Of a stretch of DNA of 37,157 nucleotides, positions 1 through 37,157 are shown piece by piece (within the stretch, counting starts at the first letter, position 1; every line of letters begins with the position of its first letter). The position numbers and the translations under genes were made by a program. The DNA lies in IMG/VR virus record IMGVR_UViG_3300035660_000041, positions 1 through 37,157 of that record; one strand, given 5' to 3'. The DNA is from a virus. The notes beneath the pieces are model-generated. The model was given only the letters and a program-made list of their open reading frames with translations, did not search any database and was not told where the DNA came from.

Positions 1-127
1 CTATTCCTGAATGGCACACTTTGAAAGCACGATACAACAACGTCGTCGTGATCGGCGGTCCCTATCAAGATCTGCCTCTTGAACCCAGCTTCGCACATGA
101 ATATGTGCAGGCCGCCCTCGAGAAAGG
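1..127. repeat. Terminal overlap, left copy (circular contig)
   Basis: These 127 bases are identical to the last 127 bases of the window. The repeat lies inside the HerA-like gene and reading continues in frame across the join, so the sequence is best read as a circle of 37,030 bp written with one overlap. A length of 127 is a common assembler k-mer, which favours an assembly overlap over a true packaged terminal repeat. Confidence 0.93.
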
Positions 128-1361
128 AATCAGCCTCATCGTAAACGTAAGCGACATCGAAGACGACGCGGACCAAATCAAATTCGTCTCAAGTTTCCTC
201 TGGAATCTTTATCGCCTCGAACAGAAGTATCGGCGTGTCCTCTTCCTAGTCCTTGAAGAAGCGGATATTTGGGCGCCTCAAATGTGGGACCAGGTGACCA
301 AACAAAGTCTCTCTCGAGTCAGCCTCATCGCGAAACACGGCCGTAAAATCGGCATTTTCTCAATCCTCATCAGCCAGCGTCCTGCAGACTTGCATAAGAG
401 CCCCCTCAGCCAATGCAACATCAACTTATTCGGCAAATTCACGAGCCCTGCAGACTTGGATCCGAGAACAGGCTTAATGTTCCTCGTCAAGAAACAGCAC
501 CTTGAAATCACTGAAGACCAAATCATGAAGTTGCCTACAGGCTCGTTTATCGTTGCGCATAAGGGCGGCGTCGACACAATCCCAGTTCGCAAACGGTTGT
601 GTCCTCACGGCGCCGACACGCCATTGATTGAGCCGAAACCTTTCACTGCAGATCTCTCGCGAGCCCTAGGGGGATTACAGGAAGAGATTGCGAAGGCGAT
701 AGCAGCTAAGAAAGAGGAAGAGTCAACTGTCAAGCACCTCGAGAAAGAGAATGCGAATTTAATACGCATCAACAAGGAGCTCCAGGAAAAAGCGAATATC
801 AAGCTTTCAGTTCGAGAAATGATGGAAGGCAACAGTCCGGTCCAGGCGCTGGGTTCAGATCCCAGCGAGGTTGTAGCGTTGAAAGAAGAGAATACGCGGT
901 TGCTGCAGCAACTTCAGGACTTGGATGCGCGTAAGGCTGGTTTGGAAAAGGATCTCGCTTCTTTCTCCAAATTGAAAGAGGCTCTATCAGAATTATTGCC
1001 GGTGCGTAACGCACCAGTAGGTGTCATGACACCTAATGCCCTGGGTTTGCAGCATGTTGTCACAGTTGTGGATCTCGAGGCCGTCAAGAAAACTCTTCCA
1101 ACAATGACCACGGACACGGTTAAAGGCAAACTAGTAGCCCTCGCAAAAGAAGATTTCTTTAGCAATTGGAAAAGCATCAGCGAAGTCCAAACTAGAATTG
1201 ATGAGTTAGCCTGGGGCCCAATCACAGGACAAGCCTTGAACGGAGGCCTCGGCGACCTTGTGAAAGACTGTGTTTTAGGCATGCGACATACGGATCGTAA
1301 CCGCTGGAGACTAGCCCCAGACGTCATATTCAAAGATGGAAAGGGTGTGAATGAACAATGA
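1..1361 (+). CDS. HerA/FtsK-like DNA-translocating ATPase (main part; gene starts at 36865 across the join)
   Basis: Joined with 36865-37030 this encodes 508 residues. The Walker A (SGHGKSNA, about residues 29-36) is in the right-hand part; the Walker B (LFLVLEEAD, about 136-144) and a HerA-type SQRPADLHK arginine/sensor stretch (about 180-190) are here. Two long Glu/Lys-rich coiled-coil segments follow (about 285-335 and 350-390), then a compact C-terminal domain of roughly 110 residues that may be a winged helix. HerA/FtsK-type ATPases form hexameric rings that pump double-stranded DNA. A separate terminase is present, so this one more likely serves replication, partition or genome resolution than packaging. 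It is coupled upstream to the methyltransferase gene (TTGA overlap) and downstream to a zinc microprotein (ATGA overlap). Fold family is clear; role is inferred. Confidence 0.85.
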   Translation, partial: IPEWHTLKARYNNVVVIGGPYQDLPLEPSFAHEYVQAALEKGISLIVNVSDIEDDADQIKFVSSFLWNLYRLEQKYRRVLFLVLEEADIWAPQMWDQVTKQSLSRVSLIAKHGRKIGIFSILISQRPADLHKSPLSQCNINLFGKFTSPADLDPRTGLMFLVKKQHLEITEDQIMKLPTGSFIVAHKGGVDTIPVRKRLCPHGADTPLIEPKPFTADLSRALGGLQEEIAKAIAAKKEEESTVKHLEKENANLIRINKELQEKANIKLSVREMMEGNSPVQALGSDPSEVVALKEENTRLLQQLQDLDARKAGLEKDLASFSKLKEALSELLPVRNAPVGVMTPNALGLQHVVTVVDLEAVKKTLPTMTTDTVKGKLVALAKEDFFSNWKSISEVQTRIDELAWGPITGQALNGGLGDLVKDCVLGMRHTDRNRWRLAPDVIFKDGKGVNEQ

Positions 1362-1549
1362 CACCTAACCCTGCAGGAGTCGCCTTAATTGGCACGTGCC
1401 CCTACTGCCATGAAGCGGTAGAAATGGTCATAACGAAAAAACAAGCAAAACTACTATACAAATCGTTTAAGATGAACATCCATGAAGCTCAGAGACTGAC
1501 GGATAAAGAACTAGAAACCGAATTATTGAAGTCAAAACGGAGGGTGTGA
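1358..1549 (+). CDS. Small protein with a CPYC knuckle
   Basis: 63 residues, starting at an ATG that overlaps the ATPase stop codon (ATGA), so translation is probably coupled. It has one CPYC motif near residue 14 followed by a Lys-rich helical region. Only one Cys pair is visible, so it is half of a zinc ribbon unless it dimerises. The function is unknown; one of many small Cys proteins in this operon, and its position suggests it is made together with the HerA-like ATPase. Confidence 0.6.
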   Translation: MTPNPAGVALIGTCPYCHEAVEMVITKKQAKLLYKSFKMNIHEAQRLTDKELETELLKSKRRV

Positions 1550-1603
1550 GTGGGTCTTGACCTGGCCTGGTTCTGGCAATTCCGAAGACTTTCTTCTTTC
1601 TCC

Positions 1604-1611
1604 TTTAAATA
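1604..1611 (+). promoter_or_regulatory. Archaeal TATA box (TTTAAATA), internal promoter
   Basis: A consensus TTTAAATA lies in the 105-bp gap between two genes, 44 bp before the ATG at 1655. Initiation about 25 bp downstream would leave a leader of about 20 nt holding the AGAGGCGAAA ribosome-site-like element. It would let the small-regulator cluster be expressed separately from the ATPase. Confidence 0.55.
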
Positions 1612-1654
1612 TGGTTCAGGCCAAGAGCCCACAACCAAAATAGAGGCGAAAAAA

Positions 1655-1786
1655 ATGAAGTGTCCATTATTCGACCAATGCGCAGATTCTTGCCATGATT
1701 GCGAAGATATAGACGGTCGATTAGGAAAACTAGAAGCTGAGAGATTGGCGCGACAATGTTGCTTCAGACAAGAGGCGAAAAAATGA
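1655..1786 (+). CDS. Cys-rich microprotein (43 aa)
   Basis: The start is chosen at ATG 1655, directly after AGAGGCGAAAAAA; a longer reading frame upstream would run through the TATA box. The peptide begins MKCPLFDQCADSCHDC and has a further CC near its end, seven Cys in 43 residues, which suggests a zinc-binding or disulfide-stabilised fold. The stop overlaps the next ATG (ATGA). No family recognised. Confidence 0.55.
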   Translation: MKCPLFDQCADSCHDCEDIDGRLGKLEAERLARQCCFRQEAKK

Positions 1787-2010
1787 GTGATGAAAGCGAG
1801 TTTGACTGTGGCGAGGATGTTCTTGAGGAAGAAGATCTGTGCGATTACAACGGCGAGCAATGCATTGGAGATAAATTGTTCTGCGCGGAATGCCCTGTCT
1901 TGACAGGCTATTGGTCTGAGGAAAAGAAGAACCCTTTGAATCTTGAAGTTTGGGTTCCTTTCTGGAAGAGAGTCGAAGCTCAGTCTTTAGTGGAGTTAAT
2001 GTTGAGGTGA
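1783..2010 (+). CDS. Acidic Cys-containing small protein (75 aa)
   Basis: Starts at ATG 1783 after a second copy of the AGAGGCGAAAAA element and overlaps the previous stop. The N-terminal half is very acidic (DESEFDCGEDVLEEEDL) and carries five Cys, including a CAEC pair; the C-terminal half is aromatic (VWVPFWKRVEAQ). It may bind zinc and, being acidic, a basic partner or a DNA-binding protein, but no family was recognised. Confidence 0.55.
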   Translation: MSDESEFDCGEDVLEEEDLCDYNGEQCIGDKLFCAECPVLTGYWSEEKKNPLNLEVWVPFWKRVEAQSLVELMLR

Positions 2011-2012
2011 AT

Positions 2013-2465
2013 ATGTTGGTAGAGAAGAGAAGAGAAAAGAAGAAGAATGTAATAAATACATGTAATAAATACAATAAATACAATCCTGAAAGAATTCTTA
2101 AATCCTTCAGCATGCGAATAGATGATCTTGACCTCTTCGTAAAATTTTATGAAGTTGCCCGCCGAGAAGCTGGGAAAAGAGGCTTCAGCACAACATTAGT
2201 TCAGGCGATGCGCGAATATGTCATGCGTCACGGCCGAGGAAACACCGCAATGCGACTCATCAACTATTGCGACCCCTCAACTCAAAGCCCCTTCACTCAT
2301 CTCTGCAACTTCAGCAAAGGCGCCAGAAACGACGGTCACATATTCTGCAGCAACCCAAGCATAGTCAAAAGTCATGACGCTTTTGTATTGCATGGTATTC
2401 AGGGCAACTGGCTAAACGGTGTCACCTGCTATTCCTGTGCCTATAATAAACTGAGGAAGAAGTGA
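2013..2465 (+). CDS. Ribbon-helix-helix-like protein with Cys-rich C-terminus
   Basis: The start is set at ATG 2013 behind a good ribosome site (TTGAGGTGAAT), giving 150 residues. A Lys/Arg-rich leader and an Asn/Tyr-rich linker are followed by SMRIDDLDLFVKFYEVARRE ... FSTTLVQAMREYVMRHG, which fits a ribbon-helix-helix (CopG/Arc-like) strand and two helices. The C-terminal part has Cys in a C-x8-C ... C ... CYSC pattern that could hold zinc. Probably a DNA-binding regulator; the AATAAATAC repeats in its 5' part (2051-2081) encode the Asn/Tyr linker. Domain call is moderate, targets unknown. Confidence 0.6.
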   Translation: MLVEKRREKKKNVINTCNKYNKYNPERILKSFSMRIDDLDLFVKFYEVARREAGKRGFSTTLVQAMREYVMRHGRGNTAMRLINYCDPSTQSPFTHLCNFSKGARNDGHIFCSNPSIVKSHDAFVLHGIQGNWLNGVTCYSCAYNKLRKK

Positions 2466-2470
2466 AAACA

Positions 2471-2617
2471 ATGTTGACGGTTCACAGTCTCTGTTCGGAA
2501 TGCATCAACGGAACAGGTAAGCATCATAATTGCAGGCTTCGAGGCCTACGGAGTTTACGTTGGCATACATGCAAGTTTTTTGTGAAAGCCGAACTGTTAG
2601 AGGCGAAACAATGTTGA
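2471..2617 (+). CDS. Cys/His microprotein (48 aa)
   Basis: A short frame from ATG 2471, preceded by GAAGTGAAAACA, 5 bp after the previous stop. It contains CSECINGTGKHHNC, a C-x2-C-x7-H-H-x-C pattern typical of a zinc knuckle, then a basic region (LRGLRSLRWH). The stop codon overlaps the next proposed ATG at 2611. Small enough to be missed by ordinary gene calling. Function unknown; a nucleic-acid-binding knuckle is plausible. Confidence 0.5.
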   Translation: MLTVHSLCSECINGTGKHHNCRLRGLRSLRWHTCKFFVKAELLEAKQC

Positions 2618-2766
2618 ATGTCCATGCTTCCACGACCCCCTCGGTTTCACTGTTTGCCCCTGACCAAACAGTAGTAGAAAAGCGGGATGTGCAAAAATGG
2701 TTATTCCACGTAAAAATAGGTGTTCCAATACGTCAAATATATTCGAATTCGAGGAGGACAATGTAG
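2611..2766 (+). CDS. Hypothetical small protein (51 aa), uncertain
   Basis: Starts at ATG 2611 after the third AGAGGCGAAA element in this cluster and ends just before the AbrB-like gene. No motif, membrane segment or Cys pattern is visible. The case for coding rests on the ribosome-site-like element and on tight packing. The 3' part overlaps the proposed promoter/operator of the next gene, so it could also be non-coding leader. Confidence 0.35.
   Translation: MLNVHASTTPSVSLFAPDQTVVEKRDVQKWLFHVKIGVPIRQIYSNSRRTM
2735..2752 (+). promoter_or_regulatory. Probable promoter and palindromic operator of the AbrB-like gene
   Basis: AAATATAT (2735-2742) looks like a TATA box about 28 bp before the TTG start at 2768. 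It is directly followed by the perfect 10-bp palindrome TCGAATTCGA (2743-2752). An operator placed between TATA box and start suggests autorepression. GGAGG (2753-2757) follows and could serve as ribosome site. Confidence 0.4.
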
Positions 2767-2767
2767 T

Positions 2768-3019
2768 TTGAAGACCACAAAAAAGATTAGCCCGTCTCCT
2801 GACGTAAGAGGACGGTTTTCTCAGGTAAAATTCTCAATTAGCCAATGGCAGAAGGTTGGCAACCTGAAGGAAATGATTGTGCTAGGCGTCTCTTCCCGAG
2901 GCAACAGTTTATGCGTCATCATTCCGAAAGACTTGGCTGATGTGCAGGGTGTGATCAGTGGAGATCGGGTGCGGGTTTGGTTCCTCGATCACTACAGAAA
3001 GAAGAGGGAAGACGAATGA
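2768..3019 (+). CDS. SpoVT/AbrB-like DNA-binding regulator
   Basis: About 83 residues from TTG 2768, placed 10 bp after GGAGG; an ATG at 2720 in the same frame would overlap the upstream gene and palindrome. The C-terminal half, VLGVSSRGNSLCVIIPKDLA then GDRVRVWFLD, is the classic swapped-hairpin AbrB pattern (R-G-x-S-x-x-V-x-I-P-K-x-L ... G-D-x-V). Such dimers bind DNA as antitoxins or transition-state regulators; no toxin gene is obvious next to it. It overlaps the next gene by ATGA. Confidence 0.75.
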   Translation: MKTTKKISPSPDVRGRFSQVKFSISQWQKVGNLKEMIVLGVSSRGNSLCVIIPKDLADVQGVISGDRVRVWFLDHYRKKREDE

Positions 3020-3225
3020 AAGCAAAGAAACGGCACTCCATAGTCCAAACACACCACATATCTTACAATCCAGAAGTCAAAGTCAAAGTCTTCAAAGGCG
3101 AACACTACATACTTACATTGATTCAGCGCCGTAGAAAATTCAGCAAGGGCTTCGTCCAAGGACTCGAAAGCGAGATCCCTCGAATAGAAGAGGTTTCAGT
3201 AAATTTGGAGGCTGAAGAGGAATAG
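3016..3225 (+). CDS. Small protein with HHISY motif (HNH-like fragment?)
   Basis: 69 residues from the overlapping ATG at 3016. The sequence THHISYNPEVKVKVFKGEHY resembles the first beta-hairpin of short HNH-type proteins (a His-His-Ile pair, then a GEH). The second half of an HNH site (N...H) is not visible and there is no CxxC pair, so nuclease activity is doubtful. The C-terminus is acidic. Follows the AbrB-like gene as a coupled partner. Confidence 0.5.
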   Translation: MKAKKRHSIVQTHHISYNPEVKVKVFKGEHYILTLIQRRRKFSKGFVQGLESEIPRIEEVSVNLEAEEE

Positions 3226-3306
3226 GTGTTGAAGCCTTTGCGTGGTTTTCAGAAGCGTGAATTAGCCATTTTGCCTTGGGATTTAAGGGCTAGATTACGA
3301 GAATGA
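3226..3306 (+). CDS. Possible 26-aa microprotein
   Basis: A GTG-started frame begins immediately after the previous stop, with GAGGAA upstream as possible ribosome site. The peptide ends in LPWDLRARLRE, amphipathic and basic. Evidence for coding is weak. The rest of the gap to 3346 is purine-rich leader, including GGGGTAAAACATA before the next ATG. Confidence 0.2.
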   Translation: MLKPLRGFQKRELAILPWDLRARLRE

Positions 3307-3345
3307 GACAGAAAGAAAAGAGAAAAGGAATAGGGGTAAAACATA

Positions 3346-3768
3346 ATGAGTGAAGTTAGAGGACCCAAAGAGAGACAAATAACCATGACTAAAAACCGTA
3401 GATACGGAACCGACTTGCTCTTGTTTATCTTGGACAACTGCAAAACCGAAATTAGACCGTCAAAGTTAAGGCGAAAAACTAGAACCTGCAGCTCGAGTGT
3501 AACACGGGAGGTAAAACGCCTTCAGGAACTAGAGTTAGTGCACGTGCGATTTACTGCAAAAATGAGAAATACTAACGCACGAAAACTGTCATCTAACCCA
3601 ATCTGTTTCAAACAAAAAACGATTATTGCCTCCGAAAAAGGCTATCAAGCCCTGGAAATCTGGGAATCTCTCACAACCTTGTTAAAACCAAATCATGAGG
3701 TGACATTACGAGATCATTTGGGGAAGACGGAGGCAAGAAGAATGACAATTCACAATTGGAGGAAATAA
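3346..3768 (+). CDS. Winged-helix DNA-binding regulator
   Basis: 140 residues. RYGTDLLLFILDNCKTEIRP starts a helix typical of archaeal winged-helix proteins, followed by SSSVTREVKRLQELELVHVR (recognition helix and wing) and ASEKGYQALEIW (third strand/helix), which is a MarR/ArsR-like layout. The basic N-terminus and the C-terminal RRMTIHNWRK are extra. Near the end of the plus-strand operon with other regulators, so a role in control of viral genes is likely; ligand and target are unknown. Confidence 0.65.
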   Translation: MSEVRGPKERQITMTKNRRYGTDLLLFILDNCKTEIRPSKLRRKTRTCSSSVTREVKRLQELELVHVRFTAKMRNTNARKLSSNPICFKQKTIIASEKGYQALEIWESLTTLLKPNHEVTLRDHLGKTEARRMTIHNWRK

Positions 3769-3769
3769 A

Positions 3770-3916
3770 ATGACGAATACGTGTTGTATGGATTGCAAGC
3801 GAAGACCATGCCCTATGGGATTGAATTGTCGAGACAACAAGAACATCATGTCATGCGAGTCAGATTCCAAACGTCGGGAATGTTTCGGTGACTGTGAGCA
3901 CTTTCAGCCTGCATGA
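3770..3916 (+). CDS. Cys-rich microprotein (48 aa), last gene of the plus operon
   Basis: ATG 3770 follows an excellent ribosome site (TTGGAGGAAATAAA) that sits in the end of the previous gene. It has eight Cys in 48 residues (CCMDC, CPMGLNC, SC, CFGDC), a pattern fit for two zinc sites or for disulfides if exported, though no signal peptide is seen. No family recognised. The strong ribosome site makes coding likely in spite of the small size. Confidence 0.6.
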   Translation: MTNTCCMDCKRRPCPMGLNCRDNKNIMSCESDSKRRECFGDCEHFQPA

Positions 3917-4026
3917 AAGGAAACGATTGAGGTCTTTTCACTCAAATATCGCAGCTTTGGCATGCAAATAGCCTAGGTCTTTCAGCGCTTTCGCTAGGGT
4001 CAATTTAAAATGGCAAAAGATAGATG
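3917..4026. terminator. Convergent intergenic region, probable bidirectional terminator
   Basis: 110 bp between the ends of the two large operons that face each other. It holds short inverted repeats (CCTAG 3972-3976 with CTAGG 3994-3998; AGCG/CGCT inside) and short T-runs in both directions (TCTTTTC on plus; CTTTTG and ATTTTAAATT on minus), as expected for archaeal T-rich termination. No gene is seen. Confidence 0.4.
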
Positions 4027-5718
4027 TTACCGTACAACTTTTCTTCTTTGCGTCTGATCTAGAACATCAATATGTAAAGTGCGGATTGCGGCGCGTGGAT
4101 CAGTAATCTTCAGCACTTGCCTAGCCCGTTCATTACTGAGCAAAATGGCGTGTGTCATGTCTTCAGGTATCATATGTTCAACACTGATTACATCAAAGTT
4201 TGTACCTGGCAAGTTTTCGTTGGGTATAGTGACTGGCATTCTGTCGCCTATCAAAATGTTCGTGTCGATCGGCGCAACGTAAACGTGCAATTGATCCGCG
4301 GGATATTTCTTTTGAGTCATCACTGTAGCGGCATAGTTTGCGCAAGCTACGTTGCTGTGCAGTTTATCGTCGGTCACAACCATTTCGCGCAACCCGTACA
4401 TTGCCTGACTTAAAAGTTCTTCTGTGTAGCCTGACCACCGCATATTACTGAAGTAGAGACAATCCAAGTTTACAACGACCGTTGTGCCTGCCACGTTGTT
4501 CCATTGGAAAACAAATTTTACAGCGGTTAAACTGTACCAGTCAGGATCGCCAGTTTTCACCCACCCATCCTTGACGCCACTTAACACTTCGTAGCCAGGA
4601 CCAAGTTTTAGGCTGAAATGGGCTTGCTCCATTTTGCCGGGGAAATGGATACTATCCATTGTATAGGTCAAATAATTGGATGTATCTTGCGCATCTAAGG
4701 TGATTTCAACCTTGGTTAAATCGCCAGCGCCCGAGCAGTTTTGACATACAAAAAAGTTTAGTAGTGCCTCGTCTTTTATACGCAGTAACGAGAAGATTCT
4801 TTTCAACCATACATACTCGTCGTCTATGCTGCCAGCGCCGACTCCGTTCGCTATTGGGTGAGCACCACAATGCTGTCCTGAACCTGGCGCGGTTGGTCCC
4901 GTGTGGGTTCCACTGCCTGAACCTGCCGTCCAATCAGTGATTGTTTCTGTCCAATTATCATGATCGTCGGGTATGTCGGTTGCTACGCGGGTGAATTGAG
5001 TGCAACTGCAAGCTGAAACTGCTCTGGGATCGTCTTTCTCGTATTTTTCTGTTGCGCCAAATACCCATATTCTATTGTAGACTTCTGTCAGGGAACGGGT
5101 GAGCGTGTAACTTTTCACATTTGCGCCAATCGTCAAGGTCGTGACGCCTGATGTGCGAATGGGTCGTGGTTTCCACACTATGTTGTTGTTTACGTCGATG
5201 TACCAGTCTTTGTTTATGAGGTTTGCATAGTCGCCGATTTCGCGCACGTAACTATCATATTTGCTTTCATTACTGACTATCGTTATTGGGGTTGCGTCGG
5301 CTCCGATTTCGCCTGCACCCATCCCTAGTCTTGCGGCTATTTTCGCCACTGTGTTGTGCGCTGTGTCACCTGCACTACTGTACTGCCGAAATATTTGCCT
5401 CGCCATCTGCTCGCCTAAGTCGCGTCCACTGAACTGTCTCATGTAGTCGTCGCCCCAAACGTTGTCTATGTTTTCTATGATACCCTTAAACAAGGGGAGT
5501 CCAGGAAGAACATCTTTGCCAATGTATATTTCAACGGTGTCTTTCAAGGTTATGTCATCGAAGACTTTTTGGAATCCAACTGCGCCTGGCAATGTGAAGT
5601 TGAAGTTTCCAAGTTGTCCTGTGAGACTTGTTTTTGCCCTGAGCACTTTTGCGTCTGATGTTATGGTGTGGTCGAGTGTTGCACCTGTGTATGTTTTGAT
5701 TTGGTAAACAGTTGTCAT
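4027..5718 (-). CDS. Tail hub/baseplate protein (phage protein D/gp27-like)
   Basis: 563 residues, ATG behind TGAGGAAATTCC. The N-terminal part (VEIYIGKDVLPGLPLFKGII, then a GRDL segment) matches the first beta-domain of hub proteins of the gpD/gp27/XkdQ kind. The C-terminal part (NILIGDRMPVTIPNENLPG, FDVISVEHMI) matches their closing domain. The middle holds an insertion with CSCTQF, HCGAH and CQNCSG Cys motifs and a lectin-like beta segment. Hubs close the tail tip and guide DNA out. It is the last gene of the late operon, right after the tape-measure-like gene, which is the usual order. Confidence 0.65.
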   Translation of the reverse strand: MTTVYQIKTYTGATLDHTITSDAKVLRAKTSLTGQLGNFNFTLPGAVGFQKVFDDITLKDTVEIYIGKDVLPGLPLFKGIIENIDNVWGDDYMRQFSGRDLGEQMARQIFRQYSSAGDTAHNTVAKIAARLGMGAGEIGADATPITIVSNESKYDSYVREIGDYANLINKDWYIDVNNNIVWKPRPIRTSGVTTLTIGANVKSYTLTRSLTEVYNRIWVFGATEKYEKDDPRAVSACSCTQFTRVATDIPDDHDNWTETITDWTAGSGSGTHTGPTAPGSGQHCGAHPIANGVGAGSIDDEYVWLKRIFSLLRIKDEALLNFFVCQNCSGAGDLTKVEITLDAQDTSNYLTYTMDSIHFPGKMEQAHFSLKLGPGYEVLSGVKDGWVKTGDPDWYSLTAVKFVFQWNNVAGTTVVVNLDCLYFSNMRWSGYTEELLSQAMYGLREMVVTDDKLHSNVACANYAATVMTQKKYPADQLHVYVAPIDTNILIGDRMPVTIPNENLPGTNFDVISVEHMIPEDMTHAILLSNERARQVLKITDPRAAIRTLHIDVLDQTQRRKVVR

Positions 5719-6086
5719 GGAATTTCCTCATAGTACAATTGCGTTGGAGGCACTATCGTGCCAACCATTACCCCCGTCGATATTATGCCTAAGGTACCCA
5801 TCAGCCAACCATACGGTGTACCCCATTGTAGGAAGTGCAAGGTCATTGTCGCCATGCGTGCAGCCATGATTAACCGTGAAAGGTTGCCAAGGACCTGAGT
5901 GACATCCGTGCCTAATCCTGCTCTCTTCATAATGAAGGTTAAACGGTACATGACTCTTTCAAATTGTTGCGCCGTCAAGAATTCACGGGCAACCGTGTCG
6001 CCAGACGTTTCAAGATGTCTTATTTTCGTTTCTGTGTCACTGAGTAATGCATCTATCTTTTGCAGTACCGCATAGATTTCTGCTAT
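5715..6086 (-). CDS. Miniature tape-measure-like/hydrophobic tail protein, possible ATA start
   Basis: The only standard start in this frame is TTG 5978 (87 aa). The frame stays open upstream to an ATA at 6086 that overlaps the previous stop (ATAG), giving 123 residues whose extra part is a convincing amphipathic helix (EIYAVLQKIDALLSDTETK). The body has helices and two hydrophobic stretches (LIMAARMATMTLHFL; LMGTLGIISTGVMVGTIV). Position between a minor-head-type protein and the hub is that of a tape measure, but it is far shorter than usual, suggesting a very short tail. Function is inferred from position and composition only. Confidence 0.5.
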   Translation of the reverse strand: MAEIYAVLQKIDALLSDTETKIRHLETSGDTVAREFLTAQQFERVMYRLTFIMKRAGLGTDVTQVLGNLSRLIMAARMATMTLHFLQWGTPYGWLMGTLGIISTGVMVGTIVPPTQLYYEEIP

Positions 6087-6394
6087 GTCGCTTGAGTTGG
6101 CGCTGATGGTTCTTCACCTGTTTCTATAAGCAACCTTTCATATAATGCTGTGAGTCTCATGAGGACGTCTTTTAAATCCAAATCGACTTTCAACGAACAA
6201 CGGCAGTTGCCACGGTGTCCGTGAGCTTGACTACCACGCGCAGTATCCCATGCCACCATAGATCCGAATGTGAGTTCATTTGGAAGTTGCTCTGCTCCAA
6301 CTTGAATTAGCCATTGGTATCCTTCGAGTGCTTTGCAGATTGGACATACCCTATCATCCTTCATGGTTTCCCAAGTTAAAGTCACTGAAGGCAT
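6083..6394 (-). CDS. Minor-head (Mu gpF/SPP1 gp7)-like zinc domain protein
   Basis: 103 residues from ATG 6394, which overlaps the previous stop (TAATG). KDDRVCPICKALEGYQW followed by HRGNCRCSLKVD is the C-terminal zinc-knuckle signature of the Mu gpF/SPP1 gp7 head morphogenesis family (D-x-x-C-x-x-C ... H...CRC). The large N-terminal helical part of that family is missing. This copy sits in the tail module, 14 kb from the one beside the portal gene. A zinc-stabilised connector or head-tail junction role is possible. Confidence 0.65.
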   Translation of the reverse strand: MPSVTLTWETMKDDRVCPICKALEGYQWLIQVGAEQLPNELTFGSMVAWDTARGSQAHGHRGNCRCSLKVDLDLKDVLMRLTALYERLLIETGEEPSAPTQAT

Positions 6395-8079
6395 TATAAA
6401 CTCAATCCCCACCGTTCCGTTGCCGTCATGTTTCCGGCTGTTCCATGCCGATACTCTCTGAAAACAAGTTCAACCCGATTGCTTTCCCCAGTTAATGCCG
6501 GCCGTAACTCTACCAATCGCACCTTCATTTGAAGAGACGGATTGCCCAGATCCAGCCACTGCCACAGTTGCGTTTGATAATGCAATAGTTCCAGGAGAAT
6601 GTCAAGGTTGTTATAGTCAGTCTTCGGTGTAGAGGTCTGAGGCCGCTTCCACGTTAATAACGGCGGCTCCATATCCAAGTCACATGTCAACGTGACTTCC
6701 ATGCTTTTAGTGCCTAAGACCTGGTCGATGCTGCCGAACCGTCCTGGCACTTCTATCACGGCTTCATTCATGACCACTGGCGGCGCCAAATTAACCACGT
6801 TAGGCAGAACGTAGTTGCCTTTGTAGATCTGCGCAAAATCGTAGTAGACATGCCCGACTCCGGTTGCCGCGTAGAAGTGAATGTGATCAACGGTTTTAGC
6901 GGCTGTTAAAGCCACGTCGCCCACAACCCAGATAGTGCTGGATGCCGCAGCAAGGACGGTTTGCAAGGTTGCGTCGCTGAAGACAATGATTATCTTTGCT
7001 TGTGCGTTACCGGTTGTTTTGTAGGCGAAACGTATGCGAGGGTAAACGGTTGTGGATAATCTGAGGTCTGTTCCGTTAGACATGTATGCGTCATCCACAT
7101 ACGTGGTCAGATTGAGATCCACATTGTTTTCGCTGTCTATGGTCTGTGTTATGGTACTGCCGCCTGTAGCAAGCCACCATGTCCCCTCTGCGCCTCCGTC
7201 GAGTTTGTCACCTTCATAAATAAAGTCGCTTCCATATGTCACAGTGGGATATGTCGGTACAAGATCATCGTTGATTCGGGTGTACTTGATTTTGACTGTG
7301 GTGCTGTAGAGGGTTGTGCTTCCAAGGTCAACGGGTTTATGAGTAATAGATTCTATGGAGCGTATGGAGCCTAATGGATGGTCAGTGACTACGTGCCGGA
7401 TCTCTTGTTCCGCTTGTTCAATCAAATTGGTTGCTGTGATTCCTGACTTGTTAACTGCGTAGACTGTGATAGACACGGTTTCGTCAAAAGCATATGGGTA
7501 ATGTTCATAGTTTAACCGTGGTTTTGCGTCTTCCTTGCTTATGCTGAAGACAAGGTCTATATTTTTCGTCAAGAAGATTTTGCTGAAAGGATAAGGCGCT
7601 CCGTCGAAGCAACTTCGCCAAGTCACGTTTGTCGAACCATTGTCTTCTTTCAAATTGCCATCTGTGATGTAACTGTCCAAGTAGGTTTTGTGTCTGTACC
7701 TCGGATCTGTCTTGACTGATTCACTGTCCAAATGCCAGGTGCCAGAACTTGTGGGTTGATCTGCAAACTCAGATTTCACCAATTCGCAGACGTAGTGGCT
7801 GAATGTGTCGAGCCACCATTCCTCTTGAACCGACTTGACAAGATAGTAAACGTTGTTTGCGTCCTTGATCATGTCACCTTCATACACCGCTGATACTGTG
7901 AACCCTGTCACGTCATAACGCGCGTAATAACCAATGCCTAAAGCCATGAAACTGCTGCCTCGAGGGCGAATGACCATTTTGATGGTCCCGCTGCTGAATT
8001 CTCTTCCGTACCATCCAGTAACAGGGTCAGCGCTTACAAGTGAAAGCGTGTATAACGTGACGTTTGCGGAGCTGGTCAT
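6394..8079 (-). CDS. Multidomain neck/tail protein (head-completion and tail-terminator-like fusion)
   Basis: 561 residues. Residues about 1-105 (VIRPRG..., VYEGDMIKDANNVYYLVKSV) resemble a phage head-tail joining/stopper barrel. Residues about 170-275 (FDETVSITVYAVNKSGITAT, EQEIRHVV, TTVKIKYTRI) resemble a tail-terminator alpha/beta domain. About 290-420 is a beta-rich jelly-roll-like segment, and the C-terminus (SIDQVLGTKSMEVTLTCDLD onward) resembles a distal-tail or tube beta-domain. Such functions are normally separate genes. Domain assignments are by pattern only; a virion structural role is much more certain than the individual labels. Confidence 0.55.
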   Translation of the reverse strand: MTSSANVTLYTLSLVSADPVTGWYGREFSSGTIKMVIRPRGSSFMALGIGYYARYDVTGFTVSAVYEGDMIKDANNVYYLVKSVQEEWWLDTFSHYVCELVKSEFADQPTSSGTWHLDSESVKTDPRYRHKTYLDSYITDGNLKEDNGSTNVTWRSCFDGAPYPFSKIFLTKNIDLVFSISKEDAKPRLNYEHYPYAFDETVSITVYAVNKSGITATNLIEQAEQEIRHVVTDHPLGSIRSIESITHKPVDLGSTTLYSTTVKIKYTRINDDLVPTYPTVTYGSDFIYEGDKLDGGAEGTWWLATGGSTITQTIDSENNVDLNLTTYVDDAYMSNGTDLRLSTTVYPRIRFAYKTTGNAQAKIIIVFSDATLQTVLAAASSTIWVVGDVALTAAKTVDHIHFYAATGVGHVYYDFAQIYKGNYVLPNVVNLAPPVVMNEAVIEVPGRFGSIDQVLGTKSMEVTLTCDLDMEPPLLTWKRPQTSTPKTDYNNLDILLELLHYQTQLWQWLDLGNPSLQMKVRLVELRPALTGESNRVELVFREYRHGTAGNMTATERWGLSL

Positions 8080-8315
8080 TTTTGCAACCTTGCATATTTC
8101 TGGTGAATGTCAACGAGAGCAGGGTTAAACTTCCAGAATTCAGGGCCCGTGTCACGGGGATTGATAAGTTTAGAAAGTTGATTATTGAGTTGGCCGATGT
8201 GTGCGATAAGGTTCTTTACTTTCACCATGTCTCGTGGCTGTGAATCTAGCAGAGTATTGAGGGCTAGATTTGCTTTCTTAATCTGTTTTTTGAGGATTTT
8301 CTGTTCATGTTTCAT
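8076..8315 (-). CDS. Small basic coiled-coil protein of the tail module
   Basis: 79 residues from ATG 8315 (a longer start would lengthen the overlap with the fibre gene). Lys-rich heptads (EQKILKKQIKKANLALNTLL, NLIAHIGQLNNQLSKLI) form a helical hairpin. Overlaps its neighbours on both sides. Could be a fibre chaperone or small connector; no family recognised. Confidence 0.55.
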   Translation of the reverse strand: MKHEQKILKKQIKKANLALNTLLDSQPRDMVKVKNLIAHIGQLNNQLSKLINPRDTGPEFWKFNPALVDIHQKYARLQK

Positions 8316-8940
8316 CGCGGTCAACACCGTGTAGAGCCCCTATTTTCCCGCTTATCTTCAAATTTCCCTCATTATCCAGAACCATGAGGACCTTGCCTTT
8401 TTTACTCAAAAACGCTAGTCCTTTGCCCATGCCTAACTTTTCCGATTCAGTGATTCGCATATTGTTCTCGAAAATAGTGTCTCCTACATGGTCAACGACC
8501 GTCCACATATTTGCCCATTTCAACGATGTAGAACCACAATCTCTAGTGCCTGATGCTTCAGGATAGCAACCGTGAAGGTTCTGAGCCACGTTGAGGCTAC
8601 TGATGACAATGTCGTCTGTACCATCAATCTTCAGCCAACCTGCCTTCACCATTCCCGCAATGTATGCTGCATTCCATCTGTTCGATGTGCCTCCAATCAG
8701 GTAAGTGTTGTCTGCATCAGGAATGAGTCCAACAGCAAACTGCCGGGTAGCATTCAAGACTGCATTGCCCGCAATCTTCAACGTAGGGAAGTCATATAGA
8801 ACATGCGTCCATGTGGATCCGTTGTCGTACCACAGTTTTCCCGTGTCCGTACAATAAGCGAATCGTCTGGCCAGGCCTGCTGCTGGCTTGTCAGCGTTCA
8901 AGCCTACCCAAGTTATTCCCGGGTGTCCATAATCTGTCAT
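8305..8940 (-). CDS. Tail fibre protein
   Basis: 211 residues. ITWVGLNADKPAAGLARRFAY and DTGKLWYDNGSTWTHV are fibre-type beta repeats; GTSNRWNAAYIAG and GSTSLKWANMW are the S-x-x-W-x-x-x-W repeats common in trimeric phage fibre shafts. The C-terminus (SKKGKVLMVLDNEGNLKISG) is another beta repeat. Follows the spike gene with an ATGA overlap; they probably form one adhesion device. Confidence 0.75.
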   Translation of the reverse strand: MTDYGHPGITWVGLNADKPAAGLARRFAYCTDTGKLWYDNGSTWTHVLYDFPTLKIAGNAVLNATRQFAVGLIPDADNTYLIGGTSNRWNAAYIAGMVKAGWLKIDGTDDIVISSLNVAQNLHGCYPEASGTRDCGSTSLKWANMWTVVDHVGDTIFENNMRITESEKLGMGKGLAFLSKKGKVLMVLDNEGNLKISGKIGALHGVDRDET

Positions 8941-10469
8941 CCGTTTACATCTCCATGAAAAGCAAGATAGGCTGTAGACAGTGCCGTTGCACTTTTCACG
9001 ACTACGTTAATTCTCACCTTGACCGTCGTCGTTGTTGCATCCCGCATATCGATAACATACGCATCCCAGTCATCGACATCGCTTGATTGGATGAGGCCTA
9101 TTGTGCAACTTTCCAAGGCCGGCGTATCACATAAGCCATGGGTAACTGTCAATTCCCGTATTCCCGTGGGCGATATGTAGAATTCGGTTGAAATGCCGTT
9201 TTGCGCTTTGCGCCACAGCATCTGACCGTGCAAGCGTGCTGCGTTCACATCTGCCCTAGTTATGTAACTTCCAACGCCAAGGAATCCAGTGCTGGGTCCA
9301 TGCAGATCCTGATAGATATTGGGAGCGTCGATATCGGTGTTGTCGTCATCGATGAGTTGCACATTTTTTCCTGAGGCCGCAGCACAATAGACATTTTGGA
9401 TCTTGTTTCTTTTCGCGTTCACCGTAACCTGAAAGGTTTTGCCGTCTGTCTCACTAATATAGGTGTATCCGCTTAAGATCGTATTACCATGCGTGCTTTG
9501 TGAGGTGCCCATTTTGACACAATACTTGATATTCTCGATTTCAACATAGACGAAAGTGTTATAGTTGCTTCCGTCTAATTCTATGCCCAAGTTGCCTGTT
9601 GCTGCAGGAGAACCGGTGTTGCCGCCGTCAATGTGCAGTCGCATCCAAGTGTTCAAGCTGAAAGCGTTGCCGTCCCGGTAGAATCTCACTCCGATTTTGT
9701 TGTTGCCGGAAAGAGAAATGACGACATTGCCAAAATGCTGGTTGCCGTAGCCGGTGGCGTTGCATATCATCTGTATTCCCCCGCCTCCTGTGCGGAGATA
9801 AAGGTTGTCCCAGGTGTTGGTTATGTAGGGGTTGATGGCATAGATGCACCAGTAACTTCCTGTGACTCCGCGGATCTCTATGTCATGGATATAGCTTTTC
9901 TGGAAACTCCGGTCCCATGTTTCGCCTGTGTCGCGGCCGACGAGGCCGTTGCCGTTTTGGCTGTTCATGTTAATGTAGAAATGTTCTAAGACTACGCTGG
10001 CGCCATTGTTGACTATGAACGGTCCGTTTGGATCTGTTCCTTCGTCATCAAAGTTTGCCGTAGCCTTTATTATCGTGGCAAAACGGCCTGCGCCGGTAAT
10101 GCAAACCGTGATTGTGGGTGGTGTAGGACCCCCGCCGGTTATTTCCACGTGATCGTCTATTTCGAATTCGTCTTGTGTCAGAGAGATTCTTCCGCCGCCT
10201 GCCGCTTCCACTGCGTCGACACCAGCCTGCATCACATCATGAAAGTTTGTTCCTGAAATGTCCCCTGCATCCTCAGAGCCGCCATAGGCTAATTGGCCGG
10301 TTTCACTGATAACCTCATAGTAAGACCCGTTTTTTCTGACAATAAAACTGAATGGGTATTGCAGGTACCCTTCAAGAGTCAACCCACTTAACGCATTGAC
10401 AATTGCGTTATAGTCAGCGGGTCCCAATGCCGTGCCATCATTGGTCGGATATGTTCTTGGATAACTCAA
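8937..10469 (-). CDS. Tail spike with right-handed beta-helix (pectate-lyase-like fold)
   Basis: 510 residues. TTG start overlapping the previous stop (TTGA). An N-terminal attachment part is followed by GTNFHDVMQAGVDAVEAAGG and GRISLTQDEFEI, the typical entry to a pectate-lyase-like helix, then Asn- and Gly-rich coils (GNQHFGNVVISLSGNNKIGV) up to about residue 400 and a C-terminal beta-sandwich (RELTVTHGL, TTTTVKVRINVVV). Such spikes bind or cleave surface polysaccharides. Catalytic residues cannot be assigned by eye. Confidence 0.75.
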   Translation of the reverse strand: MSYPRTYPTNDGTALGPADYNAIVNALSGLTLEGYLQYPFSFIVRKNGSYYEVISETGQLAYGGSEDAGDISGTNFHDVMQAGVDAVEAAGGGRISLTQDEFEIDDHVEITGGGPTPPTITVCITGAGRFATIIKATANFDDEGTDPNGPFIVNNGASVVLEHFYINMNSQNGNGLVGRDTGETWDRSFQKSYIHDIEIRGVTGSYWCIYAINPYITNTWDNLYLRTGGGGIQMICNATGYGNQHFGNVVISLSGNNKIGVRFYRDGNAFSLNTWMRLHIDGGNTGSPAATGNLGIELDGSNYNTFVYVEIENIKYCVKMGTSQSTHGNTILSGYTYISETDGKTFQVTVNAKRNKIQNVYCAAASGKNVQLIDDDNTDIDAPNIYQDLHGPSTGFLGVGSYITRADVNAARLHGQMLWRKAQNGISTEFYISPTGIRELTVTHGLCDTPALESCTIGLIQSSDVDDWDAYVIDMRDATTTTVKVRINVVVKSATALSTAYLAFHGDVNG

Positions 10470-11782
10470 CTTTCACTCTTCTCCATTTCAGCTATTGCTT
10501 TACGTACTAGGTTGTTTTGTTCCCACATTCCCGGTTTCCACATTCCTTTCTGCCAGATGTATTCGCTGGCATGGTGAGACTCTAGGGCCTTCAGGATCTC
10601 TGTAAATTTGTTCGTTACCTCGTATTCGCCGGGTGTCTCGTTGATGAGTGAGCCGCCTGAAACAAAAGGCACCAAGTTCTCTGGTTCGCTTGTCAAATGA
10701 CCTGAACTTATGAAGGGAATTGTGCCGAGCCCTTGCAGATGGCCGCCTTGCGAAAACGTGTTGATCCCCGGGGGGATTTCTTCTTCGACAAGCCATCCTC
10801 CTGAACTGAACGGTTTGGTTGATTGGGCAAGCAGTTGACCGCCGTTTTTGAAAGATTTGGTTCCGTACGCAATGTTTTGAAGTGTTCCGCCGGAAGTGAA
10901 TGTTTTTTCTCCGGATCCTGCCAGGAAGTCCTGGATGCTGCCATATTGATATTTTGGACTGTACCTGTGGCTTTGATTGCGGATTATTGCCATGGTGTTT
11001 TCGGTGTATCCGCCCCAATTCCAGAAGTGCGCAGCCCACAAGTCATTGTTGATGCATGCGTTCATTGCAGCTGTCGTCCAACTGTCCATGAAAGCCTCAT
11101 CTGTCGTGCTGTAGTCCGGTGATGCTGAAGGATCAGCGGTCCAGTTGAATTCAGTTAACGCTATGTTGAGTTCTTCACCGATAATGTCATTGCAGTAGTC
11201 GCGCAACAAAGCGGCGTCCGTGGCGAGTTGGCTTGAAGCCCGACTGATCAAAGTGCTTTTGCTTGGTAACCCGCCGCTGTAATGTGTGTACCAGTGGTAA
11301 CTGATGAACGTGTTTGCAGAGTCTATGATGTCGCTGTTCATGTCGAGCCATTCTTGATAGTAAATGGCTCTTGTTCCAGGTCTGCCGCTTACGGGTCCTC
11401 CGTACCAGGCATTCGGGTTCACTTCTCGGCAGGCGGTTACGACGTCTCGCCATCTGTCAGCGTAGTTTACGGCTGATGCTTGGCAATGGCCTTCGACATG
11501 GGGTTCTTTGCAGACTTCATAATGGTTGCAGAGGCCGCCGAGTTTGGTCACGAGATCCAGGGCGTTTGTGACATTATAGTCTAGGTCAACCCATAGGGTT
11601 AGAGGCGGATCTGTTGATGCACACAGATTGGCGATGCTTTGGATGTGTGCGTCTGTGAGGTACCATTGCCATACGAGTATGTGGCGTATGCCGGCGTCTG
11701 CCATGAGGTTGAAGATGGTGCTGTTTATGCATTGGCTGAATATGCTGTCTGTCGTGTACTGGTTTGTTCCCCAGAAAACCAT
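10466..11782 (-). CDS. Virion glycoside hydrolase, clan GH-A-like, with C-terminal FxxGGxL repeats
   Basis: 438 residues. The first 280 residues look like a TIM barrel: HYEVCKEPH gives the acid/base Glu (E93; the usual N-E-P is K-E-P here) and LNIALTEFNW gives the nucleophile Glu (E211), with FWNWGG closing strand 8. Clan GH-A includes families such as GH5 and GH39 that cut beta-linked glycans. Residues about 290-385 hold six repeats of the form T-K-x-F-x-x-G-G-x-L spaced 14-20 residues. No signal peptide; its place among tail genes suggests a particle-bound depolymerase acting on host surface sugars. Family and substrate are not certain. Confidence 0.7.
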   Translation of the reverse strand: MVFWGTNQYTTDSIFSQCINSTIFNLMADAGIRHILVWQWYLTDAHIQSIANLCASTDPPLTLWVDLDYNVTNALDLVTKLGGLCNHYEVCKEPHVEGHCQASAVNYADRWRDVVTACREVNPNAWYGGPVSGRPGTRAIYYQEWLDMNSDIIDSANTFISYHWYTHYSGGLPSKSTLISRASSQLATDAALLRDYCNDIIGEELNIALTEFNWTADPSASPDYSTTDEAFMDSWTTAAMNACINNDLWAAHFWNWGGYTENTMAIIRNQSHRYSPKYQYGSIQDFLAGSGEKTFTSGGTLQNIAYGTKSFKNGGQLLAQSTKPFSSGGWLVEEEIPPGINTFSQGGHLQGLGTIPFISSGHLTSEPENLVPFVSGGSLINETPGEYEVTNKFTEILKALESHHASEYIWQKGMWKPGMWEQNNLVRKAIAEMEKSES

Positions 11783-11785
11783 AGG

Positions 11786-12148
11786 TTATACCTCTTCTTC
11801 TGGATACCAAGGTTTGGGTTCGTAGCAGTCGCCTGAAAACTCCGTGTATTTAGTGACTTGTCCAAATTCGGGGACCCGGTAGAACAGTGTTTGCACCGTG
11901 TTGTCTAAGGCTCGTTTGCGATATCCGACAAGAATTATTGTGGTTGGTCGTGGGCTACCTACGCCGAAAACTCTAGCTCGATAAAAAAGTTTTCGTCCGT
12001 CCTGCAAGTCGTCCAAGTGCGCTTTGATTCGATTGTTCTCGTCGAATATCGTGAACATGAGAAGTTGATCGCGGTCTTGTAATTGGCTATACCGCGCTGT
12101 GGCTTCACTGATTTTTCGTCCATCACGATACGTTGCCTCCCAATACAA
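11786..12148 (-). CDS. Tail cassette protein B2 (paralogue of the gene at 15622-16191)
   Basis: 120 residues from TTG 12148 with AAAGGA upstream. ILVGYRKRALDNTVQTLFYR and EPKPWYPEEEV align with VWLLGYRKREPDDTIRVQFK and KPWLKEPEWFSEEQV of the 189-residue paralogue; WEATYRDGRK aligns with WSFEYADGKV. This copy lacks part of the N-terminal region. Beta-rich, structural role likely, family unknown. It follows A2 and precedes the glycosidase in the second copy of a duplicated gene order. Confidence 0.65.
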   Translation of the reverse strand: MYWEATYRDGRKISEATARYSQLQDRDQLLMFTIFDENNRIKAHLDDLQDGRKLFYRARVFGVGSPRPTTIILVGYRKRALDNTVQTLFYRVPEFGQVTKYTEFSGDCYEPKPWYPEEEV

Positions 12149-12162
12149 AAATGCACGATCCT

Positions 12163-12753
12163 TTAAGAATAGTCATAGGCAAAATAACATGTTTCATTCG
12201 GCAAAGTCCCTGCCGTGGCTGTGTTAGCTAAACTCATCTGCAGGACCACGTAGTTTGTAGTTTCTCCAGCCGCATTGATGATGCTGCCTGCTTCGCTTAT
12301 GCTGACTGTCAAGGGTGAAGACACTGTGTACGTGAATATGCTTGCGACGCTTGTTATGCCTCCGTGGTTTGCTACAACTTCATCTCCCGTTGTTGTTGAT
12401 CCGGTTGCGACTTCGTAGCCGGCGTCACTGCCGTTGTTTTTCGTGGGAAATTGCAGGCCTACTTTCAAGTCGACGCCTGTTCCATAACTGTTTCCGCCGT
12501 CACTGTACAAGCGCACGTTGCTGATTGTGTAGCCGTCCGGGTCGTCACAATAGAGATAGATCTGTTTCCAGAAGCCGTAGTAGGGTCCTGAGCCGGCTCC
12601 TGGAATGACGAGTTTGTTGTTGGTGTCGATGTTTGCGTTGTCTGCTAGTTTGTGGACTAGGTTTGGGGGTCCGAGGGCGTCTACGTCTTGTTCGGTGCCT
12701 GGGTTTGTGTCGGAGCCGCCGAAGTCGAATCTTACACTTAAAGTTATAGCCAT
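12163..12753 (-). CDS. Tail cassette protein A2 (paralogue of the gene at 16188-16766)
   Basis: 196 residues. Shares with A1 the blocks DVDALGPP, IDTNNKLV.PGAG, VGLQFPTKN, GYEVA, HGGITSVASIF and ETTNY, clearly from one ancestor. Almost all beta strands, no membrane segment. A virion surface or tail-tube-like structural protein is the best guess; Gly/Ser/Thr richness fits a surface protein. Function not recognised. Confidence 0.7.
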   Translation of the reverse strand: MAITLSVRFDFGGSDTNPGTEQDVDALGPPNLVHKLADNANIDTNNKLVIPGAGSGPYYGFWKQIYLYCDDPDGYTISNVRLYSDGGNSYGTGVDLKVGLQFPTKNNGSDAGYEVATGSTTTGDEVVANHGGITSVASIFTYTVSSPLTVSISEAGSIINAAGETTNYVVLQMSLANTATAGTLPNETCYFAYDYS

Positions 12754-12775
12754 GTTTGATCCTCTTTTTCAATTA

Positions 12776-13180
12776 TTAGGAATCTGTGGGAACTGGGTCG
12801 TTTGTTATGTAGATGGGTGGTTCTTTCAACCGTTCTATTTCTTTGAGAATGAGTTGTGATGTGTGGGTGTCGCTGTCATTGACAAGATAACTGAGACTTA
12901 AGTTGCCGAGTCCGGCTTGTGTGCCTTTTTCTTTGTAGGCTCTGAGCATCATGTTTGTGAGCCACTTGATAACGAGGATCTGACCCTCAGTTGCGACGAG
13001 AGATTTGGTTTCCGCTGAACCCGTCAGATCCGCGATCGATATGCCTGCGTGTAGGTTCACATAGTCTATTGCATCGTCTATCTTGTATTCGAGGATGGTG
13101 AGGGTTAGGTTTTTGAAGTCCGTCAGTGTATAACCGTTTTCATCTAGGATTCTTTGCGCTACGCTTGTTATTGTTGTCAA
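12776..13180 (-). CDS. Head-tail connector (gp6/adaptor-like)
   Basis: 134 residues. The helical pattern ILEYKIDDAIDYVNLHAGIS, then ATEGQILVIKWLTNMMLRAY resembles the connector/adaptor proteins of siphoviruses (gp6/gp15 type), which begin with helices and an A-I-x-Y-V-N-x-x-A-G stretch. These form the ring below the portal. Oddly, it lies between the two tail cassettes rather than right after the capsid gene. Confidence 0.55.
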   Translation of the reverse strand: MTTITSVAQRILDENGYTLTDFKNLTLTILEYKIDDAIDYVNLHAGISIADLTGSAETKSLVATEGQILVIKWLTNMMLRAYKEKGTQAGLGNLSLSYLVNDSDTHTSQLILKEIERLKEPPIYITNDPVPTDS

Positions 13181-15619
13181 TTATGTGTCCTCCAAGATCA
13201 CTGTTAGAAATTGATGGAGTAACTGAAGAATTTCCTTTCCTTTTGGACGCTTTTTGGCAACTCCGTAATAATAGTGGCGGCTGTCTCCCCCTGCCAACAG
13301 TCCTGCTTCGAGGATTGCGTCGAAGGATAAAGTTTTCGTTAAGGTCTTTTGCAGTAGGGCATCGAATGTCAGAGTTTTTGTGAGTGCCTTTGTCAGATGC
13401 GCGTCGAATGTGAATGTCTTGGTGTACGTGAGGGTGGGTGTGAAATAGGCAAATTTGATGTTGTGCGGCGCGTCTGCCTTGGTCATGTAGAGTAAGCCAA
13501 TGTAACTATTCGTTAGTTCATAGAATGACGTCAGATGATTTAGGCCGCTATCGCTTGTTTCATCTATCCAGACAGTAGGGTTTGCGTCCCAGTTTTCGCC
13601 GTCAACACTTTTCTTGTAAACAACTGTATCGTTTTGTGACCAGAAAACATACAGTAACCCTGTATTCGTTTTGATAATGGTCGGTGCGGAAGTGCCATTT
13701 TCCCCGATCTCCAATTCTATGAATCCGTCGTAAACAGTGTCTGGAAAGTATAGGACCTCTACACTTCCAACATAAGTAATCTCCGCGATCCAAATGTCAT
13801 CGCCTATAGCAACGCTAGAGTGATCAGGTGCAATTGTGGAATCAAAGGAACGGATCTCCCAGCTGTCTCCGTCCCATATTTTGGCTCCTGCATCGTGGTC
13901 TTCGCTTCCCCAGAATGCAAACATTTTCTGGCTTGTTAATGGAATGACAGAGGCTCGCCAAGTTGAAGCAGAGATTGCGGTCAGTTGATAGGGAAATGAA
14001 TAGGCATGGTCGCCGAATGTGCCATCGTTTGCGTCGCCTTTGGTGACGAAGGGATAATGATCGCCGCTGATTGTTTCACTATAAGCAATGTAGGGGTAGC
14101 TGTTGCTGTCAACGGAAACGAATGGTACACTGCAGACCTCGCATAGATCACCCACTGAGGGGATTTCAACTTCAGCCGTCGACCATGTTACTGTGCCGTT
14201 GCTGTTTGGTGTACCTCTACGATAGAAGATGTGGCCTTCGTCGGCGTAGGCATAGTGCATGTATGTTCCGTCGAACCAGATGGAAAAGTCAAAGCCGTAG
14301 TTGCAGAGGCGGATCGGTTTTTCAGCGGTCCATGTTATGTTGTCGGTGCTTGTGCGATACACCATGTGGGTGCCATCGGAATAGAAGTTCCAGAAGCGCC
14401 CGTTTGCATAGAAGCATTTTCGCTGAAGCGTGAAGGCTGTTGCGGCGGAATCTGTGCTTTGCCCAGCCTTCGACAGGACACTGTCAAACGTGAATGTATT
14501 GATGCCTTGAAGAGTTAGTAGACCGTCGAGGGTGAACGTTTTGGTGTAGCTGGTGACACCGCTTTGCAGCAATGCATCAAGGGACAACGTTTTTGTGAGG
14601 GTTTTCTGGATTTGTCCGTCTAACGTGAAGGTTTTGGTGAGTGATTTCTGTAAGAGTCCGTCTAAACTGAACGTTTTGGTTAGGCTTTTCTGAAGTTGAC
14701 CATCAAACGTGAAGGTTTTCGTATAAGTTGCAGTTTCGGGTCCGATGGGTCCAACGTCGGCGATGATTACGCAGTCGCCATACATGGTGTTTGCAGCAGT
14801 GCCGTTACAATAGGGCAGTCCAAAATGGATGAGGTCAGCGTTGCCATAGTTGTCAGTGTCTTGCGCAGTGCGTTCGAGCCGCAGCGTTCCATTAATGTAG
14901 CCTCGCACATTGGCACTTGCCGCGTTCTGCCAGTACAGTTCTATGCAATACCATTCGTTGAGATTTCTAGTTTCAGCCGTGGAATAGGTGCTAATGTAAC
15001 TTGTACCACTGCGGTTCCGCAACCACCAGCTAAGCGTTCCCGCGTTATTGTACCAGCCGAGACTTGCTAACTCGTTGGCTCCTGCATATGCACTGAAGAA
15101 TCTGATGTAATCTCCCGACGCATCGCAACCTTGCGCAGTGATGTAAACGTAGGCGCGAGCGTAGAACGAGCCTAGGTTCAGGCTTGACTTACTGACTCTG
15201 GCGTATTCTGTGCCGCCTCCGCCGTTACTTGTGCATTTTAAAGCGTAAGAACCATGATGTTTCTGCTCTGTTGATACTGTGACGGTTTCACCTGTAGAGG
15301 TAGAACTTGTACTCCATTTGCCACCGTCGGTTACGTCGCTGCCGCCGCTGTCTTCCCAACCACTGTTCACGTATTCAGTGAAGAACCGTGTTAAGTAGTC
15401 GCGCTGTTTCTTTGAAACCTTCGGGAAAATATATTGATGAACGTAAGTTTCAAGGCTTTTCCTATCATTCAAGATGTCAGACGGAACCCGCAAGGCCTCG
15501 CGGTAATATTCGTGGCAGTGTGAGCATGTTTGACTGTTTTTTGTTACCTTATTTCTGCAAGATGGGCAAATATAATCCCACATCGGCAGCAAACGTAAGA
15601 GCCAGTGGGGAAGATGCAC
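13181..15619 (-). CDS. Large tail adhesin: zinc ribbon, LamG-like domain, 14-residue repeats, beta-propeller
   Basis: 812 residues, the largest protein. GTG start; N-terminus LRLLPMWDYICPSCRNK ... CSHC is a zinc ribbon (Cys at 18, 21, 32, 35). Residues about 105-280 form a laminin-G/concanavalin-like jelly roll. About 297-385 hold six copies of TKTFTFDGQLQKSL-type repeats, and about 730-775 three more. Between them (about 395-725) lie repeated Trp/Tyr beta blades (MVYRTSTDNITW, IFYRRGT, VYKKSVDGENW) resembling a BNR/sialidase-type propeller. Probably glycan-binding, possibly glycan-cleaving. The repeats resemble those in the glycosidase at 10466-11782. Confidence 0.65.
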   Translation of the reverse strand: MHLPHWLLRLLPMWDYICPSCRNKVTKNSQTCSHCHEYYREALRVPSDILNDRKSLETYVHQYIFPKVSKKQRDYLTRFFTEYVNSGWEDSGGSDVTDGGKWSTSSTSTGETVTVSTEQKHHGSYALKCTSNGGGGTEYARVSKSSLNLGSFYARAYVYITAQGCDASGDYIRFFSAYAGANELASLGWYNNAGTLSWWLRNRSGTSYISTYSTAETRNLNEWYCIELYWQNAASANVRGYINGTLRLERTAQDTDNYGNADLIHFGLPYCNGTAANTMYGDCVIIADVGPIGPETATYTKTFTFDGQLQKSLTKTFSLDGLLQKSLTKTFTLDGQIQKTLTKTLSLDALLQSGVTSYTKTFTLDGLLTLQGINTFTFDSVLSKAGQSTDSAATAFTLQRKCFYANGRFWNFYSDGTHMVYRTSTDNITWTAEKPIRLCNYGFDFSIWFDGTYMHYAYADEGHIFYRRGTPNSNGTVTWSTAEVEIPSVGDLCEVCSVPFVSVDSNSYPYIAYSETISGDHYPFVTKGDANDGTFGDHAYSFPYQLTAISASTWRASVIPLTSQKMFAFWGSEDHDAGAKIWDGDSWEIRSFDSTIAPDHSSVAIGDDIWIAEITYVGSVEVLYFPDTVYDGFIELEIGENGTSAPTIIKTNTGLLYVFWSQNDTVVYKKSVDGENWDANPTVWIDETSDSGLNHLTSFYELTNSYIGLLYMTKADAPHNIKFAYFTPTLTYTKTFTFDAHLTKALTKTLTFDALLQKTLTKTLSFDAILEAGLLAGGDSRHYYYGVAKKRPKGKEILQLLHQFLTVILEDT

Positions 15620-15621
15620 AC

Positions 15622-16191
15622 TTAGACTTGCTCCTCACTGAACCATTCAGGCTCTTTCAACCAAGGCTTCACATTCCACTGTGAATATTCTTCGACTTTT
15701 CCATCAGGATAGACAGCTTTAAACTGCACCCTGATTGTGTCGTCAGGTTCGCGTTTGCGGTATCCGAGGAGCCATACTTCGCTATAGGTGTATTCTGGAT
15801 AGGTTTTGGTCACTTGCCGTTCAGCCACGTATCGCCCGTCCAACACTGTTGCGGGCACCGTTTTTGTGACTAGGTGAAACTTGTTGTAGTAGTTGATGTC
15901 TCGGACTCTTCTTCGTTGAAAGACGACTGCGCCTTCTGGAACATCCATGACAACTACTACGTTGCCATTGACATCGGTTAGTGCGGCTGTCTTCACATCT
16001 TGCAAGGGCACGTGTACTTTTACGGATTTGCCGATTCTGCCTGCATACACGTTTTTGGTTCCGTCATCGTTGTATTTGTCCATGACTTTGCCATCAGCGT
16101 ATTCAAAGCTCCATCGGTATCTGCTCTGATATTGAACGGGAAGCGGCGTTGCGGTTACGGAACTCTTGAGTTTAACGGGTTTTTTGCTCAT
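15622..16191 (-). CDS. Tail cassette protein B1
   Basis: 189 residues, ATG overlapping the A1 stop. Beta-rich with paired Tyr/Trp and charged residues; the last 60 residues (EVWLLGYRKREPDDTI through WFSEEQV) are shared with B2. Longer than B2 by about 70 residues, mainly between the first beta strand and the shared C-terminus. No catalytic motif. Likely a structural linker between A1 and the large adhesin, by gene order. Confidence 0.65.
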   Translation of the reverse strand: MSKKPVKLKSSVTATPLPVQYQSRYRWSFEYADGKVMDKYNDDGTKNVYAGRIGKSVKVHVPLQDVKTAALTDVNGNVVVVMDVPEGAVVFQRRRVRDINYYNKFHLVTKTVPATVLDGRYVAERQVTKTYPEYTYSEVWLLGYRKREPDDTIRVQFKAVYPDGKVEEYSQWNVKPWLKEPEWFSEEQV

Positions 16192-16766
16192 GCCTCATCG
16201 TAACTCCATGTGGCAGTTTCGTCGGTTAAGTCGCCTGGGCTTGCGGTAGATGCCACGGTCATTTGCATTAGTATGTAATTTGTGGTTTCGTTCGCCGCGT
16301 TGATGACGCTGCCGCTTTCGCTTATTGACACATCAAGGTCGTTAGCTTCGCCTGCTGTGTAATTGAATATTGATGCTACACTGGTTATTCCGCCATGTCC
16401 CGCTGCCAGTTCTTCATCTGCTCCTGCAACTTCGTAGCCTGTTGATGCTCCGCTGTTTTTCGTCGGGAACTGCAGACCGATTACACAGTCGATGCCTGTT
16501 CCGAGGCTGTTGCTTCCATCGCTGTACACGGCTACATTGTTGATTGTGTGGGAATCGGCATTGCTGCATTTCAGGTAAAGATGTTTCCAATAACTGTATT
16601 TGGTTCCTGCACCTGGAACTACGAGTTTATTGTTTGTGTCTATTGTGGCGTCGTCTGCATTTTTGAATCTGATTGTTGGTGGTCCTAATGCATCTACATC
16701 TGTGCTTGTTCCTGGAGTGCCGTCTGTGCCTCCCCAATCATATATCACGTCGAATGTTGCTACCAT
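16188..16766 (-). CDS. Tail cassette protein A1
   Basis: 192 residues behind GGAGAAAAACAAGG. Paralogue of A2 along its whole length. Beta-rich, Gly/Asp/Thr-rich, no signal peptide. It opens the first tail cassette (A1-B1-adhesin). A major tail or fibre-base protein is possible. Two diverged copies in one genome suggest either a hetero-oligomer or separate attachment points for two adhesins. Confidence 0.7.
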   Translation of the reverse strand: MVATFDVIYDWGGTDGTPGTSTDVDALGPPTIRFKNADDATIDTNNKLVVPGAGTKYSYWKHLYLKCSNADSHTINNVAVYSDGSNSLGTGIDCVIGLQFPTKNSGASTGYEVAGADEELAAGHGGITSVASIFNYTAGEANDLDVSISESGSVINAANETTNYILMQMTVASTASPGDLTDETATWSYDEA

Positions 16767-16802
16767 CCTTGTTTTTCTCCATTATTTTTGAGACTATGAA
16801 GA

Positions 16803-16815
16803 CCTAGTTTCTAGG
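16803..16815 (-). other. Small hairpin in the gap between tail and capsid-end genes
   Basis: CCTAG-TTT-CTAGG, a perfect 5-bp stem with a 3-base loop, in an 85-bp gap that is unusually long for this operon. It could be a processing or attenuation site separating capsid and tail genes. No T-run follows, so a simple terminator is unlikely. Confidence 0.3.
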
Positions 16816-16851
16816 CGTGAAAGAATGCGAGGGTCCATATCATAGATTCCT

Positions 16852-17238
16852 TCACATTTTTTTCAATACCCGTTCCAACTCATCTAGCACGTCACTCACC
16901 CGCTCGATGAGATGTTGATATTGAGCTTCTGTTTTGTTGAACTGGTCAATCCGTTTTTGAAGGAGTGACGTTGCTGCGTCGATTTTTTGCAGGTTAGTTT
17001 CTGACTGTTCTGCTACTCTCTGCATGGTTAAATCGAATCCCGTGATTATGTCAGTAATGTTGTTTTCGCGTTTGCGTTCAGCAACCAAGGTTTCAAGGGC
17101 CTTGCTGATTTCTGGAAGAGCAAGTAAAGCGTCAGCCAGGTCAACGTGCGATCTCGGTTTTGGCTCTTGAGCTTCCGCTGACGGACTTTTTGGTTTAAGG
17201 GTCTCTTCAATTTTCAAGAGAGCTGCGTCAACACTCAT
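16852..17238 (-). CDS. Coiled-coil protein downstream of the capsid genes
   Basis: 128 residues, mostly helix: a Pro/Glu-rich segment (KPKSPSAEAQEPKPRS) then long heptads to the C-terminus (ETNLQKIDAATSLLQKRI, LIERVSDVLDELERVLKK). No membrane segment. Could be a tail-assembly chaperone or a rod-like minor structural protein; no family recognised. It sits between the capsid block and the first tail cassette. Confidence 0.55.
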   Translation of the reverse strand: MSVDAALLKIEETLKPKSPSAEAQEPKPRSHVDLADALLALPEISKALETLVAERKRENNITDIITGFDLTMQRVAEQSETNLQKIDAATSLLQKRIDQFNKTEAQYQHLIERVSDVLDELERVLKKM

Positions 17239-17242
17239 TTTT

Positions 17243-17644
17243 TCACCAGGTCGGAAAGTTAGCGAGAAACTCAGCGAATTCGATCAATGGTTTCGTGCGC
17301 TTCACCAAACCCATTAATGAGTCTAAGACTTGGATGATGGCGCATCTTAACCGTGTGAAGTGACCGCGAGGATCAATCAGAACGTGGCAGGTACGAGTAA
17401 CAAGCAGTTTCTTGCCGCTTGCACTTCTATATTCGAACCCATCTGCAATGTAGCGGTCGACAAGATAACGGAAGACCACATTTCTATACGTGTACTTCAC
17501 GTATTGCTGTGGCTTCGTGAATTTGCCATAGAATGCACGCCGTATTCTACAGAATAAGCATGAAAACTTGAAGCGGTAAACATCCTGAGGACAGGTGCCT
17601 ATGCCTCTGACTGTCAGGCGTCTGGCACACCAGAGACTAAGCAT
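17243..17644 (-). CDS. Basic protein of unknown function in the head-tail junction region
   Basis: 133 residues from ATG 17644, which overlaps the previous gene by 8 bp. Strongly basic, with GTCPQDVYRFKFSCLFCR (three Cys) and many Tyr/Arg (YVKYTYRNVVFRYLVDRY). The C-terminal half is more hydrophobic (LRCAIIQVLDSLMGLV). A neck or DNA-contacting minor protein is possible from position. Nothing recognised. Confidence 0.45.
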   Translation of the reverse strand: MLSLWCARRLTVRGIGTCPQDVYRFKFSCLFCRIRRAFYGKFTKPQQYVKYTYRNVVFRYLVDRYIADGFEYRSASGKKLLVTRTCHVLIDPRGHFTRLRCAIIQVLDSLMGLVKRTKPLIEFAEFLANFPTW

Positions 17645-17915
17645 GTGGAAAGTCCTTCTTGCGCGTCTTTTTAGGATAAACCTCTTCAGGCGGTTGCTCA
17701 GGTGCAACAGTTGCTTGAGGTTCAGGCATCACTTCAGGCACTATTTGCTGTTCTGTGGATGTTTGCTGTTCAGGTTCGATGATCTGAATGAATGCAGGAT
17801 CAATTTTCAAGGCTTCTTCCTTGGAGATTTCAAAGGTTTCGCCTTCCTTGAAACTTCCGTCTTGCCAAGTGCTGATTGATCCCTTCAGGACTTTTACCGT
17901 GACTTTTTCAGCCAT
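17637..17915 (-). CDS. Small virion-associated protein with SH3-like N-terminus
   Basis: 92 residues. The start is set at ATG 17915 because GAGGTGA lies 8 bp before it. The N-terminus (KVTVKVLKGSISTWQDGSFKEGETFEISKEEA) looks like the small beta-barrel proteins that often follow capsid genes in head-tailed viruses. The rest is a Gln/Glu/Pro-rich disordered tail ending in basic KKTRKK. Probably a minor head or neck component. Confidence 0.5.
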   Translation of the reverse strand: MAEKVTVKVLKGSISTWQDGSFKEGETFEISKEEALKIDPAFIQIIEPEQQTSTEQQIVPEVMPEPQATVAPEQPPEEVYPKKTRKKDFPHA

Positions 17916-17991
17916 GTAATCTTTCACCTCGCATATGTTTTTTCTGACTAAAAAAGGGGAAGTGCCTCTTTCCCTGCACGTTTCATTCCGA

Positions 17992-18870
17992 CTACGTGAG
18001 GCTTGTCATCGTGCAGATCGCGTTGCTATCGTAAACCACAGGCAAACCACGCACATAGACTCTGCCAAACAGGTTGTTGCCTTCTTTAATGCTCAACGTT
18101 TCCGTTTCGGTGCTCAAGTCTTCTGCGACCACATATTCGAACATGCCTTCGGGATTCGTTTTTGACATCATGCCTGTTCCCGTTGCGAGCACTGGACTCA
18201 TGTAGACTTCGCCTTGGATGATCTCCTTTATCCATTGGAGATAGCTGACTGCAGTTCCTGAAACAAACGCAAGCGTGTACGCGTATTGTTCTGCTGGCAA
18301 CACCATGTTGTAGGGCGGCAGAATGTTATCTGTCATCAATTCGCTTATGGCGCCGTTGACGGTTATGGGAATGTTGGTTGCCGTAGCCCAGTCTGCACCT
18401 GCCTTGGTATTGTTTGCTACTTTGTAGAGGCCGTTGATCTCGTAGTTTGTGCCGTCAGCTGAGTAGCCCATGAGAAGCAATGCATCTTCCAGATAGGCTA
18501 CTTTGTAAGCTGCGCTTTCCGCCGTGGTCGTGTTGACGGGTACGCCTGTCATCTTGCTGCTTGCAACATCGAGTTTATTGATTTCAAATTCTTTATGCAG
18601 GTTTGGAATGCCCACAGTGCTTCGGGCAAAATTCAGGATGTCCAAGGATAATCGCCCGGGCCATATGAAGTCTAGACTTGCGTCGCCAACTTCTGTTCTG
18701 ACGTCATACCCGAATGTTTGGGCTCCACTGTCAATTTTGCGTATGGCGGTGCCGAATAGTTTTCTGCCTACGAATGCTCTTCGCGCTGCGGCCACTGATT
18801 GATCTCGGATGTATTGGCCTTGCTCAGTTGTCAATGGTTCGTCGCGTCCAACATATCTTAATGTGTTCAT
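17992..18870 (-). CDS. Major capsid protein, HK97 fold (encapsulin-like)
   Basis: 292 residues. The N-terminus SVAAARRAFVGRKLFGTAI, then SGAQTFGYDVRTEVGDASLDF, follows the pattern of encapsulin/linocin-type and related phage HK97-fold capsid proteins (an N-arm with A-x-x-A-x-x-x-x-x-G-R-x-L-F, then a beta region). The C-terminus (LFGRVYVRGLPVVYDSNAI) is the usual P-domain end. No N-terminal delta domain is fused; a separate scaffold gene lies upstream. Order scaffold-decoration-capsid is typical. Confidence 0.8.
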   Translation of the reverse strand: MNTLRYVGRDEPLTTEQGQYIRDQSVAAARRAFVGRKLFGTAIRKIDSGAQTFGYDVRTEVGDASLDFIWPGRLSLDILNFARSTVGIPNLHKEFEINKLDVASSKMTGVPVNTTTAESAAYKVAYLEDALLLMGYSADGTNYEINGLYKVANNTKAGADWATATNIPITVNGAISELMTDNILPPYNMVLPAEQYAYTLAFVSGTAVSYLQWIKEIIQGEVYMSPVLATGTGMMSKTNPEGMFEYVVAEDLSTETETLSIKEGNNLFGRVYVRGLPVVYDSNAICTMTSLT

Positions 18871-18872
18871 GT

Positions 18873-19337
18873 CTAGATCCTGCTCCTCACAATGATATCG
18901 CTGGCGGCTGATCCTGCGTTTGCTTCTTCAGCGATTGCCACGATGTCATCGGTGCCTGCGACTCCAGGCGTCAAAGTGCCAGCGGCGGCTGACTTCAAAA
19001 GAGTGCCCACAACAATTGCTGCGCCGATGCCGTTTATGCGCGCGAGGAATTTTGTGCCTGGTCCCCAACACACGGCAATTTGATCAAGAATGACATATAT
19101 GGTGTCTACGGTTGCCGGTCGATATTTCTTTGCAGTCTGTTCATATCCTGCCCATCCTATCGGCGGCGCTGTTGATCCATCGCAGACTACTATATCGCCG
19201 TCGTCTGTGCCGTGCATTACAAGGCGTCCGGGATAAACATTTGCAGCTGTTTCAACCTTTTTGGTTATAGTGTGTAAGCCGATGCTGTCGACCATGATGG
19301 CGTTTACGGGCTTAACGTTTGAACTGTCTCCTGCCAT
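18873..19337 (-). CDS. Capsid decoration/cement protein
   Basis: 154 residues. The pattern VYPGRLVMHGTDDGDIVVCDG, GWAGYEQT, a DQIAVCWGPGTKFLARI strand pair, and GTLLKSAAAGTL ... DIVAIAEEA is that of DUF2190/gpD-like trimeric decoration proteins that sit on capsid three-fold axes. Just upstream of the capsid gene (2-bp gap), as in many tailed viruses. Confidence 0.7.
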   Translation of the reverse strand: MAGDSSNVKPVNAIMVDSIGLHTITKKVETAANVYPGRLVMHGTDDGDIVVCDGSTAPPIGWAGYEQTAKKYRPATVDTIYVILDQIAVCWGPGTKFLARINGIGAAIVVGTLLKSAAAGTLTPGVAGTDDIVAIAEEANAGSAASDIIVRSRI

Positions 19338-19338
19338 G

Positions 19339-19776
19339 TTAGCCTAAGCCTCCCTTCCAAGTTTTGCTTGCGGTGTCATAGTAGCCTACGGTGAGTAGCG
19401 GTTGTTTCTTGCGTTTTGCTTCGTCCATTTCTGCAGCTACATTAGCAAAGGTTTTTTCGATGCTCTTGTCTAAGGTGGTTCTGATTAGTTGAAGTTCACT
19501 CAGGGTTTTGTCCGTGAGAGATTCTTTGTCGAATTTGCCGTCTATTATAATTGAGTTGATGAGGTGCTGTTTTTCTGCTTCGTCGCGTGCCTTCTGTTGG
19601 TCGTTGGCTTTGTTGGCAATAGTGATAGCTTGGCGAAGTTGGTCTTCCCTGAGTTTGACTTGTGCTTTAAGCATCTCGTTTTCTCGCATTAGTTCATAGT
19701 CAGTTGCTGGTTTGGCGTCGGTGCCTGGTGGTTTTTGCTCTGGTTTCGATTCTGGTTTGTTGTCTGGTTGTGACAT
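19339..19776 (-). CDS. Capsid scaffolding protein
   Basis: 145 residues behind AAGGAGAAAG. A Pro/Lys-rich disordered start is followed by a long coiled coil (MRENEMLKAQVKLREDQL and on to about residue 70) and a short folded C-terminus. Size, helicity and position between the protease and the decoration/capsid genes fit a scaffold that is removed by the neighbouring protease. The 100-bp gap upstream holds short G/C-rich inverted repeats (CTCCG/CGGAG; GGCTC/GAGCC). Confidence 0.65.
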   Translation of the reverse strand: MSQPDNKPESKPEQKPPGTDAKPATDYELMRENEMLKAQVKLREDQLRQAITIANKANDQQKARDEAEKQHLINSIIIDGKFDKESLTDKTLSELQLIRTTLDKSIEKTFANVAAEMDEAKRKKQPLLTVGYYDTASKTWKGGLG

Positions 19777-19877
19777 TTTCTTTTTCTTTCTCCTTGTTCT
19801 TGCAGCCTTTCTTGTAGTCCCCTCGGCTCATGTGGGGAAGGCTTTGAGCTTAGTCTCCGAGCCACGCGGAGAATCAC

Positions 19878-20792
19878 TTAGGGTGAACGTGAAACCTGTT
19901 TTGACAATTCTTTGAATGCCATTTCAAACTCCATGTCTATGGATGTTTTAGGCAGTTCAGATTTGGGCAACTGGTTACCTTCTATCACTTCCAAAATGTC
20001 AGGACCATACTTTGTGTAGAGGCGCTTTCCAGCGGTTGCAAATCCAACATCCTTGATACGTTTGCAAACTGGGCAATCATTGAGTACAGAAGCATCAACG
20101 CGAATTAATTTGGTCATATCGTAGCCTATACCGCAGATAGGTCCTGGACAACGACCCTTCTCTATCGGCGCTGCAACATGATTCAAAAATATGTTGCGTT
20201 GCACGTAATCGTATTTTTGCCCTTCAAACGTGCCTGGTGCTAGGTCATCGTCGAATGTGAAGCCTATCGAAACGTCATGGAGGGTGCCCTGTTTGGTTTT
20301 TTCGATGATTTCAGGTGGCACACTGTCTTTGTACCATGTGATGTCGGCCCTTACGCCTTTTCTGCAAGGTCTCTTTGTCTTTTCATCTACCAAGTTTTTG
20401 ACAAACTGGAAATTCGACGCTTTGCCATGAATATCATTGTGCTTGAGCAATAGATAATTGGTGTCTGCGCCTGGATGTTCAAGAATTTTGACGGGTACGC
20501 TGCCAATTCGGTTTGCTTGCCTTGCCATTTTCTCCAGCTCATCTGCTGGTTTATAGGCCCAGCCATCTTCGTATTGATGTACGATTTCGCTGGCTATTAC
20601 CGCGGGCATGATGAGCACTTCATTATTGTCGGCTAGGATTTTCTGGTCGAGAGTCGCAATGTCGAAACCGATCCGATGTAGGCTGTCACCTTCAATTTGG
20701 CGTTTGATTGCTGCGCAATAGGCTTCTGGATCATTTTTGTCTTGATTTTTGGCTACACAATCTGCAAAATCCGCGTATTCTCCAAACGGCAT
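19878..20792 (-). CDS. Prohead maturation protease (DUF2213-like)
   Basis: 304 residues. LEHPG (H106) and HDVSIGFTFDDD (S175), followed by YDYVQRNIFLNHVA and CPGPICGIGYD, match the DUF2213 family, which has the herpes-assemblin type of protease fold with catalytic His and Ser. The N-terminus MPFGEYADFADCVAKNQDK ... YCAAI is a small extra domain often found in front of phage proteases. A CPVC pair lies near residue 235. It would cut the scaffold during capsid maturation. Confidence 0.75.
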   Translation of the reverse strand: MPFGEYADFADCVAKNQDKNDPEAYCAAIKRQIEGDSLHRIGFDIATLDQKILADNNEVLIMPAVIASEIVHQYEDGWAYKPADELEKMARQANRIGSVPVKILEHPGADTNYLLLKHNDIHGKASNFQFVKNLVDEKTKRPCRKGVRADITWYKDSVPPEIIEKTKQGTLHDVSIGFTFDDDLAPGTFEGQKYDYVQRNIFLNHVAAPIEKGRCPGPICGIGYDMTKLIRVDASVLNDCPVCKRIKDVGFATAGKRLYTKYGPDILEVIEGNQLPKSELPKTSIDMEFEMAFKELSKQVSRSP

Positions 20793-20801
20793 ATTTCCAC
20801 C

Positions 20802-21116
20802 TTATGACTGTGATTCTCGGATGAGGAGGCACCTGCAACTATCCCTGGTCCATTCGCCAAATATGCCTCGATCAACAAGCATTTGATGGACATGTGGATG
20901 AATCATATTGTGAAAGATGATTTCAAGATCAGGGAAAGTTGTTTGCAGTTCTGAGCCTGGAAAGGTCTGGCCATCATAGGCACCGCAATATTCGCATAGT
21001 TTGCCGTCGCTAATAGCCACGTAGTGCCAGAAGTCTCCAGGACTGAAATATGATACTTCAATAGGGGCCTCAGGTAGATCCTGAAGTGTTTGAACTGCCC
21101 GTATCGCTTTCAGCAT
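20802..21116 (-). CDS. Minor head protein, Mu gpF/SPP1 gp7-like zinc domain
   Basis: 104 residues; overlaps the portal gene by 47 bp, with TAGGAAAC as likely ribosome site. SDGKLCEYCGAYDGQTF then IHPHVHQ and DSCRCLLI give the C-x-x-C ... H ... C-x-C knuckle of the Mu gpF family C-terminus. The family's long N-terminal region is absent. Its place next to the portal is the normal one for this family, which helps portal/DNA ejection. Confidence 0.7.
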   Translation of the reverse strand: MLKAIRAVQTLQDLPEAPIEVSYFSPGDFWHYVAISDGKLCEYCGAYDGQTFPGSELQTTFPDLEIIFHNMIHPHVHQMLVDRGIFGEWTRDSCRCLLIRESQS

Positions 21117-22587
21117 GTTTCTGTTTCCTATTCAAGTCGACAACCAGGAACTTGTCGTTTTGCTGAAGCCCTTCAGGGCCCTGTTTGCCTTCTCCAAATA
21201 CGTTGAACCCTGACTGCTTCAGTTTAGCACCTTCACCATTCGGTAATGGATCTAATTGCTCTTCAGCGCGGACCTCATCAACCGTCATGTAATCAAGTTT
21301 GGCTTGATTCGCCTGAGCATGCATCTGCTCTATTTTCGTCTTGTCCAACTCACTGAGTTCGAAACCGCTATTCCATTCAACCATGTACGTCCGTGCAGTC
21401 CGGTGCCGGTAATCTCCGAAAACTTTGGTCAGCAGTTTCTGGATCTTTCCCTCTTTGTCTGTTGTGCCTTTGATCAAGGATAGCTGGCCGGAATCTGCAA
21501 GTTTATCCATTACCCAGCGAACCGTGTCATCCAAGAGGGCCTGTATGCGACTTACGACTTTGAAGTAGTCCTGCATGTTCACTTCGCTACCGGTCACTGC
21601 TCCGGCCTGAGCCCCTATCAGTTTTGCCTGAGGAATCCCGGTTGCTACGCTGATCTGTTCAATATTTGTTTGAAAGAAGGGCGAAGGGTCAAGCACGGCG
21701 CCGGCAGCTCCTTTGAAATCAAACGTCATGCCGTCATTGGTTTGCGGATTGTTTTGTGCGATGCAAATGTAGGTTCGGCTCATGATGTCTGCGAAGGCGC
21801 CGCTTGCGCTCCATTCTTCAAGTTTATCAACCGTGGTGCCGGCTGGGAAACCTATGACTGCGAAGCCGCCGCCGGTCCGGTACATCCATTGTGCAGCGCC
21901 CCACCGAATATTGCGGCCACAATTCAAGTCATCCCACACTGGGTCCAGGACGCTGGAGCCGTCGCTTCTTGTTTGAACCTTGCACACTCGGGTATAATGC
22001 ACGTAGAGATAGTTACCTTTGCCCCGGTCTAACTTGTAGATTACTGGTTCTCCGAACCGTTCACTAGCCGGGTCCTCATCAGTTTGATTGATTTCGACCT
22101 GTTTAATCTTGGCTCCACCTTTGGTTCCAGGGTAAACGGCCAATTGTCTAAGCTGACTTCCCGGTTTCAGAGGTGCTTGAAGTTTGTTGACATCTTGCAC
22201 ATCGTCGAAACCACCGATAAGCAAACTCCAGCCGTAGACGCGTTCAGATTCAAGAGCCTCAGTTAGTTTCGCTTTGAATTTGAGGGTCGTTAATGCGTCT
22301 TGTGCAGTCCGGTCTAAGGCGGGATCTGCTTCTTCCGTGTCCGGATCGTTGATTGCGAACCATTTGTCAGTGACGTCAGCAGCCACGCCATATGTGAGGA
22401 AGTTTGCTATTGGCTCTCTTGCCGCAGCGAATGCCCGGTCTAAATCCGTGACTGTATCTCCGAATCCGGCGCCAAGCGCTGTGTCGACTTGGGGAATTTT
22501 GATGCTGTCGACTCCCGTAGTGTCTGCTCCAGGGTGAATGATGAGTCCTCCGTCTTTCGTGTATTTGAAGCCTTTAGTCGGCGGCAT
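21070..22587 (-). CDS. Portal protein
   Basis: 505 residues. The portal hallmark GIPQAKLIGAQAGAVTG (residues 317-333), followed by a helix with MQDYFKVVSRIQ, matches DUF1073/phage-portal families; ERVYGWSLLIGGFDD (about 115-129) is the wing-domain start typical of them. It forms the 12-subunit ring for DNA packaging and tail attachment. It follows the terminase with only a 40-residue gene between. Confidence 0.82.
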   Translation of the reverse strand: MPPTKGFKYTKDGGLIIHPGADTTGVDSIKIPQVDTALGAGFGDTVTDLDRAFAAAREPIANFLTYGVAADVTDKWFAINDPDTEEADPALDRTAQDALTTLKFKAKLTEALESERVYGWSLLIGGFDDVQDVNKLQAPLKPGSQLRQLAVYPGTKGGAKIKQVEINQTDEDPASERFGEPVIYKLDRGKGNYLYVHYTRVCKVQTRSDGSSVLDPVWDDLNCGRNIRWGAAQWMYRTGGGFAVIGFPAGTTVDKLEEWSASGAFADIMSRTYICIAQNNPQTNDGMTFDFKGAAGAVLDPSPFFQTNIEQISVATGIPQAKLIGAQAGAVTGSEVNMQDYFKVVSRIQALLDDTVRWVMDKLADSGQLSLIKGTTDKEGKIQKLLTKVFGDYRHRTARTYMVEWNSGFELSELDKTKIEQMHAQANQAKLDYMTVDEVRAEEQLDPLPNGEGAKLKQSGFNVFGEGKQGPEGLQQNDKFLVVDLNRKQKHAESDTGSSNTSGST

Positions 22588-22590
22588 GCT

Positions 22591-22713
22591 CTATTTTTTC
22601 CTCTTCTTTTTCTTCGGCTCATATGCAATGCAACCATGACAGTCCGCAGCGGAGGCATCCAGCGTCATTGCACTGTAATCAAGGCATTCTCGCAAATATT
22701 CACAGCAACTCAT
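22591..22713 (-). CDS. Cys/Lys-rich microprotein (40 aa) between terminase and portal
   Basis: ATG 22713 lies 13 bp after the terminase stop; the frame ends 3 bp before the portal ATG. The peptide MSCCEYLRECLDYSA ... DCHGCIAYE ends in a run of Lys/Arg (PKKKKRKK). Five Cys and one His suggest a zinc knuckle, and the basic tail suggests DNA or RNA contact. Tight spacing on both sides supports real coding. Function unknown. Confidence 0.5.
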   Translation of the reverse strand: MSCCEYLRECLDYSAMTLDASAADCHGCIAYEPKKKKRKK

Positions 22714-22726
22714 GATTTTTCACTTG

Positions 22727-24121
22727 TTATTTGAATAGGAAGGCTATGTTGCCAGTGCCCTTCGCTACTACGTTGCTGACAACCATTTCCACACAGTCTA
22801 ATGCGTCGTCGTGGGCTCCTCGGGGGAATTGCACCCATTCAGTCCAGAACTCGCTGGTTGGACCCAACAGTAATGGGTTAACGTAGACTCGTTTGGCTTC
22901 GAAATGGCTACTCATGGGAATGAAGCGTTGTTCTTTGTTCTTGACTGTCTGTATGGGCACGATGGGTAGGTTCCGCATTTCTTGGACCATGGTTAAGATT
23001 TTCTGCCAGAAGTTTGTTTCCATGTAGATCTTTTGGTAATGATATGTCGCGTTCAGTTGAGGTAAGACTTGTTTGAGGATCTCAGGGAAAGGTTTGTGTT
23101 GGGCCCACACGTCTTTCAGATATCCTAATCCTCGGAGTTGGTCCCATGCAAGTGTGGCTATGCCGAAGTAGTCTCCTTCTCCCAGTGAAGGATCAACCGC
23201 CGCATAATTGGGCAGGTGCGAAGCCGGGTTCCAAGAGCCCGTGTTATCAAGTTCTGTCCATGGATGCAGCCACTCAGCTTTAAGCAGATCTCCCTGCATG
23301 GTTGTCGGGTCGTTTTGGTATTGACAGTTGAAGAATATACTGCCGATTTCTTTGCGTCGTTCTTCCAGTTTGGTTAGGGTCCAGTAGTCTGACCAGAGTG
23401 CTGTGCCGTCTTGTTGGATGGCTTGTTTCACGTCGTGCGGCCATTTTGACAGGAGCTCCGCGTATATGTCAGCGTAACTCCAGCGGGTGCCAATGACTAT
23501 TATCCCGCCCCAAGGATAGAGCGTGGGATAAAGGACTTTGTTAAACCAAGTGTTGACTTTCTCGAGTTGCAACGGCGTCCTAATGTTTTCTTCGTCTATG
23601 ATGTCATCGCAGATTATGAGGTCGCTGCGTCCACCTGTTATGGGACCCATGAGACCTGTTGCTTTCAATGTAGGGTTTTTGCTGATTTCACCGCGGACTA
23701 CTATCAGTTCTTTGCCAGTCCATTTCTTCGGGTCAGCGGGTTTGAGTTTGCCGAATATGTTGCGGTACCGGTCGTCAACTTCAATTCTTGTGATGAGGGC
23801 TGTCAGAATCTCTTCGGCCAGGCTTGCGGTCTTCGTGACTATGTTAACGTGCAAGTCTGGATATCGGCCTATCATCCAGCTTACATAGTTGATTGGCGTG
23901 CATTCCGTTTTGCCGTGTCCTCGAGGCCATTCTTGGTGTATTCGCTTTTCTTTGGCGGGTTCGGTTTTGAGTGGGCTGAACTTGTTTTGTAGGTAACTAT
24001 ACCATTCAATGTGGAAAGGCGCGTTCTTATAGCCTAAGTGTTCAGTGAAGATCTGAAGGTTTTCTTGCGCCCTTTGAATCCAATAATCGTGCAGCACGGT
24101 CAAGGATTGATTTTTCATCAT
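22727..24121 (-). CDS. terL: Terminase large subunit (packaging ATPase-nuclease)
   Basis: 464 residues. ATPase: Walker A EWPRGHGKTE (residues 64-73), Walker B DLIICDDIIDEE (167-178), coupling motif VIGTRWSYADIY (209-220). RNase-H-like nuclease: YAAVDPSLGEGDYFG (D310), IYMETN (E368), HDDALDC (D438/D439). All expected motifs are present, so it should be active. It overlaps the small subunit gene by 80 bp; a TTG a few codons downstream could be the real start. It pumps genome DNA into the prohead with the portal. Confidence 0.92.
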   Translation of the reverse strand: MMKNQSLTVLHDYWIQRAQENLQIFTEHLGYKNAPFHIEWYSYLQNKFSPLKTEPAKEKRIHQEWPRGHGKTECTPINYVSWMIGRYPDLHVNIVTKTASLAEEILTALITRIEVDDRYRNIFGKLKPADPKKWTGKELIVVRGEISKNPTLKATGLMGPITGGRSDLIICDDIIDEENIRTPLQLEKVNTWFNKVLYPTLYPWGGIIVIGTRWSYADIYAELLSKWPHDVKQAIQQDGTALWSDYWTLTKLEERRKEIGSIFFNCQYQNDPTTMQGDLLKAEWLHPWTELDNTGSWNPASHLPNYAAVDPSLGEGDYFGIATLAWDQLRGLGYLKDVWAQHKPFPEILKQVLPQLNATYHYQKIYMETNFWQKILTMVQEMRNLPIVPIQTVKNKEQRFIPMSSHFEAKRVYVNPLLLGPTSEFWTEWVQFPRGAHDDALDCVEMVVSNVVAKGTGNIAFLFK

Positions 24122-24455
24122 CCGTAAACACGTTTATGCTTATTTCTTCCTGAACCGACTTGGTTATTTCCTCTTTCACTTCACGTTTCTGAGTCACCAT
24201 ACGCGCCAGAATTCTGGTAAGTGCTTCAAACGCCACTCGATTGCTGACTTTCCGATATTTCTCTAGCCAAGCCTGTTTCAGCCACGCCTCGAAATCAGGA
24301 GTCTGAACCCACCGTTGCATTTTACGGTTGATTGTTTCTCTCCTAAGGCCCAGAACCATACTCATTTCAAGTTGGGTTTTGCCTTCCAGTAGCATGGGTT
24401 TGATTCTTTCGATGTCAGCTTGATCTTTAACTGTGAAGGTGAGGTTTTGTGACAT
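24042..24455 (-). CDS. terS: Terminase small subunit (HTH DNA-recognition protein)
   Basis: 137 residues. MLLEGKTQLEMSMVLGLRRETINRKMQRW is a helix-turn-helix, followed by a helical oligomerisation region and an acidic/basic coiled C-terminus (KREVKEEITKSVQEEISINV). Its location right before the large subunit and its size fit a terminase small subunit that recognises the packaging site. Confidence 0.75.
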   Translation of the reverse strand: MSQNLTFTVKDQADIERIKPMLLEGKTQLEMSMVLGLRRETINRKMQRWVQTPDFEAWLKQAWLEKYRKVSNRVAFEALTRILARMVTQKREVKEEITKSVQEEISINVFTDDEKSILDRAARLLDSKGARKPSDLH

Positions 24456-24461
24456 GGTTGA

Positions 24462-24644
24462 TCAGTTTGATTGGTCCCATCCGCGTGTTTCCATTAGGCC
24501 TAGGAAGAAGATTGTGGCGCCGTAGGCTATGAGTGTGGAGAGGATGTATGGAGTTGCGATGTTTAGAATTATGAGTAGGGTACAGATGAAGAGTAGGGCG
24601 AATGCTAAGGCTAGGATAAGTCTTGCTAATTGATTTCTGGTCAT
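24462..24644 (-). CDS. Small two-TM membrane protein (holin-like)
   Basis: 60 residues with two hydrophobic helices (about 7-29 LARLILALAFALLFICTLLI and about 31-50 TPYILSTLIAYGATIFFLGL) and short polar ends. No clear ribosome site; it starts 9 bp after the previous stop. Size and topology resemble class II holins, but no endolysin was recognised nearby, so this could also belong to the membrane-protein module upstream. Confidence 0.5.
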   Translation of the reverse strand: MTRNQLARLILALAFALLFICTLLIILNIATPYILSTLIAYGATIFFLGLMETRGWDQSN

Positions 24645-24653
24645 TGTGAATTG

Positions 24654-24857
24654 TCAAGAAGTTAATTGATAATTAGGGGCCGTGTTTGTTGCGGCGACTA
24701 CAACAGGATAGTATGGGATCCAAATCCAGATGGGTGGATAGTATGGTTCTGGAACGTAATAATTGCGGTTGCCAGTGTTATTCTTACACGATTGACAAAG
24801 CCAACCGTAGGAGCTGCATTTCTCTTTGAAGAGACAGATCACATCACACAAATTCAA
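24654..24857 (-). CDS. Small Cys-rich protein with aromatic/Pro tail
   Basis: About 67 residues from TTG 24857, preceded by AGAGGTCA. N-terminal Cys pattern C-x3-C-x5-C-x6-C-x2-C (CDVICLFKEKC ... CQSC) suggests a zinc site; the C-terminal half is rich in Tyr, Pro and Trp (YYPPIWIWIPYYP), possibly interfacial. The 150 bp upstream (24858-25009) hold only a GGACCCG direct repeat and no gene. Start uncertain. Confidence 0.45.
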   Translation of the reverse strand: MNLCDVICLFKEKCSSYGWLCQSCKNNTGNRNYYVPEPYYPPIWIWIPYYPVVVAATNTAPNYQLTS

Positions 24858-25009
24858 TGACCTCTATATCCGTTATTGTGAATTGTCAGGGGTCCGATTT
24901 GGTGTAGATATTTTTGAAGAGAGAAGTGTTATGCTATCCCTTTGAACAAAAGAGGGACCCGCGTCGGACCCGTGACTTTGATGTTAGGCTTATATGGTGC
25001 TGGGGTCAG

Positions 25010-25444
25010 TCACCCTATGAACCAAAGGTCGAAGTCTCCAGTTGTTGTGCCGCCTATGAGGTTGGGAGGAATAGCCACCAGATTGACTGTTTGAGATCCT
25101 CCAATTGGGAGGCTTCCGTTTCCAACTATGGTGACGGACCACCCGACAGGAACGAATGTTGTGTTGAGACTGGTGTTGAGGATTATGTTGCCAGTGTTTC
25201 TAATGACTATGCCGACGGTGAATTGGGTTCCGGTCCAACTCCAGAGACTGGTGATCTCTTCGCCGTTTGAGATGGGTGTTACGCCGTCGTTTCTGAATAG
25301 GGACATGCCGGGGCTGGCTGGCACTGTGAGATTCTGATGCACCATATAATAATTAACGCCAAGAGCGATGCCGGCAGTGGCGATGATGACGCCAACTATG
25401 AGTACGAGTAGGGCTTTCGTGAGTTTGGGCATTTTCAGTTTCAC
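25010..25444 (-). CDS. Signal-anchored exported protein with Ig-like beta domain
   Basis: 144 residues from a GTG that overlaps the previous stop (GTGA). Basic N-terminus then one hydrophobic helix (LLVLIVGVIIATAGIALGV, about 12-30), so the rest is probably outside the cell. The exposed part is beta-rich (FTVGIVIRNTGNIILNTSL ... VTIVGNGSLPIGGSQTVNLV), like NEW3/CARDB-type archaeal Ig domains, with several N-x-S/T sites that archaea could glycosylate. Third of three such proteins in a row. Confidence 0.65.
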   Translation of the reverse strand: MKLKMPKLTKALLVLIVGVIIATAGIALGVNYYMVHQNLTVPASPGMSLFRNDGVTPISNGEEITSLWSWTGTQFTVGIVIRNTGNIILNTSLNTTFVPVGWSVTIVGNGSLPIGGSQTVNLVAIPPNLIGGTTTGDFDLWFIG

Positions 25445-25944
25445 TTGACCACCTCCACAAGATTGACCGGCGTGTGAGCCAGTTTGTCCATCAGTTCTTG
25501 ATTCGATTTCTTGAGGCGCTCGATTTCAGCCTCATAACTTGGAATAAGCGAATCGCCTTCCTGGAGTTTGGTTTCGGCTTCTGCAGCTCTCTGAGTCATC
25601 TCAGTTAATTGGCCTTTGAGACCTCCGACGGTTTTGGAAAGGTCTTCTTTCTGTGCCAGTAGACCGTTGATTTGAGTATTAGCGGCTGTCGTGAGGTTCG
25701 AGACCTGTTGTTTGGCTGAGGAGATTTTGCTCATGGCTGCTCCAGCGATAGCGGTAACGGATCCTCCGGCGGCAACCACTGTTGGAAGATTGGTTGACAC
25801 GTAGGTTTTGCCTTGTTCAAACAGACCGATCGCGGCGTCTGAATATGGTTTGGTCTGTTCAAACTGTCCCATGAAGAAAATAGCTGCCACTGCAGCACCA
25901 ATGACGATGGTTGCAATAGCCAAGATTTTGGTGAGGCGATTCAT
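25441..25944 (-). CDS. Membrane-anchored coiled-coil protein
   Basis: 167 residues. N-terminal hydrophobic helix (KILAIATIVIGAAVAAIFF, about 6-24), a second weaker hydrophobic stretch (TVVAAGGSVTAIAGAAM, about 55-71), then about 80 residues of coiled coil (LLAQKEDLSKTVGGLKGQL, IERLKKSNQELMDKL). It could bridge membrane and virion or S-layer. Overlaps both neighbours by 4 bp. No family recognised. Confidence 0.65.
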   Translation of the reverse strand: MNRLTKILAIATIVIGAAVAAIFFMGQFEQTKPYSDAAIGLFEQGKTYVSTNLPTVVAAGGSVTAIAGAAMSKISSAKQQVSNLTTAANTQINGLLAQKEDLSKTVGGLKGQLTEMTQRAAEAETKLQEGDSLIPSYEAEIERLKKSNQELMDKLAHTPVNLVEVVK

Positions 25945-26336
25945 GTGGGACTCACTATTGGGGTGAATTTTGCGACTAGACTAAAGGAAACAGCAACCCG
26001 GAGCGCGTATGGATTGCTGCTGTATGGGATTCCTGAATTTGGCAGCCAAGCGTTGAATTTGTACCCGGTTTTTGCGGTGGCGTTGAAGGTCAGCATGTCG
26101 TTCGCTGTGCAGTTGAAACTGTAGGGCAGTTCTGTTAGAAGGACCAGCCAACTGCTTGCTGTATTTTGGTTTGTAACTGTGATGGATTGGAGGCCGACGT
26201 CGCTGTTGATGGTGACAGTTACTATTTTGCCGCTGGGGGGATTGGTGTTTCTGGGTCCAGCTGTCATGGCTGCGGCGGCGATTGCGGCCACGATTACTGC
26301 GATGAAAAGAATGATGATGATGGGTTTCAGTTTTAT
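25941..26336 (-). CDS. Signal-anchored protein with B-repeat-like beta domain; likely ATA start
   Basis: The first ordinary start in this frame is GTG 26291, which would cut the hydrophobic helix in half. Starting at ATA 26336, overlapping the previous stop (ATAA) and 5 bp after GGGGTGAGG, gives 131 residues with a full signal anchor (KLKPIIIILFIAVIVAAIAA). The exported part (TVTINSDVGLQSITVTN ... TGYKFNAWLPNSG ... FSLVAKFTP) resembles InlB-type B-repeat/Ig domains of archaeal surface proteins. Function unknown; likely on the cell surface or virion. Confidence 0.6.
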   Translation of the reverse strand: MKLKPIIIILFIAVIVAAIAAAAMTAGPRNTNPPSGKIVTVTINSDVGLQSITVTNQNTASSWLVLLTELPYSFNCTANDMLTFNATAKTGYKFNAWLPNSGIPYSSNPYALRVAVSFSLVAKFTPIVSPT

Positions 26337-26731
26337 GTTGCCTCACCCCCCTTCAGCGGTGGCAAGGGTTGAACGAGAGGATGGGGCATTGGCTTATTCA
26401 AGATGGGGAAGTTGTTTGGAGTTGCCATGGCCCGACTGTCGAATCGATAGATGCATTCGTCTTTGATGATTGTTGCGTCAAACTTGATTATGACTGTGTG
26501 GTTGAGGGTGGCCTTCCGTCCGGTGCTTTCTCCGTCGTTGGTTTCAGTGACCACGGTTCTGGCGATGACTCTTTCCTCCGGGTTGAAGTAGGTCCATGTC
26601 CCGATTTTTGAGAGTCGCCAGAGTTTGTTGAATTCTTCCTCTGTGAGAAGTTTCTCGGCGTCTTCTGTCTGGTACGCTTCTGTTGTTCCATCAATGACGC
26701 CAACGACGAACTCGCCGATTTTCATGGTCAT
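26333..26731 (-). CDS. Protein of unknown function after the GTPase
   Basis: 132 residues from the ATG overlapping the GTPase stop (ATGA). Mixed alpha/beta: DAEKLLTEEEFNKLWRLSKI, then GTWTYFNPEERVIARTVVTET and a beta strand region to DECIYRFDSR, ending in a Pro-rich tail (NKPMPHPLVQPLPPLKGG). No membrane segment, no Cys pattern. Translational coupling suggests it is a partner of the GTPase; nothing else can be said. Confidence 0.55.
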   Translation of the reverse strand: MTMKIGEFVVGVIDGTTEAYQTEDAEKLLTEEEFNKLWRLSKIGTWTYFNPEERVIARTVVTETNDGESTGRKATLNHTVIIKFDATIIKDECIYRFDSRAMATPNNFPILNKPMPHPLVQPLPPLKGGEAT

Positions 26732-27810
26732 GCACTTGCGGCGAAATTCCGCAACCAATCAAGAATACGGAAGTATGTACCTTCGCTATAGCTGATCTTT
26801 CTGAGGTTATGGCGCCATTCCTCGCTAAGTCTGTTGATTTTTCTGGGTTTGATCTTTGGGGAGTCTGGTTCTTCAGGCCAGCACACCGGTTTGCCTTGAG
26901 CGTTTGTCTCTACTTCAAAAAAGCTGGGGAAGAACTGAACGTTCGGCACTCGGAGGGACACGATTGCGGCGTAGGTTGCCGGGAAGCAGGATGCAACGAA
27001 GTCCTGGAGATCGTTTTGGGCTACGTTCTGATCGATGATATTGAAGCCCATTTCATCTCCAACTTCTTTCTGGAGAATGTCTGAGGCAGTGATGACCACG
27101 GCGACGCCTCGGATTGGTCGGCTGCTTGGATTTGTCATTTTGTAGTTCAGAAGGGCCTCAAGGAGCCTGACCATGTTGACGTCTGGATCGCCGCTGAGGT
27201 GCTTATCCTTTTCTTGTTCCAACTGTTTCGAGAAGCCTTTAGCTCTGGTGCCTTTCAGGGCGATTATGAACCCGTCGCTTTCCCGCATGTACTCGATGAG
27301 GTTCCGGGCTTTCTGTTTGCTGTATTCTCCTATGTCCACGCTTCGAGCGATTGAGCGGATGCTTTGTTGGAGATCCTCGCCCGCAAGATCGCAGATCGGA
27401 AGCTGCAGGTATTTGTGCCAGATGGTTTGGCATTTACCAAAGGCCAGATTGATGCGTTTCTCCCATTCCAAGAGAAGACCGGACTCAGCAGCGAAGCCGG
27501 TGTATGCTTGTGTTTTTCTCGGGAAGTGACCGCCTCGAAGATCAGCTTTGTCCTGATGGATTTCGCTGTCGCCTTCAATGACTCGACAGAAAAATGGGTG
27601 GTCAGTGTTTTCTGTTTCTCTGACCAAGGTTTCGGCTGTCATTCCCAGACCGCCAACTATGGTGCTTTTGCCGGCGCCGACTGTGCCGATTAAAGCAATC
27701 CTAGATTTAGCTGGAAAAATGGTTGCTGGCATAGCTAAGATTCCGGTGCTCGGTCCTCGAGCAAGACCAGTCATCTCAGCTATGTCTTCGAAGATGTTGG
27801 TTTGACTCAT
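26728..27810 (-). CDS. TRAFAC-like GTPase (double-GTPase/DO-GTPase-like P-loop protein)
   Basis: 360 residues. P-loop GTVGAGKST (42-50); G-H-F-P-x-x-T (94-100) as switch-I-like segment; DLAGE (141-145) as G3/Walker B; FIIALKGT (181-188) and VVITASDIL (238-246) as the G4 strand with TASD in place of NKxD. The order L-x-G-x-F-P-x-x-T then D-x-x-G-E is seen in the DO-GTPase-type families known mainly from NTP-dependent conflict systems. The C-terminal third is helical and basic. No membrane segment, but it follows a two-TM protein and precedes three exported proteins. A regulator or motor of a membrane assembly is the best inference; not a terminase. Confidence 0.6.
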   Translation of the reverse strand: MSQTNIFEDIAEMTGLARGPSTGILAMPATIFPAKSRIALIGTVGAGKSTIVGGLGMTAETLVRETENTDHPFFCRVIEGDSEIHQDKADLRGGHFPRKTQAYTGFAAESGLLLEWEKRINLAFGKCQTIWHKYLQLPICDLAGEDLQQSIRSIARSVDIGEYSKQKARNLIEYMRESDGFIIALKGTRAKGFSKQLEQEKDKHLSGDPDVNMVRLLEALLNYKMTNPSSRPIRGVAVVITASDILQKEVGDEMGFNIIDQNVAQNDLQDFVASCFPATYAAIVSLRVPNVQFFPSFFEVETNAQGKPVCWPEEPDSPKIKPRKINRLSEEWRHNLRKISYSEGTYFRILDWLRNFAASA

Positions 27811-28202
27811 GTCTTATTTTCTTCCGGTTTTGGTTGTGGAGATGCCACTGGAACTGGAGCTGGCTCTTTATACATGGTTGGCGTCGACAGGCCCTGTTGC
27901 GGTTGATATGCTGTTGTGAGGTTGACTTTGGCGCCGGTGATGTATCTGCGTTTTGCGAACAGGAAAGCTACGAAGAAAACGATTGCTACACCGCCCACGT
28001 AGAACGCGATTGTTTGGACAATCCCGGAGCCGGCCCAGGAGACCGGTGCCATTGTCCAAGCGATTATGGTGTCAGAGATGACGGTGAGGTCGACGAGTCC
28101 GATCATTCCGAGAATGATGACAATCAATATGATGATGATAGTTGCAATGATCACGTAGACGTAGAGAGGAACCGGAGGGCGATATTTTATGTACCCTGCC
28201 AT
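27807..28202 (-). CDS. Two-TM membrane protein with cytoplasmic Pro-rich tail
   Basis: 131 residues. TM1 about 13-34 (VYVIIATIIIILIVIILGMI), TM2 about 62-83 (IVQTIAFYVGGVAIVFFVAF), then FAKRRY, which puts the C-terminus inside, and a Pro/Gln-rich tail (KEPAPVPVASPQPKPEE). The ribosome site GGAGGTGAGATCAC is among the best in the genome, so it is probably made in quantity. Overlaps the GTPase start (ATGA), which suggests the tail may recruit the GTPase to the membrane. Confidence 0.7.
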   Translation of the reverse strand: MAGYIKYRPPVPLYVYVIIATIIIILIVIILGMIGLVDLTVISDTIIAWTMAPVSWAGSGIVQTIAFYVGGVAIVFFVAFLFAKRRYITGAKVNLTTAYQPQQGLSTPTMYKEPAPVPVASPQPKPEENKT

Positions 28203-28348
28203 TTTGTGATCTCACCTCCCGCGTCGCTTTTTTCGTCTTTTCTGGTTACTTTTATCTCGGCGTTCTCGAGTCCACTGTTCATCTTTTTGACGGAGCCAGT
28301 GCTCAATGTCTCTGCGCTGCAGATGAGTCTCACCTCGATTGGATTCAT
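28187..28348 (-). CDS. Small hypothetical protein (53 aa)
   Basis: The start is chosen at ATG 28348 because GAAGGA lies 8 bp before it. Mostly polar with an alternating beta-like segment (PIEVRLICSAETL) and a Lys/Glu C-terminus. Its 3' end contains the ribosome site for the next gene. No family recognised. Confidence 0.5.
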   Translation of the reverse strand: MNPIEVRLICSAETLSTGSVKKMNSGLENAEIKVTRKDEKSDAGGEITKWQGT

Positions 28349-28361
28349 CTTGTGAATCCTT

Positions 28362-28616
28362 CTATGTTCTCCCTCGATTGAGGACCTGACCATAAACTAG
28401 ATTGGCGAGAAAACGACCGAACCCTTCTCCTAGGTTTACGCGGACTTTTTCATAAACAATTTTTTCAGTGTTTTGAGTGTGAACAATCTCTCCGTTTATA
28501 GGGTCATGGAAGCTGTAGGCCAAAGTGAAAAAGCGCTGGGCTTCGAGGTCTTGCTTTCGGGCGAGGCGTCTTTCGTGTCGTCTTTGCATACTTTCAGGGC
28601 TTCGACGATGCGCCAT
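28362..28616 (-). CDS. Small basic protein, first gene of the late operon
   Basis: 84 residues from ATG 28616. Very basic N-terminus (HRRSPESMQRRHERRLARKQ), then an amphipathic region (FFTLAYSFHDPINGEIVHT) and a helical C-terminus (GFGRFLANLVYGQVLNRG). An RNA- or DNA-binding role is possible. Being first after the promoter, it is expressed with the whole late unit. No family recognised. Confidence 0.5.
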   Translation of the reverse strand: MAHRRSPESMQRRHERRLARKQDLEAQRFFTLAYSFHDPINGEIVHTQNTEKIVYEKVRVNLGEGFGRFLANLVYGQVLNRGRT

Positions 28617-28680
28617 AATACAAACTCCACTCAAAGGCGGCAACTGAATAACGAATGTAAGTAATTCTTCTGTCAGGTTT

Positions 28681-28688
28681 TCATAAAA
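28681..28688 (-). promoter_or_regulatory. Probable TATA box of the late operon
   Basis: On the minus strand this reads TTTTATGA, about 65 bp before the first ATG of the late operon. It lies in the gap where late genes and integrase diverge. No second candidate is seen closer to the start. Initiation would fall near 28658, leaving a leader of about 40 nt. Confidence 0.35.
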
Positions 28689-28768
28689 GACTTGTGCGCA
28701 TTAACTAAACATTCCATACTTACCAGACGAAGACAGGCTCTGGCCTCTAGGGTATCTGAGGCAAATTG

Positions 28769-28776
28769 TTATATTA
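28769..28776 (+). promoter_or_regulatory. Probable TATA box of the integrase gene
   Basis: TTATATTA centred about 30 bp before GTG 28803. This is the spacing expected of an archaeal leaderless or near-leaderless transcript and decides the start chosen for the integrase. Confidence 0.5.
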
Positions 28777-28802
28777 TGTGTGGTGTGTCTTGTTTTTGGG
28801 GA

Positions 28803-29978
28803 GTGAGTGTTGTGGATTGGAGGCGGCGGTATGAGTATGGTGTGGGGCGGGCGGAGGTTGACGAGTTTGTTAATGGCAATACTTGTGTGAAGCAGTTTTT
28901 GGGGAAGTACGCGGAGTCAACCAAGTATACTTTCAGCAGGTATTTGTGCATGTTTTTCAAGTGGATGCAAATGCGTAAGGGTCTATCGCTGAAGCCAGGG
29001 GAGTTTCTGCAGTTGCTATCTGAGAAACGATTAAGCAAGATCGTTGAGGACCGGTGTTGGGGCCGCAACCTTGTTTTGGAGTTTACCCGGGATAATCCGG
29101 ATTTGAAAGGTAAGTCTCATGCTTTGCTTTATGGTGCCATGTTCAAGAGCGTGAACTTGTTCTGTAAGGCCAATGAAGTTGAGTTGACTAGCGCACGCGG
29201 GGTTTATGGCGTGAAGAGACACCGGAAGTATCGGCCGGATCCTTACACTGTTGCGTTGGCTAGGAAGGTTTTGGGCGTGTTGAATCAGAGGGACCGAGCG
29301 ATCTGCATGTTAGGTCTGCAGACTGGCCAGAGCGTGATGCAAGTCCTGAATAATATTAATGATCAGTATGATTACATAGTACGAATGATTAGTCAGGGCA
29401 AGAAACGGATCAGGTTTGATTTTGAGGAGCGCAAGGGCAATGGTTTTCGCTATTATAGTTTCTGTTCGATTGACGCAATAACAGAGATTCAGAAGTGGTT
29501 GCCCCTCCGCAAGAAATGGCTGAAGGATAAAACGAGCCCTTACCTGTTTATCAAACGGGATGGATCGAAGTTGACGCCTGACGTCTGGAGAAGTCCCTTC
29601 CGAGAACGCCTCGAAAGACACGAAGTATACAAGGGACCTTACAGCGTGATTTTTCACATGTTCCGCAAAATCTTCGAATCAGAAGCGAGCCCTCCGGACA
29701 GAGGAATCAGCAAGGATTACGTGCGGTTCATGATGGGCCACGCCGTCGACAAAGAAGACCTAGACCAGTTGGATATTCCCGGGGGTACATATGATCAGGC
29801 GCCGTTTACCCATCCGGATGCGGTTGAACGGGAATATGCGAAGTTGGAGCCGTACATTAACGTTTATACGGGAAGACCGCCGGGACAATCGGAGGGGGAC
29901 ATCGATGAGGAAGACATGGACACACTGAAGGAGTTATTGCAGAAATTGAGAGAAGGCAAAGTCAAATTCGAACAGTGA
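28803..29978 (+). CDS. int: Tyrosine recombinase (integrase), first catalytic Arg not visible
   Basis: 391 residues if started at GTG 28803 (GTG 28812 is also possible; the frame is open further upstream to TTG 28692 but that would lie before the TATA box). An N-terminal SAM-like DNA-binding part is followed by the catalytic domain: Lys in FEERKGN (about K211), H-x-x-R in IFHMFRK (about 285-288), MGHAV (about 311-315), and Tyr candidates at about 345 and 351. The position of the first Arg, normally T-G-x-R, reads LQTGQSVMQVLN, so it is Gln/Ser here. Would insert the virus into the host chromosome. Its 3' end overlaps the convergent gene by 17 bp. Confidence 0.75.
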   Translation: MSVVDWRRRYEYGVGRAEVDEFVNGNTCVKQFLGKYAESTKYTFSRYLCMFFKWMQMRKGLSLKPGEFLQLLSEKRLSKIVEDRCWGRNLVLEFTRDNPDLKGKSHALLYGAMFKSVNLFCKANEVELTSARGVYGVKRHRKYRPDPYTVALARKVLGVLNQRDRAICMLGLQTGQSVMQVLNNINDQYDYIVRMISQGKKRIRFDFEERKGNGFRYYSFCSIDAITEIQKWLPLRKKWLKDKTSPYLFIKRDGSKLTPDVWRSPFRERLERHEVYKGPYSVIFHMFRKIFESEASPPDRGISKDYVRFMMGHAVDKEDLDQLDIPGGTYDQAPFTHPDAVEREYAKLEPYINVYTGRPPGQSEGDIDEEDMDTLKELLQKLREGKVKFEQ

Positions 29979-30603
29979 AAATTTGCGCCTTTTTCTTCTT
30001 GAGATAACCCACTAAATTTATCAGTTGATCGGTCAATTCTTTTTTTCCATGAAAATCAAGCACCATATGTTGTTCCATTTTTGAGTCATCGTCATAGGTC
30101 AGCACTAAGCACTCGTATTTTTTCTTAAATAGAATTGACCAGGATCCGATGAGCCACCATCTGTAAAAGGTTATTTCTTTGGTCGTGCGGATCTCTAGGC
30201 TTGTTAGGTTCTCTAGAGGTACGGCTACATTCATCTGTTGCAATGAAGCACCCGTTGTCCCATACTCTAATGCATCAGGTCTCAGTATGATACGGCCGAC
30301 TGCTGGGTTCTTGTAGTCACTGTGGCCCCCTTTATAGTCCATTGGAGAGTAGATCTTCTCAAGTATCTGGGGGTCCTTCAATTCTTTCCAGAAGTTTATT
30401 GAATATGTCTTGTCCAACAGTTCATAATCCCATGCCATTGTAGACGTCTTTTTCAACACCAAATCATTTCCTGACAAAATCCATTCTGCTTCACAAGACA
30501 TACAACAAATTCTTGGATAATAAACGGAAACCCGATAGCCTTTGTTGGACCTGCAAATGGGGCAATTCGGAAACAACTTCTGCATAGCAAGTGCGCTAGA
30601 CAT
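29962..30603 (-). CDS. Zinc ribbon plus PH-like domain protein
   Basis: 213 residues. N-terminal zinc ribbon (CPICRSNKGY ... CCMSCEAEW, about 14-40), a middle linker, then a beta-sandwich ending in a helix (VAVPLENLTSLEIRTTKEIT, WSILFKKKYECLVLTYDDD, KKELTDQLINLVGYLKKKK), which fits the bacterial/archaeal PH-like fold. Overlaps the RHH gene upstream by 8 bp, so it belongs to the same short operon. Could sense membrane or protein partners; function unknown. Confidence 0.55.
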   Translation of the reverse strand: MSSALAMQKLFPNCPICRSNKGYRVSVYYPRICCMSCEAEWILSGNDLVLKKTSTMAWDYELLDKTYSINFWKELKDPQILEKIYSPMDYKGGHSDYKNPAVGRIILRPDALEYGTTGASLQQMNVAVPLENLTSLEIRTTKEITFYRWWLIGSWSILFKKKYECLVLTYDDDSKMEQHMVLDFHGKKELTDQLINLVGYLKKKKAQIFTVRI

Positions 30604-30991
30604 CTGGAAGCTTCCAACCTTCCTTTCTCTTTTTTCTAATGATCTCTTTTACCTCTGGTTGTGAAAGGGCAAAATCGATATGGATACATGAAGACGTTCC
30701 ATCGTAGCCACAACTGACGCCTGAGGGCTGGAAGTAAACTTGAACTGTATTATGCAGTTCTCTATCATGAATCTTGACTCCGTTCTCATCTGCATTAATA
30801 TGTTCTAATCTTGCCTCAGTCAACTGGCCTCCGAGTCTTGTGAATTCTTCCTGGATCAATGTTCTTGCCAGTTGAGTATTCATTGTCATTCCCCTTTTTT
30901 CCTTGATATATCGGAGTTTTTTTGCGTCATTGCCAGTCAGGTCCAGTCGAAGTGTTTCTTTGTCTTCTTCATCGGTTACCTTGTTGCCCAT
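30596..30991 (-). CDS. Ribbon-helix-helix regulator, long form
   Basis: 131 residues. LRLDLTGNDAKKLRYIKEKR ... MNTQLARTLIQEEF is a ribbon-helix-helix domain, closely like the 58-residue protein encoded divergently at 31140. An added C-terminal domain (VQVYFQPSGVSCGYDGTSSC, then a basic helix) may bind a ligand or oligomerise. It faces an operator-filled intergenic region and a TATA box lies about 28 bp before its start, so it likely controls both divergent promoters. Confidence 0.7.
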   Translation of the reverse strand: MGNKVTDEEDKETLRLDLTGNDAKKLRYIKEKRGMTMNTQLARTLIQEEFTRLGGQLTEARLEHINADENGVKIHDRELHNTVQVYFQPSGVSCGYDGTSSCIHIDFALSQPEVKEIIRKKRKEGWKLPDV

Positions 30992-31139
30992 ATTAGCACT
31001 ATTAGTGCGACAGAATATTTAAAAGTATATGTAAAATTCGTATAGAACTCAGTTCGCACACTTTCGCACGATTTGAGCTTTATTAGTGCGAAACCGTTAA
31101 ATAGACAGGTGTGGTAAGAGTGCGATAGAGTGCGAGAAA
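30992..31139. promoter_or_regulatory. Divergent promoter region with GTGCGA operator array
   Basis: Contains six copies of GTGCGA: plus orientation at 31005, 31086, 31120 and 31130; minus orientation (TCGCAC) at 31054 and 31064. Two pairs are spaced exactly 10 bp, one helical turn. GCACTA-T-TAGTGC (30996-31008) is a perfect inverted repeat next to the minus-gene start. TATA boxes: TTTTAAATA on the minus strand (31016-31024) and TTAAATA on plus (31097-31103). Operators overlap both presumed initiation sites, as expected for repression by RHH proteins. Confidence 0.65.
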
Positions 31140-31316
31140 ATGCAAGAAAGCCAGAATGAAACCATTATCCACATTCGGATTGACCTTGTGGGAGAAAAGG
31201 CCTCCAGATTCAAGCAACTGCGGAAGAAACGTGGGTTGACCTATAACTCAGAACTTTTCAGAGCTTTGGTGAAAGAGGCTGAAGATCGAGAACTAGGACC
31301 AATAAAGGAGGCTTAG
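31140..31316 (+). CDS. Ribbon-helix-helix regulator, short form (58 aa)
   Basis: ATG 31140 begins a 58-residue protein: IHIRIDLVGEKASRFKQLRK, then RGLTYNSELFRALVKEAE. This is an RHH domain alone, paralogous to the N-terminus of the divergent protein. It is the first gene of the plus-strand operon. As in Cro/CI-type pairs it may compete with its relative for the GTGCGA sites (inference). Its 3' end carries AAAGGAGG for the next gene. Confidence 0.7.
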   Translation: MQESQNETIIHIRIDLVGEKASRFKQLRKKRGLTYNSELFRALVKEAEDRELGPIKEA

Positions 31317-31318
31317 TT

Positions 31319-31411
31319 TTGGTTTCTTTTGACAAAGCCGTGAAGGTCATTCATGAATTGGCTGTTGAAACCCGCAAACTGTTGAAGAAATCAGGGAAAA
31401 CGGAGGCCTAG
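31319..31411 (+). CDS. Possible 30-aa microprotein
   Basis: TTG 31319 follows AAAGGAGG by 8 bp. The peptide is amphipathic and helical (FDKAVKVIHELAVETRKLLK). The strong ribosome site and the close fit between neighbours support coding, but size makes it doubtful. Function unknown. Confidence 0.4.
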   Translation: MVSFDKAVKVIHELAVETRKLLKKSGKTEA

Positions 31412-31413
31412 AG

Positions 31414-31581
31414 ATGGCTTGCCCTAAATGTGGAAGCTTGGAAATTGAAGCGTTGACTACGATTGATTTGGTTGACAGTTTCCCAGAAGGCGAATTGACG
31501 CTTGCGGAGTTTGGCTGTTTACGATGTGGAGAATTGTTCATTCAGCAAAGATGGATAGAACGACCGCGACCGGAGGCATAG
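31414..31581 (+). CDS. Zinc-ribbon microprotein (55 aa)
   Basis: MACPKCGSLEIEAL ... FGCLRCGELF is a complete four-Cys zinc ribbon (CPKC and CLRC about 30 residues apart), followed by a basic tail (RWIERPRPEA). ATG 31414 is 2 bp after the preceding stop, with ACGGAGG upstream. Archaeal viruses often carry such ribbons as transcription regulators or adaptors; the partner is unknown. Confidence 0.6.
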   Translation: MACPKCGSLEIEALTTIDLVDSFPEGELTLAEFGCLRCGELFIQQRWIERPRPEA

Positions 31582-31584
31582 AGC

Positions 31585-31725
31585 ATGGAGTTTAACAATA
31601 ATTCTTGGCGTGGTCACATGACGGCGAAGGGTGCTTTGAAACTCGCCTACATTACTAAAGAAGAATTTGTGGCTTGGCGTAAAGAGGCGAAAGTGCGAGC
31701 AAAAATGGAGGGGCATTTAGAGTGA
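31585..31725 (+). CDS. Small basic protein (46 aa)
   Basis: ATG 31585 sits 3 bp after the previous stop, with GGAGG in the end of that gene. The sequence (SWRGHMTAKGALKLAYITKE, then RKEAKVRAKMEGHLE) is basic and helical. It overlaps the next gene by GTGA. A copy of GTGCGA occurs at 31693 inside the gene, perhaps by chance. No family recognised. Confidence 0.5.
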   Translation: MEFNNNSWRGHMTAKGALKLAYITKEEFVAWRKEAKVRAKMEGHLE

Positions 31726-31955
31726 TCGAAGTTGACATGCAAGTTAAAGCGCATAGTAGCGGTGAAACTGACGAAAAAGACGAGTGGTTCAGTGTTACCC
31801 TGGTAGGTTCAAGCACCGCCCTCCTCGAAGTATCCAACTTTAAACTGACATTGAAGAGCGAGAAACAATCATTGTTCGCCTCGTATCCAATCGGCAAAAT
31901 GGTGTCCTTGAAGCTTCATGATCCTCAACGAAAACTGACGGAGGGCCCTAGATGA
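31722..31955 (+). CDS. Small beta-rich protein (77 aa)
   Basis: GTG start overlapping the previous stop. Alternating strands (IEVDMQVKAHSS, EWFSVTLVGSSTALLEVSNF, KLTLKSEKQSLF) suggest a small beta barrel or a single-strand-DNA-binding-like fold, but no family could be named. Coupled to the repeat-bearing gene downstream by an ATGA overlap. Confidence 0.55.
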   Translation: MIEVDMQVKAHSSGETDEKDEWFSVTLVGSSTALLEVSNFKLTLKSEKQSLFASYPIGKMVSLKLHDPQRKLTEGPR

Positions 31956-32779
31956 ACAGATATTATAAGTTGGCTAGACCTGACGGCTTCGACTTTCATA
32001 CAGGCCGTACAATCAATTATCGTGAGAGTATCGGCAAAACAGTGAAGTGCCCCAAGCCGAAGCGTCACTTTGAGAATTGGCTGAAAACCACTGATCTTTG
32101 CAGTGACACTGTTCTTCATGCATGCGTAAATCCGAATGACTGTTTTGTCGCCGCAAAAATGCCGTGCAGCGCCTACATAGTCGAAGGAAAACCAGTGGTG
32201 AAAGATGAAAACAAATGTGGTTTCAAGAAGTTTTTTGTAGTGGAAGAGATCCCGCAGGAGAACCTGGACGAAGTTTTCGGCTGGAAATACAGTGAAACAT
32301 GCGATCCATTAAACCCGTTCAAAATCAGGGCACCTAGGATGATCACTAATGTACAGATTGACCTTTTGCGGAACTGGGCTTCAGTCAGGGGTTCAGTCTG
32401 GGCTTCAGTCGGGGATTCAGTCTGGGCTTCAGTCTGGGCTTCAGTCAGGGATTCAGTCTGGGCTTCAGTCGGGGCTTCAGTCTGGGCTTCAGTCAGGGAT
32501 TCAGTCGGGGCTTCAGTCTGGGCTTCAGTCTGGGCTTCAGTCAGGGATTCAGTCTGGGCTTCAGTCAGGGATTCAGAAGCTGCCTACATCGGAACGCTGT
32601 TTCCTTCAATCAAAAAATGGCAGTACATCAACCATGACGAAGGTATCTATCCATATCAGTCATGCATCGATCTCTTGCGCCAAGGTCTAGTTCCATCATA
32701 CGAGAGAGAAAAATGGCGGTTGCATGCTGGACCCGACGGGCATGTTGTCTATGAGGTAGCAAGGACGGATTTGAAATGA
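31952..32779 (+). CDS. Protein with 16 tandem SVxx tetrapeptide repeats
   Basis: 275 residues. The N-terminal domain (PDGFDFHTGRTINYRESIGK, then CPKPKRHF, LCSDTVLHACVNPNDCFVAA, PCSAYIVEGK, KCGFKKFFVVEE) has six or more Cys and His and a regular spacing that suggests a folded metal-binding unit. Residues about 143-207 are a run of Ser-Val-Trp-Ala, Ser-Val-Arg-Asp and related tetrapeptides encoded by 12-bp units. A C-terminal domain (GTLFPSIKKWQYINHDEG ... SCIDLLRQGLVPSYE) closes it. Similar SVxx arrays occur in other hypothetical viral or microbial proteins by memory; function not known. Followed by ATGA overlap. Confidence 0.65.
   Translation: MNRYYKLARPDGFDFHTGRTINYRESIGKTVKCPKPKRHFENWLKTTDLCSDTVLHACVNPNDCFVAAKMPCSAYIVEGKPVVKDENKCGFKKFFVVEEIPQENLDEVFGWKYSETCDPLNPFKIRAPRMITNVQIDLLRNWASVRGSVWASVGDSVWASVWASVRDSVWASVGASVWASVRDSVGASVWASVWASVRDSVWASVRDSEAAYIGTLFPSIKKWQYINHDEGIYPYQSCIDLLRQGLVPSYEREKWRLHAGPDGHVVYEVARTDLK
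32380..32576 (+). repeat. 16-copy 12-bp in-frame tandem repeat (TTCAGTCnGGGn)
   Basis: Sixteen exact-length units from 32380 to 32571 plus a partial unit. Ten of the twelve bases never change, synonymous positions included; only the first base of codon 3 (T, A or G: Trp, Arg, Gly) and the second base of codon 4 (C, A or G: Ala, Asp, Gly) vary. Order of codon 3-4 pairs: RG WA GD WA WA RD WA GA WA RD GA WA WA RD WA RD. All three plus-strand frames are open through the array. Confidence 0.95.
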
Positions 32780-33231
32780 GCCTAAAACTCCCGCTCGATT
32801 TTGCCAAGAAGATTGCTGATCGTCACTTCAAGCATTGGGCAGACCTGAATGACGAGGGCAAGAAACTGTACGGAAAAATCTGGGAAAACGGAACCGTTCC
32901 AGTCGTATCAATGATTCCGACATGGTGCGCAATCGAAGGAAAACCAGAGCAATGTTACCTGATTTATCATGAAGAAATGACACCTGAACAAATCAGTATG
33001 ATGATCGACATGTTGGCCATCCGTTTCGGAGCACCAAAATCTGCAGTTGCGGATGAAATGAAAAAGAATCGTCTACCTCTTCGAGCAAAATACGTTGGGG
33101 GTGCTGGCACAAATCAGATAGGATTATTCTTGCCCGATTTCCCCGATGAAGATGAGGATGAAGAGAATTGTGGCGACTATGATCCTGAATGGGACGATGA
33201 AGAGCCGCCTTTTGGAGATGACCAACCATGA
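32776..33231 (+). CDS. Paralogue P1 with acidic tail
   Basis: 151 residues. The N-terminus MSLKLPLDFAKKIADRHF nearly equals that of the ParB-like protein downstream. The core (LNDEGKKLYGKIWENGTVPV ... YLIYHEEMTPEQISMMIDML, RFGAPKSAVADEM, RLPLRAKYV) is paralogous to the protein at 34714-35013. The last 35 residues are almost all Asp/Glu, as in DNA mimics or histone-chaperone-like tails. Function unknown; it flanks the ParB-like gene and may work with it. Confidence 0.6.
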   Translation: MSLKLPLDFAKKIADRHFKHWADLNDEGKKLYGKIWENGTVPVVSMIPTWCAIEGKPEQCYLIYHEEMTPEQISMMIDMLAIRFGAPKSAVADEMKKNRLPLRAKYVGGAGTNQIGLFLPDFPDEDEDEENCGDYDPEWDDEEPPFGDDQP

Positions 33232-34397
33232 GTTTGAAGTTGCCCTCTGATTTTGCCAAGAAAATCGCGGAGACCCTCACCATCAAAACCGAGGTTATCG
33301 AACAGCTCTTTGACATTGAAGAACGGAAAGACGGATATTTCTATGCTGCCTTGAAGTCGAAGCAATTCCTAGACAAATTTCAGTTCCGAGCCATGTGCAA
33401 ACTTGTGAAGGATCTCGGCGGTCAGGACTATTTGCAGGGTGCAAAGGCCTGGGCGGTGCCTGGACCTTTTGCAAAGAAGGGCGGCGTTACGCCTCAGAGC
33501 TCGTCTACATCACCCACTCCGTTTACACCTCCGTCTACACCTCCGTTTACACCTCTGCAAAAAGTTGAAAAGGGCCCTAACGACTTGGATGAAGAAATCG
33601 TTGAAAGTCTCAAAGGCTCCTCCAAGAAGATCGGCACCCTCTATCCTATCTTGGTTGATTCTTTCGGCAACACCATTGATGGTTTTCACCGGCGCAAAGC
33701 AAACCCGAATTGGCCAACACTCAAGGTTGATTATGTTTCTGATCCGTTGCAACTGGCTAAGGCTCGTTTGATTGCTAATGAACGCAGGAATGTTCCAGCT
33801 GAAGAGAAAAGGGCCGGGCTAGATCAGATTGCAAAGATGACAGGGTGGACTCCGAAACAGATTGCTGAGGACCTCGGATGGTCTGAAAAAACTGTCTATC
33901 GTTATCTGTCGACCGAATTCAAGGACGCTGAAAAATCGCAAGCAGGGAAGGCCGGAGGCGAAGCCATTGCAGAAGCGTATGAAAAAGCTGCTCTCAGCCT
34001 GAGACCAAAATCGGAAGATTCACTACAAGCAACAAAGCCTCAAGATATGACGGTTGGCAAAGCCAAGGAACTCCTCGATACGCCTGCAGGAAAAGAAGTG
34101 TTGGAAGACGCCTTGAAAGAGAGGCTTGCTGAGGGCCCCGGCAAAGAGCCGGGTGAAAGCGAGGATGAGGAACCCCTCTATGCTGACAGCATCAAATGGA
34201 AACCTGACAGTTCGGAATCCATTCCGAAAGCGCATGAACCTGGTAAGGAATCTATTCCGAGGCCTGCTAAGGTTGAACCATTGCTAACTGGCTACGAGTG
34301 GACTTGCCCTGAATGCGGCAAAAAATACGTCATCAACCACGTTGACTACCCCGGCAGCGACATACATAAACATGTTTTGGAGGCTTGCGGCGAATGA
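33228..34397 (+). CDS. ParB-like DNA-binding protein with zinc finger C-terminus
   Basis: 389 residues. Residues 1-80 form an extra domain with the MSLKLPSDFAKKIA leader; a Pro/Thr linker (about 90-110) follows. LYPILVDSFGNTIDGFHRRKA (about 138-158) is the ParB/sulfiredoxin-like box with its R-R signature; WTPKQIAEDLGWSEKTVYRYL (about 207-227) is the KorB-type helix-turn-helix. The end carries CPECGKKYVINHV ... IHKH, a zinc finger. ParB-type proteins centre on a DNA site for partition or act as gene regulators; no ParA is present in the window. Likely role: episome maintenance or control. Confidence 0.75.
   Translation: MSLKLPSDFAKKIAETLTIKTEVIEQLFDIEERKDGYFYAALKSKQFLDKFQFRAMCKLVKDLGGQDYLQGAKAWAVPGPFAKKGGVTPQSSSTSPTPFTPPSTPPFTPLQKVEKGPNDLDEEIVESLKGSSKKIGTLYPILVDSFGNTIDGFHRRKANPNWPTLKVDYVSDPLQLAKARLIANERRNVPAEEKRAGLDQIAKMTGWTPKQIAEDLGWSEKTVYRYLSTEFKDAEKSQAGKAGGEAIAEAYEKAALSLRPKSEDSLQATKPQDMTVGKAKELLDTPAGKEVLEDALKERLAEGPGKEPGESEDEEPLYADSIKWKPDSSESIPKAHEPGKESIPRPAKVEPLLTGYEWTCPECGKKYVINHVDYPGSDIHKHVLEACGE
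33519..33554 (+). repeat. Three 12-bp tandem repeats in the ParB-like gene linker
   Basis: CCGTTTACACCT, CCGTCTACACCT, CCGTTTACACCT encode the linker PFTPPSTPPFTP. The unit has the same length as the SVxx array 1 kb upstream but a different sequence. Likely slippage in a disordered linker. Confidence 0.8.
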
Positions 34398-34717
34398 GTC
34401 TACGGTATCTCTACCGAAAGATTCCTCAGAGCAACCGAAGATGTAGCTATTATCGTTGTCCCCGCAAAAGTATTCGTCGCAACATTGACCTAGATAAAAA
34501 CGGACGAATCTATCATCATGGCTGTTTGATGGATGCGTTAGACGAACAGCATGAATGTCTAGAATGCTTCAGCAGTTTTGACGGTACTGAGACTTCGTTT
34601 GAGACTCAACAAATTGCGGATGGAGACTACATGACTGAAAGACTTCGACCTCTATGTCCTCATTGTGGCTCTTCAAACTTGAAGGGATTGAGTCAGGTAG
34701 GAGTGATAGAAACATGA
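34394..34717 (+). CDS. Double zinc-finger protein (107 aa)
   Basis: ATG 34394 overlaps the ParB-like stop (ATGA). Cys pattern: CSYYRC, then HHGC, HECLEC, and CPHC, enough for two zinc sites, with a basic N-terminus (RYLYRKIPQSNRRC). It overlaps the next gene by 4 bp. Acts perhaps as a nucleic-acid adaptor; no family recognised. Confidence 0.6.
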   Translation: MSLRYLYRKIPQSNRRCSYYRCPRKSIRRNIDLDKNGRIYHHGCLMDALDEQHECLECFSSFDGTETSFETQQIADGDYMTERLRPLCPHCGSSNLKGLSQVGVIET

Positions 34718-35013
34718 AAGCATTGCTGAATGATGAAGGAAAGAAGATCTGGGGTTTTGTCTTCCCGAACGGTGGAGTGCCAGTTAAGGGAATTTCGTCT
34801 TATGAGGCAGATGTCGAAGGGAAGGGCAAAATGGAAGTCTACCTGGTGGATTGGGCAGCTCTCAGCGAAGAGGAGAGAGATCTGATCCTTGACCACTTGA
34901 AGAGTAGATTTGGAGATTCAAAGGAAACAGTTGAAACTGAAATCTTGAAAAGCGGCTTGCCTCTGAGAGCATGCCTTGTTTCTTGCGTTTCAATTCCACT
35001 AAGATTCTTCTGA
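34714..35013 (+). CDS. Paralogue P2 of the protein at 32776-33231
   Basis: 99 residues from ATG 34714 overlapping the previous stop. LNDEGKKIWGFVFPNGGVPV, EGKGKMEVYLVDWAALSEEE, RFGDSKETVETEI and GLPLRACLV match the P1 core position by position. It lacks the LKLP leader and the acidic tail of P1. The pair brackets the ParB-like and zinc-finger genes. Function unknown; conservation of the core after divergence indicates both are real and used. Confidence 0.65.
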   Translation: MKALLNDEGKKIWGFVFPNGGVPVKGISSYEADVEGKGKMEVYLVDWAALSEEERDLILDHLKSRFGDSKETVETEILKSGLPLRACLVSCVSIPLRFF

Positions 35014-35027
35014 GGTGTGATTGAAAC

Positions 35028-36068
35028 ATGATTTCGATTGAAGAGTTGAAGCAGCATTACCCAAACATCATAGACGTTAAACCACACGGTTGGTGCATCG
35101 TGGTTCCCGGCGACAAGTTTGATCCTGACTGGGAATTTCAACTTGAAGATCAAGGTTTCAAAGTATATCTTGTCGAATTGAATCGGAGGTCAGTTGCTCT
35201 TGTTTCACTCGCTAAGAAAGCGGGTGAGGGCTCTGAAAAAGTCGTGTACACTCCGCCTCCGAAGGCGACAGTTGAAAAGATAGATCCAGAATCCGAACCT
35301 ATTTTGAAGCAACCTAGCAAACATAAGAGGGGCGGCAAAATAATTCCGTGGACGCAACAAGAAACTGAACCCCTCTTAAGCGAGTGGCCTTTAGTACGCG
35401 GGACGGTCGTGGAGAAAGCGGCAAGTCTCATGTCATTGTTTCCAGGTAGAACGCCTAAAGGTATTGAACTTCGTTACCGCAAAATTACACGATCAGCCGA
35501 AAATCCACGAGAACCGAGGCGGAGGGGTCGTGGAAAAGACTGGTCTGACGGAGACGTTGAGAAACTCGTCAATCTCTGGAATGGTCCAATGACTAAAAGC
35601 GAGATTGAAAAGGCGTTTCCAGGTCGCACATCAAAAAGTGTCAGAATGGTTCTTACTCGACTTAGGAAAGCAGGCAGAATCCAAAAGAGGCAGCCAGGGC
35701 CCAGAAAGAGGATCCAGAAGGCACAGCAGCCTCTCAAAGAACTTCATGTATCAAGTAAACCTGAAAAAGTCTTCATGACATCAAAGGAAGAGGTAGAAAA
35801 AGTAGAGCAGCCCCTCGAAACGAGCCCTACCACGCCTTCTGATTTGAAGAGACTCACCTTAGTCCTCGACAGCCTAGTCACAGTTGTTGATAAACTTGGT
35901 TGCCAAGCAATCATGCAAGCACTCGAAATCAAAGAGTTAAACAAGCAGGATTTCAAGATTCCATTCGTTATCTGGGATGCATACGCTGACGCATTGCTCG
36001 AGACAGAGAAAGAAAACAGAGACCGATTCAGGGACAAGGTCCACAAACTTCTGGAGGCTTCTGAATAA
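35028..36068 (+). CDS. Two-SANT/Myb-like DNA-binding protein
   Basis: 346 residues. After an N-terminal alpha/beta domain (about 1-65), two tryptophan-anchored helical repeats follow: PWTQQETEPLLSEWP ... FPGRTPKGIELRYRKI (about 104-150) and DWSDGDVEKLVNLWN ... FPGRTSKSVRMVLTRLRK (about 165-210). The shared F-P-G-R-T-x-K-x-[IV] recognition helix is SANT/Myb-like. A basic linker and a C-terminal helical domain close it. With no polymerase or Rep recognised, this is one of the best candidates for an origin-binding protein; that is inference. Confidence 0.6.
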   Translation: MISIEELKQHYPNIIDVKPHGWCIVVPGDKFDPDWEFQLEDQGFKVYLVELNRRSVALVSLAKKAGEGSEKVVYTPPPKATVEKIDPESEPILKQPSKHKRGGKIIPWTQQETEPLLSEWPLVRGTVVEKAASLMSLFPGRTPKGIELRYRKITRSAENPREPRRRGRGKDWSDGDVEKLVNLWNGPMTKSEIEKAFPGRTSKSVRMVLTRLRKAGRIQKRQPGPRKRIQKAQQPLKELHVSSKPEKVFMTSKEEVEKVEQPLETSPTTPSDLKRLTLVLDSLVTVVDKLGCQAIMQALEIKELNKQDFKIPFVIWDAYADALLETEKENRDRFRDKVHKLLEASE

Positions 36069-36244
36069 TGGGAAGACCACGAAAGAATAGTCGTGCCAAC
36101 TGGCCTGATCCTTGCCTTCAGTATCCTGGAACCAATCAATCATGCGCCTACTTGTTGTGTCCAGAGCGTGATCAGCCAAGTTCGAAAGTGGAAAGTTGCG
36201 TTGTCAAAATAAACTGGTTCAAAGATCACAGTTTGAAGGGATAA
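36068..36244 (+). CDS. Cys-rich microprotein (58 aa)
   Basis: ATG overlaps the previous stop (TAATG). MGRPRKNSRANWPDPCLQYP is basic, followed by SCAYLLCPERDQ and SCVVKINW. Four Cys spaced C-x10-C-x4-C-x12-C can hold one zinc. The gene ends 3 bp before the methyltransferase ATG. Function unknown. Confidence 0.55.
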   Translation: MGRPRKNSRANWPDPCLQYPGTNQSCAYLLCPERDQPSSKVESCVVKINWFKDHSLKG

Positions 36245-36247
36245 AAA

Positions 36248-36868
36248 ATGGATACCGCGAAGTTGCTAGACCTTTGTTGTGGGCTAGGCGGATGGAGTAT
36301 AGGCTTCTATAGGGCAGGGTTTGACTGTACTGGCGTGGACATTCTTGACATTGGATATCCATATAAACTTGTGAAGATGGATCTCAAAGATTATCATCCG
36401 AATGAAGCTTTTGACGTTGTCGTTGCATCTCCTCCATGCACTGAATTTAGCACAATGGTCCGTCTTGCAGTCAGTAGAAGCCAACGTAAACCTGCAGACC
36501 CTGCTAAGGGCCTAGAGCTTGTCAAAGAAAGCATAAGGATAATTCAAGAGGTAAACCCGAAGTTTTGGGTATTGGAAAACGTGCAAGGCTCACTGCAACA
36601 TATTCAGCCATTGCTGGGACCGCCTGAAGTAATCATCAAGCCTTGGTATCTATGGGGAAAATTACCGCCGTTTCTGTTTCCGCAATCAAACTTTCCGACG
36701 AAAACAGATTTTCCAGTCGGCTCAGTTCGTGCTAAAGCGCACGATCAGTTAAACTCGGTCTTCGCGTTCAATCCATTGCGTTCTTTCTTTCGGGCAAAAA
36801 TTCCCCTTCCCCTCTCAGTTCCCCTTGGCAAAGCATGCTATGACAAACTAAAGGAGGAATCCTCTTGA
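36248..36868 (+). CDS. Short C5-cytosine methyltransferase-like protein
   Basis: 206 residues. Motif I LDLCCGLGGWSIGFYRAGF with CTGVD, motif IV SPPCTEFS with the catalytic Cys (C64), motif VI FWVLENV (residues 107-112). Motif X-like LGKACYDKL is at the end. The Q-x-R-x-R motif VIII and a normal target-recognition domain are absent; only about 70 residues lie between motif VI and the end. Such short forms occur in viral genomes and may modify DNA for protection or act on nucleotides. The stop overlaps the ATPase TTG start, with AAAGGAGGA just upstream. Confidence 0.75.
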   Translation: MDTAKLLDLCCGLGGWSIGFYRAGFDCTGVDILDIGYPYKLVKMDLKDYHPNEAFDVVVASPPCTEFSTMVRLAVSRSQRKPADPAKGLELVKESIRIIQEVNPKFWVLENVQGSLQHIQPLLGPPEVIIKPWYLWGKLPPFLFPQSNFPTKTDFPVGSVRAKAHDQLNSVFAFNPLRSFFRAKIPLPLSVPLGKACYDKLKEESS

Positions 36869-37157
36869 AGCTTCGTCTTTCCTCTGATTTCTTCGTTGAT
36901 ACAGACGACTACAAGCGTGAAGGCTTACGCTTCAGTATATTAGCAATGAGTGGCCATGGCAAAAGCAATGCGGCAGCGGACCTCGTTGAAGACGTCCTAG
37001 ACAACCACGCTCAAGTAATCATCATCGAACCTATTCCTGAATGGCACACTTTGAAAGCACGATACAACAACGTCGTCGTGATCGGCGGTCCCTATCAAGA
37101 TCTGCCTCTTGAACCCAGCTTCGCACATGAATATGTGCAGGCCGCCCTCGAGAAAGG
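36865..37157 (+). CDS. HerA/FtsK-like ATPase, N-terminal part (continues at base 128 of the window)
   Basis: TTG start 36865 overlaps the methyltransferase stop (TTGA) and follows AAAGGAGGA by about 7 bp, an excellent ribosome site. The first 62 or so residues contain the Walker A SGHGKSNA (about 29-36) after a LRLSSDFFVD leader that resembles the LKLP-DF leaders of P1 and the ParB-like protein. Bases 37031-37157 repeat 1-127, so the gene is one 508-residue reading frame on the circle. Confidence 0.88.
   Translation, partial: MKLRLSSDFFVDTDDYKREGLRFSILAMSGHGKSNAAADLVEDVLDNHAQVIIIEPIPEWHTLKARYNNVVVIGGPYQDLPLEPSFAHEYVQAALEK
37031..37157. repeat. Terminal overlap, right copy (circular contig)
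   Basis: Exact copy of bases 1-127. Removing one copy joins the ATPase N-terminus at the right end to its body at the left end without a frameshift (166 + 1361 nt = 509 codons including stop). Confidence 0.93.

What the first reader, a model, noticed from the sequence alone, without database searches (positions are those of the whole stretch)
24462..28616. GTPase plus membrane-protein module inside a viral late operon
A TRAFAC-like GTPase with DO-GTPase-like motifs is translationally coupled to a two-TM protein (cytoplasmic Pro-rich tail) and to a partner protein, and is followed by three proteins with N-terminal signal anchors: a B-repeat/Ig-like one, a coiled-coil one and an Ig-like one. 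A small two-TM and a Cys/aromatic protein follow, then the terminases. Nearly all overlap by 4 bp, so they are made as a set. Such GTPases are known mainly from host conflict systems and not as usual parts of a head-tailed virion. The set could be an envelope-spanning device for virus exit, superinfection exclusion or surface remodelling. Seen: order, overlaps, motifs. Inferred: joint function.
Basis: partly seen in the sequence, partly recalled or inferred. Interest (0 to 1): 0.7.

Follow-up and report, generated by a model that had tools for sequence, protein, structure and literature searches.

The report
Viral GTPase switch with membrane partners
Tailed viruses, probably of Bathyarchaeia (soil and sediment archaea), carry a compact swappable gene cassette in which a GTPase and its partner, until now described only as the core of a bacterial immunity-like system, sit beside membrane proteins just ahead of the DNA-packaging genes; it may be the switch that opens the cell envelope for virus exit.

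Summary
The 360-aa protein is a TRAFAC GTPase homologous to bacterial DO-GTPase1 (profile-profile probability 97.5, P 5e-12; 100 shuffles score far lower). The unnamed "partner" directly downstream is homologous to GAP1-N1, the N-terminal domain of GTPase-associated protein 1, which follows DO-GTPase in bacteria (probability 94.4, P 9e-8). Its AlphaFold model has the strand-helix order of longin domains, a fold of GTPase regulators. The order (small basic protein) - 2TM/Pro-rich - GTPase - GAP1-N - 2TM/coiled-coil - TM/Ig-like recurs in 25 loci (24 virus contigs, one Bathyarchaeia genome contig), upstream of the terminase wherever one is in view. It occurs with at least three terminase types; between two viruses with unrelated terminases the block is alike (GTPase 87% identical) and homology stops just before the packaging genes. 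So it is a self-contained, exchangeable cassette. The GTPase core is constant and membrane parts diverge fast. Correction: the coiled-coil protein has two TM segments, so its coil probably faces the cytoplasm. Function is inferred: a membrane-bound GTP switch acting late on the envelope, most likely for exit; superinfection exclusion or defence against other viruses come next. The held literature library reports no viral DO-GTPase/GAP1 pair.

The parts
28362..28616 (-). small basic protein ('a93'; first gene of the block in most copies; unknown function; also present in relatives that lack the GTPase, so it may not be essential to the module)
   Evidence: Profile built from 12 copies hits nearly all loci upstream of the 2TM gene; also seen in L034, which has no GTPase
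27807..28202 (-). two-TM protein with Pro-rich C-terminal tail, predicted N-in/C-in (tail cytoplasmic)
   Evidence: Two hydrophobic segments and a tail of 7-17% Pro in 12 aligned copies; upstream of the GTPase in nearly every locus; no Pfam match above threshold
26728..27810 (-). DO-GTPase-like TRAFAC GTPase (360 aa); G1 GTVGAGKS (K48), G3-like DLAGE (E145), G4 TASD (D244)
   Evidence: DO-GTPase1 match in 7/13 homologues, best 3.9e-7; hhalign to bacterial DO-GTPase1 prob 97.5, P 5.1e-12; AF2 pLDDT 78.5, TRAFAC fold; K48, G144, E145, D210, D244 invariant in 25 loci
26333..26731 (-). GAP1-N1-like GTPase-associated protein (132 aa from ATG; longin-like model), near-invariant Arg at codon 26516-26518
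   Evidence: hhalign to bacterial GAP1-N1 prob 94.4, P 9.3e-8, 109 columns, score 47.9 against at most 14.9 for 100 shuffles and 16.1 for unrelated profiles; detected directly downstream of the GTPase in 24/25 loci; AF2 core pLDDT above 90, Foldseek longin matches
25941..26336 (-). N-terminally anchored B-repeat-like protein, if started at ATA 26336; otherwise 116 aa from GTG 26291 without the TM
   Evidence: Flg_new_2 / InlB B-repeat E 0.0018, below the curated cut-off; upstream TM in frame; homologue with TM in L003
25441..25944 (-). two-TM hairpin protein with ~100-aa cytoplasmic coiled coil and a conserved basic C-terminus (xVxK)
   Evidence: 11-copy alignment, two hydrophobic segments in every copy; profile hits in most loci
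25010..25444 (-). N-terminal TM anchor plus Ig-like domain, predicted outside; least conserved component in the closest pair
   Evidence: Single TM and N-X-S/T sequons in most of 10 copies; 39% identical between L122 and L123, whose GTPases are 98% identical
24654..24857 (-). Cys/aromatic-rich 67-aa protein, uncertain member
   Evidence: Homologue in L011 lies upstream of the GTPase
24462..24644 (-). small two-TM protein, uncertain member; small TM proteins occur at similar places in several relatives
24042..24455 (-). terminase small subunit (neighbour, not part of the cassette)
   Evidence: HTH-like; homologues upstream of TerL in relatives
22727..24121 (-). terminase large subunit (neighbour; the cassette lies upstream of it)
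   Evidence: Weak Pfam terminase matches; 50-72% identical homologues in 30 virus contigs

Best explanation
It is a streamlined, membrane-tethered version of the DO-GTPase/GAP1 switch, carried as an exchangeable cassette in the late operon of tailed viruses that probably infect Bathyarchaeia. Proposed mechanism: the GTPase works at the cytoplasmic face of the membrane, held by the Pro-rich tail of the two-TM protein and/or the coiled coil of the other two-TM protein. The longin-like GAP1-N protein regulates it, perhaps as a GTPase-activating partner through its near-invariant arginine. The GTP state controls assembly or opening of the membrane proteins, and the anchored Ig/B-repeat proteins contact the S-layer or cell surface. 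Because it is co-directional with the structural genes and no lysis gene was recognised elsewhere in the window, the most likely role is timed breaching of the envelope for virion exit. Shown: family kinship of both core proteins, fixed order, block exchange, constant core against variable membrane parts. Inferred: membrane topology, late expression, Arg-finger role, exit.
For: Kinship of the GTPase and of the partner, with the same GTPase-then-GAP1 order in bacteria (PMC7159879). TRAFAC fold. Partner model beta-beta-alpha-beta-beta-beta-alpha(-alpha); most Foldseek hits of probability 0.75 or more come from longin-containing complexes (Lst4, SEA, FLCN-FNIP2, GATOR1), a fold that supplies arginine fingers in GTPase-activating complexes (PMC8213707). 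Arg aligned in 23/24 viral and 4/4 bacterial sequences. Order conserved in 25 loci; two-TM cytoplasmic-tail topology. Block shared between viruses with unrelated terminases, with homology ending just before TerS/TerL. No holin, endolysin or protease recognised among the genes scanned. Archaea lack peptidoglycan, and no holin gene had been identified in isolated archaeal viruses as of 2015 (PMC4456609).
Against: No direct evidence for exit. Many window genes have no family match, so an unrecognised lysis gene could lie elsewhere. Viruses with 49-51% identical terminases do without the module, and one with 66% (L032) also shows none. The window copy has TASD instead of T-K-x-D and some copies have S for G in the P-loop, so nucleotide specificity is uncertain. 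The longin match has E 0.02-0.1 and modest TM-scores. The comparison of what occupies the same genomic slot in relatives is anecdotal (one subtilase, small TM proteins).
Confidence: 0.45

Rival explanations
1. Superinfection exclusion or surface remodelling: the cassette changes the host surface late in infection or in lysogeny, with the Ig-like and B-repeat proteins as surface markers and the GTPase controlling their deployment.
For: The Ig-like part is 39% identical in a pair whose GTPases are 98% identical, as expected for a surface-facing specificity part; integrase-like gene next door on the other strand.
Against: Sits with packaging genes, suggesting late rather than lysogenic expression; exclusion systems are usually one or two genes, not six (general knowledge).
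Confidence: 0.2
2. A virus-borne conflict system against competing viruses: the DO-GTPase/GAP1-N switch senses another invader and triggers membrane effectors.
For: The only described relatives are predicted conflict systems with the same GTPase/GAP1 core, variable parts and membrane effectors (PMC7159879); en-bloc exchange.
Against: GAP1-M, GAP1-C, EAD and GASH parts were not seen in the viral modules; a fixed place in a late operon of nearly all members of a virus group is unlike an accessory defence cargo; membrane proteins are homologous across copies rather than swapped.
Confidence: 0.13
3. Virion morphogenesis: the GTPase and its membrane partners tether or time head assembly or packaging at the membrane.
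For: Upstream of terminase wherever a terminase is in view; co-directional with portal and capsid genes.
Against: Occurs with at least three terminase types, and viruses with 50% identical terminases lack it; block exchange stops before the packaging genes, so it does not co-evolve with them.
Confidence: 0.1
4. Counter-defence decoy: a viral DO-GTPase/GAP1-N pair poisons a host GTPase/GAP1 conflict system.
For: Homology to the core of such systems with loss of GAP1-M/C.
Against: No DO-GTPase1 or GAP1-N1 match in 257 genomes of the presumed host class and only sub-threshold DO-GTPase2 matches, of which those examined were FtsY or ABC proteins; the empty answers have no positive control in that class. 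Membrane partners are unexplained.
Confidence: 0.07

Closest known systems
DO-GTPase/GAP1 GTPase-centric conflict systems, GAP1-N1 type (Kaur et al. 2020, PMC7159879)
   Same: DO-GTPase1-type GTPase with an AGE glutamate after the Walker B region, followed directly by a GAP1-N domain; membrane-associated components; constant core plus variable parts
   Different: Single GTPase instead of a DO-GTPase2/DO-GTPase1 pair; GAP1 reduced to its N domain (no M/C/EAD seen); no GASH protein seen; own 2TM/Pro-rich and 2TM/coiled-coil proteins; in archaeal tailed-virus late operons instead of bacterial chromosomes
GAP1-N2-type systems
   Same: Membrane-proximal, with extracellular beta-sandwich (FNIII) proteins, comparable in role to the viral Ig-like part
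Longin-domain GTPase regulators (NPRL2/NPRL3, FLCN-FNIP2, Lst4, SMCR8-C9orf72)
   Same: Partner model has the longin strand-helix order and a conserved arginine in a GTPase-associated protein
   Different: No sequence homology shown; Foldseek E only 0.02-0.1; known ones act as heterodimers in eukaryotes
Archaeal virus egress systems (PVAP pyramids; pseudomurein endoisopeptidase Pei)
   Same: Virus-encoded envelope-acting proteins made for release
   Different: No GTPase in either; unrelated proteins; egress role here is inferred only

Membership tests
DO-GTPase (PF19975/PF19993) | Sequence homology to the DO-GTPase family | tested here: met
   7/13 homologues match DO-GTPase1 (best 3.9e-7) and 4/13 DO-GTPase2; profile-profile P 5.1e-12, score 88.5 against at most 19 for 100 shuffles. 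The window protein alone is below Pfam's cut-off (16.1 against 27 bits), so it is a divergent branch.
DO-GTPase (PF19975/PF19993) | TRAFAC fold with conserved Glu in the Walker B region | tested here: met
   AGE glutamate (E145) invariant in 25/25 loci and in four bacterial DO-GTPase1; TRAFAC fold
DO-GTPase (PF19975/PF19993) | Two paralogous GTPases (in 38% of systems, PMC7159879) | tested here: not met
   One GTPase per module in all loci examined; not required by the definition
GAP1 (PF20012 GAP1-N1) | GAP1-N domain, encoded directly downstream of the GTPase | tested here: met
   Profile-profile prob 94.4, P 9.3e-8; detected downstream in 24/25 loci; no single member matches Pfam's model
GAP1 (PF20012 GAP1-N1) | GAP1-M and GAP1-C domains | tested here: not met
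   Partner is 110-140 aa and ends after the N domain in the viral copies; in L088 it runs further to the contig end
GTPase-centric conflict system (GAP1-N1 type) | GASH protein and variable effector/EAD modules | tested here: not met
   No such domains in Pfam scans of the module proteins; neighbours are viral structural genes
Longin-domain GTPase-activating protein | Longin fold | tested here: inconclusive
   Topology fits; Foldseek probability up to 0.98 but E 0.02-0.1 and TM about 0.4
Longin-domain GTPase-activating protein | Arginine finger stimulating hydrolysis | not testable with these tools
   Arg conserved; function needs biochemistry
Holin / lysis cassette | Membrane pore formation causing release | not testable with these tools
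   Only two-TM topology and late-operon position are known

The most novel reading that the evidence does not exclude
A GTP-gated exit machine of tailed archaeal viruses: a DO-GTPase/GAP1-N switch that times envelope opening through two-TM cytoplasmic-tail proteins and surface-facing Ig proteins. It would be the first GTPase-controlled virion-release device of a prokaryotic virus known to me, and it would suggest that the DO-GTPase/GAP1 core of bacterial conflict systems is at bottom a membrane-acting switch.
Probability: 0.35. Interest if true: 0.88.

Novelty: new variant of a known kind. Interest (0 to 1): 0.7.

Why it matters
How tailed viruses leave archaeal cells, which have no peptidoglycan, is poorly understood, and no holin had been identified in isolated archaeal viruses as of a 2015 review (PMC4456609). 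DO-GTPase/GAP1 systems were predicted from genomes as bacterial conflict systems. A reduced, fixed-order viral version joined to membrane proteins gives a small set that can be expressed and assayed, and offers a view of what the GTPase/GAP1 core does. It also suggests a GTPase/longin-like regulator pair in archaeal viruses, comparable to the GTPase/longin logic of eukaryotic cells.

Tried and rejected
Single-protein scans for the GTPase in viral and genome contigs and among phages found nothing; the terminase gave the relatives instead. Housekeeping GTPase: rejected, no match above threshold to any other GTPase family. Known phage family: rejected; the BFVD structure library returns mainly giant-virus GTPases as significant hits. 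SLATT-type pore for the two-TM proteins: no Pfam match; coiled-coil hits to scaffold, tropomyosin and spanin are composition-driven. Pfam did not recognise the partner in any of 12 members; only profile-profile comparison did. DO-GTPase2 hits in Bathyarchaeia: those examined were FtsY and ABC ATPases. A single profile of all 13 GTPases was too diverse for pattern search. First shuffle run timed out, repeated with 100 shuffles. Promoter/terminator scan and Rfam gave nothing usable.
Full report
SETTING. The window is a virus record with integrase-like, portal, HK97/encapsulin-like capsid and terminase genes. The structural genes and the finding lie on the minus strand; the integrase-like gene at 28692-29978 is on the plus strand. 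The nearest terminase in a cellular genome is 66% identical, in a Candidatus Bathyarchaeota MAG (L032), and a Bathyarchaeia-class genome contains the start of the same module on a 3-kb contig (L088). The host is therefore probably Bathyarchaeia; this is inference.

THE SET IS REAL. Using the terminase as bait, then profiles of each module protein, then GTPase clade profiles, I found 25 loci including the window: 24 virus contigs and one genome contig. The recurrent order is a93 - 2TM/Pro-rich - GTPase - GAP1-N - 2TM/coiled-coil - TM/Ig, followed by terminase and portal where the contig extends that far. The GAP1-N gene was detected directly downstream of the GTPase in 24 of 25 (L004 lacks it). 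Not every locus has every other component detected: the coiled coil, Ig and a93 profiles miss some. Of loci with terminase above about 58% identity and enough upstream sequence, 16 of 17 have the GTPase; the exception is L032. Seven loci with terminases of 49-51% identity do not have it.

WHAT THE GTPASE IS. The window protein alone is sub-threshold to DO-GTPase1 and DO-GTPase2, but 7 of 13 homologues match DO-GTPase1, best 3.9e-7. Profile-profile comparison with four bacterial DO-GTPase1 proteins gives probability 97.5, P 5.1e-12, score 88.5; 100 column shuffles reach at most 19 and the reversed profile 15. Lys48 of the P-loop, the Gly-Glu of the AGE motif, Asp210 and Asp244 are invariant in 25 loci. 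Kaur et al. define DO-GTPases by a conserved Glu in the Walker B motif (PMC7159879). The AlphaFold model (pLDDT 78.5, pTM 0.80) matches TRAFAC GTPases, YcjX best. In the viral structure library the significant hits are mainly giant-virus GTPases.

WHAT THE PARTNER IS. No Pfam model matches it. Bacterial DO-GTPase1 genes are followed by GAP1 proteins whose first ~100 residues are Pfam GAP1-N1. The viral partner profile aligns with those over 109 columns, nearly full length: probability 94.4, P 9.3e-8, score 47.9; shuffles reach at most 14.9, unrelated module profiles at most 16.1. The shared features are Gly near the N-terminus, D...R...(N/H/S)(H/T)(T/S), and a C-terminal EP.(E)I-like end; the Arg aligns in 23/24 viral and 4/4 bacterial sequences. 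Homology of both neighbours, in the same order, is the strongest single point of this report. The partner model (core pLDDT above 90) has the order beta-beta-alpha-beta-beta-beta-alpha(-alpha); Foldseek matches of probability 0.75 or more are mostly from longin-containing complexes (Lst4, SEA, FLCN-FNIP2, GATOR1), but E-values are 0.02-0.1, so the fold link is suggestive only. Longin domains supply arginine fingers in SMCR8 and, by that paper's model, in FLCN and NPRL2 (PMC8213707); the viral Arg is a candidate for such a role (inference).

MEMBRANE PARTS. The 2TM and coiled-coil proteins each have two hydrophobic segments in every aligned copy, short neutral loops and mostly positive flanks on the N-terminal and tail side. 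The Ig-like protein has one N-terminal anchor and N-glycosylation-type sequons in most copies, consistent with the outside. The window's B-repeat protein reaches its TM only from an ATA or CTG start.

A SELF-CONTAINED CASSETTE. L122-L125 have terminases that the window-family terminase profile does not find anywhere in their records, and L126, L127 and L129 have very distant ones. Yet L020 (window-type terminase) and L122 share the block a93 71%, 2TM 74%, GTPase 87%, GAP1-N 80%, coiled coil 47%, Ig 70%, with similarity continuing through small genes and ending just before TerS/TerL. L010/L128 and L129 show a second case: GTPase 74% with terminases of different types. The cassette thus moves between viruses as a unit. 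Between L122 and L123 the GTPase is 98% identical, GAP1-N 96%, coiled coil 93%, 2TM 84%, but Ig only 39%. Across the pairs compared the GTPase is always the best conserved module member.

HOW IT MAY WORK. A GTPase switch in the cytoplasm, bound to membrane proteins by their cytoplasmic tails and regulated by GAP1-N, controls a late change of the envelope; the outer Ig and B-repeat proteins contact the cell surface. Exit is the best guess because the set is co-directional with the late genes, no lysis gene was recognised among the proteins scanned, and archaeal viruses need a non-peptidoglycan exit (PMC4456609). A weak supporting hint is that relatives without the module have other membrane or protease genes in the same slot (subtilase in L065; small TM proteins in L034, L060), but several other relatives do not. 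None of this is direct evidence for exit, and the probability given (0.45) reflects that. Kinship and module status are held at above 0.9.

NOVELTY. In the held full-text library, only Kaur et al. 2020 uses the names GAP1-N1/N2; the passages read describe cellular systems, not viral ones. A paper on 56 Bathyarchaeia viruses does not contain the word GTPase. The library lacks most subscription papers. A reduced, viral, membrane-coupled DO-GTPase/GAP1-N module is a new variant of a known kind.

Noticed in passing
window 17992-18870 (-): The major capsid protein matches the encapsulin family Linocin_M18 (6e-25) better than the phage Major_capside model (9e-9).
   Followed up: no
window 31952-32779 (+): 275-aa protein with about 70 residues of short repeats of the type SVWASVRDSVGASV, which may form a solenoid.
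   Followed up: no
L065:4036-5910 and L066:7736-8638: In viruses with distant terminases, a 624-aa subtilase (Peptidase_S8, 6e-20) and a 300-aa protein with a GHG motif lie upstream of the terminase, with small TM proteins nearby; they may be candidates for S-layer digestion.
   Followed up: partly
L088:2352-2996: The GAP1-N-like frame in the Bathyarchaeia genome contig extends beyond the N domain to the contig end, possibly a longer GAP1 intermediate.
   Followed up: no
window 26336-26330 (-): The B-repeat protein seems to need an ATA (26336) or CTG (26330) start to include its TM; ATA would overlap the upstream stop as ATAA.
   Followed up: partly
window 26728-27810, GTPase G4 motif: Five of 25 copies, the window's included, have Ala for Lys in T-K-x-D, and four have Ser for Gly before the P-loop Lys, suggesting subclasses with altered nucleotide handling.
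   Followed up: partly
window 36248-36868 (+): C-5 cytosine DNA methylase of only 206 aa near the end of the record (match to positions 2-117 of 324), perhaps split or partial.
   Followed up: no
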